Below are positions 1-64,000 of a DNA stretch of 64,000 bases, in pieces. A program made the position numbers and the translations under genes. The stretch lies in NCBI GenBank assembly GCA_024401925.1, contig JAKSKD010000007.1, positions 1-64,000 on the forward strand, given 5' to 3'. This DNA is from Bacteroidales bacterium. Its GTDB lineage: Bacteria; Bacteroidota; Bacteroidia; Bacteroidales; UBA932. The notes beneath the pieces were generated by a model that searched no databases, was not told where the DNA came from, and worked only from the letters and a program-made list of their open reading frames with translations. Positions within the stretch are counted from its first letter, which is position 1; every line of letters starts with the position of its first letter.

Positions 1-88
1 GGGACTTGAATTATCCTATACCTAACAAAATCAAAGTGTCAAAGACAGGAATATACTCAAATTTATTGAATTTCATTGCAAAACCGCA

Positions 89-712
89 TTATTCCGCATC
101 TTTGAAGAGGCCGAACATCTGGGCGTCGATCAGGTTGGTGACTTTCTCGAAGTCTTCCGGCTTGTTGCCGAATTTGACATTATCGGCATCAATGACCAGC
201 AGATTGCCCTTGTATCCCTTGATCCACTCCTCGTACCTTTCATTGAGTCCCGTGATGTAGTCTATCCTTATGCTCTTTTCGTATTCCCTGCCCCTCTTCT
301 GTATCTGGGAGATGAGATTAGGAATGGATGAGCGGAGATATATCATCAAGTCAGGCGGATTCACCAGCGACATCATCAGATCAAAGAGATCACTATAATT
401 CTCGAAATCCCTGGTGCTCATAAGACCCATTGCGTGGAGGTTCGGAGCGAAAATCCTGGCATCTTCATAGATGGTCCTGTCCTGCACGATGATGTCCTTG
501 CATTTGGAGATATCGACGACATCCTTGAACCTTTTGTTCAGAAAATAAATCTGGAGATTGAACGACCATCTCTCCATATCTTCGTAAAAATCAGATAGAT
601 ACGGATTAAAGTCCACTGATTCGAATTTGGGAGTCCATCCATAATGGGCTGCAAGCATCTTGGTGAGAGTGGTCTTTCCACTGCCAATGTTTCCGGCGAT
701 TGCAATGTGCAT
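89..712 (-). CDS. deoxynucleoside kinase (dNK family), copy 1
   Basis: Salvage kinase that phosphorylates a deoxynucleoside (dA, dG or dC type) to its 5'-monophosphate in the cytoplasm. The 207-residue protein opens with a P-loop (GNIGSGKTT, residues 7-15), carries the family's DR pair (QDRTIYED, D78-R79) and an Arg-rich LID (QKRGREYE, about 138-145), which is the standard dNK/dCK/dGK layout and length. It lies 3 nt downstream of a close paralogue with the same motif spacing, so the two are co-transcribed. The substrate cannot be told from sequence. Paired dNKs in Lactobacillus act as a dAK/dGK heterodimer, so a heterodimer is possible here, but that is inference. No gene is visible in bases 1-88 beyond its stop. 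Confidence 0.9.
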   Translation of the reverse strand: MHIAIAGNIGSGKTTLTKMLAAHYGWTPKFESVDFNPYLSDFYEDMERWSFNLQIYFLNKRFKDVVDISKCKDIIVQDRTIYEDARIFAPNLHAMGLMSTRDFENYSDLFDLMMSLVNPPDLMIYLRSSIPNLISQIQKRGREYEKSIRIDYITGLNERYEEWIKGYKGNLLVIDADNVKFGNKPEDFEKVTNLIDAQMFGLFKDAE

Positions 713-715
713 TTC

Positions 716-1354
716 TTATCGTATTAATTTATTATCACTGTCCGGGAAAAGTCCGAAGAGGAGCGCGTCAATCCTGTCCGTTATGGTCTCGAAATCTTCC
801 GGTCTGTGCTCAAAATCAAGCTGGTCCGCATCAATGACAAGGACCCGGCCCTTGTAGGAATCAATCCAAGACTCATATCTTTCGTTAAGCCCGGAGAGAT
901 ATTCCAGACTCATCCCCTGCTCATAGTCGCGTCCGCGCTTCTGGATCTGTGTGACAAGATGGGGAACGGAGCAACGCAGATATATCAGGAGGTCAGGAAG
1001 TTTGATTGTGGACAGCATAAGCTCGAAGAGCTGCATATATGTCTCATAATCCCTGTCAGAGAGATTGCCCTGCGCCCTGTTGTTGGCCACAAAGATATAT
1101 ACTCCTTCAAGGATGGTCCTGTCCTGGATTATGACGTCATCAGATTTCGAAATGGCAAGCGTATCTTTGAAACGCTGAGCGAGAAAATAAGTCTCAAGAT
1201 TGTACGACCACCTCTGGATGTCCCTGTAATAATCTTCCAGATAAGGGTTATAGCTGACGGCCTCGAACTTTGGCGTCCATCCATAATGTTCCGCCAGCAT
1301 CTTCGTCAGTGTGGTCTTTCCTGCACCTATGTTTCCGGCAACCCCGATATGCAT
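716..1354 (-). CDS. deoxynucleoside kinase (dNK family), copy 2
   Basis: First gene of the tandem deoxynucleoside kinase pair (212 residues). P-loop GNIGAGKTT (7-15), DR motif in QDRTILEG (about 77-84) and LID QKRGRDYE (about 138-145) are intact, so an active ATP-dependent kinase is expected. It is clearly homologous to its downstream partner over the full length, including the ends LIDA..FGLF and RIDA..FGLF, pointing to an old tandem duplication rather than a recent one. The start is the ATG at 1354, 22 nt downstream of a good minus-strand -7 element (TAAATTTG, 1384-1377) within a bidirectional promoter shared with the MBL hydrolase gene. Nucleoside specificity is not assignable. Confidence 0.9.
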   Translation of the reverse strand: MHIGVAGNIGAGKTTLTKMLAEHYGWTPKFEAVSYNPYLEDYYRDIQRWSYNLETYFLAQRFKDTLAISKSDDVIIQDRTILEGVYIFVANNRAQGNLSDRDYETYMQLFELMLSTIKLPDLLIYLRCSVPHLVTQIQKRGRDYEQGMSLEYLSGLNERYESWIDSYKGRVLVIDADQLDFEHRPEDFETITDRIDALLFGLFPDSDNKLIR

Positions 1355-1376
1355 ACTAATTTCACTTTTCCAACTG

Positions 1377-1405
1377 CAAATTTAACAAAGGTTTTCTTAA
1401 TTTTG
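1377..1405. promoter_or_regulatory. bidirectional Bacteroidota promoter, dNK pair / MBL gene
   Basis: Two TAnnTTTG -7 elements face away from each other: TAAATTTG on the minus strand (1384-1377) and TAATTTTG on the plus strand (1398-1405), 13 bp apart. The start codons lie 22 nt (minus) and 16 nt (plus) downstream. I see no clear TTTG at -33 for either side. The same back-to-back geometry recurs at four other divergent gene pairs in this window. Confidence 0.6.
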
Positions 1406-1421
1406 CAGAGTAAAATCAAGA

Positions 1422-2132
1422 ATGATGACGAACGTAGGACATCTCTATTTCAATTCTTTCTACGAGAAGGGCTATATTGTTTGGGACAAGGGTCCCGGGG
1501 CGGTAGTAATCGATCCCGGATGTTGCAACGGAGAAGAGATTCAGAGCCTTCTGGATTTCCTCGGCAGCCACGGACTCACACCTTCCGCAATCGTGCTCAC
1601 GCACTCCCATTTCGACCATATTCTAGGCGTAAAGAAATTATCGGCACGCTTCGGCATCCCGGTCTATCTCCATCCTGACGACAGGCAGATGCTTCAACTG
1701 GCACCATCGATGGCCGCCGCATACAACTATTATTTGCCGGTTCCGGATATAAGTTTCGAGACCTGTGACATCAAGGACGGACAGATTCTTAAAATCGGAG
1801 ATATCGAATTTGAAGTGATCCACACACCCGGGCACACTCCGGGCAGTGTATGTCTTCTGGTCAGGGAATCCGGAGATCTTTTCAGCGGAGATACCCTTTT
1901 TGCCGGGGCGATAGGGCGCACAGATATGCCGATGGGCGATTATGACAAAGAAATCGTATCCGTAATGGAAAAGATAATGGGGTTGGATGCCGACGTAAAA
2001 GTCCATCCCGGACACGGAGGCACCACCACGATAGGATATGAACGGACACACAACCCGTTCCTGCAACCTTTCAACGAAAAAGATGATCAGGGAAATGTTG
2101 ACGGAATAGAATTCAGGAATGATGAAAAATAA
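1422..2132 (+). CDS. MBL-fold metallohydrolase (glyoxalase II-like)
   Basis: Metallo-beta-lactamase-fold hydrolase of 236 residues, the short 'hydroxyacylglutathione hydrolase-like' type common in bacteria. The metal ligands are all present: THSHFDH (H61, H63, D65, H66), the HTPGHT loop (H137), SGDT (D157) and HPGHG (H198). This implies a dinuclear metal centre and hydrolysis of a thioester or similar substrate, but the true substrate is unknown; no C-terminal HAGH domain is present. A second ATG three bases on (1425) is an equally possible start. The last codons (from about 2115) fall inside a repeated hairpin element that also precedes ricT. The gene heads an operon with uvrA. Confidence 0.88.
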   Translation: MMTNVGHLYFNSFYEKGYIVWDKGPGAVVIDPGCCNGEEIQSLLDFLGSHGLTPSAIVLTHSHFDHILGVKKLSARFGIPVYLHPDDRQMLQLAPSMAAAYNYYLPVPDISFETCDIKDGQILKIGDIEFEVIHTPGHTPGSVCLLVRESGDLFSGDTLFAGAIGRTDMPMGDYDKEIVSVMEKIMGLDADVKVHPGHGGTTTIGYERTHNPFLQPFNEKDDQGNVDGIEFRNDEK

Positions 2133-2185
2133 GTTGGTGAGATTTATGAAAGATTACCAGGTTATTTTTTAAGAATGACTTAATG
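2115..2185 (+). repeat. duplicated ~73-bp hairpin leader element, copy 1 (before uvrA)
   Basis: This stretch runs from the end of the MBL gene to the uvrA ATG. It is about 90% identical, with three short gaps, to the minus-strand stretch 42551-42478 immediately before ricT. It can fold as AAATAA (2127-2132) with TTATTT (2162-2167) and TGGTGA (2135-2140) with TTACCA (2154-2159), around a 13-nt loop, followed by a T run. In the other copy the inner arm reads TGGTAA, so the single change keeps pairing (G-U versus A-U). This suggests a structured RNA or a small mobile hairpin. Function unknown. Confidence 0.7.
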
Positions 2186-4930
2186 GCTGACAGCATAGTA
2201 ATAAAGGGAGCGAAGGCGCACAACCTGAAGGATGTGGGACTGGAAATACCACGCGACAAGTTCGTGGTAATCACCGGACTCAGCGGCAGCGGCAAATCCT
2301 CCCTTGCGTTCGACACCATCTATGCAGAAGGCCAGAGGCGGTATATGAACACCCTGTCCCCATACGCAAAGCACTTTATGGGGATTCTGGAGAAACCGCA
2401 GGTGGAGAGTATAGACGGGCTCAGTCCGATTATCGCAATAGAGCAGAAGACCACCGGCAACAATCCGCGCTCCACTGTAGGCACCATCACAGAGATATAC
2501 GATTTCCTGCGTCTTCTTTACGCCAGGGCATCAACAGCATACTCCCCCGTTTCAGGAAAAGAGATGGTCCGCTACAGCGATGAACAAATTGTGAATCTTG
2601 TCCTGAGTAAATATGAAGGCAGGAAGTGCATACTTCTCGCTCCGCTTGTAAGAGGCAGGAAAGGACATTATAAAGAGCTGTTCGACAGTCTCAGGAAGCG
2701 TGGCCATACACAGGTTAGGATTGACGGGGAAATAGTTGATCTTTCGGGAATCGATACTGTTGACAGGTATAAAGGGCATTTCATCGAGGCAGTCATTGAC
2801 AAGCTCAAGCCTGCGGGAGATGACGAAAAAAGGGTGAGGGACTCCGTCAGAATGGCCCTCAACCTCGGCAAAGGCTCACTCGCAGTACTCGACGTGGAGA
2901 CAGGAGCATTACAGCATTATTCAAAGCACCTCGTGGATCCGGACAACGGAATATCCCTGCAGGAACCGGCTCCGCATTCATTCTCATTCAATTCACCCGA
3001 AGGCTACTGTCCTCACTGCAAAGGACTTGGAATGATTGTGGACATCAATCTCGACACCATCATTCCCGACAAAAATCTGAGTATTGCTGAAGGAGCCATA
3101 AAACCTTTGGGGAAAGTCCGTGAAAACAAGAAATTCGACATCATACGCTCGATAGCCAGAAGATATAATTTCTCCCTGTACGACCCCATTGAAGCCGTTC
3201 CGGATGAGGCAATCACGCATATCATATTCGGCACGGAGGAACTGTTCCGCATCGGAGAGGGTTCTCTCAGCGAAATGGTCACTTTTGACGGCATAGTAGA
3301 GGACATCGACGACAAGGTAGTCTGCCCTGTATGCCACGGTACAAGGCTCAATGAAAATACAAGGTGTTTCAAGATAGACGGAAAGACCATCTCAGAGGTC
3401 TCGGCAATGGAAATCAGCGAGCTTCAGAAATGGCTTGCAGCCCTGCCGGAAAAATTCTCAAAGCGGGAAAGTGCCATCGCTCACGACATTCTGAAGGAGC
3501 TGACCGCAAGAGTGGGATTCCTTATGGATGTGGGTCTGGAATATCTGTCGCTTGACAGGCCTACAGCCTCGCTTTCAGGCGGGGAAAGCCAGAGAATCCG
3601 GCTCGCAACCCAGATAGGTTCAAAGCTTGTGAACGTACTCTACATTTTGGATGAGCCTTCAATCGGTCTGCACCAGAGGGACAACAGGAAGCTGATTTCC
3701 TCTCTCAAGAAACTCAGGGACGAAGGCAACTCCGTCATCGTCGTGGAACACGACCTTGAGACAATGAATTCCGCCGACTGGATTGTCGATGTCGGCCCGG
3801 GGGCCGGGGAGAACGGCGGGCACATTTGCTACAATGGGCCGGCTTCCCCTCTTGCAAAGAACGGCAGCTCCATCACGCTGGAATATCTCCGTAACAAGAA
3901 ATCAATAGAGGTTCCGTCGTTCCGCCGCCACGGGAACGGAAAGATTCTCGGACTCAGAGGATGCAGCGGCAACAACCTTAAGTCAGTGGATGTGGATTTT
4001 CCTCTGGGAACCTTCATAGGGGTCAGCGGAGTCAGCGGAAGCGGTAAATCCTCCCTGATAAACGAGACACTGATGCCGGTCCTCAAGGCAAAGTTCTTCC
4101 ACTCGAAACAGAAGCCGCTTCCATACAGGAACATCATCGGGATTGAGAACATAGACAAGGTGATTGAGGTGGACCAGAGCCCGATAGGAAGGACACCGCG
4201 CAGCAATCCTGCTACATATACAGCTGTCTTCAACGATATAAGAAGTCTTTTTGAGGATACGCCTGATGCAAAGGTACGCGGTTTCAAGGCCGGAAGATTC
4301 TCCTTCAATGTGCCGGGCGGAAGATGCGAGGAATGCAAAGGCGCCGGAATCAAAGTGATAGAGATGAACTTCCTTCCATCGGTCAATGTCGTCTGCGACG
4401 AATGTGCAGGGCACAGATACAAGGAAGATACGCTCGAGGTCAAATACAAGGGTAAAAACATCAATGACGTACTGGAGATGCCAATAAGCGAGGCCTATGA
4501 GTTCTTCAAGCCGGTGCCGAAAATAGCCCAGAAGCTAAAGGCGCTCGTGGATGTCGGTCTTGGCTACATCCACCTCGGCCAGTCCGCCGTCACCCTTTCC
4601 GGAGGTGAAAGCCAGCGGATGAAACTAGCTACCGAACTGTCCCGCAAGGGTACCGGCAATACGCTCTATATCCTCGACGAGCCCACCACAGGCCTGCATT
4701 TTGAAGACATAAAGGTACTGCTCAACGTTCTGCACCAACTCGTAGAACAGGGCAACACGGTGATTATTATAGAACATAATCTGGATGTACTCAAATCCGT
4801 TGACTACATCATTGACATGGGACCGGAAGGAGGTTCTGCAGGAGGACGCATAATCGCTTGCGGGACTCCGGAGGAGATAGCCTCGGATCCGGCTTCAGTC
4901 ACAGGAGAATTTTTAAAAGAAGTATTATGA
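2183..4930 (+). CDS. uvrA: UvrA-type excinuclease ABC ATPase subunit
   Basis: DNA-damage recognition ATPase of nucleotide excision repair, 915 residues, with two ABC modules. Walker A motifs are GLSGSGKSS (about 32-40) and GVSGSGKSS (about 612-620); ABC signatures LSGGESQRIRLA (about 463) and LSGGESQRMKLA (about 803) are each followed by ILDEP Walker B motifs. The second zinc finger is intact (CEEC ... CDEC, from about 715), but the N-terminal one is not: only the CPHC half near residue 278 remains, and the usual first CxxC pair is replaced. The HCPxCG motif near residue 118 is also lost (AYSPVSGK). This resembles the Bacteroidota UvrA2-like branch, so a canonical uvrA may exist elsewhere. 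Start ATG 2183, just after the repeated leader hairpin. Confidence 0.93.
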   Translation: MADSIVIKGAKAHNLKDVGLEIPRDKFVVITGLSGSGKSSLAFDTIYAEGQRRYMNTLSPYAKHFMGILEKPQVESIDGLSPIIAIEQKTTGNNPRSTVGTITEIYDFLRLLYARASTAYSPVSGKEMVRYSDEQIVNLVLSKYEGRKCILLAPLVRGRKGHYKELFDSLRKRGHTQVRIDGEIVDLSGIDTVDRYKGHFIEAVIDKLKPAGDDEKRVRDSVRMALNLGKGSLAVLDVETGALQHYSKHLVDPDNGISLQEPAPHSFSFNSPEGYCPHCKGLGMIVDINLDTIIPDKNLSIAEGAIKPLGKVRENKKFDIIRSIARRYNFSLYDPIEAVPDEAITHIIFGTEELFRIGEGSLSEMVTFDGIVEDIDDKVVCPVCHGTRLNENTRCFKIDGKTISEVSAMEISELQKWLAALPEKFSKRESAIAHDILKELTARVGFLMDVGLEYLSLDRPTASLSGGESQRIRLATQIGSKLVNVLYILDEPSIGLHQRDNRKLISSLKKLRDEGNSVIVVEHDLETMNSADWIVDVGPGAGENGGHICYNGPASPLAKNGSSITLEYLRNKKSIEVPSFRRHGNGKILGLRGCSGNNLKSVDVDFPLGTFIGVSGVSGSGKSSLINETLMPVLKAKFFHSKQKPLPYRNIIGIENIDKVIEVDQSPIGRTPRSNPATYTAVFNDIRSLFEDTPDAKVRGFKAGRFSFNVPGGRCEECKGAGIKVIEMNFLPSVNVVCDECAGHRYKEDTLEVKYKGKNINDVLEMPISEAYEFFKPVPKIAQKLKALVDVGLGYIHLGQSAVTLSGGESQRMKLATELSRKGTGNTLYILDEPTTGLHFEDIKVLLNVLHQLVEQGNTVIIIEHNLDVLKSVDYIIDMGPEGGSAGGRIIACGTPEEIASDPASVTGEFLKEVL

Positions 4931-5919
4931 CAAAGATCGAATCAGCCAGACAGGAATACAAGGACTGGTGTTCCGCTATCGGGATTGACTCCATCGAGAA
5001 GCTGAATGCCGCCCTCGTTGAAGGAAAGGGCATCGAACTGATCAACCTATGCGAAGCAAGGCAGGAAAGAAAATATGCTGAAATAGCCAACCAGATATAC
5101 TGGAGACGTGGGGAATCCAGAATCGTAATGATGTCCGGCCCATCTTCCAGCGGAAAGACCTCATCATCATTACGCATTGCTCAGCAATGCCGCGTACTCG
5201 GACTCAACCCGAAAGTCATAGAGCTCGACAACTATTTCGTCAACAGGGAGCAAACCCCGAAGGACGAGAATGGAGAATATGATTTCGAAGCTCTCGGAGC
5301 AATGGATGTCACCTGCCTCAACAACCATATCAATGCACTTCTGAGCGGAGAGGAAATCGACCTTCCTAAATTCGACTTCAAGCAGGGACGTCGCGTGGAG
5401 AGTGGCAAGAAAATGAAGCTGGAAGCAAATGATATACTGTTCATGGAGGGAATACACGCCCTTAATCCGGCGCTTACCCCAGCCATAGACCAGACAAAGA
5501 TTTTCAGAGTGTACATTTCCGCCCTGTCGGCGCTGCCGGGAGGAGAAAAACTGCACAATTCCACCACAGACAAAAGACTGCTGCGAAGAATTGTCAGGGA
5601 CAACCGTTCCAGAGGCACATCGGCTGAGGAAAACATTCTGAGATGGCCAAGCGTACGCCGAGGAGAAGAGAATAACATATTCCCATTCGAAGAGAATGCC
5701 CAGGCAGTCTTTAACTCATCGACCCTGTACGACCTTCCTCTTCTGAAATACTACGCAGAACCGCTTCTGGCAGGCATCAGCGAATCCTCGCCGGCATATG
5801 AGAAAGCTCAATCGCTTTTGACCTTCCTCGAGAAGATCACCTGCCTCAAGCCAACAGAAATCGCCGCTGTCCCTCCAACCAGCATCATGCGCGAATTCAT
5901 TGGAGGTCAAACACTTTAG
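4927..5919 (+). CDS. uridine kinase-like nucleoside kinase
   Basis: P-loop kinase of the phosphoribulokinase/uridine kinase superfamily, 330 residues from the ATG at 4927. That ATG overlaps the uvrA stop (ATGA), so translation is coupled. A longer reading frame from 4858 exists but would lie inside uvrA. The Walker A motif is GPSSSGKTS (residues 71-79), followed by a conserved ELDNYF motif and the FMEGIHALNP strand. Many Bacteroidota relatives carry an extra N-terminal TGS/threonyl-tRNA-synthetase-like region of about 200 residues; here only about 65 residues precede the P-loop, so this is a short form. The substrate is probably uridine/cytidine or a related nucleoside, not proven. Confidence 0.82.
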   Translation: MTKIESARQEYKDWCSAIGIDSIEKLNAALVEGKGIELINLCEARQERKYAEIANQIYWRRGESRIVMMSGPSSSGKTSSSLRIAQQCRVLGLNPKVIELDNYFVNREQTPKDENGEYDFEALGAMDVTCLNNHINALLSGEEIDLPKFDFKQGRRVESGKKMKLEANDILFMEGIHALNPALTPAIDQTKIFRVYISALSALPGGEKLHNSTTDKRLLRRIVRDNRSRGTSAEENILRWPSVRRGEENNIFPFEENAQAVFNSSTLYDLPLLKYYAEPLLAGISESSPAYEKAQSLLTFLEKITCLKPTEIAAVPPTSIMREFIGGQTL

Positions 5920-5922
5920 TCT

Positions 5923-6771
5923 ATGTGGATCTGGCTCATACTCGCTTCCGCCCTTTTACTCGGGCTTTATGACATCGCCAAGAAACAGGCCTTAAAAAAG
6001 AACAGTGTGCTTTATGTGCTGCTGCTTGCCACAGCATTCTCCACATTGATTCTCATCCCTTTTATGGAGGCAGGCACCGGTAATGACCACCTTCGCCTTA
6101 TCCTGAAAGCATTCCTGGTCACCACCTCGTGGGTATCGGGCCTTGTCGGCATCAAGATGCTGCCTCTGACTACGGCAAGCACGATAAAGGCATCGCGTCC
6201 CGTTTTCGTCCTCATTTTCTCTCTGGTTCTTTTCGGCGAACGACTGAATTGGATGCAATGGATGGGTATTCTGATAGCTTTCGTTGCACTTTATATGCTC
6301 AGCCGCTCCAGCAAAAAAGAAGGGATTGAAATCAAAAACAATTCCGGCTTCATCTGGATGGCGGTTTCCGTACTGTCCGGGTCTGCAAGCGCATTGTACG
6401 ACAAGCACATCCTCGGCTTGATGGACCCGATATTCGTCCAAAGTTGGAGCAATGTCTATATCACAGTTCTGCTCGGGATCTCCATCCTTGTCTGGAACGG
6501 AATTCTCAAAAAGGATACTGAAAAATTCAAGTGGGACTGGACTCTTGTGCTTATTGCAGTACTGATCACCTCCGCGGATTTCCTCTATTTTACAGCGTTG
6601 AGTCAGGAGGATGCCCTGCTGTCCGTCATCTCAATCGTAAGACGCTGCTCCGTCATCGTCACCTTCGCCGGCGGTGCACTGCTCTTCAAGGAGCACCATA
6701 TCCGCTCCAAGGCCGTGGACCTCGCCGTCCTTCTGGCCGGCATCGCCATCATTGTCCTCGGCACGGCATGA
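5923..6771 (+). CDS. EamA/DMT-family inner-membrane transporter
   Basis: Integral membrane protein of 282 residues with about ten hydrophobic segments arranged as two EamA repeats (roughly 1-130 and 145-282), as in RhaT/YdcZ-like drug/metabolite transporters. The first half holds the typical TTASTIKASRPVFVLI stretch and the second ALSQEDALLSVIS. The ATG is 3 nt after the kinase stop, so it is the last gene of the MBL-uvrA-kinase operon. Substrate unknown; the family exports or imports amino acids, nucleosides and sugars, and the neighbouring nucleoside kinase is only a weak hint. It converges on the next minus-strand gene across a 35-nt spacer with no convincing terminator. Confidence 0.85.
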   Translation: MWIWLILASALLLGLYDIAKKQALKKNSVLYVLLLATAFSTLILIPFMEAGTGNDHLRLILKAFLVTTSWVSGLVGIKMLPLTTASTIKASRPVFVLIFSLVLFGERLNWMQWMGILIAFVALYMLSRSSKKEGIEIKNNSGFIWMAVSVLSGSASALYDKHILGLMDPIFVQSWSNVYITVLLGISILVWNGILKKDTEKFKWDWTLVLIAVLITSADFLYFTALSQEDALLSVISIVRRCSVIVTFAGGALLFKEHHIRSKAVDLAVLLAGIAIIVLGTA

Positions 6772-6806
6772 TTTCACCTGTCCCCGGGGCGGCATATTTC
6801 GTAAGA

Positions 6807-7343
6807 TCAGAAGTTCAGAGCAATGCCGAAACCGCTTGTGGCCGATCCAAGTGAGTATTTTATGCTCTTTTGCCCGTTGTAGCTTACGGCTGCGTGGCGG
6901 ATGTCCGCTTTGCCGGTGCAATGAAGGGTGATTCCGACTGCTTCCAGCGCAAGTCCAAGCCCGCCTGAAACCAGTATTACTAATTCGGGGCCGGGGCCGG
7001 CTATACTATATGCCCCGGATTTCTTCTTCTCAAGTGCCCCGGCAAAGGTTCCGACTGCAAGAGCACAAGGCACTGCACCAACAGCCATCAAAGAAGTTCC
7101 TGTAACGACCTTGGTGCGTCCTTTTGAATACAGGTCAAAGTCGAAACCTTCCATTCCGGACAGCTCCTGTTTGCTGAGTTTGTTCCCGTCCATCCAGATT
7201 GATGAATTCTTCTGATAAAGACCGGTGAGCGAAGTTCTGGCCTCAAGGTTTGCCTCCTTCTCTGCCTGCGGATATCTCTGGGCGAACAGATCAGAGGATG
7301 CAAACAGCAGCAGAATGACTGAAATTACAACTGACTTTTTCAT
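6807..7343 (-). CDS. small secreted protein with two hydrophobic segments, unknown function
   Basis: I do not recognise this 178-residue protein. It begins with a signal peptide ending LFAQ, and the MKKSVV start at 7343 is preferred over the ATG two codons earlier (7349). After a short charged region (SSIWMDGNKLSKQEL, roughly 50-65) come two glycine-rich hydrophobic stretches, about residues 85-110 and 120-145, that could be membrane spans. Similar small proteins in Bacteroidota are annotated as hypothetical exported proteins. Single transcription unit: convergent with the EamA gene and preceded by a minus-strand -7 element (TACATTTG, 7403-7396). Confidence 0.65.
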   Translation of the reverse strand: MKKSVVISVILLLFASSDLFAQRYPQAEKEANLEARTSLTGLYQKNSSIWMDGNKLSKQELSGMEGFDFDLYSKGRTKVVTGTSLMAVGAVPCALAVGTFAGALEKKKSGAYSIAGPGPELVILVSGGLGLALEAVGITLHCTGKADIRHAAVSYNGQKSIKYSLGSATSGFGIALNF

Positions 7344-7395
7344 ATACACTGTTAATTTTCAATAGATATAACGCGGAAATACTTGGATTACGTCA

Positions 7396-7403
7396 CAAAT
7401 GTA
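7396..7403 (-). promoter_or_regulatory. -7 element TACATTTG for the secreted-protein gene
   Basis: Perfect match to TAnnTTTG on the minus strand, 52 nt before the ATG at 7343. No clear TTTG at -33. The element lies in a 19-bp sequence (7394-7412) repeated with one mismatch at 10456-10474, where the -7 box is mutated to TACATCTG. Confidence 0.45.
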
Positions 7404-7447
7404 CCATATTTTTTCATTCCGCATCCGGAACCGTTCAAAAAACACCG

Positions 7448-7489
7448 AAAAAGCTCGATATCGACCCTAGCATAGTCCTGTCATTATAG
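7448..7489 (+). pseudogene. higA 3'-end fragment
   Basis: The 42 bases encode KKLDIDPSIVLSL plus a stop. They match the last 13 codons and stop of the intact higA at 16427-16792 at 39 of 42 positions. Upstream bases show no further similarity, so this is a bare gene tail, presumably left by loss of a second HigBA toxin-antitoxin module or by a recombination event. No intact reading frame surrounds it. Confidence 0.7.
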
Positions 7490-7511
7490 CCAAAGGCGTC
7501 TGAGATACTGC

Positions 7512-8312
7512 CTATTTGAGTCCGTGCTTTGTGGTGAAGGTGCAATGGAGGACCTCATCCTTGTATGGCACGGGAGCATTAGGATTTGAAAGCCTGTCGT
7601 TCAGCCAGTTGAGATAATATACAACCTTAACAGGGATCTGAAGCTCGAATGTCACATCCTCTTCAACGAGTTTATATTCGCCCATAGGGATGCTGAACGC
7701 TATGCCAGCCTCTGTCATACTGATATATTCCATAGGGATTCCCAAAAAGCCCCCGGCATTTGATGGGGTGTTGAACCCGGATGAAATCACAGGATTCTCC
7801 TTGAAATTATCATCCGAAGGCACACAGGTGATAAGGCCCGCCAGATTCTCTCCCGCTGGAACTCCTGCAAAGTCCTTGTTTGCTACCAGGGATATCCCTC
7901 CGTTATACAGAACCGTGGCGATTTCATACCACGTCTTTTGGAAACGGGAAATATAGTTATTTGAAAAGTCCTCATATACCCTCTCAAATTCGTTTCTGAC
8001 GGCCTGTTTGTTGGGACCGAAAGAATCAAATATCTCTTCCGACGGGATGTCCCTCCAGTTTAAAGCCAACTCCTTATCATCGGTCCTCTCCTTTACGTGG
8101 TTTGAGAAGTCCATGGTAAATGCGAATATGAAGCGGTTGACTCGGACTTGCTGGCCGTCAGAATCCGGCACATAATATGTCAACTCATTGCTTGCAAGGC
8201 ATTCTCCCGTCAGCATACATTGAGTCTTGGCCATTGGTGTTGATGCGATTTGGCCACAGCCGGCCAGACAAACTGTCATAGCGGCAAAGATGAATAAATA
8301 AATGCGTCTCAT
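7512..8312 (-). CDS. lipoprotein of unknown function
   Basis: A 266-residue protein with a lipoprotein signal peptide (lipobox LAGC, Cys at about 19), so it should be anchored to a membrane facing the periplasm or surface. The rest is a soluble, mixed alpha/beta sequence with one internal Cys at about residue 170 (LITCVPSDD) and no motif I recognise. The gene stands alone and lies 302 nt downstream of the TPR regulator, separated by a large hairpin, so it is not in the same transcript by simple reading. A minus-strand -7 element (TACCTTTG, 8343-8336) with TTGG about 22 nt further upstream gives a short leader of about 20 nt. Confidence 0.7.
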   Translation of the reverse strand: MRRIYLFIFAAMTVCLAGCGQIASTPMAKTQCMLTGECLASNELTYYVPDSDGQQVRVNRFIFAFTMDFSNHVKERTDDKELALNWRDIPSEEIFDSFGPNKQAVRNEFERVYEDFSNNYISRFQKTWYEIATVLYNGGISLVANKDFAGVPAGENLAGLITCVPSDDNFKENPVISSGFNTPSNAGGFLGIPMEYISMTEAGIAFSIPMGEYKLVEEDVTFELQIPVKVVYYLNWLNDRLSNPNAPVPYKDEVLHCTFTTKHGLK

Positions 8313-8335
8313 ATTTTATTGTCTTTTGTACTTTT

Positions 8336-8343
8336 CAAAGGTA
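8336..8343 (-). promoter_or_regulatory. -7 element TACCTTTG for the 266-residue lipoprotein gene
   Basis: TAnnTTTG match on the minus strand 23 nt upstream of the ATG at 8312, with a TTGG motif about 22 nt further upstream that could serve as the -33 element. Confidence 0.55.
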
Positions 8344-8438
8344 AATGAAGTAAGCAAGTTTATCTCCAATTCTTACCAATTAATTTCTTACAGATGATTT
8401 TTCGTAAAATATTAATTATCAAAAACTTATATACATAA

Positions 8439-8478
8439 GATTCGGGTGTGTAAGAAATAAATCTTACACCCCCGAATC
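8439..8478. terminator. 16-bp stem hairpin in the 302-nt spacer
   Basis: GATTCGGG-T-GTGTAAG (8439-8454) pairs with CTTACAC-C-CCCGAATC (8463-8478): 15 of 16 positions pair around an 8-nt AT loop. On the minus strand the stem is followed by a T-rich stretch, so it may end the TPR regulator transcript about 137 nt after its stop. The stem is unusually long and perfect for that role, so a regulatory site cannot be excluded. The rest of the 8313-8614 spacer is AT-rich and shows no gene. Confidence 0.55.
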
Positions 8479-8614
8479 CCAAAAAATACGATTGTATACT
8501 ATATTATTGATTACTAATTAATTACATATACTTCAAGTTGAAACATTCTATGGTATTATTTGCAAGAAAAAAGACTTTAGTACCTATGGATAATCAAAGG
8601 ATTTGTAAACTAAA

Positions 8615-10321
8615 CTATAGCATTCTGAGATATTCCTCTTTATACGGAGAGTCAAGTCCTCGGATTCTTTCCTTCAAACGAGATTTTTTTGTGTAAACGT
8701 TGGAAATTGACAAACCAAGGATAGAGCCTATCATTTCGGGGTCAAACCCAACTATGCAATAGCAAATAAATCTACTCTCTTTTGGACTGACATCTCCAAG
8801 GTCCGCCTTGAGCCGTTTCACAATATTGTTCAAGTCTTTATTAATCTGGTTTTCAAATCGAGAATGAAGTTTATCATCATCACTGATATACGATATCAAA
8901 TTTTCAACCCTCCTGACGATGAAATCCTTTCTATCTGTACGGTTTGTTGAATTTATATATGCATCACACAGCCTGCCAATCGCTGAAAACTTATCCTTGT
9001 ATGTGGAGACATATTCTTTGCGCAGATTCTCCAGCATCTTTTCCTGTTTTCCACCGCTTATCTTCAATAAATTAACCTGTTCCTGCAAATTCTCATTGGA
9101 TTGCTTCAGGAGTTTGTTAGTCTCCTCTCCAATTTTAAAGAGGCGGTCAATTTCCTTTTCTCTTTTGTCCCGCTTATACTTTTGACAAGCCAAAATCAAA
9201 AGGAACATAAAACATAAACCCATAGCCACGAGCAGTAACCGTAACCTGAGAATATGCGACTCACGCCTCAAATCATTGGCTTCCGATAAATAATAGTTCT
9301 TAAGTGTTTGGCCTATTGAATCAGACAAAAGTTGATCGATTATCTCTGAATTATACGAGTTTGAATCAATATTATACTCAAGCGACTTTTCATAATTGCC
9401 CCTGTACTGTTCTATCCGATAGAGCCAGTAGAGTATCGAATTTCTATTTGGCTCGTTTAACTTTTCAAGTTGATTCTCAATTCTTATACTTGTCTCCATA
9501 TCGCCGGTTAAGGCGGAAGCATAAGCCCATACTCCATAGTCTGTTAGAGAAAGTGGACGATTATAAGATTGAGACAGTTGTTTTAGAAGTTCAATTGCCG
9601 CTACAGGATCTTGATTTGGCTGGACCACCTTCATCCTTGCATAGTTCGATAAATAAACGGACATAGCTACAGTATCCTCTCTGGCTTTTTCAATGCCTAT
9701 TCGGAACAAAGAATCAGCCTTATCCCAATCTTGCCTGCCATAGTATAAGATTGCCAGACGCCCGGCTGATAAATTACCATGGCGTAAGTCTCCGGCCTTT
9801 TCAAAAGCGGATATACCCTTCTTTACGTATTCTGCCTCTTTATCTTTGTTCCTTATATTATTGTAGATGTCGGCAAAAGCCATATAGAGAAGACCTTTCG
9901 CTTGATAGTCAGAAGCATCATCACATACACGTTCCCCTTTGGAAAATGAAACAACTGCCGAATTATAATCCCTGTCGTTATATTGTAACCTGCCCAAATA
10001 ATAAAATGCTTTAAGTATTTCATCGGATGTTCCATGTTTTTGGTAGTATTCGACAGCAGGCATTATGACGCTGACATCTGTAGTGTCAATGTAGTTCTTG
10101 TCCAAAGCCATAGCGTAAAGGAGGGAGAATTTGGCTTTGGATTTCTTTGATTCAAGGGTATTGCGGTCTATGGCCTGCAGGACGGCAAGGGCGCTGTCCG
10201 GACGTTCCTGGATGTAGGATTCGACATCTTCCAGTGCAGAAAAAACATTGCTACTGCAAGAGTACAGTCCTTGCAGCAGCATAAACATTAATATAAAATA
10301 CCTTGCTTTCATTATATACAT
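8615..10321 (-). CDS. TPR lipoprotein with transmembrane segment and C-terminal HTH-like domain
   Basis: A Bacteroidota-type one-piece sensor/regulator of 568 residues. In order: lipoprotein-like signal (LYSCSS, Cys at 22), TPR-like helical repeats (about 30-320), one transmembrane helix (358-379), a charged coiled coil (385-437), and a C-terminal region with a helix-turn-helix look (SPKESRFICYCIVG to NVYTKKSRLKERI, 512-552), resembling the LuxR-like tail of this family. The TPR part would be periplasmic and the HTH cytoplasmic. Many such proteins control neighbouring surface-protein genes; the adjacent lipoprotein is a candidate target, as inference. The start is 10321 or, three codons on, 10312 (MKARYF). 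A minus-strand -7 element (TATATTTG) sits at 10394-10387. Confidence 0.75.
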   Translation of the reverse strand: MYIMKARYFILMFMLLQGLYSCSSNVFSALEDVESYIQERPDSALAVLQAIDRNTLESKKSKAKFSLLYAMALDKNYIDTTDVSVIMPAVEYYQKHGTSDEILKAFYYLGRLQYNDRDYNSAVVSFSKGERVCDDASDYQAKGLLYMAFADIYNNIRNKDKEAEYVKKGISAFEKAGDLRHGNLSAGRLAILYYGRQDWDKADSLFRIGIEKAREDTVAMSVYLSNYARMKVVQPNQDPVAAIELLKQLSQSYNRPLSLTDYGVWAYASALTGDMETSIRIENQLEKLNEPNRNSILYWLYRIEQYRGNYEKSLEYNIDSNSYNSEIIDQLLSDSIGQTLKNYYLSEANDLRRESHILRLRLLLVAMGLCFMFLLILACQKYKRDKREKEIDRLFKIGEETNKLLKQSNENLQEQVNLLKISGGKQEKMLENLRKEYVSTYKDKFSAIGRLCDAYINSTNRTDRKDFIVRRVENLISYISDDDKLHSRFENQINKDLNNIVKRLKADLGDVSPKESRFICYCIVGFDPEMIGSILGLSISNVYTKKSRLKERIRGLDSPYKEEYLRML

Positions 10322-10386
10322 TGGCAGACAACAGATGAATCAATTTGTCTGAATCTGGCCTATTTAACTCGGCGAAATCCGTTGGG

Positions 10387-10394
10387 CAAATATA
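10387..10394 (-). promoter_or_regulatory. -7 element TATATTTG for the TPR regulator
   Basis: Perfect TAnnTTTG on the minus strand, about 65 nt before the start codon. No clear -33 TTTG. It implies a 5' leader of about 60 nt. Confidence 0.5.
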
Positions 10395-10498
10395 ATAATT
10401 AATAATTCTTCAGGAAATTATTAGAAATCAGGTCGATATCGAAATAGCTTATGGACACAGATGTACCATATTTTAAACTTTTCTTCGGTCAGTTCGCA

Positions 10499-11704
10499 CT
10501 ATCCAAGTGGATGTTTGAACAATTCCTTGAAATCCAGTTTGAAGAAATCTTCAAGTGGCAGACCTTCAGGACCGACAATGAATGAGTTGATTATTCTGTC
10601 CCTATACTTGTCTTTGAACTCCTGATATCCACTGTCGTTCTTGGCAGAACCGCTCTTTGCTTCTATGGCAATCAGTCGCTCACCTTTCTTGAGAACATAA
10701 TCACATTCCTTCTTCTTGTCGTTTCTCCAGTACAGAACATCAAACTTATCTGTAGTTGACCTCCCGAGAAGGAATGCACCAACGGCTGATTCTACCTGAC
10801 GCCCCCACTCGGTCTTGTTCATGAGAGCCTCTTTGAATGTGTGTTCGCACCAGCGGTTTCTAAAAGCGTTGTTGTATGTCTGCAACTTGGGCACGGAATT
10901 TCTTGTCCCGACAGCCGAAGGTTCATACTTGAACATGGGTTTGACAAGCATCGTTTCATCAAGGATTCTGAGATAAGAGCCAATTGTGGGAACGGTTCCG
11001 CTATTGATGACACCCTGCATCTTTGTCATAGATAATTCGTGGGCTGAATAGATGGAGGCCACTTCAAATACCTGACGTAGAAGAGCCGGATTGCGGATCT
11101 CCTCCACTTCAAGGATGTCCCTTGTGAGGATAGGATTTATTATTGAATCTTCCATCATGTCGCGCCACCGGTCCTCATCCTTTACATACGGAGCCAGACC
11201 AGGGAAACCTCCGAAGTACACAAACTCCTCCATCGTGAAGCCGAATGCCTGCTGCATCTCCGGCCATTCCCAATACCCCATCTTTATGATTTCGAAGCGG
11301 CCGGCAAGAGTCTCTTCCAATCCCTTCTGAATCAGCAGCCTTGACGACCCTAACAGGATAACCTTGAGGTTCCTTTTGTCGCGCGTATCCTGGTCCCATT
11401 CTTTCTTGACCACATCGCTCCATCCGGTAATCTTTTGGATTTCATCGATAATCAGAATCCTTTCTTGCTCCTTGTTCAGCATCATCACCGTGCGTGCTTC
11501 ATGCCATCTCTCGGATATCCACTCAGCATTGTTCTTCCCGACTCCATCAGCGTTGAAAAGGCTGCACAGTGCGCCGGCCTGCTCAATGAATTGCCCGACC
11601 ATAGTGGATTTCCCGACCTGACGTGGGCCCATAATAACCTGTATAGTCCTTCTTGGCTCCGTCATTCTGGACTTCAGGACCTGAAGATGCTGTCTTTCGT
11701 ACAT
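10499..11704 (-). CDS. AAA-type ATPase with DUF4143 C-terminal region
   Basis: Member of the widespread AAA/DUF4143 ATPase family (401 residues). Walker A is GPRQVGKST (26-34), Walker B is LIIDEIQ (D87-E88), and a sensor-like LLGSSRLL follows at about 115. The C-terminal part holds an ECDYV...AIEAKSG motif (about residues 333-353), a PD-(D/E)XK nuclease-like pattern kept in many DUF4143 proteins. The role is not established; the family is scattered, often horizontally acquired, and sometimes linked to defence or toxin-antitoxin contexts. The gene is isolated, in an accessory stretch. Two identical AT palindromes lie just upstream of its promoter. Confidence 0.82.
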   Translation of the reverse strand: MYERQHLQVLKSRMTEPRRTIQVIMGPRQVGKSTMVGQFIEQAGALCSLFNADGVGKNNAEWISERWHEARTVMMLNKEQERILIIDEIQKITGWSDVVKKEWDQDTRDKRNLKVILLGSSRLLIQKGLEETLAGRFEIIKMGYWEWPEMQQAFGFTMEEFVYFGGFPGLAPYVKDEDRWRDMMEDSIINPILTRDILEVEEIRNPALLRQVFEVASIYSAHELSMTKMQGVINSGTVPTIGSYLRILDETMLVKPMFKYEPSAVGTRNSVPKLQTYNNAFRNRWCEHTFKEALMNKTEWGRQVESAVGAFLLGRSTTDKFDVLYWRNDKKKECDYVLKKGERLIAIEAKSGSAKNDSGYQEFKDKYRDRIINSFIVGPEGLPLEDFFKLDFKELFKHPLG

Positions 11705-11729
11705 AATTGTTTCATCATTTTTCCTCCAG

Positions 11730-11776
11730 CAAATATAGCTATGTTTTATAAAATTGTAAAATGTATTTTATAAAAT
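11730..11776 (-). promoter_or_regulatory. promoter of the DUF4143 ATPase gene with paired palindromic operator-like sites
   Basis: On the minus strand a -7 element TATATTTG (11737-11730) lies 25 nt before the ATG at 11704. Upstream are two exact copies of TTTTATAAAAT, at 11744-11754 and 11766-11776, 22 bp apart (about two helical turns). One sits inside the spacer between the -7 and the expected -33 position and the other just behind it. Such phased dyads suggest a repressor site, possibly autoregulatory; AT-rich sequence could also produce this by chance. Confidence 0.4.
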
Positions 11777-11916
11777 CTATGCAGCACTTCGAAAAAAACA
11801 ATTTTGTACCTATTACGGCATATGGCATTATTTCAAAATACAAGTAAATTTCAAGTTCTGTCATTGTAGTCTCAGGGCAGAGTTCCCGGCACAGTCTGGC
11901 CCATCCTTGCTCAGTC

Positions 11917-13515
11917 TTAACTATCATCGGCATTAAGCAAGTAAAGGACATCCCCACGCTGAAGCACGGTGTCCCCGTCAGGGATTATCTGTTCATCCCC
12001 GCGCCGTACCATTACTATGTAAGAATTGTCCTTTTTCGGATAGTCCTTGATCTTTTTCCCGATACCGACGCTGTTCATTGATATCGGATGCTCACGGATG
12101 TCGGCATCCGTCGCGTTCTCGTAGGCCTTGGAGCAGAATATCACCTCATCACCCGCTAACAGTTGGGTGTTTCCCTTGGTAATGATCTTCTTTCCGTCTC
12201 TGAATAACATCAGCAACTTAATATTCTCAGGAAGAATCAGGTCTTTTACCATCTGATTGTCCCACACGCCGCCTGCCGGTATTCTCACTTTGCCGAAAGA
12301 CAACTCGCTGTGTTCGTTGAAGTCGGAGAACGTCCTCATCACATCGGCATTCTGGTCATTCATCTTGAAAGCCTTTGCCGCCCATGGAATGAGTGACCCC
12401 TGCAGTGCTATAGAAATGAGCACGATACAGAACACAATATCAAAAATTTCATGTTCCAGCGGCAGCCCCGATGTGAGGGTCATTATAGCAAATACGATGG
12501 AAGCCACACCCCTCAGGCCGACAAATGACACAAGTCCTAACTGCTTTGCCGGATATTTACGGAAAGGAGCCAGAATAGATGATACCGCAACCGGTCTGGC
12601 TATAAGTGTTATGAAGAGGAAGATAATGATTGCCGGCAATATGACATTGGGAAGATTCGTAGGATGTGCAATATATCCCAAAATAAAGAATATCAGTATT
12701 TGCATAAAGGTAGTGACTCCGTCAAAGAATATCACCAGACCCTTACGTCCCTTGAATTCATAATTTCCGAGAATGATGCCGATGATATACACGCTGAGGT
12801 AGCCGTTTCCTCCTATCAATGAAGGGAGTGCATAGCCAAGCACTGACACGGCCACTATGAACATCAAATCAAAACCTTTGGGCAAGGTGAACTTTTTGAG
12901 GATAAAGGCGGCACCTTGTGCAATGAGGATTCCACCAAGTGCGCCGAATCCCAACTGCGAGAATATCATCCATACCACATGACCTCCTGAAGCTGTACCT
13001 CCCAGGACTGAGAGCATAACAGCCGTAAGCATATACGAACAAGGGTCGTTGGACCCACTTTCGATCTCCAGCATTGGCGCGGTATTGTTTTTGAGGCCCA
13101 TCTTGCGTGTCCTCAAGATAGAGAACACCGACGCCGCATCCGTAGAACTGATAACGGACCCCATTATCATTCCTTCCACCCAGCCCCATCCGAGAGCAAA
13201 ATGGCAGAACACCCCAACGAGACCGGCAGTCAGAGCTACTCCTATGGTCGCAAGGAGCCCCGATTCCAGTGCTACAGGCTTGGCAGACTTCCAATTGGTT
13301 CCGAATCCGCCATAAAACATTATGAAAATAAGAGCAATAGTACAGATGTCTCCGGAAAATTTGGTTACCTCAAGTGGGACCTCATCGTGCCACCCCAGCA
13401 GAACACCAAGCAGTATAAAAAGGAGCAGCACCGGTATCCCCAGCCTGCTTGACACTTTGTTTAGGAAAATACAAGTAAAAATAATCAGTGCACCTACTAC
13501 CAGTAATGTATTCAT
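11917..13515 (-). CDS. K+/H+ antiporter, CPA1 NhaP2/CvrA type
   Basis: Inner-membrane cation/proton antiporter of 532 residues. The N-terminal about 380 residues form a Na+/H+-exchanger domain with some twelve hydrophobic helices, including SSTDAASVFSILR (about 125-137) and the conserved SNDP motif (ESGSNDP, about 152-158) typical of the transport site. The C-terminal part contains a TrkA-C (RCK_C) type domain (KVRIPAGGVWDNQMV, about 405 on) followed by GDEVIF and a second short GDVLYLL strand. Domain order and length match NhaP2/CvrA, which exports K+ and helps osmotic adaptation. Single gene; the 72-nt spacer behind it (13516-13587) separates it from recO. Confidence 0.9.
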   Translation of the reverse strand: MNTLLVVGALIIFTCIFLNKVSSRLGIPVLLLFILLGVLLGWHDEVPLEVTKFSGDICTIALIFIMFYGGFGTNWKSAKPVALESGLLATIGVALTAGLVGVFCHFALGWGWVEGMIMGSVISSTDAASVFSILRTRKMGLKNNTAPMLEIESGSNDPCSYMLTAVMLSVLGGTASGGHVVWMIFSQLGFGALGGILIAQGAAFILKKFTLPKGFDLMFIVAVSVLGYALPSLIGGNGYLSVYIIGIILGNYEFKGRKGLVIFFDGVTTFMQILIFFILGYIAHPTNLPNVILPAIIIFLFITLIARPVAVSSILAPFRKYPAKQLGLVSFVGLRGVASIVFAIMTLTSGLPLEHEIFDIVFCIVLISIALQGSLIPWAAKAFKMNDQNADVMRTFSDFNEHSELSFGKVRIPAGGVWDNQMVKDLILPENIKLLMLFRDGKKIITKGNTQLLAGDEVIFCSKAYENATDADIREHPISMNSVGIGKKIKDYPKKDNSYIVMVRRGDEQIIPDGDTVLQRGDVLYLLNADDS

Positions 13516-13559
13516 AGTCTTCTATAATATTTGTGGGTAATGACAGCAAAAATCATACA

Positions 13560-13576
13560 ATCCGTCCGGAACGGAT
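13560..13576 (-). terminator. weak hairpin after recO
   Basis: ATCCGT (13560-13565) pairs with ACGGAT (13571-13576) around a 5-nt loop, and a T-rich stretch follows on the minus strand. Short stem; possible terminator of the rdgB-recO transcript. Confidence 0.3.
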
Positions 13577-13587
13577 GGCGAAACGGT

Positions 13588-14169
13588 TCAGAAGGCGTAT
13601 AGTTCGCGGAGAACCTTGAGGGACTGTATGTTCAGCTTTGTATCCAGATGATATGAAAGATAGCGCAGGAGCGCTTCGAGGTTGTCTTTTTCAAGCGGAG
13701 AAGTGAACGGCTCGAGGTCTTCGGCGGCAGGGGCGAAGCCGAGCGCCATGCACAGCTCCAGCAAGAACTTCATATTGAACTCCGAATAGCCTCCCGACAG
13801 AGCGTCCAACTCAAGTATCACTTTCCGGCACCACTCATACAGACCGTCCTCATAAACTCCCTCGAACACCGACTTGAAAAGCACCTCGCTCATAAACAAG
13901 GTCATATTGTTCTTGTGGATGTTCTGCCTTATTCCCATCAGCGCTTCCTTCGAAATGATGTTCTTGGCCCGCCAGAGCTGCGATTTGCTGTTCTCCACAA
14001 TTTCAGCTTCCAGGATGTTCAACGGCAGGAACAGCGACATAGAAGACCCTGCCTTGATGCTGACTATGAAGGAACGCCGGCCATACTCGCGGCTCAAGGT
14101 ATGGACCACGATAGCATTGTCCTTGATTTTTGTCTGATGAAGGACGATGAACTCGACAGGTGTCGTCAT
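13588..14169 (-). CDS. recO: DNA repair protein RecO
   Basis: Recombination mediator of the RecFOR pathway; it binds single-stranded DNA and SSB and helps load RecA. The 193-residue protein begins with the OB-fold of RecO (LHQTKIKDNAIVVHTLSREYG, within 9-29) and continues with the helical C-terminal domain (FMSEVLFKSVFEG ... ELCMALGFAP). It is shorter than the roughly 240-residue E. coli protein and shows no zinc-binding cysteines, a pattern seen in Bacteroidota RecO. Its ATG overlaps the rdgB stop by 4 nt, so the two are translationally coupled. Confidence 0.85.
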   Translation of the reverse strand: MTTPVEFIVLHQTKIKDNAIVVHTLSREYGRRSFIVSIKAGSSMSLFLPLNILEAEIVENSKSQLWRAKNIISKEALMGIRQNIHKNNMTLFMSEVLFKSVFEGVYEDGLYEWCRKVILELDALSGGYSEFNMKFLLELCMALGFAPAAEDLEPFTSPLEKDNLEALLRYLSYHLDTKLNIQSLKVLRELYAF

Positions 14170-14753
14170 AGATTTTCAGCCATCCACGCGGCCATTGCCC
14201 TGAGGCATTGACCCCTGTGGGATATTGCATTCTTTTCTTCGACCCCGATTTCCGAGAATGTCTTTGGCGCGAAGGCATCCGGGACGAATATCGGGTCATA
14301 CCCGAAACCTCTCGTACCCGAGCGCTCGAAAGCGATCTTTCCCTCGACCACACCGTCAAAGAAATGAGGTTCCCCTCCAGTAAGCAGAGTCACGACCGTG
14401 CGGAAGCGTGCCGTACGCGGTTCTCCGGGATGTTTTTCAAGTTCGCCCAGCAGCTTCTCAATGTTGTCATCAAAACTGCATTGATCGCCGGCATAACGGG
14501 CCGAATACACTCCCGGAGCCCCTCCGAGTGCATCTACTTCAAGTCCCGAATCGTCTGCGAAACAGTCAAGTCCGGTCTTTTGATAAATATATTCAGCCTT
14601 CTGGAGGGAATTGGCACGAAGTGTGTCACCTGTCTCGGGGATTTCTTCTGTGATGCCCATCTGCGCGGGCGTGACCAGTTCGAATCCCTGGCCGAGGATT
14701 TCGGAAGCCTCTGCAAGCTTCCCCATATTTCCGGTAGCAAAAATGATTTTCAT
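14166..14753 (-). CDS. rdgB: RdgB/HAM1 non-canonical purine NTP pyrophosphatase
   Basis: House-cleaning enzyme that hydrolyses ITP, dITP and XTP to monophosphates, keeping inosine and xanthosine out of DNA and RNA. At 195 residues it has the family's usual length and motifs: ATGNMGKLAEAS near the N-terminus, DDSGLEVDALGG (about 68-79), and the C-terminal GFGYDPIFVPD and SHRGQCLRAM. The start ATG at 14753 is only 6 nt downstream of a minus-strand -7 element (TACCTTTG, 14767-14760), so the mRNA is predicted to have almost no leader. First gene of the rdgB-recO operon, divergent from the S41 protease gene. Confidence 0.94.
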   Translation of the reverse strand: MKIIFATGNMGKLAEASEILGQGFELVTPAQMGITEEIPETGDTLRANSLQKAEYIYQKTGLDCFADDSGLEVDALGGAPGVYSARYAGDQCSFDDNIEKLLGELEKHPGEPRTARFRTVVTLLTGGEPHFFDGVVEGKIAFERSGTRGFGYDPIFVPDAFAPKTFSEIGVEEKNAISHRGQCLRAMAAWMAENL

Positions 14754-14759
14754 ATATTA

Positions 14760-14785
14760 CAAAGGTACAATTTTTACTATTTTTG
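14760..14785. promoter_or_regulatory. bidirectional promoter, rdgB / S41 protease
   Basis: TACCTTTG on the minus strand (14767-14760) and TATTTTTG on the plus strand (14778-14785) are separated by only 10 bp. The rdgB ATG is 6 nt and the protease ATG 4 nt from the end of its -7 element. With the -7 G usually 3-5 nt before the transcription start in this phylum, both mRNAs should start at or next to the start codon. Confidence 0.65.
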
Positions 14786-14789
14786 TGCT

Positions 14790-16388
14790 ATGAGAAAAAC
14801 AACATTATTACTCGTTGCGGTACTTCTGTGCACCGTGAGTTTCGCACAATCCAGAAACTTCAAGTCAGGCAAATGGTCTGAAATCCAGAGCGCAATACGC
14901 AAGGAACTCAGCAGATCCTTTGTGGACTCGCTTCCTATAGACAGGATGGAAAGAGCCGCTGTGGATGCCCTGTTGGAGGAACTCGACCCGTACACGATAT
15001 ACATTCCGGAAGAGGAGAACGAGGATCTTGAAATGATGCTCAACAAGGCATACGGAGGCATCGGCGCCATTATTTATAAACCGGATGTCAATGGTAACGT
15101 CATCATCAACGAACCTTATGCGGGCTCTCCTGCCGCACGCGCGGGACTTGTCTGCGGGGACGAGATTCTTGCTGTGGACGGAGTCAGCACACACGGTCTG
15201 ACATCCAAGGAAGCAAGCGACAGGATGAAGGGCAAACCGGGAACAACAGTCGTGTTCCAGGTGCAGCGGGTACGCGGCGGACAGATTGAAGATATTTGCA
15301 TCATACGCGAGCGCATCCACCTCCCTGACGTGGAATATGCAGGGATGCTCAATGATACTACAGGCTACATCCTCCAGTCCGGATTCACGGAAAATGTCTC
15401 TAACGAGATCAAGGAAGCTTTCCTCAAATTGAAGTCTCAGGGAATGAAGAAACTTGTACTTGACCTTCGCGGGAACGGGGGAGGAGTACTGCAGGAAGCA
15501 GTCAAGATTGTATCCCTCTTCGTCCCTAAGGGCGAGACCGTAGTGACATCCAGGGGGTCCGACGGAGAAAAGACATACAACACCATAAGCGACCCTATCG
15601 ATACTGAAATACCAATTATCGTAATGGTCGATGCGGCAAGTGCATCAGCATCCGAGATTGTCGCAGGAGCTCTCCAGGACCTCGACAGGGCAACCATTAT
15701 GGGCAAGCGCACATATGGGAAGGGACTTGTACAAAGTCTCAGACCGCTTCCGTACAACGGAGCGATGAAAATCACCACAGCTAAATATTACACCCCTTCA
15801 GGCCGTTGCGTACAGGCTATTGACTACAGCAACCGTGCTGAGGATGGCAGCGTAGGCCACATCCCGGATTCCCTCACACACGAATTCCATACAGCAAAAG
15901 GCCGGATTGTTCGCGACGGTGGCGGTATTACGCCGGACGTCGATATCAACGTGCACGAATACAGTCGCCTGACATACTCCCTTGTCTTGAGCGGAATCGT
16001 TGAGAATTACACTATTGACTATGTCAGGGCACACGACCATATCCCGGCAATCGATGATTTCCACTTCGACGACTGGGCGGGCTTCGTGGAATTCGCCAAG
16101 ACTAAGGAGTTCGACTACCGCTCAAGCGCAAAGACCTACTTCGACCAGATGCGCAAGGAACTGCAGAAAGACGGCCTTGAGGAGACGATGAAAGATGAGT
16201 TGGACGCTCTTGAGAAGGCTATCAATATGGAGAAGGAGCAGTTCCTCAACCTCAAGAAGGATGAAATCATTCCGTTTATCGAGGAAGAGATTGCGGTCAG
16301 GTATTACTTCCAGGAGGCTGGCATCCGGATACGTCTCCGCTATGATGACCAGCTCGATAAAGCCCTCAAAGCAGCGGCTCTGCAGTGA
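14790..16388 (+). CDS. S41-family C-terminal processing peptidase (CtpA-like), exported
   Basis: Periplasmic carboxyl-terminal processing serine protease, 532 residues from the ATG at 14790. That start is chosen because it yields a clean signal peptide (ends SFAQ, about residue 20); the frame stays open upstream to 14208, but that would cross rdgB. Domains: N-terminal helical region, PDZ domain (about 100-180, with GSPAARAGL), then the S41 catalytic core with the nucleophile Ser in SASASEIVAG and the base Lys in TYGKGLVQ. A C-terminal helical extension of about 130 residues follows, as is usual in Bacteroidota Ctp proteins. It is transcribed from a shared divergent promoter, with an apparently leaderless mRNA. 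Confidence 0.9.
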   Translation: MRKTTLLLVAVLLCTVSFAQSRNFKSGKWSEIQSAIRKELSRSFVDSLPIDRMERAAVDALLEELDPYTIYIPEEENEDLEMMLNKAYGGIGAIIYKPDVNGNVIINEPYAGSPAARAGLVCGDEILAVDGVSTHGLTSKEASDRMKGKPGTTVVFQVQRVRGGQIEDICIIRERIHLPDVEYAGMLNDTTGYILQSGFTENVSNEIKEAFLKLKSQGMKKLVLDLRGNGGGVLQEAVKIVSLFVPKGETVVTSRGSDGEKTYNTISDPIDTEIPIIVMVDAASASASEIVAGALQDLDRATIMGKRTYGKGLVQSLRPLPYNGAMKITTAKYYTPSGRCVQAIDYSNRAEDGSVGHIPDSLTHEFHTAKGRIVRDGGGITPDVDINVHEYSRLTYSLVLSGIVENYTIDYVRAHDHIPAIDDFHFDDWAGFVEFAKTKEFDYRSSAKTYFDQMRKELQKDGLEETMKDELDALEKAINMEKEQFLNLKKDEIIPFIEEEIAVRYYFQEAGIRIRLRYDDQLDKALKAAALQ

Positions 16389-16426
16389 GAAGGACGACCA
16401 TAAAGCGCGGCGCGAATTAATTCATA

Positions 16427-16792
16427 TTATAATGACAGGACTATGACAGGGTCGATATCGAGCTTTTTCGATATCAACCTTGCTTGTTCATAGGTCGGTG
16501 TCTTCTTGCCACCTATGATGTCGCAGAGCCTCGGGGCGGATATGCCAAGCAGCGCGGCGAGTTCTTTTTGAGTGTAATTCCGTTCATTCATCCTTGCCAC
16601 AATAGTACTTGGCAAGGACGGCGTATGGATAGGAAAATGCTCCTGCTCATACTCTTCTACCATAGAGGAAAGAACATCCAGTTCCAAAAGACGTTTGTCA
16701 TTTTTAGGAGTACTCTCATCCGTGGCAAAGAATATCTCGTCTATCCTCGCCATAATAGCCTTGTAATGCTCCTGACTTTTAATCTGTGCCAT
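16427..16792 (-). CDS. higA: HigA-type antitoxin (XRE helix-turn-helix)
   Basis: Antitoxin and autorepressor of a type II HigBA toxin-antitoxin module, 121 residues. The N-terminal half is the HigA dimerisation and toxin-binding part with EEYEQEHFPI; the C-terminal half is an XRE HTH (YTQKELAALLGISAPRLCDI, about 78-97). The frame is complete. The toxin gene that should precede it is broken (see 16796-16920), so this is an orphan antitoxin; it may persist as a repressor or by neutralising a HigB encoded elsewhere. A copy of its last 13 codons is found at 7448-7489. Confidence 0.82.
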   Translation of the reverse strand: MAQIKSQEHYKAIMARIDEIFFATDESTPKNDKRLLELDVLSSMVEEYEQEHFPIHTPSLPSTIVARMNERNYTQKELAALLGISAPRLCDIIGGKKTPTYEQARLISKKLDIDPVIVLSL

Positions 16793-16795
16793 ATC

Positions 16796-16920
16796 TCAAA
16801 TGCTTGCTACATCAATCTTCATATACTCATCGTGTGTACCCACAAAACGGATATACACGAGTTTCGGAGTGAATTTCACGGCTCCTTCATATCATTGAAC
16901 GATTCCCACTTGGCATTGCC
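16796..16920 (-). pseudogene. higB toxin remnant (internally deleted)
   Basis: Two pieces of a HigB/RelE-like toxin are still readable upstream of higA. The first (16920-16879) encodes GNAKWESFNDMKEP; the second, in another frame (16879-16796), encodes VKFTPKLVYIRFVGTHDEY then MKIDVASI and a stop 3 nt before the higA ATG. In intact HigB the AxWKxFxD motif and the VxxRFVGTHxEYDKI tail are separated by about 25-30 residues holding the VGNxRVVFNIKGNxYRLVV strands, which are missing here. The toxin N-terminus is also gone; rsgA ends 29 nt away. The toxin is therefore inactive. Confidence 0.8.
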
Positions 16921-16949
16921 CTGAATTTCTGATTTACACCGACAAAGAG

Positions 16950-17891
16950 TTACTGACGGAATTTCTGGTCGTCTTCCAGCATACCTAGATAGGAATTGTA
17001 ACGCTCCGCACTGATTTCTCCGGACTCGACTGCTGCTTTCACAGCGCAGCCGGGTTCGTGCGTATGTGTACAAGGTGTGAAACGGCAGTCTGCTGAGGCC
17101 TTGAGCATCTCAGGGAAATACTTCGATATTTCCTCCTTCTCGAGATCTACCAGGCCGAAGCCCCTGAGACCGGGGCTGTCGATGATGAATGCACCGTTAG
17201 ATGCGGAAAATATCTCGTAGTACGAGGTAGTATGCTTGCCCTGGAGGTGGGCATCCGAAATGCGTCCGACCTTTGGATGGAGTTCCGGGTCCACGCAATG
17301 TACGAGAGAGGACTTCCCCACTCCGGAATCTCCGCAGAAAAGGCAGACTTTTCCAGCTGTAGCGGCCTTGAGTTCTTCAATTCCTTCCTCTGTGGAAGCT
17401 GATGTCTCAATGACCCTGTAGCCAGCCTTACGGTATATTTCCGTGAAACAATTCAGTTCCTCCGGAGCCTCTGCACGGTACATATCCACCTTGTTCAGGA
17501 CAATGCTGACTGGCACGCCATAGACCTCACAGGTCACGAGAATCCTGTCGAGGAAAGGCAGTTTGATTTCAGGAAAATACAATGAAACTATTATGAATGC
17601 CTCATCGACATTTGCCGCAATGATGTGGGACTGACGGGAGAGGTTGGTGGACTTGCGGATGACGTAGTTCTTTCTGTCAAGTATTTCAATAATGGCGGCT
17701 GGATTGCTCTCTGATGGCACACCTTCGACCTCATACCTGACCCTGTCCCCTACCGCGACAGGATTGGTGGCCGTGGAGCCTTTCAGACGGACCTTCCCTT
17801 TCAGGACGGCCGGGATCGGATTCCACTCCGGGAGCGGGGACAACCAGTACTGGCTTCCCGTGTTCCTTACAACTGTCGCTTCTAACGTCAT
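16950..17891 (-). CDS. rsgA: ribosome small-subunit biogenesis GTPase RsgA
   Basis: Circularly permuted GTPase that assists late 30S maturation, 313 residues. An OB-fold (about 1-70) precedes the G4 motif LNKVD (about 115), then G1 GDSGVGKSS and G3 DSPGLRGF; the C-terminal zinc knuckle CRFTPCTHTHEPGC has its Cys/His ligands. I use the ATG at 17891 (MTLEATVV); an upstream in-frame extension to 18101 would run through the divergent prenyl synthase gene. The chosen ATG is 6 nt from the minus-strand -7 element TATATTTG (17905-17898), predicting a leaderless or nearly leaderless mRNA. A decayed higBA module follows immediately downstream. Confidence 0.93.
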   Translation of the reverse strand: MTLEATVVRNTGSQYWLSPLPEWNPIPAVLKGKVRLKGSTATNPVAVGDRVRYEVEGVPSESNPAAIIEILDRKNYVIRKSTNLSRQSHIIAANVDEAFIIVSLYFPEIKLPFLDRILVTCEVYGVPVSIVLNKVDMYRAEAPEELNCFTEIYRKAGYRVIETSASTEEGIEELKAATAGKVCLFCGDSGVGKSSLVHCVDPELHPKVGRISDAHLQGKHTTSYYEIFSASNGAFIIDSPGLRGFGLVDLEKEEISKYFPEMLKASADCRFTPCTHTHEPGCAVKAAVESGEISAERYNSYLGMLEDDQKFRQ

Positions 17892-17897
17892 AGCGCA

Positions 17898-17927
17898 CAA
17901 ATATACGGATAAAAATAAGTATATTTG
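17898..17927. promoter_or_regulatory. bidirectional promoter, rsgA / prenyl synthase operon
   Basis: Two identical -7 elements TATATTTG, minus strand 17905-17898 and plus strand 17920-17927, are 14 bp apart. Distances to the start codons are 6 nt (rsgA) and 23 nt (prenyl synthase). Confidence 0.65.
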
Positions 17928-17950
17928 TAAGATTGGAAAACAGGTCGAAA

Positions 17951-18919
17951 ATGATAGCAGAAAATGAATTGAATCAGGCGATTGACAAACTCTTCGCTGA
18001 GATAGAATTTCCAGAGAAGCCGGAAGGCCTATATGACCCGTTAAGGTATATGATTTCAATCGGCGGGAAGAGAATACGTCCGAGATTGTGCCTCTATGCA
18101 TATTCCCTTTTCAGCGACGAGCTGGACGAACATATCCTCGAACCGGCTGCAGCCCTTGAGGTATTCCATTCATTCACACTGCTCCACGACGACATCATGG
18201 ACAAGTCGGACAAGCGGCGCGGCGAGCCGACAGTCTGGAAGAAATGGGGACCTGACACGGCCATTCTTTCAGGAGACGTAATGAGCATTGACAGCTACAA
18301 AAGGATAGCGAAGGCTCCGCTGGAAGTGCTTCCTCTTGTTCTGTCCGTTTTCTCCAAAACTGCCGCACAGGTTTGCGAGGGCCAGCAATACGACATGGAT
18401 TTCGAGAATGAGAAGATTGTCCCGATGTCGGAGTATATGAAAATGATAGGCAATAAGACCGCCGTCCTGATAGCCTGCAGCGCGAAGATCGGAGCAATGA
18501 TAGGAGGTGCCGCAGGCTTCGAAGCGGAACTCCTGTACAAATACGGCTATGACCTCGGACTCGCATTCCAGGTTGCCGATGACTTTCTTGACGTGTATGC
18601 GGACGAGAAAGTGTTCGGAAAGCCTGTCGGAGGCGACATCGTCAACAACAAAAAAAGCTGGATGCTGACAAGGGCGCTGGAGAAGGCTGATGACAAGAAA
18701 GTGATTTTCAAGGCCGCTGAGATGCCGGTTACTGACAAAGCACAGCGTGATGCAAAGATTGCCGCATTCCGGGAAATCTATGAGAGCCTCGGCGTTGCTG
18801 AAGATGCGAAGCAGGAAATAGCACGACTCACGGAAAGTGCGCTCTCCTATGTTGCCGACATAGATAAAAACGATATTTTGAAGCATTTTGCGGATTCACT
18901 TGTAGGAAGGGCTAAATGA
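17951..18919 (+). CDS. polyprenyl diphosphate synthase (isoprenoid chain elongation)
   Basis: Trans-prenyltransferase that condenses IPP with allylic diphosphates, 322 residues from the ATG at 17951; a TTG at 17933 is in frame but less likely. Both Asp-rich motifs are present: DDIMD (about 84-88, without the two-residue insertion typical of bacterial FPP synthases) and DDFLD (about 211-215). KRIRPRLC near residue 45 binds IPP. Product chain length cannot be read reliably; a second synthase at 43515-44501 looks more like the quinone side-chain enzyme, so this one may make FPP or GGPP. First gene of a five-gene operon through manA. Confidence 0.88.
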   Translation: MIAENELNQAIDKLFAEIEFPEKPEGLYDPLRYMISIGGKRIRPRLCLYAYSLFSDELDEHILEPAAALEVFHSFTLLHDDIMDKSDKRRGEPTVWKKWGPDTAILSGDVMSIDSYKRIAKAPLEVLPLVLSVFSKTAAQVCEGQQYDMDFENEKIVPMSEYMKMIGNKTAVLIACSAKIGAMIGGAAGFEAELLYKYGYDLGLAFQVADDFLDVYADEKVFGKPVGGDIVNNKKSWMLTRALEKADDKKVIFKAAEMPVTDKAQRDAKIAAFREIYESLGVAEDAKQEIARLTESALSYVADIDKNDILKHFADSLVGRAK

Positions 18920-20181
18920 TGGACAGGAAAGAATTGGAAATAATGTGCCCGGCGGGCAATTTCGAGTGCCTGCAGGCCGCAATACAGGGAGGAGCGGACA
19001 GCGTCTATTTCGGCGTGGGACGCCTCAATATGAGGTCGCACTCGGCGAATAATTTCGCGCCGGAAGACCTTGCGGAAGTCGTAAGGATATGCCGCGAGGC
19101 CGGGGTGAAGACCTATCTCACCCTGAACATCGTACTCTATCAGGAAGATCTGGAAGATGCAAGGAAGGCTCTCGATGCTGCGAAAGAGGCAGGAGTCTCC
19201 GCCGTCATAGCATCGGATATGGCCGCAATATCCTACTGCAGGCAGATCGGAATGGAGGTACATATCTCCACCCAGCTCAGCATCTCGAATGTGGAGGCTC
19301 TGAAGTTCTACGCCCAGTTCGCCGACGTCATAGTACTCGCCAGGGAACTTAACCTCGGTCAGGTGAAGGACATCTACCGGACCATCGTGCGCGAACAGAT
19401 AAAAGGTCCTTCAGGAGAACTAGTAAGAATTGAGATGTTCGCCCACGGGGCGCTCTGCATGGCCATTTCAGGCAAATGCTATCTCAGCCTCCATACTTAT
19501 GGGGCATCGGCCAACCGCGGAGCCTGCTACCAGATATGCCGTCGCGGATATGAGGTCACAGACCTCGAGACAGGGAACCAGCTGAACATAGACAATAAAT
19601 ACATAATGTCTCCGAAGGACCTCTGCACCATTGATTTTATGGACAAGATCATTGATGCAGGAGTGAAGGTCTTCAAGATTGAAGGACGCGCCCGCAGTGC
19701 GGAGTATGTAAAGCGTTGCGCCCAGTGCTACAGACAGGCCGCAGATGCCGTATGCGACGGTACCTACACCCCGGAACTGGCCGGAGAGCTTAAGAACAGG
19801 CTTGCGGAAGTGTTCAACCGAGGATTCTGGGACGGATACTATCAGGGAGCGTATCTCGGACAGTGGAGCGATGTCTATGGAAGCCAGGCCACGAGGACCA
19901 AGGTCTATTGCGGCAAGGTCACGAACTGGTTCGACAAGATAAGTGTCGCTGAGATTGCAGTGGAGTCCGCTCCGTTGAACAAGGGAGACGAAGTCATGGC
20001 GATAGGAGCAACCTCGGGAGTAGTGGAATTCACCGTCGAGGATATGAGGGTCAATCTCAAACCGGCAGATACAGCCACAAAGGGCATACGCTGCTCGGTG
20101 GCAGTCGGCGAAAGGCTGAGGAGGGGGGACAAGATTTACAAATGGGTAAACCAGAAAGATTATGAAGAAAAAGAGAAATAA
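18916..20181 (+). CDS. peptidase U32 family protein (TrhP/YegQ-like)
   Basis: Member of the U32 'peptidase' family, whose characterised bacterial members (TrhP/YegQ) help make 5-hydroxyuridine at tRNA position 34 from prephenate. The 421-residue protein has the family signature EMFAHGALCMAISGKC (about residues 174-189) and two further cysteines in the NRGACYQICRRGY stretch, a likely Fe-S or metal site. The GRARSAEYV strand and the C-terminal beta domain are also family-typical. The ATG overlaps the preceding prenyl synthase stop (ATGA), and the last 20 nt overlap the RNase R start, so all three are coupled. tRNA modification is the best guess; proteolysis is unproven. Confidence 0.85.
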   Translation: MMDRKELEIMCPAGNFECLQAAIQGGADSVYFGVGRLNMRSHSANNFAPEDLAEVVRICREAGVKTYLTLNIVLYQEDLEDARKALDAAKEAGVSAVIASDMAAISYCRQIGMEVHISTQLSISNVEALKFYAQFADVIVLARELNLGQVKDIYRTIVREQIKGPSGELVRIEMFAHGALCMAISGKCYLSLHTYGASANRGACYQICRRGYEVTDLETGNQLNIDNKYIMSPKDLCTIDFMDKIIDAGVKVFKIEGRARSAEYVKRCAQCYRQAADAVCDGTYTPELAGELKNRLAEVFNRGFWDGYYQGAYLGQWSDVYGSQATRTKVYCGKVTNWFDKISVAEIAVESAPLNKGDEVMAIGATSGVVEFTVEDMRVNLKPADTATKGIRCSVAVGERLRRGDKIYKWVNQKDYEEKEK

Positions 20182-22168
20182 CAGCACCCGGGGGCACAAA
20201 TCTCCAAAATCATTCCCACAGGCGACAGGCATCGCCAGAATGAGCAGGGACGGATTCATCTTCGTGGAGATTGAAGGACAGGACGATGACGTCTATGTCA
20301 AATCCACGAGGACCAGGAATGCCCTTAACGGAGACACCGTACGGGTGGCAATATACAAGGAGAAGGCTCGCGATCGCAGACGTGAGGGAGAGGTTGTGGA
20401 GATTGTGGAAAGGTCAAAGAAGCCTTTTGTGGGAGTGCTGCATTTCGTCGGAGCACAGGCGTGGGTTCTGATGCAGTCCCGCACTATGCCGTACGATATC
20501 GCCATAGACCAGCAGCAGGCCCTTGAGATGGGAGGAAAGTCGGGGATGAAAGCGGCTGTAGTAGTGGACAGATGGGAAAAGAACGAGATAAATCCTTGGG
20601 GACACGTCACCGATGTCCTCGGCTATCCGGGAGAAAACGACACCGAGATGCACGCCATCCTTGCCGAATTCGGTCTGCCTTACAGATTTGAGAAGGAAGT
20701 GGAAGATGCCGCAGACAGTATCTCAGAAGCGATTACCGCCGAAGACATCAAGGGGCGCAAGGATTTCAGGGACACCTTCACTTTCACGATAGACCCCGCA
20801 GACGCCAAGGACTTCGACGACGCGCTGTCATTCAAGGCTCTCAAGAACGGCAATTATGAGGTCGGAGTACATATCGCAGATGTATCATACTATGTAAAAC
20901 CCGGCTCAGTCGTAGATAAAGAGGCGCAAACACGCGGCACGTCCGTCTATCTTGTGGACCGCACTGTCCCGATGCTGCCGGAGAAACTGTGCAACAAGCT
21001 GTGCTCGCTACGTCCGGATGAGGACAAATTGACATTCTCTACAGTCTTTGAGATAAGCCCTAAGGCAGAAGTCGTGAAGCAATGGATTGGACGTACCGTC
21101 ATCCGTTCCAACGCGCGACTCAACTATGAGCAGGCACAGGACATCATCACCGGAGCCCCGGCCGCAAAGGACTTCTCCGAAGAACTGAACAATGCCATCA
21201 CCATCCTCAACGGAATCGCCTCCATACTCAGGGAGAACAAGTTCAAGAACGGTGCAATCCGCTTCGAAAGGCCGGAGATGAAGGTGGAAATCGATGAGAA
21301 CGGCAAGCCTACGGGCGTACACCAGGCCATCTCGAATGAATCCCACTGGCTGATTGAGGAATTCATGCTGCTGGCTAACAGGACGGTCGCAGAGTTCATC
21401 GCAACAGACGGCAAGATGAATATGACGACAAGCAAGAAGGCGAAGACTTTCATCTACCGCGTCCACGCAGAGCCGAATACTGAGAAGATACAGGGACTGA
21501 GGGACTTCGCCGGCAATTTCGGCTACAAATTGGGAGAGACCGGAAGCGGAAAGGAAATATCAAAATCCCTCGCCGAACTCTTCGACAAAGCCAAGGACAA
21601 ACCGGAATTCGGAGCGCTCGAAATGCTTGCTCTCCGTTCTATGGCCAAGGCAACATACACGACTGACAACATAGGCCACTATGGTCTTGCATTCAAATAT
21701 TACACACATTTCACCTCCCCTATCAGGCGCTACCCTGACACGATGGTGCACCGCCTGCTCACGCTTTATCTTGACGGGAAGGAATCCCAGAACAAGGATT
21801 ATTATGAGCAGCAGGCAAAGCACGCTTCAGAACGCGAGATAATCGCCGCAGAGGCAGAGCGCGCCAGCATCAAATACAAGGTCGTGGAATTTATGCAGGA
21901 CAAGCTGGGACAGGAATTCGACGGAATGATCTCAGGGCTTACCGAATGGGGAATGTATGTGGAGATTGAGCCTACGAAGATTGAGGGTATGGTGCCGCTG
22001 AGGACCATCAAATCCGATTTCTTCGAATTCGATGAAAACCACTACCGCCTCGTCGGGAAGAGGTCCCGCAAGGTATTCCGCCTCGGAGACTCTGTCCGAA
22101 TAAAGGTAAAAGCCACGAATCTCGAGCAGAAACTCCTTGATTATGAATTAATTGAAAAAATCAAATAG
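20162..22168 (+). CDS. rnr: ribonuclease R (RNB-family 3'-5' exoribonuclease)
   Basis: Processive 3'-5' exoribonuclease that degrades structured RNA and takes part in rRNA quality control and trans-translation. The 668-residue chain holds a cold-shock OB domain (about 20-75), the RNB catalytic domain with [13 protein letters not shown] (about 217-229; the Asp residues bind Mg2+) and [10 protein letters not shown], and a C-terminal S1 domain ([15 protein letters not shown]). It is shorter than the E. coli enzyme (813 residues) because the N-terminal HTH and basic C-terminal tail are missing. The start lies inside the end of the U32 gene; gpmI follows after 2 nt. Confidence 0.93.
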
Positions 22169-22170
22169 AA

Positions 22171-23688
22171 ATGAACAGAAAAGTACTACTGATGATTCTC
22201 GACGGCTGGGGAGAAGGCCGTCACGACAAGTCAAATGCAATTTACACACAGGGACAGCCTTTCATCGACTCTCTCCGTGCAAAATACCCGTTCTCACACC
22301 TCCAGGCCTGCGGAGAACATGTAGGCTTGCCTGACGGCCAGATGGGAAACTCCGAAGTCGGACATATGAACCTCGGCGCAGGCCGCGTGGTATATCAGGA
22401 TCTCGTGAAGATCAATATGGCGTGCAGGGATCACGCTCTCTACCAGAATGAGGAGATTAAGGCTGCCTACGATTATGTGAAGAAGAGCGGTAAGAAGCTC
22501 CATTTCATGGGTCTCGCATCCCACGGTGGAGTACACTCATCCCTCGAGCATCTTTATGAATTTCTCGCTGAGGCAAAACGTCAGGGTCTCGATAAAGTGT
22601 ACGTACATTGCTTTATGGACGGACGCGACACAGATCCGCACAGCGGCTACGGCTTCGTGGAGGAGCTTGAAGGCAAGATGAAGGAGACCACGGGAAAGGT
22701 CGCTACAGTCTGCGGACGTTTCTACGCTATGGACCGTGACAAGAGATGGAACCGCGTAAAGGAAGCTTACGATATGCTGGTTGACGGCAAGGGCGCACAG
22801 TTCGCTTCTTCCCTCGAAGGAATCAAGGCTTCATATGACGCAGATGTAACTGACGAATTCATCAAACCTATTGTTGTAACCGAGAACGGCGCTCCTGTAG
22901 CTAAGATTGAGGAAGGAGATGCCGTAATATTCTTCAACTTCCGCAACGACCGCGCACGCGAACTCACAGCAGCGCTCACCCAACAGGATATGCCGGAAGA
23001 GGGTATGCACACCATTCCTCTCCACTACTGCTGCCTCACTCCATACGATGCTTCATTCACGGGAGTACACATCCTCTTCGACAAGGAAATCGTGAAGGAT
23101 ACTCTCGGAGAGACCATTTCAAAAGCGGGAAAACGCCAGCTCCGCATCGCAGAGACCGAAAAATATGCACACGTGACCTTCTTCTTCAACGGAGGCCGCG
23201 AGACACCGTTCGAGAATGAAGACAGAATACTCGTCAACTCCCCTAAGGTTGCCACCTATGACCTGCAGCCGGAGATGAGCGCAATCGAAGTTACAGACAA
23301 GCTGGTTGCAGCCATCCGCGAGGAGAAGGAAGATCTCATCATCCTCAACTTCGCCAACGGTGATATGGTGGGACATACAGGCGTTTACAAGGCAATCTGC
23401 AATGCAGTAGGATGCATTGACGGATGTGTGGAGGCTGTCGTTACCGCCGCAATCAACCACGATTACGCAATCCTTCTCACCGCAGACCACGGCAATGCCG
23501 ATTTTGCAGTGAATGAGGACGGAACACCTAACACAGCACACTCCCTCAATGAAGTTCAATTCATTGTAATCAACGAGCCTTCAGTGACATCTGTAAAAGA
23601 TGGTGCGCTGTGCAATGTTGCCCCTACTATCCTTAAACTGATGGGGATCCCTCAGCCGGAGGCAATGACGGCAGAGCCACTTATTTAA
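22171..23688 (+). CDS. gpmI: 2,3-bisphosphoglycerate-independent phosphoglycerate mutase
   Basis: Glycolytic and gluconeogenic enzyme converting 3-phosphoglycerate to 2-phosphoglycerate with a dinuclear Mn2+ centre. At 505 residues it has the standard length. Metal and catalytic motifs: MILDGWGEG at the N-terminus, GNSEVGHMN with the phosphorylated Ser (about 62), DGRDT (about 151), and TADHGNAD near the C-terminus. It is the fourth gene of the operon, with 2 nt separating it from rnr. Codon usage looks smoother and more biased to common codons than in its neighbours, consistent with high expression. manA follows after 1 nt. Confidence 0.96.
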
Positions 23689-23689
23689 G

Positions 23690-24538
23690 ATGTATAAGTT
23701 CAAACCGATACTGAAAACCCTCGTATGGGGGACGGAGAACTGGGTCCTGTCCGGAGTCCACGGCAATGAATCAGTCGTTGCCGAGGGCCCGGAGGCAGGC
23801 CGCACTCTCAATGACATCTATGGCGGGGAATTCCCTCTCCTCATAAAATTCATTGACGCCCACGACGACCTCAGCATACAGGTCCATCCTGATGACGAAC
23901 TTGCCAAGGCGCGGCACGGCTGCAATGGAAAAACGGAAATGTGGTACGTCATCGGGTCAGACAACGGGCATCTTCTCTCCGGATTCTCGAAAGAAATCAC
24001 AAAGGAAGAATACAAGGCCAAGGTGGATGACGGCACGATTACCGACGCCCTGAGCCGCTATGAAATTGCTGAGGGTGACGTATTCTTCCTGCCTGCCGGG
24101 CGCATACACGCCATAGGCGGCGGTTCCCATATCGCGGAAATACAGCAGACTTCCGACATCACCTACCGCATCTATGACTACAAGCGTCCAGGACTGGATG
24201 GTAAGCCGCGCGAACTGCATACCGAACTTGCCGTCGATGCAATAGACTGGAGCGTGCGTCAGGATTACCGGACACATTACGAGCACAAGCAAAATGCCGG
24301 AATTGAGATTGTAAAGTGTCCGTATTTCACTACAGATCTGTATGACCTGACTGAAGAAGTAAAAGTGAGTCTGTCAGAGAACAGCCCGTTCCTCGTGGTC
24401 ATATGCTTTGAAGGAGAAGGATCCGTCAACGGGACAAACATCAAGGCAGGAGAGGCGGCACTGATAATGAAGGACGAGGCAGAGGCAATATTCTCCCCTT
24501 CCGGGACAATGAAACTCCTTACCAGCAGAATTGAATAA
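23690..24538 (+). CDS. manA: mannose-6-phosphate isomerase, type I (short form)
   Basis: Zinc-dependent cupin enzyme that interconverts fructose-6-phosphate and mannose-6-phosphate. The metal-site motifs are QVHPDDELA (about 62-70), KTEMWYV (Glu ligand, about 81-87) and the HAIGGGSHIAEIQQTSD stretch (about 139-155). The 282-residue size fits the compact Firmicutes/Bacteroidota form rather than the roughly 390-residue enterobacterial form. The ATG is 1 nt after the gpmI stop. The transcript ends at a strong bidirectional hairpin shared with the convergent M3 peptidase gene. Confidence 0.92.
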   Translation: MYKFKPILKTLVWGTENWVLSGVHGNESVVAEGPEAGRTLNDIYGGEFPLLIKFIDAHDDLSIQVHPDDELAKARHGCNGKTEMWYVIGSDNGHLLSGFSKEITKEEYKAKVDDGTITDALSRYEIAEGDVFFLPAGRIHAIGGGSHIAEIQQTSDITYRIYDYKRPGLDGKPRELHTELAVDAIDWSVRQDYRTHYEHKQNAGIEIVKCPYFTTDLYDLTEEVKVSLSENSPFLVVICFEGEGSVNGTNIKAGEAALIMKDEAEAIFSPSGTMKLLTSRIE

Positions 24539-24543
24539 AAAGA

Positions 24544-24567
24544 CAGCCGACTGAAATCAGCCGGCTG
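24544..24567. terminator. bidirectional terminator between manA and the M3 peptidase
   Basis: CAGCCG (24544-24549) pairs with CGGCTG (24562-24567), with an inner CTG/CAG pair around AAAT. A T-rich run follows on the plus strand and an A-rich run precedes it, so it can end both convergent transcripts. Confidence 0.75.
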
Positions 24568-24575
24568 CTTTATTT

Positions 24576-26561
24576 CTATAGAAGTCCGCGGTTGCGGAGC
24601 ATAGGGGCCGTATCCGGTTCCCTGCCGCGGAAGTCCTTGTAGAGCGTCATAGGCTCTTCGCTTCCTCCCTTCTCCAGGAAGGTCTCCTTAAACTTCTTTG
24701 CAAGTTCGAGGTCCCATACTCCATTAGGAGACTCTTCGAATGCAGCAAAAGCATCCTTATCAAGAACCTCAGCCCAAAGGTATCCGTAATAGCCGGCATT
24801 GTAGCCGCTTGAGAAGATATGGTTGAAGTAGGTGGTGCGATAGCGAGGGATGATTTCGTCGATAAGACCCATCTCCTTGCATACCTTTGCTTCAAATTCA
24901 TCGATGTCGATGCCCTCTACGCTTGTCAGTTCATGCCACTTCATATCCAGGATGGATGCAGCACAAAGCTCGGTGGTCATGAAGCCCTGATTGAACTTGA
25001 GGGCATTGTTGATCTTCTTCACAAGCTCGGCAGGAATTACCTCGCCTGTCTGGTAGTGCTTTGCATACTGGGCAAGAAGTTCCGGCTGGAATGCCCAGTT
25101 CTCGTTGAACTGGGAGAACATCTCCACGAAATCCCTTGTCACATTCGTTCCGCTGACTGAAGGATAATGGCACTTCGAGAGGAAACCGTGAAGGGCGTGT
25201 CCGAACTCGTGGAAAGCGGTCTGGACCTCATCGATAGTAAGGAGGGCCACACCGTTCTCGTCAGGAGACGTGAAGTTGGCAACGTTGACGATGATAGGTC
25301 TCACGTCATTGCCATCAGCATCATAATGCTGCTCACGCACATTGTTCATCCAAGCTCCTCCCCTCTTTGAAGCACGTGGGAAGTAATCGCAGGTGAAGAT
25401 TCCGATGAGAGATCCGTCATCATAAGTAAGTTTATAGACTTCAACTTCAGGATTGTACAGAGGAACGTCCTGAATCTGCTCCACATTGACGCCATAAAGA
25501 GTCTTGGCTGCAGTGAAGACACCCTTCTTGACATTGTTTATCTCAAAGTAAGGTTTTGTCAATTCCTCGTCAAGGTCATATTTAGCCTTGCGTACCTTCT
25601 CAGCATAGTACCACCAGTCCCAAGGCTCGATCTTGAAACCAGCCACTGCCTCCATATCGGCAATTTCCTCCTTCGCCTTCTTTACTGCAGCGACCATGAT
25701 GTTGTCAAGGAAGGCATCCACTGTCTGATGGTCGTGTGCCATCTTTGATGCCAGGGTGAAATCCGCCGGATTGTCATAGCCCATAAGCTGGGCCTTGCGG
25801 ATACGCAGAGCCATCACGTCAAGGATAAGCTGGCTGTTGTCGTATTCATTGCCGTTGTGTCCGCGGTTGCTATAAGCCTTGAACATTCTCTCGCGAAGAT
25901 CACGGTCCTCTGTGGTGGTCATAGCGGTAGGATATGCCGATACGCTGATGCCGAACTCCTCATTGAATGCATTGCTTTCTGCAAGAATATTGTTACCTAT
26001 CTTATTGATTTTAGCAGACATCTCAGCATTGATTTCACGCATTTCAGCCTGGTCTTCCTCACTGAGGCCGATTCCATTCTTCTCAAAAGCCTCATAAATC
26101 TTCTTGAGAACCATCTGCTGCTCACGGGTGAGACCGCTCTGGTCTGCATTATACACGGCGGAGACTCTCTCAAAGAGCGCTTTGTTCATATAGATATTGT
26201 CGCTGTGGTTGGTTGCAATAGGGGTTGCATCCTCGATGACTTTCTCCATCTCAGGAGAATTCTCTGTCTCAGCCAAATTGTAAAGCACACCTGAAACCTT
26301 TGAAAGAAGGGCCCCTGACAGCTCGAAAGGAACTATTGTGTTCTCGAATGTAGGCGCATCCGGGCAGTCGATGATTGCCTGGATTTCCGCCTCCTGCTGC
26401 TTGATTCCTTCCTGGATTGCAGGAATGTAGTCGGAAAGTTGGATCTGCTCGAACGGAGGAATTCCGTAAGGAGTGTCCCATTCAGTGAAGAACGGGTTTG
26501 TTCTCTGTTGACACGCTACAAGACTCATAACTGATGTCAAAACTAAAATTACCTTTTTCAT
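24576..26561 (-). CDS. dcp: M3-family peptidyl-dipeptidase (Dcp-like), exported lipoprotein
   Basis: Zinc oligopeptidase of family M3 with the HEXXH motif (FHEFGHALHG), 661 residues, comparable to Dcp, which removes C-terminal dipeptides. Unlike cytoplasmic E. coli Dcp it starts with a lipoprotein signal (LVAC, Cys at about 18), so it should work in the periplasm, as in other Bacteroidota. A helical N-terminal half precedes the catalytic region, and the C-terminal YRTTYFNHIFSSGYNAGYYG stretch supplies substrate-binding tyrosines. The ATG lies 1 nt after the stop of the upstream EEP nuclease gene, so it is the last gene of the secreted-hydrolase operon. Confidence 0.92.
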   Translation of the reverse strand: MKKVILVLTSVMSLVACQQRTNPFFTEWDTPYGIPPFEQIQLSDYIPAIQEGIKQQEAEIQAIIDCPDAPTFENTIVPFELSGALLSKVSGVLYNLAETENSPEMEKVIEDATPIATNHSDNIYMNKALFERVSAVYNADQSGLTREQQMVLKKIYEAFEKNGIGLSEEDQAEMREINAEMSAKINKIGNNILAESNAFNEEFGISVSAYPTAMTTTEDRDLRERMFKAYSNRGHNGNEYDNSQLILDVMALRIRKAQLMGYDNPADFTLASKMAHDHQTVDAFLDNIMVAAVKKAKEEIADMEAVAGFKIEPWDWWYYAEKVRKAKYDLDEELTKPYFEINNVKKGVFTAAKTLYGVNVEQIQDVPLYNPEVEVYKLTYDDGSLIGIFTCDYFPRASKRGGAWMNNVREQHYDADGNDVRPIIVNVANFTSPDENGVALLTIDEVQTAFHEFGHALHGFLSKCHYPSVSGTNVTRDFVEMFSQFNENWAFQPELLAQYAKHYQTGEVIPAELVKKINNALKFNQGFMTTELCAASILDMKWHELTSVEGIDIDEFEAKVCKEMGLIDEIIPRYRTTYFNHIFSSGYNAGYYGYLWAEVLDKDAFAAFEESPNGVWDLELAKKFKETFLEKGGSEEPMTLYKDFRGREPDTAPMLRNRGLL

Positions 26562-26562
26562 A

Positions 26563-27576
26563 TCATTTGTTCAAAATTATATACGTTGGAAGATGGTCGG
26601 AAAAGCCGTCAAGGAACTCCCCGGAAGAGAAAGTCCTCAACGGTGTCCCTTTATAACGTCCGCTCTGCTGAATCAGGAAGTCTGGCTTGAAAATCTTTCC
26701 ATAGAACTTGTTGTCCTCAATCTTCTGGATTTTCAATCCCTTACCCTCTGTCGTAGCCTTGTTCACGAGTATCTGGTCAAAAATCTGCCAGGTTCCCTTG
26801 TACTCCATCGAGCCATAGCCTGCCTTCAGCATAGAGTAGAATGGAGAGAAGAAATCATCCTCCCCGAGGTCAGCGATGAATTCCTTGCCGTGAAGTCCCT
26901 TGACCATACTCTCATCCACCGGGTCGTCATTCATATCTCCCATTACTACAATCTTGATTCCCGGGTAGTCCTTCATCAGCTGGACGGCCTTCTTGTAAAT
27001 GGCTTCAGCACCCCACACACGGGTATCTGTGCCCTTGCCGCCAATTCTGGAAGGGAGATGCGCCACCATAAAGGCAAACATCTCACCACCGAGGAGCCCG
27101 CGTATCACGAGGACATCCCTGGACTGCACAAACTTGAAATGGACTGTCTCGGTTTCAAGCAGTTTGAAATGGTCCGGCCTGTAGAGAAAAGCCACATCAA
27201 TCCCCCTCGGGTCAGGACTTTCGGAATGGACTATCTCATAGCGTGCTTTTGCTATTTCCGGCTGGGCGACAAGGTCTTCCAGCACCTTTTTATTCTCAAC
27301 CTCGGCGATGCCGAGCACAGAATGAAAGGCTCCGTTCGCATCAGCCATTGCCTTTATCACACGGGCGATATTGTGCTGCTTCTTCCAATACTTCTCCTCC
27401 GTCCACTTATAATACCCCTCCGGCAGGAAATCTTCATCATTCTTGTCCTTATTGTCCACAATATCAAATAGATTCTCCACATTATAGAATCCTACAACAT
27501 ATCTCTGCTTCTTCGCTCCGCAGGAAGGCAGAGTGATGACGGTCAGGAAAAGCAGAATCAGAACATATTTTCTCAT
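26563..27576 (-). CDS. endonuclease/exonuclease/phosphatase-family lipoprotein
   Basis: Exported EEP-fold (DNase I-like) phosphodiesterase, 337 residues from the ATG at 27576; a GTG two codons earlier is also in frame. The lipobox is LPSC (about residue 19). All EEP active-site elements are visible: YNVENLFD, IAEVEN (metal Glu), AHLPSR, GDMND and the final SDHLP (catalytic Asp-His). Family members cleave DNA, RNA or phosphate esters; the target cannot be fixed here. Its ATG overlaps the stop of a NUC endonuclease gene (ATGA), and both are lipoproteins, which fits stepwise degradation of nucleic acid outside the cytoplasm. Confidence 0.85.
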   Translation of the reverse strand: MRKYVLILLFLTVITLPSCGAKKQRYVVGFYNVENLFDIVDNKDKNDEDFLPEGYYKWTEEKYWKKQHNIARVIKAMADANGAFHSVLGIAEVENKKVLEDLVAQPEIAKARYEIVHSESPDPRGIDVAFLYRPDHFKLLETETVHFKFVQSRDVLVIRGLLGGEMFAFMVAHLPSRIGGKGTDTRVWGAEAIYKKAVQLMKDYPGIKIVVMGDMNDDPVDESMVKGLHGKEFIADLGEDDFFSPFYSMLKAGYGSMEYKGTWQIFDQILVNKATTEGKGLKIQKIEDNKFYGKIFKPDFLIQQSGRYKGTPLRTFSSGEFLDGFSDHLPTYIILNK

Positions 27577-29030
27577 TGCCACCAGAATTTATTATTCGCA
27601 GGATTTTCTGCTTCTATTGCTTTTGCTTCAGCTTCCCCGACCACGGCAGGAAGGTTTACGAAGAAATCAAGTCCAAGTTTCTCCTCTAGTGCGTCAATCG
27701 ACATCAGCATTGTATCCGGAAGAGTCTTGGTGAAATCAACGTAAGCATTCTTTTTATTCTCAAAATATGCGGCAATTCCGATGTAAGAGTCTTCTTCCTT
27801 GTTGTAAGCCAGAACAGCACGGTAAATGCCGTTCGGCACCGTTACCTTTTTTGCAGGTTCGGCATTGTCCTCAACCTGATATTTGCTTTCTGAACTGTCA
27901 GTTCCCACTACAACATACAATGTATCGCACTTTCTCACCCATACTCGTTCCATCTCCTCAAGACTTGACCATATTCCAGTGTTCAGGACTGAACTTTGAG
28001 GCATAATATTGGTCGAGAGGAATGCATCAAGCTGGCGACGCCCTCCTCTTGCAGCATTTGGCATCATATGTCCTCTAATGAATTCTTCACCGTCAAAGGT
28101 CCTGTTTTGGAAAGACCTTGTGAGGTCAGCCTGATACTCCTGCTCTACCAAAGGGTCATAGGCATACGAATCCGGACGGGAATCGTTCTTGTCCGAAGAG
28201 CAGTACGGAAAGCATACCCAACTTGAAAGCCGTTTCCCGGTGTCAAAGTAGGCGGAGTAGTTTCTCTCCCCGTTCCCGTCATAATGGCATACATATGTAA
28301 GATTGTCTTCTTCCGATGTAGCCGGGAGTTCCAAATAGCCACAAGTTGCTTTGTCTGCCTTTATTCCCGGGTATGTACCGGCCTGCTTGTTCTCAAAATA
28401 CGCCTTGTCCGTCTCAACTACGCCATTATATGTCTTCTTTTGGGCAATGATTGAAATCCTGTCCCCGGCTTTCAGACCGATTTTTGAAAAATCCTCATTT
28501 TTTCCGTCCTTCTCCGGTGCAAGTCCGTAAACATATATATAACCTGTCTCGTCAAGCAGATACAGGTCGCCGTATTCTTCCTTTGCTATCGAGACAATCT
28601 CCCCTGAAAGCCTGTACCAGTCAGTCGCGCTGTCATTCAAACGCCGGAATTCGGCTATTGAAATTTTCTTGATGTCGTCATCCGCATAACCGGCCCCCTG
28701 GCTCACTCTCACCACTGCAGTCAATACACCCGAAGTAATGGTAATAGTTCCCTCCCTTGCCTTTTCTATATTGGAGGGAACGGTGACTTCGGCTTTATTC
28801 ACCGTCGGAGAACCCGAACCGGGATTCAATTTTATCCAATTTTCCACACTAGAACCGGTCCAGTTCCCTGTTGAATTGATTGTAATGGTCTGGGAACCTC
28901 CTTCTTTGGGGAAAGTCAAAGCGGTCGGGGACACGCTCAGACTTTGTTCATTGTCCTTTTCGGACTTGGTGCAGGACATCACGCAAAAAGCCGTGGCCAG
29001 CACAAGAATAAATGTGCGACAGGTTTTCAT
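27573..29030 (-). CDS. DNA/RNA non-specific endonuclease lipoprotein with BACON-like and OB-fold domains
   Basis: Multi-domain surface or periplasmic lipoprotein of 485 residues from the ATG at 29030 (an ATG at 29048 is in frame but gives a poorer signal peptide). Order: lipobox VMSC, BACON-like domain (about 30-115), an OB-fold-like region (about 125-225; the GDLYLLDETGYIYVYG motif recurs in the neighbouring 533-residue lipoprotein), then a NUC endonuclease domain. The catalytic motif reads IRGHMMP, a variant of DRGHxxP, followed by the metal-binding Asn in STNIMPQ. Expected activity is Mg2+-dependent cleavage of DNA and RNA. Coupled to the EEP nuclease gene by ATGA. Confidence 0.83.
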   Translation of the reverse strand: MKTCRTFILVLATAFCVMSCTKSEKDNEQSLSVSPTALTFPKEGGSQTITINSTGNWTGSSVENWIKLNPGSGSPTVNKAEVTVPSNIEKAREGTITITSGVLTAVVRVSQGAGYADDDIKKISIAEFRRLNDSATDWYRLSGEIVSIAKEEYGDLYLLDETGYIYVYGLAPEKDGKNEDFSKIGLKAGDRISIIAQKKTYNGVVETDKAYFENKQAGTYPGIKADKATCGYLELPATSEEDNLTYVCHYDGNGERNYSAYFDTGKRLSSWVCFPYCSSDKNDSRPDSYAYDPLVEQEYQADLTRSFQNRTFDGEEFIRGHMMPNAARGGRRQLDAFLSTNIMPQSSVLNTGIWSSLEEMERVWVRKCDTLYVVVGTDSSESKYQVEDNAEPAKKVTVPNGIYRAVLAYNKEEDSYIGIAAYFENKKNAYVDFTKTLPDTMLMSIDALEEKLGLDFFVNLPAVVGEAEAKAIEAENPANNKFWWQ

Positions 29031-29110
29031 TGCAATAGTTTTAGTCATTCTTTACTTATCGAACTCATAAAGATATTAAAAAATTACTTTCCTGTCAATT
29101 CTGCCAACAA

Positions 29111-29137
29111 AAGGGCGGCCCAAAAAGGGTCGCCCTT
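29111..29137 (-). terminator. strong terminator after the OB-fold lipoprotein gene
   Basis: An 11-bp stem, 29111-29121 with 29127-29137 (one G-T pair), encloses a 5-nt loop. On the minus strand it is followed by TTTTGTT. It separates the receptor-lipoprotein transcript from the nuclease operon, which may have its own promoter (weak TATCTTTA box before 29048) or depend on read-through. Confidence 0.85.
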
Positions 29138-29166
29138 GAGATCATTTTGTTAGAACTGCTATTAGC

Positions 29167-30768
29167 CTAATCATAAATTATAGGTTCGCTGCTTGCGTGA
29201 CTGAAATATATACCGCCACAGAGTTCAATGGTTCCGTTGTAAGTATCCTTGTAACCGATCATAGTAAGGCTGTCCCCTACCTTGATGCCGGCAGCATTGA
29301 GGAAGTTCTTACGGTTGTCTCCGGAAGCACCGTATCCAGGATAGCATCCGTAAACATAAAGCTCTGCACCATCAGCAGCCATATGAAGGTTGCCATAAGT
29401 CGGATTATCTATGGTAGTGATGACACCCGTAACCTTATAAAAATCGGTCTTTGAATCAGGAGCAGCATTAAATTCTGCAATAGTAACCTCCTTTACGTGA
29501 GTTACAGACTCGAATGCAGCGACACCTGTCATTTCGATGGTACCCTTGTACTCAGCCCTCTTGCCGACAACGGTAACAATGTCTCCAACCTTTACACCGG
29601 TCTTTTCGAAATCGCCCTTGGCGCCAACGCCATATACATAAACTTCACCTGACCAGTCCTTAACATAGATATTGCCATATCCGGCATTTGCAACCGATGT
29701 CACCACACCGGTAACCCTGTACTGAGTGTCACCTACAGGTGCAGCATTGAATTCAGCAGCAGTGCACTCAATGATTGCACCGGTCTGGGAAACAGCAGCG
29801 GATGCATTATATTCCCTACCCGCTGATGTTGTTGAGAAAGTAAGTTCGGCGCTTCGGTCGCCACCATCATTTCTTGCGGCGTGGAAAGAAACGGTAGCAG
29901 CAGAACCGGCTGTCGTAATACCGGTAACTGAAAGCCAGGACTTGGCATTGTCAGGAATAACTACGGATACGCCATTACCCTTGCAGGTAAGAACGGCCTC
30001 GAAGTCACCGCCTTCAATAGGGAGTACATTGCTCTTTACTCCATCAACAACCAACGAATCGCACTTGATGAGGGATTTGTTGATCTGATATACGTAAGCC
30101 TCTTTTTCCTTGGTTTCAGGGGTAGTACCATACTTCATGATTTTACCCTCGATGATTACTTCATCACCGATATCAAGGTTGTCACCAGCCTTGAATGCTG
30201 CGCCGTTAAGCCAGAGTGCACGATAAACCTCGAAATTTTTCCCACTCTCATTCTTTCCGTCGTCGGAAATCCAGAAAGTAACGTTTCCGTACTGTACACT
30301 AAGGTCAACAAGACTGCAAACAATACCTTTGACGCGATAATCTCCCGGTGCCACGTCTTTGTCGGCAAGAGCACTGCAGATCTCAATCGCCTCTGCAACA
30401 GACAATGTCTTTGGCTCAACCTTTTCAGCCTGTTGCAAAACATTGATAGACTGTTCCCTGCCTGCGCAGACAATCTTAATCACTGCATCACGTGTCTGAG
30501 GTGCCTTTTCGGCAGAGAAAGTAACAGCTGTCTCTCCCGCACCGCCGGATGATGGAGAAATGCTAAGCCACTGAGGCATTGAGTTGATGTTCCAGGAATC
30601 CGTCGCTTTCACTGTGATAGTCTTGCTGTTGGATCCTTCACCATTGGTAAGGCCAATGTATGAAGAAGATACCTGGATTTCATTCCAAACATTTGGAGTT
30701 TCCTTTGCACATCCGATTACAAGGGCGCAAACGGCTGCGAAAGCAGTAAGAATTTTTACGATTTTCAT
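29167..30768 (-). CDS. BACON/OB-fold repeat lipoprotein, partner of the Oar-like receptor
   Basis: A 533-residue lipoprotein (lipobox VIGC, Cys at about 20) made of beta-rich modules: BACON-like domain 1 (about 30-115), OB-fold-like module (115-240), second BACON-like domain (240-335), then two more OB-fold-like modules (about 335-430 and 430-530) that share YRVTGVV/YKVTGVI and GNIYVKD/GNLHMAA motifs with each other and with the neighbouring NUC protein. OB modules of this type (DUF5689-like) suggest nucleic-acid or polymer binding. It starts 18 nt after the receptor stop, the position a SusD-like protein would hold, but it is not a SusD homologue. Surface ligand capture is inference. Confidence 0.75.
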   Translation of the reverse strand: MKIVKILTAFAAVCALVIGCAKETPNVWNEIQVSSSYIGLTNGEGSNSKTITVKATDSWNINSMPQWLSISPSSGGAGETAVTFSAEKAPQTRDAVIKIVCAGREQSINVLQQAEKVEPKTLSVAEAIEICSALADKDVAPGDYRVKGIVCSLVDLSVQYGNVTFWISDDGKNESGKNFEVYRALWLNGAAFKAGDNLDIGDEVIIEGKIMKYGTTPETKEKEAYVYQINKSLIKCDSLVVDGVKSNVLPIEGGDFEAVLTCKGNGVSVVIPDNAKSWLSVTGITTAGSAATVSFHAARNDGGDRSAELTFSTTSAGREYNASAAVSQTGAIIECTAAEFNAAPVGDTQYRVTGVVTSVANAGYGNIYVKDWSGEVYVYGVGAKGDFEKTGVKVGDIVTVVGKRAEYKGTIEMTGVAAFESVTHVKEVTIAEFNAAPDSKTDFYKVTGVITTIDNPTYGNLHMAADGAELYVYGCYPGYGASGDNRKNFLNAAGIKVGDSLTMIGYKDTYNGTIELCGGIYFSHASSEPIIYD

Positions 30769-30786
30769 ACTTATAACCGGAATTTA

Positions 30787-33700
30787 TTAGTTGAACAAAT
30801 ACTTGATACCGATAGATGCGTTCCAGCACTGGCCAAGAGCATGACTATAAGTGAAAGTCTCGGTGTTTCCGCTAATGAAAGAAGGAGTAGAATATGTAGC
30901 ATATCCTTCTGAATCAACTCCCTCATACTTGAGGATACGTCCATCCGTGATAGCAGGATTCATAAACTTTGAAACGCCCCAAGAGCTGTTGAAGATATTC
31001 AATACGTTCTTTACATCAAGGCAAAGCTGGATAATATTGGATGTCTTGTGATTATTTGTGGAAGAGAGTACGAAATCATGCTTGTAGCTGAAGTCAACAC
31101 GGTGTACCCAAGGTGAGTAAACACTGTATCCCTCGGCATACTGTCCCTGATGCTTACTGAGATATGCATCGTTGTGGATGAAATCAAGATAGCGCTGTGC
31201 ATCGTCTGAAGAAACAAATCTCATTTCATTGTTCTTCACCTGCTCATCTGTTGGGATATAAACGGCATCGTAGTTGTATCCGTCACCGTTCATATCGTTG
31301 GTCATCATATATGAGTAGTTTGCGCCGCCCTTCCAAGCCTCATAGATGAAGCTGTAGTGGTTTCCGCTATGGTCGTGATGTGTGAGGGATGCAACAAGAC
31401 GGTCAGGAGTAACATACTGAGAGTTGTGAAGACGAATCTCGTTAGGACCATCTGAAGTAGGAACATAAGTGAATGCAGACTCAGCTGCGGAGCCAGGCAT
31501 ACCGGTGATTTCCTTTGATACTGTGTGTGTGTAAGCCGCGGTAAAGGTAAGTTCCTTGATAGGCTGAACAGAGAATGTAACATTTGCGCTCCATCCGTAA
31601 CCCTGGTTGGTATTTTCAAGGACAAATGCCTTTGTCTTGGATGCATCCTGGCCTAAACTTCCACGGAAGCCAACAGGATAGATAGGACGGTTGTCAGCGC
31701 CGTTGAATCTTGCAAAGCCCTTGACTGTCGGGATAGACCAGTCTGAGATGCATACCGCATTGATAGTCTTGTTGAAGATTCCTTCAGCAGAAATACTCAT
31801 AGGGAATGAGGTAGGGAATGCATAGTCAATTGCAAGAGAGGTCTTCCATACCTGAGGCATCTTGAACTTAGGATCAACACCGTTGATTGCAGAAGGAAGA
31901 GCGCCGTCTTCAGGTTTGACGGTTGACGGATAACCAAGTCCGATGAGCTTCTGGAGAAGAGCATCAATTGTTGCCTTCCCGTTTGCATCGGTAACAAGAC
32001 CACCTTTGAATGTGTCCATAGAGTAACCCATATTCTTAGCATTGGCTGCATTAATCTGAGCTGCATACTGAACCAGACCGCCGTTTGTAGGCATATTGGT
32101 GAAGAATACGAGAGGGAGACGGCCGCTGAACAGACCGGTACCTCCACGAACCTTAAGGCTCTTGTCTCCAAGGACATCCCATACGAAACCTACGCGAGGT
32201 GATACGGTAACGCTTGCATTAGGCCACCTTCCGGTGTCGACGTGACGAACGTTGCCTTCTTTGTCATAATAGTTCTGTGCCAGAGCCTTATTGTTGGTCA
32301 TAAGGTCCTTGTTGTCAAAGAACAGGCCGTCCAAACGCAAGCCATAGGTAAGCTTGAATCTATCAGTAGCCTGCCACTCATCCTGCGCATAGAGGCCAGT
32401 CTTGTGGAACTGTACGCGAGCTGCAGGGTTCTGCTCTCCGTCATAACCGTAGGTAAGGCACACAACATCAGGAGTTGCACCGTTGATAAAGTCATCCACT
32501 GAATTGTATCGATAGTAACCTGTACCGTTTCTCATATAAGCGTTATCAGCCATCTGGTATTCATAGCTGACACCTCCGGTGATTTTGTGGTTTCCTGCGT
32601 ACCAAGTGAGGTCGTCACGAACTGTCACAATAGTGTTGTGAACTGCGTTGTTCCAGGTGAAGAGTTCATAACCGAGAGCCATATAGTTATCTCCATCCTT
32701 AGTGATGTCGATAAATGGGAACTCGCTTGAGTTTGTACCACGAACATCATCAAGTTTTGAGAAAGTTGCAAGGAACTGGTTGGAGAGATTGTCGCCCAGA
32801 CGGCTATTGAAATCTATTGATGCTGAATGAACGATGTTCTGCATAGAATACATCGCATTTGCGAATGCCATTGAATTCTTTGAGAAACGTGAGCTAGCCA
32901 TACGGGTGCCGCCGTCCATTGAAGTTCCGTTTGTTGGATTCCACACATTGTTGAGCGTGTAATTGTAACGGATGGCAAGGTGGTTATTGTTATTGATGTT
33001 CCAATCGATGCGGGCAAGAGCCTTCATATTACTCTCGTTTGCAGGGAAATCAGTCCAAGAACCCGTGTCGTAACCGTATTTGTCTTTCACGAATTTTGAT
33101 ACCTTCTCAAGGTCGGCGTTTGTTGTACGTGAAATATAATTATCCGCATCTGACTTTCCGTCAACTGAACCCTTCCAGCGATTAACAATAGAAGGGATTG
33201 TCGCATATTCAAAGTTAGCGAAGAAGAAGAGTTTATTCTTGATGATAGGGCCACCGAACGTGAAACCGTAGTTAGTATTACGGTCCTTGTCACGGGCACC
33301 ACCGATCTGCTCTCCATCAACAGTATCACCACGCATAAGCTCATTGCGGTGATAAACATAAGCACTTCCCTTGAACGTGTTTGTACCTGACTTGGTGATA
33401 GCGTTCACGCCACCACCGATGAAATTGGTCTGACGAACGTCGAACGGAGAAATAACAACCTGAAGTTCCTCGATTGCATCGATGGAAATAGGGCTGCCGC
33501 CACCAGGGAGGTTCTCGCTAAGACCAAAGTTGTTGTTGAAGTTTGCACCGTCGACTGTGAAGTTTGCAGTACGTCCGTCAGCTCCGGCGAAGCTCATTCC
33601 GTTTCCTCCATAAGGAGAAAGACGTGTAACATCTGTAATACTCCTGCTGACAGTAGGCATATTCTCAATTTGGCCTCTGTTGATATTGGTTGCGGCACCT

Positions 33701-34104
33701 GTCTTTTCAGCCGCGAACTTTGAAGCCGCCTCAGAAATAACGATAGCCTGTTCGAGCACTTCCGTATCATCCCTCAATGAGACGTTGAGTGAATAAGGCT
33801 CAGCGAGGATAAGTGTTACGTCCGTGTAAGTCAAAGACTGGTAGCCGAGGCAGTCAACCTTTACCTGATAAGGGCCGCCCGGACGCATACCATTGATGAA
33901 GAACTGACCTTCCTCATTGGCAACAGCATAATACTGTGTACCTGAAGGAGTATGAACGGCAATAACTGTAGCACCAGGGATAGACTCGCCCTGGGCGTCA
34001 GCTATCCTACCATTCATTGATGACGTCGTGATCTGGGCATAGCCAGACACAACAAATAGCATCGTTGCCGCAAACGACAACAAAACTTTGATTAACTTGT
34101 TCAT
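30787..34104 (-). CDS. Oar-like TonB-dependent outer-membrane receptor
   Basis: Large outer-membrane transporter, 1105 residues. It has a signal peptide (GYAQ, about 24), a carboxypeptidase-regulatory-like (CarboxypepD_reg) domain (about 27-110, GRIADAQGESIPGATV), a plug with NMPTVSRSITDVTRLSPYGG, and a long beta-barrel ending in an aromatic-Phe type C-terminus (IGIKYLFN). It belongs to the Oar/CirA-like branch rather than SusC, because no SusD gene follows. Energised by TonB-ExbBD, it should import a large ligand; the downstream nuclease-type lipoproteins suggest nucleic-acid fragments or nucleotides. The promoter is not clear (best box TAAATTCG, 34153-34146). The 239-nt spacer to metK holds the metK promoter and riboswitch. 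Confidence 0.87.
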   Translation of the reverse strand: MNKLIKVLLSFAATMLFVVSGYAQITTSSMNGRIADAQGESIPGATVIAVHTPSGTQYYAVANEEGQFFINGMRPGGPYQVKVDCLGYQSLTYTDVTLILAEPYSLNVSLRDDTEVLEQAIVISEAASKFAAEKTGAATNINRGQIENMPTVSRSITDVTRLSPYGGNGMSFAGADGRTANFTVDGANFNNNFGLSENLPGGGSPISIDAIEELQVVISPFDVRQTNFIGGGVNAITKSGTNTFKGSAYVYHRNELMRGDTVDGEQIGGARDKDRNTNYGFTFGGPIIKNKLFFFANFEYATIPSIVNRWKGSVDGKSDADNYISRTTNADLEKVSKFVKDKYGYDTGSWTDFPANESNMKALARIDWNINNNNHLAIRYNYTLNNVWNPTNGTSMDGGTRMASSRFSKNSMAFANAMYSMQNIVHSASIDFNSRLGDNLSNQFLATFSKLDDVRGTNSSEFPFIDITKDGDNYMALGYELFTWNNAVHNTIVTVRDDLTWYAGNHKITGGVSYEYQMADNAYMRNGTGYYRYNSVDDFINGATPDVVCLTYGYDGEQNPAARVQFHKTGLYAQDEWQATDRFKLTYGLRLDGLFFDNKDLMTNNKALAQNYYDKEGNVRHVDTGRWPNASVTVSPRVGFVWDVLGDKSLKVRGGTGLFSGRLPLVFFTNMPTNGGLVQYAAQINAANAKNMGYSMDTFKGGLVTDANGKATIDALLQKLIGLGYPSTVKPEDGALPSAINGVDPKFKMPQVWKTSLAIDYAFPTSFPMSISAEGIFNKTINAVCISDWSIPTVKGFARFNGADNRPIYPVGFRGSLGQDASKTKAFVLENTNQGYGWSANVTFSVQPIKELTFTAAYTHTVSKEITGMPGSAAESAFTYVPTSDGPNEIRLHNSQYVTPDRLVASLTHHDHSGNHYSFIYEAWKGGANYSYMMTNDMNGDGYNYDAVYIPTDEQVKNNEMRFVSSDDAQRYLDFIHNDAYLSKHQGQYAEGYSVYSPWVHRVDFSYKHDFVLSSTNNHKTSNIIQLCLDVKNVLNIFNSSWGVSKFMNPAITDGRILKYEGVDSEGYATYSTPSFISGNTETFTYSHALGQCWNASIGIKYLFN

Positions 34105-34274
34105 ACTAGTTTTGATAATATTTTAGGATAGTTTATTTCCGAATGCGAATTTACTCCATTCATTCAGCATGGGCAAAACTTTATCGTTTTACCCGCATAA
34201 AAGTTATTAACAATTTATCAACAAACTTATAAACAATGGAATTATGCAGTAATTGGAAATTGGAATAAAAGAGT

Positions 34275-34282
34275 TAAATTTG
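34275..34282 (+). promoter_or_regulatory. metK promoter -7 element
   Basis: TAAATTTG at 34275-34282, with TTGG at 34253-34256 (18-nt spacer) as a plausible -33 element. A transcript starting near 34287 would include the whole riboswitch-like leader. Confidence 0.6.
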
Positions 34283-34292
34283 CGCCGTTAAA

Positions 34293-34346
34293 CATACGGG
34301 GACAGATTTGTATGCTTGCAACCCCGCCAAAAAATGCTAAAAAATG
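34293..34346 (+). promoter_or_regulatory. SAM-II-class riboswitch in the metK leader
   Basis: A compact H-type pseudoknot can be drawn. P1 is CGGGG (34297-34301) with CCCCG (34322-34326). The 20-nt loop contains the SAM-II hallmarks GATTT (34305-34309) and TTGCAA (34316-34321). The 3' tail holds GCTAAA (34336-34341), which pairs with TTGC through the pseudoknot. These are the conserved core positions of SAM-II (and SAM-V) riboswitches. The tail ends at the ATG (34344), and TAT in the loop (34311-34313) could pair with it, implying SAM-dependent translational shut-off of SAM synthetase. Recognised by eye; no covariance search was possible. Confidence 0.72.
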
Positions 34347-35564
34347 AAGACTTATCTCTTTACTTCTGAATCCGTTTCAGAAGGCCATCCGGACAAAGTT
34401 GCCGATCAGATTTCAGATGCAATCCTCGATGAATTCCTGCGCCAGGACCCCGAATCCAAAGTGGCGTGTGAGACATTTTGTTCTACAGGTCTTGTAGTCG
34501 TAGGCGGAGAAGTCCGTTCGAACGCATATGTGGACATCCAGCAAGTGGCGCGCAGAGTCATTTGCGACATAGGCTATGACCGTGCCGAATATATGTTCGA
34601 CGGAAATTCCTGCGGAGTTCTTTCAGCAATCCACGAGCAGAGCGCGGACATCAACCGCGGCGTCGTGAGGGAAAATCCGGAAGACCAGGGCGCCGGAGAC
34701 CAGGGGATGATGTTCGGCTATGCCTGCAACGACACCGAGAACTATATGCCTCTCCCGCTTGCCCTCTCGCATCTGGCGCTTCAGGAATTGGCGAAAATCC
34801 GCAAGGAAGAATCAAAGTTGATGCCTTACCTGCGTCCGGACGCAAAATCCCAGTTCACAGTGGAATATGACGCCGGGACCAATCACCCCGTCAGGATACA
34901 TACAATCGTAATCTCCACTCAGCACGATGAGTTCGATACCGACGAGAAGATGCACGACAGGATTGAGGATGATATACGCAAAATCCTCATTCCACGCATA
35001 AAGAGGCTGCTTCCTGCAGCAACGGCATCGCTGTTCGACCACGATTTCAAGATGCTGGTTAACCCGACAGGAAAATTCGTAATTGGAGGGCCTCACGGGG
35101 ACACCGGCCTCACTGGAAGGAAAATCATTGTTGATACTTACGGCGGTAAGGGCGCGCACGGCGGCGGGGCATTCTCCGGAAAGGATCCTTCAAAAGTGGA
35201 CCGCAGCGCAGCATACGCAGCAAGATATATCGCAAAGAATCTCGTAGCGGCCGGAGTTGCGGACGAGATTGAAATACAGGTTTCGTACGCAATCGGAGTT
35301 GCCGAGCCGGTCAGCATTTATGTCAACAGCTACGGCACCTCGCGCGTCGGTGACGACTCCTTTATCGCAGAAAAAGTATCAAGCCTGTTCGACCTCAGGC
35401 CAGCCAGGATTATAGAAAAATTCGGTCTGAAAAAGCCAATCTACGAACCTACGGCATCATACGGCCATTTCGGCAAGGAGCCATACGTCAAAGACGGAAT
35501 ACAGTTCTTCGCCTGGGAGAAACTTGATGCCGTGGATTCTATCCGTGTAGCTTTCAAGCTGTAA
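34344..35564 (+). CDS. metK: S-adenosylmethionine synthetase
   Basis: Makes S-adenosylmethionine from methionine and ATP, releasing phosphate and pyrophosphate. The 406-residue protein has the canonical N-terminal [20 protein letters not shown], the [12 protein letters not shown] motif (about 115-126; adenosine/triphosphate binding) and the C-terminal [19 protein letters not shown] (about 274-292). It is transcribed alone from its own promoter behind a SAM-II-like riboswitch, so feedback by its product is likely. The transcript probably ends at the REP-type hairpin 35575-35608, which has a TATTTT tail. Confidence 0.97.
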
Positions 35565-35574
35565 GAGGAAATTC

Positions 35575-35608
35575 CGGCTACGGCACCATTCCCGCATAGC
35601 CGTAGCCG
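35575..35608 (+). repeat. REP-like palindrome A (3' side of the RAYT gene)
   Basis: CGGCTACGGC (35575-35584) and GCCGTAGCCG (35599-35608) form a perfect 10-bp stem with a 14-nt loop. It is 34 bp long, as are copies B (36533-36566) and C (39995-40028), which share the stem and the loop end TCCxxCATA. It ends 11 bp from the RAYT stop and also follows metK by 10 bp, so it may serve as the metK terminator. Confidence 0.8.
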
Positions 35609-35619
35609 TATTTTACTGA

Positions 35620-36516
35620 TCAAAGATGAAGGAACTTCCTAATCTGCCGCTTTGAAGCACGAGTTGAGCTATACATCCTCTTCGCCAAGTCCATTTTTTC
35701 CTCGTCGGACATCTGATACACCCGATTCAGCTCTTCATCCCACAGACAAGAGATTAAATTGGCGTACTCAACATCAGATTCGGTTACATATTCCTCGACA
35801 ATCTCATATTCGCTGCCTGTTGTAGAATCGAATGCAATAATCATTTCTTCAAAAGAATTATAAAATCCTGCAATAATGTCATATTCAATTATCCTGTAGG
35901 TGAATATGATGTAATCTATCATTCTCTCCATCTCCGCCGGGCTCAGTCTGCAGTCCATATTATCCAACTGCTCATAATTGATTGGCTGGTTCTCCCGACA
36001 TCTTTTCCTTACTAGATTTTTGTACCTCTTCATTTCCGACGATTCAACACTGCTTTGAGTAGAAAAAGGATTTTCATTATCCCGATATGCCAGGAAATTC
36101 CATCTGGTTGAAAGAACAGACGAACAGATTTTCTTCTCCACGTGATTGTTTGCCACATATGAAAGATTGTTTCTTATCGACTTCATCGACACTTTTGAAG
36201 CCCACCCGAAATGGTGATGAAATAACACCCCTTGACGATGTTTTCTGTAATTGTACGTTCTGACAAAAGCTGATGTATAGTCATTGACGAATTTCGACAT
36301 TATGATTTTGCTCTCGCACTTGACTGAAAGATGGATATGAGTGTACATAATTGCGGCAGAAAGCACTTTCACATCATATTTCCTTGCCTTTGTAATAATC
36401 AATGTAGTTAAGACCAAACGGTCTTTTTCGTCATAAAAGATTACTCCCCAATCGAATGCTCTCTGATAGATATGCTGCACCCCAGCGGCATTGAATTTTT
36501 TCTTTCTTCCCTTCAT
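35620..36516 (-). CDS. REP-associated tyrosine transposase (RAYT, Y1 HUH family)
   Basis: Single-strand DNA transposase-like protein related to IS200/IS605 TnpA. I prefer the ATG at 36516 (298 residues, MKGRKKKFNAAG), because the ATG at 36555 lies within palindrome B. Counting from 36516, the HUH motif is THIHLSVK (H60, H62) and the likely nucleophile is Tyr120 in YVANNHVEKK, matching the RAYT YxxxNPV-type motif. A C-terminal half of about 150 acidic, helical residues is not recognised. The gene is bracketed by palindromes A and B in direct orientation, the arrangement of self-maintained RAYT/REP systems. There are no terminal ends typical of an IS. A cellular, non-mobile RAYT is likely. Confidence 0.85.
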   Translation of the reverse strand: MKGRKKKFNAAGVQHIYQRAFDWGVIFYDEKDRLVLTTLIITKARKYDVKVLSAAIMYTHIHLSVKCESKIIMSKFVNDYTSAFVRTYNYRKHRQGVLFHHHFGWASKVSMKSIRNNLSYVANNHVEKKICSSVLSTRWNFLAYRDNENPFSTQSSVESSEMKRYKNLVRKRCRENQPINYEQLDNMDCRLSPAEMERMIDYIIFTYRIIEYDIIAGFYNSFEEMIIAFDSTTGSEYEIVEEYVTESDVEYANLISCLWDEELNRVYQMSDEEKMDLAKRMYSSTRASKRQIRKFLHL

Positions 36517-36532
36517 TATTTCTCTCTTTTTT

Positions 36533-36566
36533 CGGCTACGGCTCTGCTCCTGCATAGCCGTAGTCC
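36533..36566 (+). repeat. REP-like palindrome B (5' side of the RAYT gene)
   Basis: CGGCTACGGC (36533-36542) pairs with GCCGTAGTCC (36557-36566): seven perfect pairs plus a G-T and a G-C, around a 14-nt loop ending TCCTGCATA. Same orientation as copy A. It lies 17 bp upstream of the preferred RAYT start. No T run follows on the transcribed strand, so it is not an ordinary terminator. Confidence 0.8.
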
Positions 36567-36749
36567 AAATTCACCAAATTTTCTCTGACAAAATAGTCCA
36601 ATTTACCGGTGTAATGCATATGTAAACGCTTATCTTGAAAAATCGCTCCAAGGCCCGATCAATACCGCCAATTTCACAACACCGGCCTCTGATAATTTAA
36701 ATTTTTCGTATTTTCGCTGACGGACGCAAAAATTATCCATAAAAGGCAA

Positions 36750-37553
36750 ATGCCGAAACTCAAATTCACCATAATGGCGGAAATACCGGAGCCGGAAGTC
36801 ATCAATGCCGGTTCCCTGCTCTCTGCGTACCGCTCCGGCGCCATCGACCTGATCTGCGTCCTGGGGCCGACCGCTTCCGGAAAGACAAAGTATGCGGTCA
36901 GCCTCGCAAAGGAATTCAATTCCCTTTGCGGACAACCCCTGGCGGAAATAATCTCCGCCGATTCAAGGCAGGTCTATGAAGGGATGGACATAGGTACAGG
37001 AAAAGACCTGGCAGAATATGACGGCATTCCTTATCATCTTATCGACATACGGCCGGCGGGAGACAAATACAACGTCTATCAATACCAAGCTGACTTCGTC
37101 AAAGCATACCAGGACATCCGTTCAAGAGGGGAGATACCGATTCTCTGTGGCGGCACGGGACTATATATCGAAGCGGCCACCTGCGGATATGATTTCAAGA
37201 AGGAGGCCCCGGATATCGACCCCGGAAGCCTCCCTTCAAAAACTTACTATATCGGCACCCTGGTTGAACGCGACGTGCGGAATGCCAGAATTGATGCACG
37301 GCTCAAGGCCCGCCTCGAAGAAGGGATGGTCGATGAAGTCAGGAAACTCCTTGACGACGGCATCCCGGCAGAAGACCTTATCTATTACGGTCTTGAGTAC
37401 AAGTTCGTCACCCAGTACGTCATCGGAGAACTTTCATATGACGAGATGGTAACCCTTCTCGGCAACGCCATACACCAGTTCGCCAAGCGCCAGATGACCT
37501 GGTTCCGCGGAATGGAGCGCGACGGCATCACTATCCACTGGACGAGGGTATAA
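36750..37553 (+). CDS. miaA: tRNA dimethylallyltransferase, short form
   Basis: Adds the dimethylallyl group to N6 of A37 in tRNAs reading UNN codons. In 267 residues it keeps the P-loop (GPTASGKT, about 33-40), the DSRQVYEGMDIGTGKD motif (about 71-86), GGTGLYIEA and the C-terminal RQMTWFRGMERDGI tail. The enzyme is shorter than the roughly 310-residue norm because the central helical insertion is reduced, the short MiaA type found as one of two copies in many Bacteroidota. An ATG at 36774 (MAEIPEPE) is an alternative start. Fragments of a second miaA tail lie at 40034-40093. Followed by smpB after 24 nt. Confidence 0.9.
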   Translation: MPKLKFTIMAEIPEPEVINAGSLLSAYRSGAIDLICVLGPTASGKTKYAVSLAKEFNSLCGQPLAEIISADSRQVYEGMDIGTGKDLAEYDGIPYHLIDIRPAGDKYNVYQYQADFVKAYQDIRSRGEIPILCGGTGLYIEAATCGYDFKKEAPDIDPGSLPSKTYYIGTLVERDVRNARIDARLKARLEEGMVDEVRKLLDDGIPAEDLIYYGLEYKFVTQYVIGELSYDEMVTLLGNAIHQFAKRQMTWFRGMERDGITIHWTRV

Positions 37554-37562
37554 AAATATTCG

Positions 37563-37570
37563 TATCTTTG
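37563..37570 (+). promoter_or_regulatory. smpB -7 element TATCTTTG
   Basis: Perfect TAnnTTTG only 7 nt upstream of the smpB ATG, in the short spacer after miaA. It predicts a very short or absent 5' leader and shares the downstream GCGCCGTTA with the metK promoter. Confidence 0.6.
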
Positions 37571-37577
37571 CGCCGTT

Positions 37578-38030
37578 ATGCCTAAAGCCAAAAGCAAAAT
37601 ACAGATAAGCAACAAGAGGGCGACCTTCGATTATGAGTTCCTTGAGACCTACACCGCCGGAATACAGCTGGTGGGTACGGAAATCAAGTCTATCCGTGCC
37701 GGAAAGGTTTCGCTGCAGGATGCCTACTGCTATTTCGACCTGAACGGGCAGCTATATGTCAAGGGTATGAACATCGCGCAATATTTCTGGGGATCCTGGG
37801 GGCAGCATGAACCGAAACGCGACCGCAAACTGCTGCTTACCAAGAAGGAACTCCGCCATCTCCAGCATGCCGACAAGGAGAAGGGACTGACTATCGTGGC
37901 AGTCAAAATGTTCGTGGCGGACAACGGCTACGCCAAACTTGTCATCGCTCTTGCGAGAGGCAAGAAACAGTACGACAAACGCCAGTCCATAAAGGAAAAG
38001 GACATCCGCAGGGAAATGGAGCGCGGATAG
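37578..38030 (+). CDS. smpB: SsrA-binding protein SmpB
   Basis: RNA-binding partner of tmRNA in trans-translation, which rescues stalled ribosomes and tags the nascent chain. The 150-residue protein has the usual beta-barrel signature ([20 protein letters not shown], about 19-38), the [12 protein letters not shown] strand, and the basic C-terminal tail [18 protein letters not shown] that occupies the mRNA channel. It has its own -7 element 7 nt before the ATG. tmRNA (ssrA) itself was not seen in this window. Confidence 0.96.
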
Positions 38031-38110
38031 AGTCAATCTTCTGCCAAATTGTCAGTGGAATATTATTTGCCATTGTCTTTTCAGAGAAAATTTGAATAAA
38101 AGATATTATT

Positions 38111-39973
38111 ATGGCAAGTAAATCATTGAAGGGAAAAATCGGCGTCACCACCGAAAACATCTTCCCTGTTATCAAGGAATTTCTTTACAGCGATCACGAA
38201 ATCTTTATCCGTGAACTCGTTGCCAATGCCGTTGACGCGACGCAGAAATTAAAAACCCTAGCCTCTAACGGTGATTTCAAAGGCGAACTCGGGGATCTGA
38301 AAGTGCAGGTTGAACTTGACGAAAAGTCTAAGACCCTGAAAATCATTGACAACGGTATCGGAATGACATCCGATGAGGTGGACAAGTACATCAACCAGAT
38401 TGCCTTCTCCTCCGCAGGAGAGTTCCTCGAGAAATATAAGGATCAGATGGCCAGCATCATAGGTCATTTCGGACTCGGTTTTTATTCTGCCTTCATGGTT
38501 GCGAAGAAAGTGACTATCGAAACCTTGAGCTGGCAGGAAGGCGCAGAGGCTGTGAAATGGGTTTGCGACGGATCTCCTGAATACACGATGACTTCTTGCA
38601 AAAAGGATGACAGGGGCACCGTCATCACCCTGCAGCTTGATGATGATTCAGAGGAATATGCCGCAAAGGGACGTATCTCCCAGCTCCTGGACAAATACTG
38701 CAAGTTCATGCCGGTTCCTGTTATTTTCGGCAAGAAAACAGAATGGAAGGACGGCAAGCAGGTGGACACCGATGAGGATAATGTAATCAACAGCATATCC
38801 CCGATCTGGACAAAGACCCCTTCAGAGCTGAAGGATGAGGACTATCTGAATTTCTACAAGTCCCTCTATCCTATGGAGGAGGATCCGCAGTTTTGGATAC
38901 ATCTGAATGTGGACTATCCGTTCACCCTCACCGGCGTGCTCTATTTCCCGAAGATAAAGGAAAGGATGGCCATCGACAAGAACAAGATCCAGCTTTACTG
39001 CAACCAGATGTTCGTGACCGACCATGTGGACAACATCGTACCGGATTTCCTCACCCTGCTTCACGGCGTCATCGATTCTCCGGATATCCCGCTGAATGTC
39101 AGCAGAAGCTATCTCCAGAGTGACACGAATGTCAAGAAGATAAGCACCTACATCACGAAAAAGGTGGCTGACCGCCTCGAGGAAATCTTCAAGGAGCAGC
39201 GCGCACAGTTTGAAGAAAAGTGGGACAACATCAAACTCTTTATCGAATACGGAATGCTTTCCGACGAGAAATTCTCTGAGAGGGCTATGAATTTCGCACT
39301 GTTCAAGAACACTGACGGCAAGTACTTCAGTTTCGAGGATTACAGGAAGTGCATCGAGACAGAGCAGACCGACAAAGATGGCAAGGTGATATATCTGTAT
39401 GCCACCGACACTGAGGCTCAATATTCAAAGATTGCTGCAGCTAAGGCCCTCGGATATGATGTCTTGCTGATGGACTGCGAACTTGACAGCCATTATGTCA
39501 ACATGCTCGAGCAGAAGATAGAGAAGTCCGGTTTTGCACGCGTGGATTCGGCCCCCGTCAGCGACCTCATCGTTAAAGCCGAAAAGGTGAAGCCGGAACT
39601 GTCAGAGGATGATAAGAAGGCGATGGATGAACTGTTCAAATCCGTTCTCCCTGAAGGGAACGAATATATGATCGAGGCAGAGAACCTTGGCGAGGAGGCG
39701 GCTCCGGTAATGATTACCCAGAGCGAGTTCATGAGAAGGTGGAGGGAGATGTCTGCTATGGGTGGTGGAATGAATTTCTATGGCTCTATGCCTGAAGCAT
39801 ATGAGGTGAAAGTCAATATGGAGAATCCGCTTGTTGCTAAAATCTGGGGCGACAGAGAGAACACCTCCGAACTGCTGAGACAGGTCGTTGACCTCGCACT
39901 TCTCGGCTCGGGCCTGCTCAAGGGTAAAGCTCTGGCGGACTTCATCGCCCGCAGCGAGAAACTGCTGAAATAG
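38111..39973 (+). CDS. htpG: molecular chaperone HtpG (Hsp90)
   Basis: ATP-dependent cytosolic Hsp90 chaperone, 620 residues. The GHKL ATPase domain carries the family motifs ELVANAVDA (about 34-42), DNGIGM (about 80-85) and GHFGLGFYSAFMV (about 117-129). The middle domain has the NVSRSYLQ motif (about 336-343), followed by the dimerisation domain, without the eukaryotic MEEVD tail. Upstream (38031-38110) an AATTTG and a TATTATTTG are imperfect -7 candidates, and no CIRCE element is visible. The transcript likely ends at palindrome C, which is followed by six T's. Confidence 0.96.
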   Translation: MASKSLKGKIGVTTENIFPVIKEFLYSDHEIFIRELVANAVDATQKLKTLASNGDFKGELGDLKVQVELDEKSKTLKIIDNGIGMTSDEVDKYINQIAFSSAGEFLEKYKDQMASIIGHFGLGFYSAFMVAKKVTIETLSWQEGAEAVKWVCDGSPEYTMTSCKKDDRGTVITLQLDDDSEEYAAKGRISQLLDKYCKFMPVPVIFGKKTEWKDGKQVDTDEDNVINSISPIWTKTPSELKDEDYLNFYKSLYPMEEDPQFWIHLNVDYPFTLTGVLYFPKIKERMAIDKNKIQLYCNQMFVTDHVDNIVPDFLTLLHGVIDSPDIPLNVSRSYLQSDTNVKKISTYITKKVADRLEEIFKEQRAQFEEKWDNIKLFIEYGMLSDEKFSERAMNFALFKNTDGKYFSFEDYRKCIETEQTDKDGKVIYLYATDTEAQYSKIAAAKALGYDVLLMDCELDSHYVNMLEQKIEKSGFARVDSAPVSDLIVKAEKVKPELSEDDKKAMDELFKSVLPEGNEYMIEAENLGEEAAPVMITQSEFMRRWREMSAMGGGMNFYGSMPEAYEVKVNMENPLVAKIWGDRENTSELLRQVVDLALLGSGLLKGKALADFIARSEKLLK

Positions 39974-39994
39974 TATCGAATTTGTAGATATTTC

Positions 39995-40028
39995 CGGCTA
40001 CGGCTATGTAGGAGCATAGCCGTAGTCG
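39995..40028 (-). repeat. REP-like palindrome C (inverted copy after htpG)
   Basis: Third copy of the 34-bp family, in the orientation opposite to A and B. The 10-bp arms CGGCTACGGC and GCCGTAGTCG pair with one G-T, around a 14-nt loop. Its reverse strand matches copy B at about 85% of positions. A run of six T's follows on the plus strand, so it can also act as the htpG terminator. It directly abuts the miaA fragment (40034-40093). Confidence 0.8.
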
Positions 40029-40033
40029 GTTTT

Positions 40034-40093
40034 TTATTCGCTATTCCAGTGATTTGTGATGCCATCGCGCTCCATCCGGCGGAACCAGGTCAT
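40034..40093 (-). pseudogene. miaA C-terminal fragment
   Basis: Reads MTWFRRMERDGITNHWNSE and a stop. It is about 86% identical in nucleotides to the end of the intact miaA (37489-37539) and matches the universally conserved MiaA tail motif. There is no rest of the gene: trmB ends 12 nt upstream on the same strand and palindrome C follows 5 nt downstream. It may be the relic of a second miaA or of a recombination event at the REP element. Confidence 0.75.
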
Positions 40094-40105
40094 CTTACTC
40101 AAAGT

Positions 40106-40915
40106 CTATTGCTTTTTACGAGGCTGGTGGGAGAAGGATCTCTTCGGGCCCTCTTCTTTTCTCCAGTAGTCCTCATCGAAATCCGGATGGACGTACTCAC
40201 CGTCTTTGTCGATGACGAAGGACAGATAGGTGATCTTGTAACCCTGCTCCAGGAACATCTTCTCATAAAAGGTCTGCACCTCGAACAGTGCGTCGGCCTC
40301 CTGATCGGGCAAGGCGTTGAATTGCTCTCTCGATGAGGAATAAAGGTCTTCTGTGCAGGCGAGGATTTTAAGACCGTTCGCTTCGGCAACAGCCTTGGAA
40401 TACTGATGCAGGAACATGCTGTCAGTCTTGAGATGCACGATACCACCCTTTCTGAGAATATTACGATATCTTTCAAGGAAAAGAGGTGAGGTAAGGCGGG
40501 AATTTTCGCTCTTCATCTGTGGATCGGAGAAGGTAAGCCATATCTCCGACACCTCCTCCGGGGCAAAGAGGGCTGTGATGAACTCTATCCTGGTACGGAG
40601 GAAAGCTACATTTCCCAATTTTTCCTCCTCTGCCTGGCGGGCACCTTTCCAGAGTCTTGCGCCCTTGATGTCCACGCCTATGTAATTCCTGCCGGGAATA
40701 CGTTTTGAAAGATCTATCGTGTACTCCCCTTTTCCACAACCCAGTTCCAGCACTATATCCCGGGGCGCTGAGAACATTTTCTCATTCCATTTCCCCTTGA
40801 TGCCGTGGTCTTTCAGTGAGAAATACCCTCCCGCCAACATCTCCGAAGCATCGGGCTGGAGCAGGCAGGAGAATGTCTCATTCTCGGCGAACTTTCTCAG
40901 TTTATCGTGTCCCAT
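40106..40915 (-). CDS. trmB: tRNA (guanine-N7-)-methyltransferase
   Basis: SAM-dependent enzyme that makes m7G46 in the tRNA variable loop. The 269-residue protein has the class I methyltransferase motif VLELGCGKGEY (about 55-65), the GVDIKGARLWKGA loop and the TrmB substrate motif WLTFSDPQMK (about 126-135). The last about 30 residues (YWRKEEGPKR ...) form a basic tail. The ATG overlaps the gldH stop by 14 nt, so it is the last gene of the long minus-strand cluster. Usual TrmB length is about 220-240 residues, so the ends are slightly extended. Confidence 0.92.
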   Translation of the reverse strand: MGHDKLRKFAENETFSCLLQPDASEMLAGGYFSLKDHGIKGKWNEKMFSAPRDIVLELGCGKGEYTIDLSKRIPGRNYIGVDIKGARLWKGARQAEEEKLGNVAFLRTRIEFITALFAPEEVSEIWLTFSDPQMKSENSRLTSPLFLERYRNILRKGGIVHLKTDSMFLHQYSKAVAEANGLKILACTEDLYSSSREQFNALPDQEADALFEVQTFYEKMFLEQGYKITYLSFVIDKDGEYVHPDFDEDYWRKEEGPKRSFSHQPRKKQ

Positions 40916-41324
40916 CTTTCCTTTCTGTAATTATTCCAAGACCGCAAAGTGGCGGATACTCACCAATATACACCGACAAATCCCAGGTCCCCGGTTCTTT
41001 CGGGGCTATGTCCGTACGGTACAGGACAACATCCTGTGAGGGATCCCAATACACTCTTTCGCTGAAAGACCATCCGGACGGAGATTTCCAATGTACCGTA
41101 ATCGGGAAACAGGCAGTCGAAGTGACTCCATCCAACCGGGAATAAAACGAGATATCATACAGGGCAAGAGAATCGCTGAAATCCACATCAAAATGGTAGC
41201 GGCCATCTTCGCCTATCTTCGAGGACTTGACGAAATTCTCCCTTATGGAAGGTTCACGACAAGAAAGCGCCGATAAAGTCAGCGCTGTCAAAAACAATAT
41301 TTCAATGATTCTATTGCTGTGCAT
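40902..41324 (-). CDS. gldH: gliding-motility lipoprotein GldH homologue
   Basis: Lipoprotein of 140 residues from the ATG at 41324, chosen because it gives a proper lipobox (LSALSC, Cys at about 22); the frame is open further upstream to 41417, but that lies inside ricT. The body is a beta-sandwich typical of GldH. In Flavobacterium GldH is needed for gliding and associated secretion; non-gliding Bacteroidales keep it with ricT and holB as here, where its role is unclear. It overlaps ricT by 14 nt and trmB by 14 nt, so all three should be translated from one mRNA. Confidence 0.8.
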   Translation of the reverse strand: MHSNRIIEILFLTALTLSALSCREPSIRENFVKSSKIGEDGRYHFDVDFSDSLALYDISFYSRLDGVTSTACFPITVHWKSPSGWSFSERVYWDPSQDVVLYRTDIAPKEPGTWDLSVYIGEYPPLCGLGIITERKDGTR

Positions 41325-42480
41325 CCTTTTTCTTGTCTCCGCCCCTCCTGCGATGGTTCTTACGGCCGGATTTCTTTCCCCTAGGCTTGTCAAAACGTGA
41401 AATGCTGTCGTCACCAACCGCAGTGATGAACTCAGGGGCCATAGGTTCGATATCCTCTTTCAGAGACTCAGGCTTAATGCCTTTCCGGTTCATCCTAATA
41501 ACCTCAAGGACCTCCTCAGCCGTCATCGGATAGACGTCAGCCAACGAGGACTTGTCGTAAGAGAAATACATAATCTCCTTCAGAATGTCTGTCTTGACAA
41601 GGTATGCGATTCCGTCCTGGAATTCCAGAGGTTCGTGGACTTTTGGCAGACGCGACTGTGCGTCGAGATAGTTTGCTACCTCATAATTGAGGCAACATTT
41701 CAGTTTTCCGCACTGTCCGGCAAGTTTCTGAGGGTTGAGGGAAAGATCCTGACAACGTGCGGCAGAGGTGGAAATGGACTGGAAATTCGTCACATAGTTG
41801 GCGCAGCACAATTCCCTTCCGCACACACCGAGACCGCCGATCAAGCCGGCCTCCTGCCTTGCGCCTATCTGCTTCATCTCAATCCTGATACGGAACTCCT
41901 CAGCAAAAACCTTGATAAGCTGTCGGAAATCCACACGGCCGTCAGCAATATAGTAGAATATAGCCTTGGTGCCGTCACCCTGGAATTCCACATCTCCAAT
42001 CTTCATCTCGAGACCCATCTCAGCAGCTATCCTGCGCGCCTTAATCATAGTCTCCTGCTCCCTTGCGATGGCTTCCTGCCACTTTATGATGTCGTAATTT
42101 TTCGCCTTGCGATAGATTTTCTTGAATTCGGTGTTCTCAAGGCTGATGCCCTTATTTTTCATCTGTTTGAGCACAATGGGACCTTCAAGAGTCACTATGC
42201 CGAGGTCGTGTCCAGTTGCAGCCTCAACTACAACAAGATCCCCCTGCTTGATGCTCTGACCGGAGTCATTGATATAGATTCCCTTTCGCGTATTCTTGAA
42301 CCTGACTTCAAGAATATCAGGGACTCCGGCCTGTGTCACGCCCTTGAGCCAGTTATGGTCCCCAAGCTTGCAACAACCCTGGCGATAGGTGCATTCCGGT
42401 TCACCGGTTGTCTCATCAATAACAACCGTACAGCCTCGGAAGCAATCGTACTTTATGGATTCGTTCTCAAAATTTGCCAT
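41311..42480 (-). CDS. ricT: PSP1-domain protein RicT (YaaT-like)
   Basis: PSP1-domain protein of 389 residues. The core (about 90-285) carries the Cys-rich features of the family: GVCGRELCCANYVTNF (about 214-229) and CGKLKCCLNYE (about 255-265), which in Bacillus RicT bind an Fe-S cluster within the RicAFT complex that promotes RNase Y-dependent mRNA maturation and biofilm/competence switching. In Bacteroidota the partners are not evident. A basic Lys/Arg-rich C-terminal tail follows (KPRGKKSGRKNHRRRGGDKK). The 69-nt spacer before it carries copy 2 of the hairpin leader also found before uvrA. Confidence 0.85.
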   Translation of the reverse strand: MANFENESIKYDCFRGCTVVIDETTGEPECTYRQGCCKLGDHNWLKGVTQAGVPDILEVRFKNTRKGIYINDSGQSIKQGDLVVVEAATGHDLGIVTLEGPIVLKQMKNKGISLENTEFKKIYRKAKNYDIIKWQEAIAREQETMIKARRIAAEMGLEMKIGDVEFQGDGTKAIFYYIADGRVDFRQLIKVFAEEFRIRIEMKQIGARQEAGLIGGLGVCGRELCCANYVTNFQSISTSAARCQDLSLNPQKLAGQCGKLKCCLNYEVANYLDAQSRLPKVHEPLEFQDGIAYLVKTDILKEIMYFSYDKSSLADVYPMTAEEVLEVIRMNRKGIKPESLKEDIEPMAPEFITAVGDDSISRFDKPRGKKSGRKNHRRRGGDKKKDAQQ

Positions 42481-42551
42481 ACCTAAATCATTCTAAAAAA
42501 ATAACCTGGTAATCTTTCTGAATCTTACCAACTTATTTTTTCATCATTCCT
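42478..42551 (-). repeat. duplicated ~73-bp hairpin leader element, copy 2 (before ricT)
   Basis: Minus-strand partner of 2115-2185. It spans the whole holB-ricT spacer, from the holB stop to the ricT ATG. The inner stem TGGTAA/TTACCA and outer stem AAATAA/TTATTT are both perfect, followed by a T run and TAGAATGA. The two copies differ at about seven positions, including a pairing-preserving change in the inner stem. Confidence 0.7.
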
Positions 42552-43518
42552 AAACATTCAGATACAGTCTGTCAACCATATCCGTAAATAAAATTTTAGG
42601 ATTCACATTCCTTTCAATGAGCAGTTCCGCACGGCCAAAGATATCAAGCGCCTTTCGCGGAAAACTCTTTTTGCAACGTCCGGCATATGCACTTGCAGTA
42701 CTGTCTCCAGCTATCCGGCCCAGACCCTGCTGGACAAGAAAAATACCTCTGACAGCTTCTGACGCATATGAGCAGAAAGCCTTCATCCTCTCTCTGGAAC
42801 TCAGGGCAGCAAGACTCTCCCCTATTTCAAGTCCCGACTTCAGGTCTCTGGAAACCAGCGCATCCATCAAAGATATGAAGATTTCTCTGAATTCCGCAAC
42901 ACTGCTGTCCTCCGGCAAGTCCGGAAGTCCTTCAGGAAAGACTCTGATATGCAAGCACCTGGAGTCTATCGTACGCAGAACCTTCTCAGGAGAATGGGTG
43001 ATGAGGATGAACACGACTTTGCCTTCCGGCTCCTCAAGTGACTTCAAAAGTTTGTTCGCCGCAGCGATATTCATCTTCTCGGGAAGGAACATCACCACAG
43101 CCTTGTATCCTCCTTCAAGAGAATTGAAAGCCAGTTTTTCGCAGATGAAATTAGCTTCATTGACATTAATCACCGTCTGCTTTCCTTCAGCCCCGATCCT
43201 GTCATAAAGCTCCTGCTCCCGAAAAAACGGATTCTCTGTAGCAAGTGCCCTGAACTCAGCGATATGGACCACTGAAGTATCTTTGTCGTGAGTCTGGATC
43301 GGGAAGATATAATGGACATCCGGATGAATCATCTTGGAGATTTTTGCATTCGCCTCATCCCCATAGAATAGATATTGAAGGAAAGCCTGACAGATAGGGA
43401 AAGCCCCGCCTGCGTCTTCTTCGTGCAGCATAACGGCATGAGGAACTTTACCGGTATCCACCATACCCTTCAATGCAGCCACAACAGTGCCGTTCCCTTT
43501 TATCTCGTTGAATGTCAT
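42550..43518 (-). CDS. holB: DNA polymerase III delta' subunit (HolB-like)
   Basis: Clamp-loader subunit that helps load the sliding clamp, 322 residues. The AAA+ fold is recognisable (VPHAVMLHEEDAGGAF ... LLKSLEEPEGKVVFILITHSPEKVL, with the arginine-finger SRC at about 185-187) but the P-loop is degenerate, as expected for delta', which does not bind ATP in E. coli. No zinc-binding Cys cluster is seen, unlike many delta' proteins. The ATG overlaps the prenyl synthase stop by 4 nt. In many Bacteroidota holB is found next to ricT and gldH, as here. Confidence 0.85.
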   Translation of the reverse strand: MTFNEIKGNGTVVAALKGMVDTGKVPHAVMLHEEDAGGAFPICQAFLQYLFYGDEANAKISKMIHPDVHYIFPIQTHDKDTSVVHIAEFRALATENPFFREQELYDRIGAEGKQTVINVNEANFICEKLAFNSLEGGYKAVVMFLPEKMNIAAANKLLKSLEEPEGKVVFILITHSPEKVLRTIDSRCLHIRVFPEGLPDLPEDSSVAEFREIFISLMDALVSRDLKSGLEIGESLAALSSRERMKAFCSYASEAVRGIFLVQQGLGRIAGDSTASAYAGRCKKSFPRKALDIFGRAELLIERNVNPKILFTDMVDRLYLNV

Positions 43519-44501
43519 ATTTTTCTGTCAGCTGAAAAGCCGGCCAGAGCCGTCAGATATTCTTTCTCCTTTGAATCCGGCAGGATTGATAACGACTCCA
43601 CAGCCTTATCTACGTATTTCCGCAAGCGGTTCTTTGCACATTGGATGCCGCCATTGGCAAACACAAACTGTCGGACCTCCTCGGCATTCTCAGGCTTGGA
43701 ATCAATCTCAGCCACCTTTTTTCTTATTTCTTTTTTCTCATCCTCATTCACAGTCTCAAGTGCACCAAGCAGAGGTAACGTGATTTTCTTTTCCATCAGG
43801 TCAACGCCAACCGGCTTTCCAAGAGATATGTCGGAAGACTCATAGTCCATTATGTCGTCCTTAATCTGAAATGCAAGTCCAAGGTTCCTCCCGTACTCTT
43901 TTGCCGCCTCAACTATCTCCTCTGTTGCATTCACTGATATTGCGGCACAGGCGCTGGCAGTCTCGAACAATGATGCAGTCTTGGAATAAATGATGCGAAG
44001 GTACTCCTCCTCGGAGGTATCCGCAGTGGTCGTTTTCTCCAACTGGAGCATCTCACCCTCTGCCAAGCTGCGGAGAGTGGAAGAGAACAGGTCCGCTATC
44101 CTGTCATCCTTCCTGCCGCCGGACAGAATGCACTTCATTGTCTGGACCAGCCAGAAATCTCCAATCAAAACAGATGCGGTCTGTCCTAAACTTGCATAAA
44201 CCGTAGGAGCTCCGCGGCGTACCATGCTCTCATCTGCGACATCATCGTGAATCAACGTGGCATTATGAAGCAGTTCCACAGCAGCTGCATAGTCAAGGCT
44301 CTCATTTGTCACACACCCACCGGAGCAAGCACGTGCCATCAAAAGAGAAACGAGCGGACGCAATTTTTTGCCCCCGTTCGCCAGAATAGTCTTATTTGTT
44401 TTATCCAATAATGAAATATCGCTTTCCAAGGAGGATTCAATCCGCTTTGTCATCCGGGTCCAATCCTCCCCGAGGAACGATATCATTTCACAATTGACCA
44501 T
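43515..44501 (-). CDS. polyprenyl diphosphate synthase (octaprenyl/heptaprenyl type)
   Basis: Long-chain trans-prenyl synthase for the quinone side chain (IspB-like), 328 residues. First Asp-rich motif DDVADES (about 92-98) and second DDIMDYE (about 218-224), plus GGKKLRPL near 45. Compared with the enzyme at 17951-18919 it is more like bacterial octaprenyl synthases, for example in APTVYASLGQTASVLIGDFW. The ATG at 44501 follows the LOG gene stop by 2 nt. An ATG at 44486 (MISFLG) is an alternative start. Part of the minus-strand cluster. Confidence 0.87.
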   Translation of the reverse strand: MVNCEMISFLGEDWTRMTKRIESSLESDISLLDKTNKTILANGGKKLRPLVSLLMARACSGGCVTNESLDYAAAVELLHNATLIHDDVADESMVRRGAPTVYASLGQTASVLIGDFWLVQTMKCILSGGRKDDRIADLFSSTLRSLAEGEMLQLEKTTTADTSEEEYLRIIYSKTASLFETASACAAISVNATEEIVEAAKEYGRNLGLAFQIKDDIMDYESSDISLGKPVGVDLMEKKITLPLLGALETVNEDEKKEIRKKVAEIDSKPENAEEVRQFVFANGGIQCAKNRLRKYVDKAVESLSILPDSKEKEYLTALAGFSADRKI

Positions 44502-44503
44502 TT

Positions 44504-45034
44504 CTACAAAAGTTCTTCAAGTTCCTCAATAGTTTCAGGACAATGGAGCAATGCTCTGGAGTCAGAATCCAGCATCCCTTTCTCTACATAAGTGTCCATC
44601 ATTTCCTTAAGGCTGTCATAAAACCCGTTATAGTTGTAAGCTATTATCTTTCCGCTGTACAACTGAAGTTTGGCAAGCACATAAGTCTCAAAGAACTCAT
44701 CCAAGGTTCCGATTCCTCCGGGAAGGGCAATTGCATAATCCTTCCCGAGTTCCCTCATTTTCTCCTTACGCTCGGACATAGTATCCGTCCAGCAGATTCG
44801 GCTCAGATTAGGATTCAACACATCCGCCATAAAACGCGGCACGATGCCGATATTCCCGTTTGAATATTTTGCGGCCTCATCCGCAACGACACACATAGTA
44901 CCCTTCGTAGTACCCCCGGAGACTATTGTAATCCCCTTTGAACAAAGGCATCTGACCACTTTTTTCGCTTCCTCGTTGTATTGAGGATCGATTGTCCTGC
45001 TGGCCGAACAGAAAATAACAGCAGTCTTTCCCAC
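44504..45034 (-). CDS. LOG-family nucleotide-hydrolase (lysine decarboxylase-like fold)
   Basis: Rossmann-fold enzyme of the LOG family (176 residues), with the signature PGGIGTLDEFFE (about 109-120) and the paired SGGTTKGTM loop (about 40-48). Plant and bacterial LOG proteins cleave cytokinin riboside monophosphates or related N6-modified nucleotides, and many bacterial ones hydrolyse AMP-like substrates; 'lysine decarboxylase' in older annotations is misleading. Stop and start spacing (12 nt after the barrel protein gene, 2 nt before the prenyl synthase) place it mid-operon, with no obvious pathway link. Confidence 0.85.
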   Translation of the reverse strand: MGKTAVIFCSASRTIDPQYNEEAKKVVRCLCSKGITIVSGGTTKGTMCVVADEAAKYSNGNIGIVPRFMADVLNPNLSRICWTDTMSERKEKMRELGKDYAIALPGGIGTLDEFFETYVLAKLQLYSGKIIAYNYNGFYDSLKEMMDTYVEKGMLDSDSRALLHCPETIEELEELL

Positions 45035-45046
45035 TTGTCAATCAAA

Positions 45047-45709
45047 TTAGAAAAGAATAGCCGCAGAAACCTGCAAACCATTGAACTGGGTCTTGTCCTT
45101 TATAGCTCCTGCAACGTTCTTGATGATTTCAGGAAGTACCTTATTGTCGAAATTAGAGTTGAAGTTCCAGTAATACTTGACTGACAACTGGAAATGGCGG
45201 GTGATATCAAGGCCTCCACCAACTCCGAGGCCATACTCGAAGCGGTTGATTCCTTCCCATTCATTTTTGAAGGGAGTTATCCCTCCAATTGGAGTATTTA
45301 CGGAGAAACTATTATGTACTGCATATCCGATGAACGGCTCCGCGAACACAAAAGGTCTCAGAATCACCAGGTCTATTCCGAACTGGAGCTGAACAGGAAT
45401 TTGAACATATCCGATTCTGCTGTTTAATGAAAAGTCAGAACCTACAGGATATGATGAAGAAGAATAAGGAGCATGCAGGTTCATTCCCTTCTGCTGATAA
45501 ACCAATGACGGCTGAACTGCAAAACCGAGTCCCAGAGGGTGATATGCCGTAAGTCCTGCATGGAATCCAGTGAAATTCTTTCCTCCTATTTCCTTGAGAT
45601 TGGTCGATGCGGATGTGAATCCTCCGATGACTCCCCATCTTGACTTGCCCTGTGAAAATGCAGGGACTGCTATCAGGATTATCGCTATAACTGTAAATAA
45701 TTTCTTCAT
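45047..45709 (-). CDS. small outer-membrane beta-barrel protein
   Basis: Outer-membrane barrel of 220 residues with a signal peptide ending AFSQ. The rest alternates in a way typical of eight-stranded porin-like barrels (PF13568-type), for example WGVIGGFTSASTNL, AVQPSLVYQQKGMN and YGLGVGGGLDITRHF. It ends in a Phe-terminal strand (LQVSAAILF), the usual barrel-assembly signal. Function unknown. Its ATG is 5 nt after the trxA stop, so it shares that transcript. Confidence 0.78.
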   Translation of the reverse strand: MKKLFTVIAIILIAVPAFSQGKSRWGVIGGFTSASTNLKEIGGKNFTGFHAGLTAYHPLGLGFAVQPSLVYQQKGMNLHAPYSSSSYPVGSDFSLNSRIGYVQIPVQLQFGIDLVILRPFVFAEPFIGYAVHNSFSVNTPIGGITPFKNEWEGINRFEYGLGVGGGLDITRHFQLSVKYYWNFNSNFDNKVLPEIIKNVAGAIKDKTQFNGLQVSAAILF

Positions 45710-45714
45710 TGTTT

Positions 45715-46029
45715 TTATAATAATGCATTCAACTTGGCTTCTATTTCCGCCTTTGAAACCACTCCGACGGTACGGTCTACTGCCTGTCCGTTCTTGAAAT
45801 AAATCAAAGTAGGGATGTTACGTATGCCGCACTGAGCGGCGAATTCGTCTGCATCGTCCACGTTACACTTTGCAACGACAACGCGCCCGTCATATTCTTC
45901 AGCCACTTCGTCCACCGTAGGCGAAAGCATACGGCAAGGGCCGCACCATGCTGCCCAGAAATCTATCAGCACAGGCTTGTCCGAAGATATGACTTCATTG
46001 AAATTTGTATTTGTAATGACTTGTAACAT
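45715..46029 (-). CDS. trxA: thioredoxin
   Basis: Cytoplasmic dithiol-disulfide oxidoreductase of 104 residues. The start is the ATG at 46029 (MLQVITNTNF), which gives a standard thioredoxin length; a longer frame begins at 46065. The active site is WCGPC (about 30-34) with the conserved cis-Pro near IPTL (about 74) and DFWAAW before it. It is 11 nt from the small PII-like gene and 5 nt from the barrel protein gene. No signal peptide, so it works inside the cell. Confidence 0.95.
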   Translation of the reverse strand: MLQVITNTNFNEVISSDKPVLIDFWAAWCGPCRMLSPTVDEVAEEYDGRVVVAKCNVDDADEFAAQCGIRNIPTLIYFKNGQAVDRTVGVVSKAEIEAKLNALL

Positions 46030-46040
46030 AATTTTCAAAG

Positions 46041-46334
46041 TTAAAAAATATCTGACAATTGCCAAACAAATGCGCGAAGGCCCAAGTCCTTGGATTCTTC
46101 ACTTTTTGCCTTGATGTCTTCAAGGATACCACTAACTATCGAATCCTCTACGAAAGTAAGGATGGCGTGATTCATTGCCGGCCAGGCGTGGTTGCCGAAA
46201 TGCGGAATACCGTCAGCGCTCCCCCTTCCGGAAATGTCCTCCCAACGGGTAAAGCCGCGCTGTCCGTATTTCTCAAGTATCTCGACAGCCTCATCTCCGC
46301 GGGCCTCGTCATAAACTATAAATATCGCTTTCAT
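46041..46334 (-). CDS. small PII-like protein downstream of the RND pump
   Basis: A 97-residue alpha/beta protein (KAIFIVYDEARGDEAVEILE ... HAILTFVEDSIVSGILEDIK) with the look of a PII/CutA-type ferredoxin-like fold. Small PII-like proteins of this size commonly follow CusA-type pump genes in Bacteroidota, in families loosely called DUF3240 or PG0823-like; identity with a specific Pfam family is not certain. The ATG lies 5 nt after the RND transporter stop, which implies a tie to the pump, for example as a small-molecule or metal sensor. Confidence 0.6.
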   Translation of the reverse strand: MKAIFIVYDEARGDEAVEILEKYGQRGFTRWEDISGRGSADGIPHFGNHAWPAMNHAILTFVEDSIVSGILEDIKAKSEESKDLGLRAFVWQLSDIF

Positions 46335-46339
46335 AAAAT

Positions 46340-49300
46340 TTACTGCTTAAGTGCTTTCTTTTTCTCCTGTCTGGTCGCGAATACGCAATAGACTGTCGGG
46401 ATAAGAACCAGGGTTACAAGGGTAGAAACCGTCAATCCCCAGCATACCGTCATACCGAGTGACACCCACATTTCAGAGCCCTCACCGGTACCGATTGCCA
46501 TAGGAACCATACCAAGGACGGTCGTAAGCGTGGTCATAAGGATAGGACGCAGACGGCTCCTTGCCGCAGTAACAGAGGCCTCGATGGCGTTCATTCCCCT
46601 CTCGCGGCAAAGTATTGTGTAATCAATCAGCACAATACCATTCTTCACAACGATACCGAGCAGAATCAGGATTCCGATCATAGCCATCACTCCGAGAGGA
46701 GTTCCGGTAGCCCAGAGTCCGAGCAGCACACCAACAAATGCGAACGGTACTGAGAACATAATCACGAACGGACTCATAAACGACTCAAACTGCGAAGCCA
46801 TCACCATATACACTAGGATGATGATAAGGAGCATCAAAGTGATGAGGTCTCCGAACATTTCCTGCTGGTCCTCATAATCACCGGCAACGACCGTGGTAAG
46901 TTCGGATGGTATCTCGGTTGTATCCAGAGCAGCCTCTGCTACCTTCACTGCATCACTCAAAGCCTCTCCCTTCGCTACGATTCCCGTCACGGTGATAAGT
47001 CTCTCCCTATCCTTTCTCTGGATGGTAGGAGGAACCTCCGTCTCCACAATAGTGCCAATATCCTTGATTCTGACTCCCTTTCCGTTAGGAGCATAGATAA
47101 GGATATTCTCCATATCCTCACGGCTGGTTCTGAACTCAGGAGCGTATCTTACCCTGATGTTATACTCCTCTCCCTCTTCTCTGTAGAAAGAGCTTACGGA
47201 GCCGCTCATCGCAGCGCTGAATGCCGAACCGGCAGTGACAGAATTGAGCCCGTTGATTGCAAGCTTGGTCCTGTCGAATACGAGCTGATATTCAGGCGTA
47301 TATTCATCACGGCTGAGGTTAACCTGAGAGAAAATTGGAGACTCCTTCATCTTGCTCTGAATTTCCTTGGCAACTGCATCGGTCTGGTTGAAATCGAAGC
47401 CATAGATTTCCACGTCAATCGTAGAAGCTCCTCCCATCATCATTCCACCTTCCTGCACGTTTGCCTTCTTGATTTCCGGATACTTTGCAAGGATTTTACG
47501 GACAACTTCGGCGATATCTGCAGTAGTTCTTTCACGGAGTTCGCTACTGCCGACATTGATATTCATCGAACCGATATGCGAGCCATTGCTCCTCATACTA
47601 GCGAAGGCATTGTCAGAATCGGCCTGACCGAAACTGTAACTTGCCACCTGGATCTCAGGAATCTCCTCCATCATATCGTTATAGAGGTTTGCCATGACAG
47701 CACCGGTAATCTCCTGGTTCGTTCCGACAGGAAGTTCTACTGTCACGGTAAGGCGTCCGTCATCGCCGTGAGGGAAGAATTCGGTCTTGAGGGAAGGTCC
47801 GAGAAGTGCAACGACAAGGACCAGGATGCCGAACGCGCTGAAAATCACAGTCTTCCTGTGAGTGACAGCCCAGTTGATAAGTTTTGCATAACCTTCTGAT
47901 ATCCAGTCGAGGAATTTGTTGATCCTTCCGAAAATAGCGACGTGTAACTTGCCTGTCTTCGAACCAGCTTTGAGGAATCTCGAGCACAACATAGGCACGA
48001 GAGTCAATGCAGCGGTTGTGGATACTATCATAATGATGCTGACAATCCATCCCAGCTGCTTGAACATAATTCCGGCCATACCGTTCACCATGGTGAGAGG
48101 CAGGAACACGCAAAGCATCGTAAGGGTTGACGCAATAACGGAAATACCCACTTCGGAAGTTGCCAATACAGCGGCCTCTTTCGGCTTCTCCCCTCTTTCC
48201 AGGTGCGTGGAAACATTCTCCAGCACCACTATGGCATCATCCACCACCATACCTATCGCAATGGACAGAGCGGACATTGAGATGATATTCAAGGTATTGC
48301 CTGTCGCGAACAGATATACGAGGGAGGCCAAGAGGGCTATAGGAATGGAAAGGACAATAATGAATGTCGCTCTCCATCTTCCGAGGAATATGAACACCAC
48401 GAGCATAACCACGAGGAAGGTGATAATAATGGTCTCCTTCAAGGTGTTGATGGTGTTGATTATATTGTCGGACGAATCGACTACTGTGGTGATGGTAATA
48501 TCTGAAGGAAGGGTCTCCTGAATATCCACAAGCTTTTCCTTAACCTTCTTGATTACATTCACAGTATTGTAGCCTGTCTGCTTCTGGATAGTGATCTGAG
48601 CCGAACGGATACCGTTTGTGAACGCTTCCTGCTCCTTCTCCTGCCTGCCGTCACGCAATGTTGCCACGTCACGCAGATACACCACCCTGCCGTTGTATGT
48701 GCCAAGCACAATGTCCAGCATCTCGCTCGGGTCATTGAATTCACCCTCTACTCGGAGTGAATATGTATCAGTTCCGATATCGATGCTTCCGGAAGGTATG
48801 TTCCTGTTCTCTCCGGCAATGATTGACGAGATGTTCGAGATTGAAAGATTGTACGCTTGCAGCTTGTTAGGGTCGCAATAGACCTGGATCTCTCGGGTAG
48901 GCGCACCTGTTACAGACACGGTACCTACTCCCGGGATACGCGCAAGCGGCGTTGTGAGCTTGTCATCAAGAATCTTGTCAAGTCCCGGAAGACTCTCATC
49001 CGCAGATGCGGACAGAATCATAATAGGCATATCATCCGCGCTGAACTTGAAGATGGTAGGCAGCGACGCTCCGTCAGGGAGCATCGTGCTCACCATATCC
49101 AGCTTGTCCCGGACATTATTCGTGGCCTCTTCGATATCAGTTCCATATTCGAACTGAAGGGTAAGTATGCTGATATTCTCCTTGGACTGAGAATTCAATT
49201 CTTTCAGGTTCTCCACACTGTTCAGCGTGTTCTCAAGGAGTTTTGTCAAATTTTGTTCAATATCCGAAGCATTGGTTCCCGGGTATGACGACATCACCAT

Positions 49301-49435
49301 TATGACGTTCGCATCAAATTCCGGGAACTGCGCAATCGGTGTTCTCATCAGGGAAAAGATACCGAACACCATAAAGGCGATGAATACCAACGCCGTAGTG
49401 ACCGGATTCTTTACCGCAGTCCTATATATGCTCAT
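46340..49435 (-). CDS. RND-family efflux transporter (AcrB-like)
   Basis: Proton-driven inner-membrane pump of 1031 residues with twelve transmembrane segments in two repeats. The helix-4 proton-relay Asp pair is in GMVVDDAIVVLENV (about 401-414), the classic HAE1-type motif. The periplasmic porter domain carries the usual MSSYPGTNASDIEQ (about 48-61). It resembles multidrug exporters of the MexB/AcrB/HAE1 kind rather than the heavy-metal CusA type, which would need Met-rich residues. Operon: TolC-type channel, adaptor and pump in this order, 2 nt between the last two. Substrate unknown. Confidence 0.93.
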   Translation of the reverse strand: MSIYRTAVKNPVTTALVFIAFMVFGIFSLMRTPIAQFPEFDANVIMVMSSYPGTNASDIEQNLTKLLENTLNSVENLKELNSQSKENISILTLQFEYGTDIEEATNNVRDKLDMVSTMLPDGASLPTIFKFSADDMPIMILSASADESLPGLDKILDDKLTTPLARIPGVGTVSVTGAPTREIQVYCDPNKLQAYNLSISNISSIIAGENRNIPSGSIDIGTDTYSLRVEGEFNDPSEMLDIVLGTYNGRVVYLRDVATLRDGRQEKEQEAFTNGIRSAQITIQKQTGYNTVNVIKKVKEKLVDIQETLPSDITITTVVDSSDNIINTINTLKETIIITFLVVMLVVFIFLGRWRATFIIVLSIPIALLASLVYLFATGNTLNIISMSALSIAIGMVVDDAIVVLENVSTHLERGEKPKEAAVLATSEVGISVIASTLTMLCVFLPLTMVNGMAGIMFKQLGWIVSIIMIVSTTAALTLVPMLCSRFLKAGSKTGKLHVAIFGRINKFLDWISEGYAKLINWAVTHRKTVIFSAFGILVLVVALLGPSLKTEFFPHGDDGRLTVTVELPVGTNQEITGAVMANLYNDMMEEIPEIQVASYSFGQADSDNAFASMRSNGSHIGSMNINVGSSELRERTTADIAEVVRKILAKYPEIKKANVQEGGMMMGGASTIDVEIYGFDFNQTDAVAKEIQSKMKESPIFSQVNLSRDEYTPEYQLVFDRTKLAINGLNSVTAGSAFSAAMSGSVSSFYREEGEEYNIRVRYAPEFRTSREDMENILIYAPNGKGVRIKDIGTIVETEVPPTIQRKDRERLITVTGIVAKGEALSDAVKVAEAALDTTEIPSELTTVVAGDYEDQQEMFGDLITLMLLIIILVYMVMASQFESFMSPFVIMFSVPFAFVGVLLGLWATGTPLGVMAMIGILILLGIVVKNGIVLIDYTILCRERGMNAIEASVTAARSRLRPILMTTLTTVLGMVPMAIGTGEGSEMWVSLGMTVCWGLTVSTLVTLVLIPTVYCVFATRQEKKKALKQ

Positions 49436-49437
49436 AA

Positions 49438-50469
49438 TTAAATCACTTCTACGTTAGTACCGTTCTTAAGCGCAGACTGGCCGTTCACAACGACCTTGTC
49501 ACCTGCTGAAAGACCGGAAAGTATTTCATAATAGTTTTCGAAATGTTTTCCAAGGATAACGACCTGGCTGCTTACTGTATTGTCCGGATTGAGGACGAAT
49601 ACGGATTTCTGGCCGGAGCCCTGCTGCTTGATGATGGCGCGGTCAGGAACGACGATGCTGTGGTTTACATTGAAAGTAACTTTCACCCTTGCAAACATTC
49701 CCGGGCGGAGGGCCCTGTCGTTGTTCGGAACGACCACCTCAACATTGAATGTATGAGTGGAAGCGTCAATCGTAGGATGAAGCCGGTTCACCGTACCCTC
49801 GAATACTCTTCCCGGAAGGGCATCCACTTCAATCCTCACTTTGTCGCCCTTATGCACCTTGGTGTAGTCGGATTCGGAAATTCCGACGAAAAGCTTGACC
49901 GGAGAAATCTGCTGCACCACATAAATAGGAGAAGTCATGGCGTACATATCTCCTGCATCATAATTCCTTGCAGTGACAACTCCGTTGAGAGGAGAGCGAA
50001 GGACAGTGTTCTCCAGAAGATTCTCATATGTAGTCTTGCTCACATCATAAGCCATTTGAGCTGTCTCGAAATCCGATGCAGAGATACCCCCCTGCAAATA
50101 AAGTTCCTTGAGACGGGTAAGCTCGGTGGAGTCATTCACAAGTTTCAGCTTTGTCTGGATAAGGCTGGCCCTGTCCATTTCGGCAAGAATCTGCCCCTTG
50201 CTCACGAAATCCCCGACTTCAACATATATCTTTGAAATACGGTTGCCGTTCTGCGGAACCACATTATTAACAACGAATGCCTGTACATTGGAAGAATAAA
50301 TCTCTTCCTGAGGTACATCCTGATACTCTGCGGATATGACCCGGACCTTTTTTACGGCATTCTCATATGGATTGCCAGCAGCCACGGTACTGTTATTGCC
50401 CTTGCCCGCACAAGATACCAAAGATGCAAAAGCAGCAATAATTGAAAGTGTTTTAATAGTTTTGTTCAT
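49438..50469 (-). CDS. RND-pump periplasmic adaptor (membrane fusion protein, HlyD/AcrA family)
   Basis: Adaptor linking the RND pump to the outer-membrane channel, 343 residues. It has a lipobox (SLVSC, about 20) and lipoyl-like halves: NGNRISKIYVEVGDFVSKGQILAEMD (within 73-98) and VLRSPLNGVVTARNYDAGD (about 155-173). An alpha-hairpin lies in between, and barrel and membrane-proximal domains follow (FEGTVNRLHPTIDASTHTF). It starts 16 nt after the TolC-like gene stop and is 2 nt from the pump gene. Confidence 0.92.
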   Translation of the reverse strand: MNKTIKTLSIIAAFASLVSCAGKGNNSTVAAGNPYENAVKKVRVISAEYQDVPQEEIYSSNVQAFVVNNVVPQNGNRISKIYVEVGDFVSKGQILAEMDRASLIQTKLKLVNDSTELTRLKELYLQGGISASDFETAQMAYDVSKTTYENLLENTVLRSPLNGVVTARNYDAGDMYAMTSPIYVVQQISPVKLFVGISESDYTKVHKGDKVRIEVDALPGRVFEGTVNRLHPTIDASTHTFNVEVVVPNNDRALRPGMFARVKVTFNVNHSIVVPDRAIIKQQGSGQKSVFVLNPDNTVSSQVVILGKHFENYYEILSGLSAGDKVVVNGQSALKNGTNVEVI

Positions 50470-50485
50470 ATCAGTTGTGTACTTT

Positions 50486-51898
50486 TTATTCTAAGAAATC
50501 ATTTCCGAGCGTCTGCTCAAGATTGGTCTTCGCAATCATAAAATTATAAACCGTCTGACAGAGGGAAAGTTCAGCCTGTGTCAGGGCGAGCTGCGCATCA
50601 TTAAGGTCTGTAAGCGTACTGCGGCCGATGCTGTAGGATTTTGACGCAATGTCATAAGCTTTCTGGGCAGTGGTCATAGCGTCCTGAGCTGCAGAATAAC
50701 TCTTCATCTGCGTCTCCATCTGGTTCAGGTACTGGCGGATGGCTATCTTCAGTTGCCTTTCCGCATCCATTTCCTGAAGTTTCAGTTCGTCGTACTGAAT
50801 CTTTGCCTGCTTCACGTTAGAAGCCCTCTTTCCGCCCGAGAAAATAGGAATCTGAAGGCTCAAACCGACGAATGAGTATGGAGACCAATTATATTCGCTG
50901 AACTTGAAATCATTGGTCATCGCATTCAAGCTATACGAGAAAGACAGCGCAAGAGTAGGAAGATATGCAGCCTGCTGGAGCTTTATCATATTAGCAAGTT
51001 CCTCGGCCTGAATGGCAAGCTGACGGAGTGAGGAATTGTTCTCCAGAGTGGCGTCATCATTCTCGTGGATGGCGCGGAACATCTCATCCGCATAATCGTC
51101 AAGATTGCCGACCACATCAATGTCGGTCTCAAGGTCAAGACCTATTACAGCCTTGAGCTGCCAGAGAGACAAAGCAATGGAGCTAAGTGATTCATTGACA
51201 GGAGGAATTGCATTGGAGACTGCGGCCTTTGCCCTCGTATAATCCAATTCCGAAGCCTTCTGGACATTATATCTCATCTCCGTGATCCTGAAATTCTCCA
51301 CTGCATTCTCATACACTTCCTCATACACTGAGAGAGCCTGCTTTGCGAGAAGAATGGCGAAGAAAACTGATTTGACTTCTGAAACCATACTCAGACGTGA
51401 ACCACGCGCCTTCTCGACTGCAAGTTCGACGTCCTGACCGGATATCCTGATACTTTTCCACAATGCAGCATTTACCAGCGGCATTCCGGCAGAGACTCCA
51501 GCGGAGAATGTATTCCAACGTCCGACTTCAATACCTCCACCAGAAGCGCCGGCACCTGGTTTTTCCTGTGCTGCAGGAACGTCATCCCCTCCCATGGCGC
51601 CACCGGTGATGGCGCTCATATCGAAGTCCATATACATAACCTGCTTCTTGATGGTCCTCTGATATGAGGCAGAAGCATCTATTTGAGGAAAGAGTGAGGC
51701 GTATGTACCTTTCAATGCGTATTCTGACCTTGTAACCTCCCGGTCCGCCACTTTAACTGAAATATTCTCGCTCAGGGCGATTTTCAGTGCATCCTCAAGG
51801 GTCAGATACAATGTGCTGTCATCCGGCGCCTTGCTCATTTGAGCGAAAGAAATGGCCGGGATGCCCAGCAGCATCAGTACAATCAATAATTTTTTCAT
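50486..51898 (-). CDS. TolC-family outer-membrane efflux channel
   Basis: Outer-membrane channel of the tripartite pump, 470 residues with a signal peptide (ISFAQ, about 20). Two OEP repeats are visible, each with long amphipathic helices; LTLEDALKIALSENI (about 30-44) and the C-terminal SYSIGRSTLTDLNDAQLALTQAEL (within 424-447) are typical. First gene of the minus-strand cluster 51898-40106. The 80-nt stretch upstream has an imperfect -7 box (GAAATTTG, on the minus strand) and the strong terminator of lgt. Confidence 0.92.
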   Translation of the reverse strand: MKKLLIVLMLLGIPAISFAQMSKAPDDSTLYLTLEDALKIALSENISVKVADREVTRSEYALKGTYASLFPQIDASASYQRTIKKQVMYMDFDMSAITGGAMGGDDVPAAQEKPGAGASGGGIEVGRWNTFSAGVSAGMPLVNAALWKSIRISGQDVELAVEKARGSRLSMVSEVKSVFFAILLAKQALSVYEEVYENAVENFRITEMRYNVQKASELDYTRAKAAVSNAIPPVNESLSSIALSLWQLKAVIGLDLETDIDVVGNLDDYADEMFRAIHENDDATLENNSSLRQLAIQAEELANMIKLQQAAYLPTLALSFSYSLNAMTNDFKFSEYNWSPYSFVGLSLQIPIFSGGKRASNVKQAKIQYDELKLQEMDAERQLKIAIRQYLNQMETQMKSYSAAQDAMTTAQKAYDIASKSYSIGRSTLTDLNDAQLALTQAELSLCQTVYNFMIAKTNLEQTLGNDFLE

Positions 51899-51974
51899 CT
51901 ACCAACTAATTTTTCATAATTTTTGTGCCAATCCCGCTGCAAATTTCATTCCTATACTGGATGGCCAAAAAAAA

Positions 51975-51991
51975 GAGCCTAATTCAGGCTC
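51975..51991 (-). terminator. terminator overlapping the lgt stop codon
   Basis: On the minus strand GAGCCT-GAATT-AGGCTC (51991-51975) forms a 6-bp stem followed by eight T's. The TAG stop of lgt (51981-51979) lies within the loop and 3' arm. Strong rho-independent signal ending the pgk-lgt transcript. Confidence 0.9.
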
Positions 51992-52854
51992 CTTGCGTAA
52001 TGTGTAGGCTCAGCCTTGGACTTTTCCTGATGGACAGCCGCAGCCGGCACCTTTTTCTTCCTAGCAAGTATCAGCACTGCCACACCGGCAATGATGAACG
52101 GAATCGAGTACAACTGGCCCAGGTCAAGGAGCATATTCTGCTCGAAGCCCACCTGCGGTTCCTTGATGAATTCTATCAGGAACCTCATTCCGAAACACCC
52201 CAGCAGGAATATGCCGAAGAATGTTCCTCTGTACAATTTGTCCGACTTCCTGTTGTACAGTCCCATCATCACCACAAAAAGAATGAAATATGACAGAGCT
52301 TCATACAACTGTGTCGGATGTTTTGGCATCGTTTCACCGGCACGTACGAAAACCATTCCCCACGGCAGTGAAGTAACATCTCCGTATATCTCCGAATTGA
52401 AAAGATTACCCAGCCTGATAAGACTCCCGGCAAGCGCCACCGTAATGCACAGATGGTCCATAAGCCACAGGAAATCAATATCAAAGCGTTTGCCGTAATG
52501 GCGGGCGAACCACCACATTGCGATAAGAAGCCCTATCGCGCCTCCATGGCTTGCAAGACCGCCTTTCCACGGCATGAAAATGTCAAAGAAACCGCGCCAG
52601 CTTGTGAGATAATATCCGGGTTCATAAAAGAGACAATGTCCCAGACGTGCTCCGACGACGGTCGCAATGAGCAAAGTATAAAGGAGAGGGTCCAGAAGGT
52701 CTCCCGAAACCCCCTCCTTTTTTACAAACTTCTTGAAAATGCCATACCCGATAATAAAACCGCCCACGAACAGCAGCGAATACCACCGCAGTCCGAAGTT
52801 ACCGATCCTTAGCAGGAACGGACTGACATTCCAATTGATTGCCAATAAGTCCAT
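51979..52854 (-). CDS. lgt: prolipoprotein diacylglyceryl transferase
   Basis: Inner-membrane enzyme that attaches diacylglycerol from phosphatidylglycerol to the lipobox cysteine of prolipoproteins, the first step of lipoprotein maturation. The 291-residue protein has seven predicted membrane helices, the HGGAIG motif (about 103-108) and GSLIRLGNLFNSEIYG (about 137-152, with the essential Arg-x-Gly-Asn). The window encodes several lipoproteins that depend on it. The start codon overlaps the pgk stop by one base (TAATG), so translation is coupled. Confidence 0.94.
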   Translation of the reverse strand: MDLLAINWNVSPFLLRIGNFGLRWYSLLFVGGFIIGYGIFKKFVKKEGVSGDLLDPLLYTLLIATVVGARLGHCLFYEPGYYLTSWRGFFDIFMPWKGGLASHGGAIGLLIAMWWFARHYGKRFDIDFLWLMDHLCITVALAGSLIRLGNLFNSEIYGDVTSLPWGMVFVRAGETMPKHPTQLYEALSYFILFVVMMGLYNRKSDKLYRGTFFGIFLLGCFGMRFLIEFIKEPQVGFEQNMLLDLGQLYSIPFIIAGVAVLILARKKKVPAAAVHQEKSKAEPTHYARSLN

Positions 52855-54107
52855 TATTCTCTAATAGCGGCGATGCCTGGGAGTTCCTTACCCTCGATGG
52901 CCTCGAGCATAGCGCCACCACCTGTTGATACGTAGCTTACCTTATCTGCAAAGCCCATCTGGGTAACGGCTGCAACTGAATCACCGCCGCCTACGAGAGT
53001 ATAAGCGCCCTTTGCGGTTGCTGAAGCCAGTTCCTCAGCGATACGGAGGGTCCCCTTTGCGAAGAGAGGAATCTCGAATACGCCTACAGGACCGTTCCAA
53101 AGGATAGTCTTTGAATCCGCGATGACCTTCTTCCAAACCTCGAGTGATTCAGGGCCGGCATCGACACCTTCCCAATCCTCCGGGATTGCAGTTGAAGGGA
53201 ACAATTTTGTCTGGGCCTCGTTTGAGAACTCCTGTGTGGCCACAGCTTCTGTAGAAAGGTAAATGTTAACGCCCTTAGCCTTAGCCTCGTCAAGGATAGC
53301 CTGTGCATCAGGGATGAGTTCGTCCTCGTGAAGTGAAAGACCAATCTTACCCCCTTGTGCCTTGATGAATGTGTATCCCATACCACCACCGATGATGAGG
53401 TTGTCAACTTTGCCTACAAGATTCTTGAGAACAGCGAGCTTTGAGGAGACCTTAGAACCTCCGATGATTGCAGTAAGAGGACGCTGCGCGTTATGAAGTA
53501 CATTGTCAATTGCCTTGATTTCACCTTCCATAAGATATCCGAACATCTTGTCATTCGGGAAATACTTGGCAATGAGAGCGGTCGAAGCGTGTGCCCTGTG
53601 TGCTGTTCCGAATGCATCGTTGATGTAGCAGTCAGCATATGAAGCAAGATGTTTTACGAATTCCTTCTGGCTTTCCTTAACTTTTGCTTTTGCAGCAGCT
53701 TTCTCCTCATCGGAAGCATCTTCTGCAAGTCCTCTTGGCTTTCCTTCCTCTTCAGCGTAGAAACGGAGGTTTTCAAGGAGGAGAACTTCACCCGGTTTGA
53801 GAGCGGCAGCAAGTTCATCGGCCTTCATGCAGTCGTCAGCAAACTTGACCGGAGCGCCAAGCTTTGCAGAAACGTGGTCAACGATATGCTTGAGAGAGAA
53901 TTTTGCATCCACTCCCTTCGGGCGTCCGAGATGCGACATAATGATGAGCGAACCGCCCTTTTCAAGGACTTTCTTGAGTGTAGGGATGGCAGCCCTGATA
54001 CGCGTATCATCTGTGATTACGAAATTCTCATTAAGCGGAACGTTGAAGTCCACTCTTACGATTGCCTTCTTGCCGGCAAAATCATACTTATCAATGTACT
54101 GTTGCAT
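52854..54107 (-). CDS. pgk: phosphoglycerate kinase
   Basis: Glycolytic enzyme producing ATP from 1,3-bisphosphoglycerate, 417 residues. Motifs: [13 protein letters not shown] near the N-terminus, SHLGRPKG (about 58-65), GGSKVSSKL (about 219-227) and the C-terminal [13 protein letters not shown]. An acidic insertion of about 20 residues ([17 protein letters not shown], near 128-144) is typical of Bacteroidota PGK. It is transcribed from a minus-strand -7 element (TAATTTTG, 54145-54138) with a 30-nt spacing to the ATG. Confidence 0.96.
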
Positions 54108-54137
54108 AATATGTTTTTGTTAAAATTTTCGAATCCA

Positions 54138-54165
54138 CAAAATTACAATTTTCTACCTATCTTTG
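54138..54165. promoter_or_regulatory. bidirectional promoter, pgk / methyltransferase
   Basis: Minus-strand -7 TAATTTTG (54145-54138) and plus-strand -7 TATCTTTG (54158-54165), 12 bp apart. The plus-strand ATG (54171) is only 5 nt downstream of its -7, so the methyltransferase mRNA is predicted to be leaderless. Confidence 0.6.
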
Positions 54166-54170
54166 CAACT

Positions 54171-55091
54171 ATGATTACTGAATACCCTGGAGTTTTTTGG
54201 AAAGATTATGAGATAATCGACAGCGGCAACGGCGAAAAGCTGGAGCGCTTCGGAAAATACTGTCTTGCAAGGCCTGAGCCGAAGGCTCTCTGGGACAAGA
54301 CCCTGTCAGAATCCGAGTGGAACAAGACTATTCATACCCGGTTTATTCCGGGAGCCGGTTTCGCCAAAGCCGGCAGGGAAGACAGCGGCTCATGGAACCG
54401 GCTGAAAGCGATGGACGACCAATGGTACATCCGCTATAAGGGCGGGCAGAAGGGCCTTGATTTCAGTCTCAGACTTGGCCTTACCTCCTTCAAGCATGTC
54501 GGCGTATTTCCAGAGCAGGCTCCGAACTGGGAATACATCTATGAGCAGACACGCTCGCTCGTTGAAGCCGGCGGACAAAACAGGCCCAAAGTGTTGAATA
54601 TGTTCGCATACACAGGAGCGGCATCCCTTGCCGCACGTGCCGCCGGAGCAGATGTCACCCATCTCGATTCCGTGCGGCAGGTCGTAACCTGGGCGAACGG
54701 AAACATGGACAAGAGCGGAATGAAGGACATACGCTGGGTAGTGGAAGACGCCATGAAATTCGCAAAACGTGAGGCAAAGCGTGGAAACACATATCAGGGA
54801 ATCATTCTGGACCCGCCGGCATATGGCCACGGTCCGGACGGAGAAAAGTGGAAGCTTGACGAATGCCTGTTCGATATGCTTAAGAATGTTTCGCGCATCC
54901 TTGCTCCGGAAAACAGTTTTATGGTGCTCAATCTCTATTCCAACGGATACTCCCCTCTTCTCGGAGAAACCACGGTCAGGGAAGCGTTCGGAATCCGTGG
55001 CGAAGCCGATATACAGACAGGAGAGCTTGCACTGCGTGACCGCTTCGACAAAGCCCTCCCGTTAAGTATCTATGTCCGTCTGAAAAGATAA
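54171..55091 (+). CDS. class I SAM-dependent methyltransferase, RlmI-like
   Basis: Likely 23S rRNA (cytosine-C5) methyltransferase of the RlmI/RlmK family, 306 residues. The start is the ATG at 54171; a longer frame from 53649 would cross pgk. The SAM-binding core has VLNMFAYTGAASLAAR (about 142-157), the THLDSVRQVV acidic loop and the catalytic-site motif DPPAYGHG (about 212-219). The N-terminal PUA domain of E. coli RlmI is absent, so target identification is by family only. Followed by yidD after 6 nt. Confidence 0.8.
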   Translation: MITEYPGVFWKDYEIIDSGNGEKLERFGKYCLARPEPKALWDKTLSESEWNKTIHTRFIPGAGFAKAGREDSGSWNRLKAMDDQWYIRYKGGQKGLDFSLRLGLTSFKHVGVFPEQAPNWEYIYEQTRSLVEAGGQNRPKVLNMFAYTGAASLAARAAGADVTHLDSVRQVVTWANGNMDKSGMKDIRWVVEDAMKFAKREAKRGNTYQGIILDPPAYGHGPDGEKWKLDECLFDMLKNVSRILAPENSFMVLNLYSNGYSPLLGETTVREAFGIRGEADIQTGELALRDRFDKALPLSIYVRLKR

Positions 55092-55097
55092 TCTACG

Positions 55098-55340
55098 ATG
55101 AGCCGGATTTCTTCTGTGATCAAGAAGGTGCTCACGGCGCCATTCCTGCTACTGATAAAGTTCTACCAGCTGTGCATCTCGCCGCTCAAGCCTCCCTGCT
55201 GCCGTTTCACTCCGACCTGTTCGCAATATGCGCTGCAGGCCTTCCGCAAATACGGCCCTCTGAAAGGATTCTGGCTTTCATTCAAGCGCATCCTGCGCTG
55301 CAATCCCTGGGGAGGTTCAGGCTACGACCCTGTGCCATAG
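55098..55340 (+). CDS. yidD: membrane protein insertion efficiency factor YidD
   Basis: Small membrane-associated protein of 80 residues that assists the YidC insertion pathway. It has a hydrophobic amphipathic N-terminus ([16 protein letters not shown], about 17-32), the conserved [15 protein letters not shown] with three Cys, and [13 protein letters not shown] at the end. In other genomes it sits between rnpA and yidC; here rnpA is 5 kb away. It overlaps no gene but is only 11 nt from the convergent DUF2723 gene. Confidence 0.94.
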
Positions 55341-55351
55341 CCGTGTTCCAT

Positions 55352-58300
55352 TTACTCTTCTATTGTCAAGTCTCCGATGTTCTCATTGGCCTCTTTCGCC
55401 GTCGGAATCTTTCCCGATGCGAAATCAACCAACCGGGATAAATTGTCAAGGAGTTTGCCGGCCAGAGCAGCATCACCGCCTTCACGGAATGTATCCGCAA
55501 GCAGATACACATAATTGGCGCAAAGCTCGAAATCGCTCTGTGAAAGATCGTAGAACTCAAGATAGAAGCGGGACGATACCATAAGGTCATTCGCCATCGC
55601 AATACCCAGTTCGCGTGCCTTGTCCTTTTCTCCAAGCTGATAATAGTATTCCACCATCTGGATTACCATATAATCATTCCCGGAGAATCCCAGCGGAATG
55701 GTTTCAATCGGATATGTAGTCTCCGGAACACACTCACGGCACTTGTCAAGCATCTCAAGGGCACGCTCGTACTGGCCCTCTTTCATAAAAGCTCCTGCAA
55801 CATTCACAAACAGGCTTCTCAGAGACATCACGCCAAGATTGGTATAGAAGTTCTGGTAGTCAACATAATAGTCCTGTCTCTTGACTGCATCGAATTTATA
55901 GACTTCCGTCATTAGCCTGTACAGTCTCTCAGCGTCCACCTTGCCGACATCCAGATGCCCTATCTTGTTTCTGATCGGGACAAACTTGTATGAATAACCT
56001 TCGTACATAAGGTAATCCTTGATGCCGATATTGATGTCGCCTCCCTGGTTCAGAAGGTTCAGCGGCCTGTCCCACTGATATCCCGCGAGAAAATCCAGCA
56101 TAAACAGCTCAGGCTTGGTAAGATACTCCTTGCTCTGCGGTATCTCGATGATGATTTCATCAGGAATCACATCGGCATACTGTACCGGAAGGATACCATA
56201 TTTTAGGACATTGTCCCTGTTGACCGGAATACTGATTTTCCTTGAGCAGATATAATCGGCTTTCCGGTTGCCGGACAGCTGGAGTTTTGCTTCAGGATGC
56301 TTGAATACAGCCATCACATCCTTTATTGAAGTCACGGTTTCCCTTGAATCGTATATATAGACATATTCATTCGTTCCGTACAGGTACTGTTCCTGACCGA
56401 CAGTGAGAGGGAGCGGTTTCGATTCGTTTACGGCATACTTCATCTGATCGATGTACCAGTCCGTGCCAAGCAGGGATGTGTTGACTATTCTTACATCATT
56501 CCTGACTTCCTCAACTTCCTGGGCATACCACAGAGGGAAAGTATCATTGTCTCCGTGGGTCACCAGAATGCCCTGGTCGCCGACGGAATTGAGATAATTG
56601 TATGCCATTTCAAGGGCTGTGTTCCTATTGCTTCTGTTGTGGTCATCCCAGTTCTGAGCGGCCATCAGAACAGGCACGCAGAGGCATGCAGCGGTAGCAA
56701 CTACTGCAGAAACCGTCTCCTGCTTTCCTTTCAGCAATTGCTGGATGCCGGAAACAATGGCGGCGACGGCAAACCCTATCCATATACTGAACGCATAGAA
56801 CGAGCCGGCATATGCATAATCCCTTTCGCGGACCTGGAACGGAGGCTGATTCAGATAGATTACAATGGCTATTCCCGTCATAAAGAACATCAGGAATACT
56901 AGCCAGCATCCTCGTCTGTCCTTATTGAACTGGAAGAAGAGTCCGATGAGGCCAAGCAGCAAAGGCAGAAGGAAATAATGGTTCTTGCCCTTGTTCCCGG
57001 TCAAAAGTTCAGGGGCGTCGCTCTGGTCTCCGAGTCTGAATTTGTCTAAAAACCCGATTCCGCTCTCCCAGTTGCCATAGAAGATATCGCCCGGATTAGG
57101 GCTGTGGATATCGTTCTGCCTTCCGGCAAAGTTCCACATAAAATATCTCCAATACATCCAGTTCAGCTGATAATCGAAGAAATATGTCAAATTGGCGTGC
57201 ATCGTAGGCTTCCTGTGTTCAGCACCGGCAACCGCTTTGCCCTTTCCGCCCGTATAGGTTTCATAGAATGCTATGGTATTCGCATCGGCATTGCTCCACA
57301 TCCTAGGGAAAAGCATCTTGCCCTCGGATGTGTATTTTGCACTAAGAGGGCCGTCCACCCTCTTGTATTTACCGTTGAGAGGTGCCCAGTATTTAGGGGT
57401 GTACAGTTCGGTAGGGGCATCGAAATACTGACCGTATATCAACGGATTGCTTCCATACTGCTCACGTGAAAGATAGCGCACAAGTGTGAAGGCATTGTCC
57501 GGCTGGTATTCGTTGGTAGGAGTCTTTGCGGAAGAGCGTATGATGATGATACTGAACAGGCTGAATCCGACAAGAATGGTCGTGCAGCAAAGCAGTACGG
57601 TATTCCAGAAGACCTTCTTTTTCTTCAATGTGCTAAACATACCCCAGAAGCACAGGCCAAGCAGTGCAAGCATAAAGAATGCGGCGCCGGAATTGTACGG
57701 GAGCCCGAGCACGTTCACAAAGAAGAGATCCACATACGCGGCAACCTTCGGAAGGTACGGTATGAGGAGGAACACCAGGAACGCAAGGATAAGCACCGAT
57801 ATCAGGAATATCTTCACATACTCCTTCAAGGTATAGGTCGCATCCTCCCTCATCCTGTAATAGTACATAAATACCAGCGCAGGGATGGCCAGGAGGTTGA
57901 GCAGGTGTACTCCGATGGAAAGGCCCATAAGAAAGGATATCAGAACAATCCAACGGTTGGCATATGGCTGGTCCGCCTGCTCATACCACTTCGTCATAGC
58001 CCAGAATACCATAGCGGTAAACAATGACGACATGGCATATACCTCACCTTCCACGGCGGAGAACCAGAATGTATCAGAGAAACAATATGCCAATGCTCCG
58101 ACAGCCGCGCTGCCGAATATTGTGATGGCGCCTCCCACAGTATAATTACCGTTATCCCCTTTCTTCACAAGCCTCTTGAGGAAGAAGACTATTGTGAGAT
58201 AAAGGAAGAATATTGTCAGAGCGGAACAGATGGCACTGAGAGAATTGACCAATACAGGTGCTTGCAGATTATTTCCGAAAATGGTGAAAAATCTTGCGAA

Positions 58301-58489
58301 TAATTGGAATACAGGGTTTCCTGGCGGGTGCCCCACTTCCAATTTATATGATGATGCGATAAATTCACCGCAATCCCAGAACGATGCACCCGGCTCAATG
58401 GTTGACAGATATGTGAGCCCTGAAATGACCAGAATGACGAGCGCAACTATCCTGTTCCAAAAGTCAAATTTCTTTTTCTCCATAATCAT
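55352..58489 (-). CDS. DUF2723 polytopic membrane protein (O-mannosyltransferase-like)
   Basis: Large inner-membrane protein of 1045 residues. The N-terminal about 600 residues carry some 12 hydrophobic helices including the DUF2723 core (SFWDCGEFIASSYKLEVGHP, about 37-56), where the acidic residues resemble the DE motif of protein O-mannosyltransferases. A periplasmic C-terminal half follows with helical repeat-like sequence (YERALEMLDKCRECVPETTYP). In Bacteroidota, DUF2723 proteins are thought to transfer glycans to exported proteins; this is from family context. An ATG at 58483 (MEKKKFDF) is a possible alternative. Transcribed from the bidirectional promoter at 58527-58555, with TTTG 21 nt before its -7. 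Confidence 0.8.
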   Translation of the reverse strand: MIMEKKKFDFWNRIVALVILVISGLTYLSTIEPGASFWDCGEFIASSYKLEVGHPPGNPVFQLFARFFTIFGNNLQAPVLVNSLSAICSALTIFFLYLTIVFFLKRLVKKGDNGNYTVGGAITIFGSAAVGALAYCFSDTFWFSAVEGEVYAMSSLFTAMVFWAMTKWYEQADQPYANRWIVLISFLMGLSIGVHLLNLLAIPALVFMYYYRMREDATYTLKEYVKIFLISVLILAFLVFLLIPYLPKVAAYVDLFFVNVLGLPYNSGAAFFMLALLGLCFWGMFSTLKKKKVFWNTVLLCCTTILVGFSLFSIIIIRSSAKTPTNEYQPDNAFTLVRYLSREQYGSNPLIYGQYFDAPTELYTPKYWAPLNGKYKRVDGPLSAKYTSEGKMLFPRMWSNADANTIAFYETYTGGKGKAVAGAEHRKPTMHANLTYFFDYQLNWMYWRYFMWNFAGRQNDIHSPNPGDIFYGNWESGIGFLDKFRLGDQSDAPELLTGNKGKNHYFLLPLLLGLIGLFFQFNKDRRGCWLVFLMFFMTGIAIVIYLNQPPFQVRERDYAYAGSFYAFSIWIGFAVAAIVSGIQQLLKGKQETVSAVVATAACLCVPVLMAAQNWDDHNRSNRNTALEMAYNYLNSVGDQGILVTHGDNDTFPLWYAQEVEEVRNDVRIVNTSLLGTDWYIDQMKYAVNESKPLPLTVGQEQYLYGTNEYVYIYDSRETVTSIKDVMAVFKHPEAKLQLSGNRKADYICSRKISIPVNRDNVLKYGILPVQYADVIPDEIIIEIPQSKEYLTKPELFMLDFLAGYQWDRPLNLLNQGGDINIGIKDYLMYEGYSYKFVPIRNKIGHLDVGKVDAERLYRLMTEVYKFDAVKRQDYYVDYQNFYTNLGVMSLRSLFVNVAGAFMKEGQYERALEMLDKCRECVPETTYPIETIPLGFSGNDYMVIQMVEYYYQLGEKDKARELGIAMANDLMVSSRFYLEFYDLSQSDFELCANYVYLLADTFREGGDAALAGKLLDNLSRLVDFASGKIPTAKEANENIGDLTIEE

Positions 58490-58526
58490 TTAAACTGCCG
58501 GCATAAAATAACATCCGGCCAATCTA

Positions 58527-58555
58527 CAAAGATACAAATTGATTGGTTATCTTTG
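58527..58555. promoter_or_regulatory. bidirectional promoter, DUF2723 / SUI1
   Basis: Perfect inverted repeat of TATCTTTG: minus strand 58534-58527, plus strand 58548-58555, 13 bp apart. The minus side has TTTG 21 nt upstream of its -7, so the -33 element of one promoter overlaps the -7 of the other. Confidence 0.7.
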
Positions 58556-58568
58556 CAAAAATTATACT

Positions 58569-58913
58569 ATGGCGGATAACGATTGGAAAAAAAGGCTGGG
58601 AGTCGTATACTCGACCAACCCGGATTTCAAATATGACGAGGATCCTATAGCGGAAGAACTAACGCTGGAGCCTTCCCGTCAAAAATTGATTGTCACGATT
58701 GACAGGAGCGGACGCAACGGCAAGCAGGTGACCCTCGTGAAAGGTTTCAAAGGTTCTGCCGAGGACCTCGCCTCACTAGGCAAGACTCTGAAAGTAAAAT
58801 GCGGAGTGGGAGGAACAGCAAAGGACGGAGAGATCACCATCCAGGGAGATCTTCGGGAAAAGGTCACCCAACTCCTTATCGCAATGGGATATAACGCGAA
58901 AAGAGGAAACTGA
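58569..58913 (+). CDS. SUI1/eIF1-like translation factor (YciH family)
   Basis: Small protein with the SUI1 fold of eIF1, 114 residues from the ATG at 58569; an upstream frame from 58539 is less likely because the -7 element would be inside it. The conserved core is GKQVTLVKGFKGSAEDLASLGK (within 56-77) and KVKCGVGGTAKDGEITIQGD. Bacterial homologues bind ribosomes but their role in initiation fidelity is modest. It shares an operon with DUF4271 and hemD; the stop overlaps the next ATG by 1 nt. Confidence 0.9.
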   Translation: MADNDWKKRLGVVYSTNPDFKYDEDPIAEELTLEPSRQKLIVTIDRSGRNGKQVTLVKGFKGSAEDLASLGKTLKVKCGVGGTAKDGEITIQGDLREKVTQLLIAMGYNAKRGN

Positions 58914-59560
58914 TGATTGACAGTACTGCAGTTCTGGGAAAACTCATGATGCCGCTGGAAGCGACCCGGGCGATGGAAGGCTCCATCGTCGAGTGGGGTG
59001 ACATTTCTCTGAACTGTTGGGTGGTCATCGCCGCTGTTTTCCTGCTTCTCCTGAATTTCAATAATTATTTCCGCATCAGATCCCTGCTCTGGGCCGGAGT
59101 GTTCAGATGGAAGCCGAACGTAATCCTCGAAGACAGCGTACAGACTTCCAGCACCAGGAATCTGTTAAGCCTGTCATTCATCCTTCCTATCTGCATTGTA
59201 ACCGATTATTTTCTAATGCCGGAAAGTAATATGCCCGCAGTGCTGATTGCCTTCGCCGGATACTGGCTTTACAAATTCATTGTCGCAAAATGGACAAAGG
59301 CTAAAAGGGTGGATCTGAGTTTTCGGATTGTAATAGGCACCATATTGATAGTCCTCGGGTTAGTATTGTCCCATATTAACTTGGGCTGGGAGTTGGAGAA
59401 AGGCATAATCCTGGGGGCAATGGGATTCTTTTTCTTCTTCCAGATTATAAGGGAAATTCAATTTTTCAAAACAAAATGTCGGCCTTTTCGAACATTTTTG
59501 TATCTTTGCGCCCTTGAATTTTTGCCATTAGGCATATTATTGATGATATGGCCAGCATAA
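58913..59560 (+). CDS. DUF4271 membrane protein
   Basis: Integral membrane protein of 215 residues with about five to six hydrophobic helices, from CWVVIAAVFLLLLNF (about 38-52) to EFLPLGILLMIWP at the C-terminus. It has the DUF4271 family's length. DUF4271 genes lie upstream of hemD in many Bacteroidota, as here; no biochemical role is known. The ATG overlaps the SUI1 stop by 1 nt and the last 13 nt overlap hemD. Confidence 0.8.
   Translation: MIDSTAVLGKLMMPLEATRAMEGSIVEWGDISLNCWVVIAAVFLLLLNFNNYFRIRSLLWAGVFRWKPNVILEDSVQTSSTRNLLSLSFILPICIVTDYFLMPESNMPAVLIAFAGYWLYKFIVAKWTKAKRVDLSFRIVIGTILIVLGLVLSHINLGWELEKGIILGAMGFFFFFQIIREIQFFKTKCRPFRTFLYLCALEFLPLGILLMIWPA
59501..59508 (+). promoter_or_regulatory. 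internal -7 element TATCTTTG before hemD
   Basis: Perfect TAnnTTTG inside the end of the DUF4271 gene, 39 nt before the hemD ATG, followed by the common GCGCC. It suggests that hemD-rnpA can be transcribed separately. Confidence 0.5.
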
Positions 59561-60294
59561 ACCGAATCCTTATTTCCCAACAGACCCCGTCCAATCTTAC
59601 CCCGTACAATGCTCTGGCGGAGAAATACAAGGTATCTTTCGATTTCAAGCCCTTCTTTCTCATAGAGCCCTTGACATCCAGGGAATTCAGGACCCAGAGA
59701 ATCAATATTCTGGATTATACCGCCGTCATTTTTTCATCAAGACACGCCATTGACGCCTATTTCGCGCTTAGCGAAGAACTGAGGGTCAAAGTTCCCGAGA
59801 CGATGAAATATTTCTGCACGACAGAGGCTGTCGCAATGTATCTGCAGAAGCATATAGTCTATCGCAAAAGAAAGATTTTCTTCGGCAAGGCTACGCCCGA
59901 ATCCCTCCTGGAGCAGATCGGGACGAAGCACCAGGGAGAGAATTTCCTGATTACGGCATCCGATGTCACATCAAAGGATACACTGACTGCACTGATGGAC
60001 GCAAAGGGAATCAAAAACACCAAGGCCGTCTTCATCAAATCAGTCTCCAGCGATATGAAGGGTATCAATCTCCACGACTACGATATGGTAGTCTTCTACA
60101 ATCCTGCCGACGTCAAGTCCCTCAATGAGAATTTCCCTGATTTCACACAGGGGGACATCAAGTTCGTTTCCTTTGGCAAGTCAATCGTCAAGGCAATGAC
60201 AGACGCTGGCCTTTCAATCGAGATTCAAGCCCCTTCGCCTGAGGCTCCGTCAGTCGTAAAGGCCATAGAATTATATTTGGAAGCTCACAAATAA
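59548..60294 (+). CDS. hemD: uroporphyrinogen-III synthase (HemD-like)
   Basis: Cyclises hydroxymethylbilane to uroporphyrinogen III in tetrapyrrole synthesis. The 248-residue sequence has the two-domain HemD layout with YTAVIFSSRHAIDAYF (about 57-72), KTIYFGK-like KRKIFFGKATPESLLEQIG, and the second-half SKDTLTALMDAKGIK and DMVVFYNPADVKSL. HemD is poorly conserved, so assignment rests on these and on the gene order DUF4271-hemD-rnpA shared across Bacteroidota. It overlaps the DUF4271 gene by 13 nt. The following rnpA ATG is 6 nt after its stop. Confidence 0.8.
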   Translation: MASINRILISQQTPSNLTPYNALAEKYKVSFDFKPFFLIEPLTSREFRTQRINILDYTAVIFSSRHAIDAYFALSEELRVKVPETMKYFCTTEAVAMYLQKHIVYRKRKIFFGKATPESLLEQIGTKHQGENFLITASDVTSKDTLTALMDAKGIKNTKAVFIKSVSSDMKGINLHDYDMVVFYNPADVKSLNENFPDFTQGDIKFVSFGKSIVKAMTDAGLSIEIQAPSPEAPSVVKAIELYLEAHK

Positions 60295-60300
60295 CAGTTG

Positions 60301-60654
60301 ATGCCGCAGACACTTTCAAAATCGGAAAGACTGTCCGGAAAAACCGCCATCTCGCGCCTTATGGATAAGGGAAAATGGGGTGGAGTTTCCGGATTCAGAT
60401 ATTGTTTTCTGGCTTCAGATGATGCCATGGAGCAAACAGGCGGCAGGATAATGATTTCCGTGCCGAAAAGGCTTTTCAAAAGGGCTGTCAAACGTAATCT
60501 CCTCAAGCGCCGCATCCGCGAGGCATACCGCACGCAGAAAGAACTGCTTGGGGGAAAGAATGTTGACATCCTTTTCCAGTACAACTCTGCCGAAGTGATG
60601 GATTATGCCACCATCTGCGAAGCCGTTAAATCCATTCTGGATCATATCAACTAA
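60301..60654 (+). CDS. rnpA: ribonuclease P protein component
   Basis: Protein subunit that works with RNase P RNA to trim tRNA 5' ends. The 117-residue protein has the family motif FKRAVKRNLLKRRIREAYR (about 59-77) and the N-terminal LSKSERLSGKTAISRLM with a basic surface. The start is the ATG at 60301; the TTG before it is in frame but not needed. In most bacteria rnpA lies beside rpmH and yidD; here it follows hemD, the usual arrangement in Bacteroidota. The RNA component (rnpB) was not seen in the window. Confidence 0.93.
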   Translation: MPQTLSKSERLSGKTAISRLMDKGKWGGVSGFRYCFLASDDAMEQTGGRIMISVPKRLFKRAVKRNLLKRRIREAYRTQKELLGGKNVDILFQYNSAEVMDYATICEAVKSILDHIN

Positions 60655-60662
60655 TTTTTTCT

Positions 60663-60670
60663 TATATTTG
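60663..60670 (+). promoter_or_regulatory. -7 element TATATTTG for the HYC-type gene
   Basis: Perfect TAnnTTTG in the spacer after rnpA, 8 nt before the ATG at 60679, predicting a leader of at most a few nucleotides. It starts the three-gene metal module. Confidence 0.6.
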
Positions 60671-60678
60671 CCGTTACT

Positions 60679-61083
60679 ATGTCACTGAACGTGCGCAACA
60701 TATTTGCTGTATTGATGCTGTCCTGCTATTTTTTTGCAGTGGCAGGAGTTGATGTGCACCACTGTGACGACAACGGGAAATCTTATCTTGCACTTCCTGT
60801 TTTCGGGATGTCCTGCGAAAATGTCCATCCGCACGATGAATGCACTGAAGAGTGCCACGGAGATGATGATGACTGCTGCTCGGACACAATTTTCCGTATC
60901 TCCATTTCGGGAGATGACGTCAAGACCATATCGCTTGCTCCGCTTTTCTCACAAGTGCCTGCAGCCGTCACCACTCCGGTCATCGAAATAACGGAGCCTG
61001 TTGCTTCAAGTATTTTCACAACAGATAGTGTCAGTGCCCCTCCGGGAACGATTCTAAAAAAATATTGCGTATTCAGGGTTTAA
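60679..61083 (+). CDS. HYC_CC_PP-type Cys/His-rich exported protein
   Basis: Secreted 134-residue protein with a signal peptide (to about 24) and a metal-binding middle: DVHHCDDNG, then SCENVHPHDECTEECHGDDD and DCC (about 25-73), a dense set of Cys, His and acidic residues. The family is known from Bacteroidota loci with TonB receptors and HMA proteins, hence a periplasmic metal-binding role (probably copper-like soft metals) is inferred. The -7 element TATATTTG (60663-60670) lies 8 nt before the ATG. The C-terminal half (PAAVTTPVIEI ...) is Pro/Val-rich. Confidence 0.78.
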   Translation: MSLNVRNIFAVLMLSCYFFAVAGVDVHHCDDNGKSYLALPVFGMSCENVHPHDECTEECHGDDDDCCSDTIFRISISGDDVKTISLAPLFSQVPAAVTTPVIEITEPVASSIFTTDSVSAPPGTILKKYCVFRV

Positions 61084-61131
61084 TGTCCGTCTTGCAGACA
61101 GACAAACATAAACCTTATATATATACGCGAT

Positions 61132-63147
61132 ATGAAACATCTATCATTTTTACTATTTTCAGTCCTTTTCATAGGGCTGGCACCACGCGCAGAAGCGCAA
61201 ATGCCTGATACGACCGGGATTTACGGAGAGAGGAAAGACTCGCTGGAAGCAGCCGTGTTCGTGTCAAGGCAGGCAGGAAATTACCTTTCCAAAGGAAAAG
61301 AGATAAGGACGGAAGTCATCAGTGCCGCAGGTCTTTGCAAAATGGCCTGCTGCAGCCTCGCAGAAAGCTTTGAAAACTCTGCCAGTGTCACAGTCGGCTA
61401 TGCTGATGCCGTCACCGGAGCCCGTCAGATCAGGCTTCTCGGGCAGAACGGAATCTACACCCAGATGCTGGACGAAAACCGTCCGGTAATGCGCGGCCTA
61501 AGTGCCCCGTTCGGGCTTAATTATGTCCCGGGACAGTGGCTGGAGAGCATACAGATTGCCAAAGGAATGACATCCGTCATCAATGGCGTGGAATCCATGA
61601 CCGGCCAGATCAATATGGAGCACCGCAAGCCTACCGACGAAAAGCCTCTCTACATCCAGGCTTCCGCAATGGCGGACACGAAATGCGATCTCAATGTCAT
61701 TTCCTCCCTCCAACTCGATGATATGCAGAAATGGAGCACCGTCATACTGGCTCACGTGGATGGTAATTTCAAGCCTATGGACGGTAACGGGGACGGATTC
61801 ATGGACGACCCGCGCCAGCTCCAGTTCAATTTCGCCAACAGATGGCTCTACTTCAATCCAGGTGGCATCCAAGTGCGTTTCGGAGTCCGGGCAATCAGCG
61901 ACAGCAGGCTCGGAGGCCAGATGGAAACCTTCGGAGAGGACCGTTGGAAGGCGGATATCCTGAACCGCAATCTTAATGGATACGTGAAAGTCGGTTTGCC
62001 GTTGAATGAGGACGGGTCCAAAAGTTTCGCGGTGGTAGCAGACTACACGTACCAGAATATGGAGTCCTCCTACAGCTTTGCACGCAGAAGTTATGATGCC
62101 GGTCAGAACACCGCTTTCGCCAACATCCTCTACCAGGACAACAGTAATGAAGCCCATCACTTCACCGCTGGTATCAGCAACACTTTTGACTTCTACAAAG
62201 AAACCGTTCTGGGGAAGCAGGCATCAGCGCGTCTCAACGACCTCGGCGCTTTCGGGGAATACACATTCCACAGCGGAGACGTGTTCTCAATGATAGCAGG
62301 CCTCAGGGGGGACTGGTATAATCTCGGCGGATTCAGGTTCAGTCCGCGTCTTACTCTTAAATATTCTCCGGACGAGAGCATAGTCCTCAGAGCCAACGGA
62401 GGTCGCGGAATCAGATACAGCGTCCCTCTGGTGGACAATTTCGGAGTGCTTTCCAGCGCAAAGACCATCACCGGAGACTACATCTCCCATCCTCTCGAAG
62501 AGTCCTGGACTTTCGGAGGCAACGCCACTTGGTATATGCCTTTCGACAAGAGCGGCAAGACCTGGCTCAGCGTAGATTATTTCGGCAGCATTTTCACAAA
62601 TCAAGTATTCATTGAGTACACTGATACTGAAATACAGTTCTCTGAGATGAAGGACAGACCTGGCTCATATTCCCGCACACACAACTTTCAGGTGGACTTC
62701 TCCACCGAACCTTTCCGCGGATTCACTGTGACTCTCACCGGGCGCTACACCGATGCCCGTCAGTCCCTCGCCTGTCAGAGTGATGATGTAAAACCTATGA
62801 CGAGCAGATATAAGGGTGTTCTCAACCTTCAGTACGCCACGAGGCTGAACAAATGGATCTTCGATTTCACAGCATCCGTGAACGGGCCTTGCAGAGTATG
62901 GGACTTTATGAAGGGATATGAAGGCGGCTACTCCCCTGTCTTCCCTCTGCTCTACGCCCAGGTCACAAGGCGTTTCAAGGGTTGGGACATATACTTCGGA
63001 GGCGAGAACCTCACGAATTACAGACAACCCAATCCAATTATAGGATATGATGCTCCGTTCGGACCGGACTTCGACGCCAGTTGCGTCTGGGGCCCTGTCA
63101 GCGGAATAAAGATATATGCCGGTTTCCGGTTTACATTATGGAAGTAA
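61132..63147 (+). CDS. TonB-dependent receptor of the metal (copper-type) module
   Basis: Outer-membrane TonB-dependent receptor, 671 residues, without the N-terminal CarboxypepD_reg domain that the large receptor at 30787 has. After the signal peptide (EAQ-type cleavage at about 22) the plug carries the distinctive CKMACCSLAESFENSASVTV motif and VMRGLSAPFGLNYVPG, which mark a Bacteroidota subfamily linked to copper or other soft metals. The barrel ends in FRFTLWK. Flanked by a Cys/His-rich exported protein upstream and an HMA protein downstream, it forms a compact metal acquisition or buffering locus; the metal itself is not shown. Confidence 0.85.
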   Translation: MKHLSFLLFSVLFIGLAPRAEAQMPDTTGIYGERKDSLEAAVFVSRQAGNYLSKGKEIRTEVISAAGLCKMACCSLAESFENSASVTVGYADAVTGARQIRLLGQNGIYTQMLDENRPVMRGLSAPFGLNYVPGQWLESIQIAKGMTSVINGVESMTGQINMEHRKPTDEKPLYIQASAMADTKCDLNVISSLQLDDMQKWSTVILAHVDGNFKPMDGNGDGFMDDPRQLQFNFANRWLYFNPGGIQVRFGVRAISDSRLGGQMETFGEDRWKADILNRNLNGYVKVGLPLNEDGSKSFAVVADYTYQNMESSYSFARRSYDAGQNTAFANILYQDNSNEAHHFTAGISNTFDFYKETVLGKQASARLNDLGAFGEYTFHSGDVFSMIAGLRGDWYNLGGFRFSPRLTLKYSPDESIVLRANGGRGIRYSVPLVDNFGVLSSAKTITGDYISHPLEESWTFGGNATWYMPFDKSGKTWLSVDYFGSIFTNQVFIEYTDTEIQFSEMKDRPGSYSRTHNFQVDFSTEPFRGFTVTLTGRYTDARQSLACQSDDVKPMTSRYKGVLNLQYATRLNKWIFDFTASVNGPCRVWDFMKGYEGGYSPVFPLLYAQVTRRFKGWDIYFGGENLTNYRQPNPIIGYDAPFGPDFDASCVWGPVSGIKIYAGFRFTLWK

Positions 63148-63160
63148 AGTACATAACGAT

Positions 63161-63478
63161 ATGAAAAAAACATTTGCAATCTTGGCGGCAGCCATCCTTT
63201 CAGCAGCATTGCTGACCTCAGGAAAACCAGTTGACAAACGTCAGGTAACTTTCGTCACTTCAATCGAATGCAAGAAATGTGTCGAGAAAGTGAGGGAGAA
63301 TATGTCTTTCGAAAAAGGCGTGGAAGACCTGGAAGTTACTCTTGATGACCAGACCGTGAAAATTACCTACAACACGGCGAAGACCGACACCACAAAACTC
63401 GGTGCCGCCATCCGCAAACTTGGCTATACTGCAAAGGTGGTAAAGGATACTCCTACTCCAGCTTCAAAACGGCCATAA
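63161..63478 (+). CDS. exported heavy-metal-associated (HMA) domain protein
   Basis: Small HMA-domain protein, 105 residues from the ATG at 63161. A signal-like hydrophobic segment (about 4-20) precedes a single HMA fold with the metal-binding CxxC in [11 protein letters not shown] (about 35-45) and [21 protein letters not shown] (within 75-95), typical of CopZ/MerP-like proteins. A periplasmic location implies metal hand-over between the HYC-type protein and the receptor or a P-type pump not in this window. Its last 26 nt overlap the end of the convergent lepA. Confidence 0.85.
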
Positions 63479-64000
63479 ACGCGCTCTGAGGCACCTGTAC
63501 AGTACCTATCTGGCGCATTCGCTTCTTTCCCTCCTTCTGTTTTTCAAGGAGTTTACGCTTACGGGTGATATCACCGCCATAACATTTGGCGGTTACGTCC
63601 TTGCGTACCTGCTTCACGGTCTCACGTGCAATGATCTTTGCACCTATTGCCGCCTGCACCGGAATATCGAACTGCTGGCGAGGAATGAGGTCCTTGAGCT
63701 TGACGCACATCTTTCGCCCGAAATCATAGGCATTATCCTCGTGTATGAGGGTAGAAAGGGCATCAGCAGGCTCACCGTTCAGAAGTATGTCCAGTTTCAC
63801 GAGACGCGCCTGGCGGAAGCCTATGATATGATAATCAAACGAAGCATAGCCCTTTGAAATGGATTTCAGCTTGTCGTAGAAGTCGAATACAATCTCCGAC
63901 AGAGGCATATCGTAATTGAGCTCAACCCTGTCGGCCGTAATATAGTGCTGACTGACCAGGGTGCCACGCTTGTCGAGGCAAAGCTTCATTATCGGCCCGA
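63453..64000 (-). CDS. lepA: elongation factor 4 LepA, C-terminal part (runs off the window)
   Basis: C-terminal domain of LepA/EF4, the ribosome-associated back-translocation or biogenesis GTPase. The visible 182 codons or so cover [20 protein letters not shown] (EFG-V/EF4 region), [12 protein letters not shown], the [15 protein letters not shown] motif and the EF4-specific CTD with [20 protein letters not shown] (about the last 50 residues). The GTPase domain lies beyond base 64000. The gene's end overlaps the convergent HMA gene by 26 nt, so the two 3' ends are encoded on both strands. Confidence 0.95.

Follow-up and report, generated by a model that had tools for sequence, protein, structure and literature searches.

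The minus-strand gene at 35620-36516 of the window (the whole 64,000-nucleotide stretch of DNA from a gut-type Bacteroidales bacterium analysed here) probably encodes a domesticated, mostly vertically inherited Y1 HUH transposase of the RAYT (TnpA-REP) type that is restricted to its genus, carries a helical extension and uses no GTAG guide. On this reading, to which we assign a probability of roughly three in four, the enzyme would recognise the flanking palindromes as its private targets, and two further copies in the genome would complete the palindrome family. RAYTs are transposases tamed by bacteria. The basis in the data consists of catalytic residues that are kept, purifying selection, common flanks of close orthologues, matched private palindromes in many genes, co-drift and dispersed intergenic copies. 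The features referred to throughout are as follows.

34344-35564, plus strand: metK, convergent neighbour (TIGR01034, E 4.5e-163)
35575-35608: palindrome A, in the gap separating the stop codons of metK and the RAYT-like gene; arms of 10 bp around a 14-nt loop
35620-36516, minus strand: RAYT-like Y1 HUH transposase gene, ORF of 298 aa plus stop (AlphaFold model and nearest solved structure)
35623-36069, minus strand: all-helical C-terminal extension, residues 150-298 (structure model, Pfam scan, Foldseek)
36157-36159, minus strand: Tyr120, presumably catalytic, in the motif YVANNH of the window member; Tyr120 and Asn124 in 130/130 genes
36331-36339, minus strand: HUH motif, residues 60-62 (H60-I-H62); both His in 130/130 family genes
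36533-36566: palindrome B, 16 bp from the ATG on its upstream side; perfect arm CTACGGCT/AGCCGTAG of 8 bp
38111-39973, plus strand: htpG, with palindrome C at its 3' end (NF003555, E 6.5e-192)
39994-40029: palindrome C, solo, 20 bp past the htpG stop; predicted fold with 16-bp arms and a 4-nt loop; strict motif at 39998-40025

The gene and palindromes of the window

The RAYT-like gene has metK and miaA as its neighbours on either side, and the ORF of the initial annotation was confirmed on the minus strand. A longer ORF from 36555 is possible and the start at 36516 was taken because the aligned family N-terminus begins there. Pfam searching placed PF01797 (Y1_Tnp) above its cut-off in the window protein, which scored 18.4 bits against NCBIfam NF047646, under the curated cut-off of 80, and NF047646 was matched at E 0.01 by 35/35 aligned family members. 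The HUH and YxxxN pattern recognised from the sequence at the outset was intact in every one of the 130 family genes (H60, H62, Tyr120 and Asn124). The AlphaFold model of the window protein reached a pLDDT of 90.1, and its nearest solved structure was 4ER8, the E. coli TnpA-REP (RAYT), with IS608 ranking behind; the structural alignment listing (VIA-align) spans mainly residues 1-231. A tryptophan, W105, is present in the window protein and one occurs 30 or fewer residues before the Tyr in 22/130 genes, equivalence to E. coli W94 not being assumed.

The distinct C-terminal half of about 150 residues reported initially is real, and its two Pfam hits fall under their cut-offs. Comparison of 37 extensions with Pfam returned 14 families, one member each, at E 0.0074 or worse and none described as HTH, while the extension alone gave a best E of 2.4 in Foldseek and a profile search of the PDB with the C-terminal part produced matches only at E 0.8 or worse. 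Modelled alone, a check proposed in the initial annotation, this part gave a pLDDT of 80 and a pTM of 0.44. The C-terminal results are not grounds for claiming a new fold. In the window clade the extension is retained although the 88-bp frame described below is absent, which counts against the simple idea that the extension reads the frame; any role of the extension is putative.

Both palindromes described beside the gene were confirmed. Palindrome A lies 11 bp from the stop codon of the RAYT-like gene and 10 bp after the metK stop. Of the two distances first given, 11 bp was correct on the stop side, but the other is actually 16 bp rather than 17 from the ATG at 36516, and the perfect 10-bp arm supposed to be common to both is found in the copy at 35575-35608, whereas palindrome B has a perfect arm of only 8 bp because its right end reads GTAGTCC. 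The same orientation of the two flanking copies was upheld by 76% agreement over 45 nt.

The pattern GGCTACGGC-N6-24-GCCGTAG gave 4 strand matches at 3 window sites in comparison to none in 100 shuffles. A genome-wide motif excess had been anticipated, and CTACGGC-N8-24-GCCGTAG was found at 4 sites in 1.86 Mb against 1 for the reversed-pattern control, such that copies beyond the flanks do exist but number only two. These are palindrome C, which is followed by a T-run and has its strict motif 24 bp after the htpG stop, and a fourth copy on another contig of the window genome (G000:C28:13581-13608), where the strict motif lies 8 bp after the stop of a short-chain-dehydrogenase-like gene (matches under cut-off) and a tRNA-Pro gene is nearby; both non-flanking copies sit near gene 3' ends. 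The four hairpins fold at z -3.8 to -8.2 in comparison to shuffles. The strict motif occurred in 13/120 other genomes of the genus, at no more than two places in any of them, and the loops of the listed matches were dissimilar. Four sites and few, unlike matches elsewhere indicate a palindrome family that is very small and, as searched, private to the window genome.

A genus-restricted family, its private palindromes and a symmetric frame

The C-terminally extended family was found in one of 48 genera searched. A full-length member was counted by hand in 44/73 same-genus genomes (profile A1, E 1e-80 or better) and the other 29 were without a full-length gene, many such assemblies being incomplete. 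Matches to profile A1 ranged from one to nine per genome, with fragments and a second Y1 family counted in; this more distant family (~300 aa, E about 1e-11 to 1e-19) also occurs in two other genera. Family proteins have a median length of 310 aa, and the HuH-Y distance is 58 in 124/130 genes and 57 in 6/130. The genome_contigs search matched 126 stretches, and among the best 80 of these 79 were labelled Bacteroidales or Bacteroidia and one Fibrobacter, with many of the 79 derived from ruminants; the window protein alone found no match there. No relative was found in IMG/VR with A2, no match in plasmid and phage collections with one relative (L077) as the query, and none among viral structures at E 0.001. 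The locus L118, a family gene on a Fibrobacter succinogenes MAG contig, is 98% identical to L020 with matching flanks and is probably mis-binned. The window genome carries a second family gene, L037 (G000:C12:69993-70901), that is 31% identical and has its own framed units. In another species, G017, a family gene (L204; G017:C66) lies convergent directly after metK, and a framed unit was observed beside metK in G009 (G009:C44:36868-36956).

The gene appears to be mostly vertically inherited and usually to stay put. Values of dN/dS were 0.07-0.21 in 12/13 pairs, and copies within a genome had a mean identity of 44.5% and a maximum of 78.8% (59 pairs among fetched genes). All 35 listed pairs with at least 80% identity have at least one homologous flank in common, while among the 25 pairs that follow in the list, at 69-79% identity, 12 have a common flank and 13 do not, indicating that genes at times move or duplicate; this comparison covers the 60 pairs listed of 169, and pairs are not independent. 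An empty-site survey of 38 unit comparisons between related loci classed 28 as both, 5 as one-sided, 3 as no match and 2 as gap-like. No precise empty-site junction was found in two aligned sets, where the presence/absence case had fuzzy edges, and at the metK 3' end in relatives (30 loci) gene order was too variable to show an empty site.

Palindrome analysis was performed on the 130 genes, of which 124 had at least 200 bp on both sides. Palindromes were present in 94/124 upstream and 93/124 downstream flanks in comparison to 98/515 control windows taken at a distance of 0.9-3.5 kb, a set probably made up largely of coding sequence. Both sides carried one in 74/124 genes, and in 50/124 none was detected on one or both sides. 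The upstream and downstream palindromes of a gene matched (score of at least 12) in 60 of the 74 and mismatched in 14, compared with 38 matches in 1500 swapped pairs, and stem likeness dropped with protein distance (r -0.30, 0/2000 permutations, 53 genes). Flank orientation was better as direct in 35, better as inverted in 18 and tied in 4, with 10 direct and 6 inverted among clear cases, counts that are weak evidence because the units are nearly symmetric. GT[AG]G was found within 7 nt at 1/228 palindrome feet, where a rough estimate would expect ~7; the choice of target must therefore depend on the stem, the frame or the two together.

The window clade groups L007, L008, L009 and L038 (local support 89, not starred) and has bare palindromes with no 88-bp frame. 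Strict copies numbered four in G000, six in G006 (the L038 palindrome) and four in G036 (the L009 palindrome), with 1, 0 and 0 for the respective reversed controls. All eight solo copies of these three genomes lie 5-25 bp from an ORF stop, two of them also inside a mechanically called ORF.

Elsewhere in the family, in 79/130 genes, a flanking stem lies inside a fixed 88-bp frame. When the paired palindromes of 57 genes, chosen by palindrome and by upstream/downstream match and not by frame, were stacked on their centres, a T-run at 14-16, TAA at 20-22, TGA near 28, TCA near 35 and TT near 42 appeared on both sides, and the fixed blocks were most distinct in the 47 whose centre was even. Model R1 was built from 50 units. 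Across their inner 14 pairs, 93.9% of cells were standard and two-sided changes numbered 263, in comparison to 77.8 in shuffles; since pairing and frame had served to select the units, this is an overstatement. R1 matched in 52/73 genus genomes, and a single weak site was the yield from 47 others (scoring covered the best 36 candidates of each genome and counted both strands). At least five R1 strand-matches were found in 39/44 genomes with the protein and 7/29 without it (P 3e-8, kinship ignored). At least five framed-unit matches with no full-length family gene were seen in G011, G027, G030, G039, G055, G064 and G070. Such units can be interpreted as relics after gene loss or as a product of incomplete assemblies, or alternatively may reflect use by another Y1 family.

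R1 sites numbered 16 in a 400-kb sample and 11 in a 391-kb sample, gene-flanking ones included, and both samples were chosen to include genes and units and are probably rich. In the first sample (G057), 13/16 sites were outside ORFs in comparison to 302/4000 random stretches. Solo units agreed with the flank stems of their own genome at 9/11 letters in 23/36 cases (null 1.8%), made up of 18/20 at named loci, 5/8 in G044 and 0/8 in G057; by eye, 8/14 non-flanking units of G057 have the outer AAAAGGCT in common with the two flanks. Run without filters and allowing E values up to 1, R1 listed units at each of the eight neighbouring-branch loci supplied to it (L014, L026, L036, L037, L060, L061, L066 and L075) and none at L007, L008, L009, L038 and L001. 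Rfam at E 0.1 gave no match in two stretches of 20 kb that together include 6 of the 16 G057 unit sites. In the window R1 yielded no convincing unit (best E 0.26). The AT-rich stretch at 8367-8428 resembles the outer frame halves with the stem cut to a few letters and, at E 0.26, may be chance.

Proposed activity, rival explanations and described transposases

The fold, intact active site and pairing lead us to infer an enzyme that moves palindromes through recognition of its own hairpin on single-stranded DNA, cutting by Tyr120 and rare copying. On single-stranded DNA such as the lagging-strand template, the palindrome would fold to a hairpin that the enzyme would bind when it bears its own stem sequence, and Tyr120, with the metal held by H60 and H62, would cut and rejoin the strand. 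An occasional copy may be placed elsewhere at a low rate, surviving mostly near stop codons. A change in the stem would be accompanied by a change in protein specificity, giving rise to lineages with private pairs.

Alternatively, the locus could be a mobile IS200/IS605-like IS whose two hairpins are the left and right ends and in which gene and hairpins hop as a unit. A Y1 gene with a similar subterminal hairpin on either side is indeed the IS200/IS605 layout (PMC6006769), and the Pfam Y1_Tnp match, the 13/25 listed pairs at 69-79% identity without a common flank and the recurrence of a family gene directly after metK in G017 are in line with mobility. However, within-genome identity (mean 44.5%, maximum 78.8%, 59 pairs) contrasts with the 99.4% given for an IS subclass in PMC6006769, the 35/35 listed pairs at 80% identity or above have a common flank, and palindromes occur solo without the gene. 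The fold is also nearer 4ER8, plasmid and phage collections gave no match (query L077 only), and both flank orientations occur (16 clear cases, 10 of them direct and 6 inverted, which is weak evidence in nearly symmetric units). Paralogue identity, common flanks and solo copies make an IS200/IS605 element improbable.

Two other explanations were considered. Domestication towards a host function, with the protein binding or nicking 3'-end palindromes in the service of transcription termination, mRNA stability or the handling of the chromosome, and with spread being slow or over, is consistent with purifying selection, common flanks, the position of units close to gene 3' ends, in some cases where two genes converge, and the A-run/T-run edges of many framed stems, like two-way terminators. 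A general terminator role would not need palindromes that are private to genes and co-changing, and 29/73 same-genus genomes are without a full-length gene, though many assemblies are incomplete; we consider this reading rather unlikely. That the palindromes are ordinary terminators, alike by chance and with the gene incidental, would fit palindrome A at 10 bp after the metK stop, the solo strict motifs 24 and 8 bp after stops, the T-run following palindrome C and the other hairpins that follow htpG in several genomes. Yet agreement between the two palindromes flanking a given gene greatly exceeds that of swapped pairs, and the 88-bp frame, which hardly occurs outside the genus, exceeds a terminator in length. 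The matched upstream and downstream pairs render plain terminators highly improbable.

The preferred reading, a RAYT-type enzyme with private palindromes, has its closest parallel in RAYT/TnpA-REP with REP (REPtron; E. coli 4ER8), with which the family has in common the Y1 HUH core, a Y...N-P type motif in most members, a gene between palindromes, dispersed intergenic copies and diverged paralogues. Unlike that system, there is no GT[AG]G foot here, and there are a ~150-residue helical extension, gene-private stems and, in many lineages, an 88-bp symmetric frame. The RAYT identity of the initial annotation stood with respect to the Y1 HUH core, the fold nearest 4ER8 and flanking palindromes with copies, but not with respect to NF047646, which is under its cut-off, or to GT[AG]G, and absence of this guide makes the family RAYT-like rather than canonical RAYT.

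TnpA-Y1 subclass 2.6, as described in PMC6006769, is likewise found in Bacteroidetes with atypical flanking structures that are without GT[AG]G and have further copies at other genomic places, but its median of 179 aa and HuH-Y distance of 82 differ from the 310 aa and 57-58 observed here, indicating that the present family is not subclass 2.6. Subclass 2.1 is characterized in the same paper by C-terminal domains and by no REP-like sequences near the genes. TIRYT genes are flanked by inverted repeats, some self-complementary and some forming moderately abundant families, and HTH domains and a GGGGWSAS motif are reported for TIRYT/subclass 2.1 (PMC3733652 and PMC6006769). The C-terminal extension and flanking inverted repeats resemble these groups, whereas no HTH was recognised in the 37 extensions compared with Pfam. 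IS200/IS605 is similar in Y1 fold, HUH and subterminal hairpins and dissimilar to the diverged paralogues, common flanks of close orthologues and solo palindromes found here. By length and HuH-Y distance the family lies outside subclass 2.6, and comparison with the published descriptions gave it no place in another described subclass. Literature searches for tyrosine transposases with palindromes found none in Bacteroidales and likewise none for Cryptobacteroides (genus guessed).

Guide and stem are known to weigh differently among RAYTs (PMC8266576). For the study of enzyme-palindrome matching in RAYTs, one genus offers more than 100 distinct enzymes, many with their own pair. Their stems differ, often within the same 88-bp frame, and a recognition code is thus testable by statistics and swaps, providing a natural test set for joint change of enzymes and DNA targets. 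A group without the GTAG guide also allows guide-free target choice to be asked.

Palindromes at htpG 3' ends

Examination of 48 htpG 3' ends by eye identified six that carry a palindrome or gene of their own genome; one of the 48, L271, has a doubtful stop, and one further end was too short to be included. The six sites are in six species, the window and G006 included, each with a different private type, and in G044 the site holds a gene with units. Other htpG hairpins (e.g. G012, G028 and G036) had no match to palindromes known from those genomes. This could suggest that palindromes are rewritten in place, with chromosomal sites outlasting speciation and their stems being exchanged to keep in step with the resident enzyme, a possibility that we regard as unlikely. 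The two probably rich samples extrapolate to 70-100 framed units per genome, at which density 6/48 at htpG may be chance; the bare-palindrome families of the window and G006 have only four and six strict members. Adjoining palindrome C, between htpG and trmB, the window also contains a rearrangement scar at 40031-40095, where 65 bp from the 3' end of miaA persist as an inverted relic (copy at 37492-37556, 10 mismatches).
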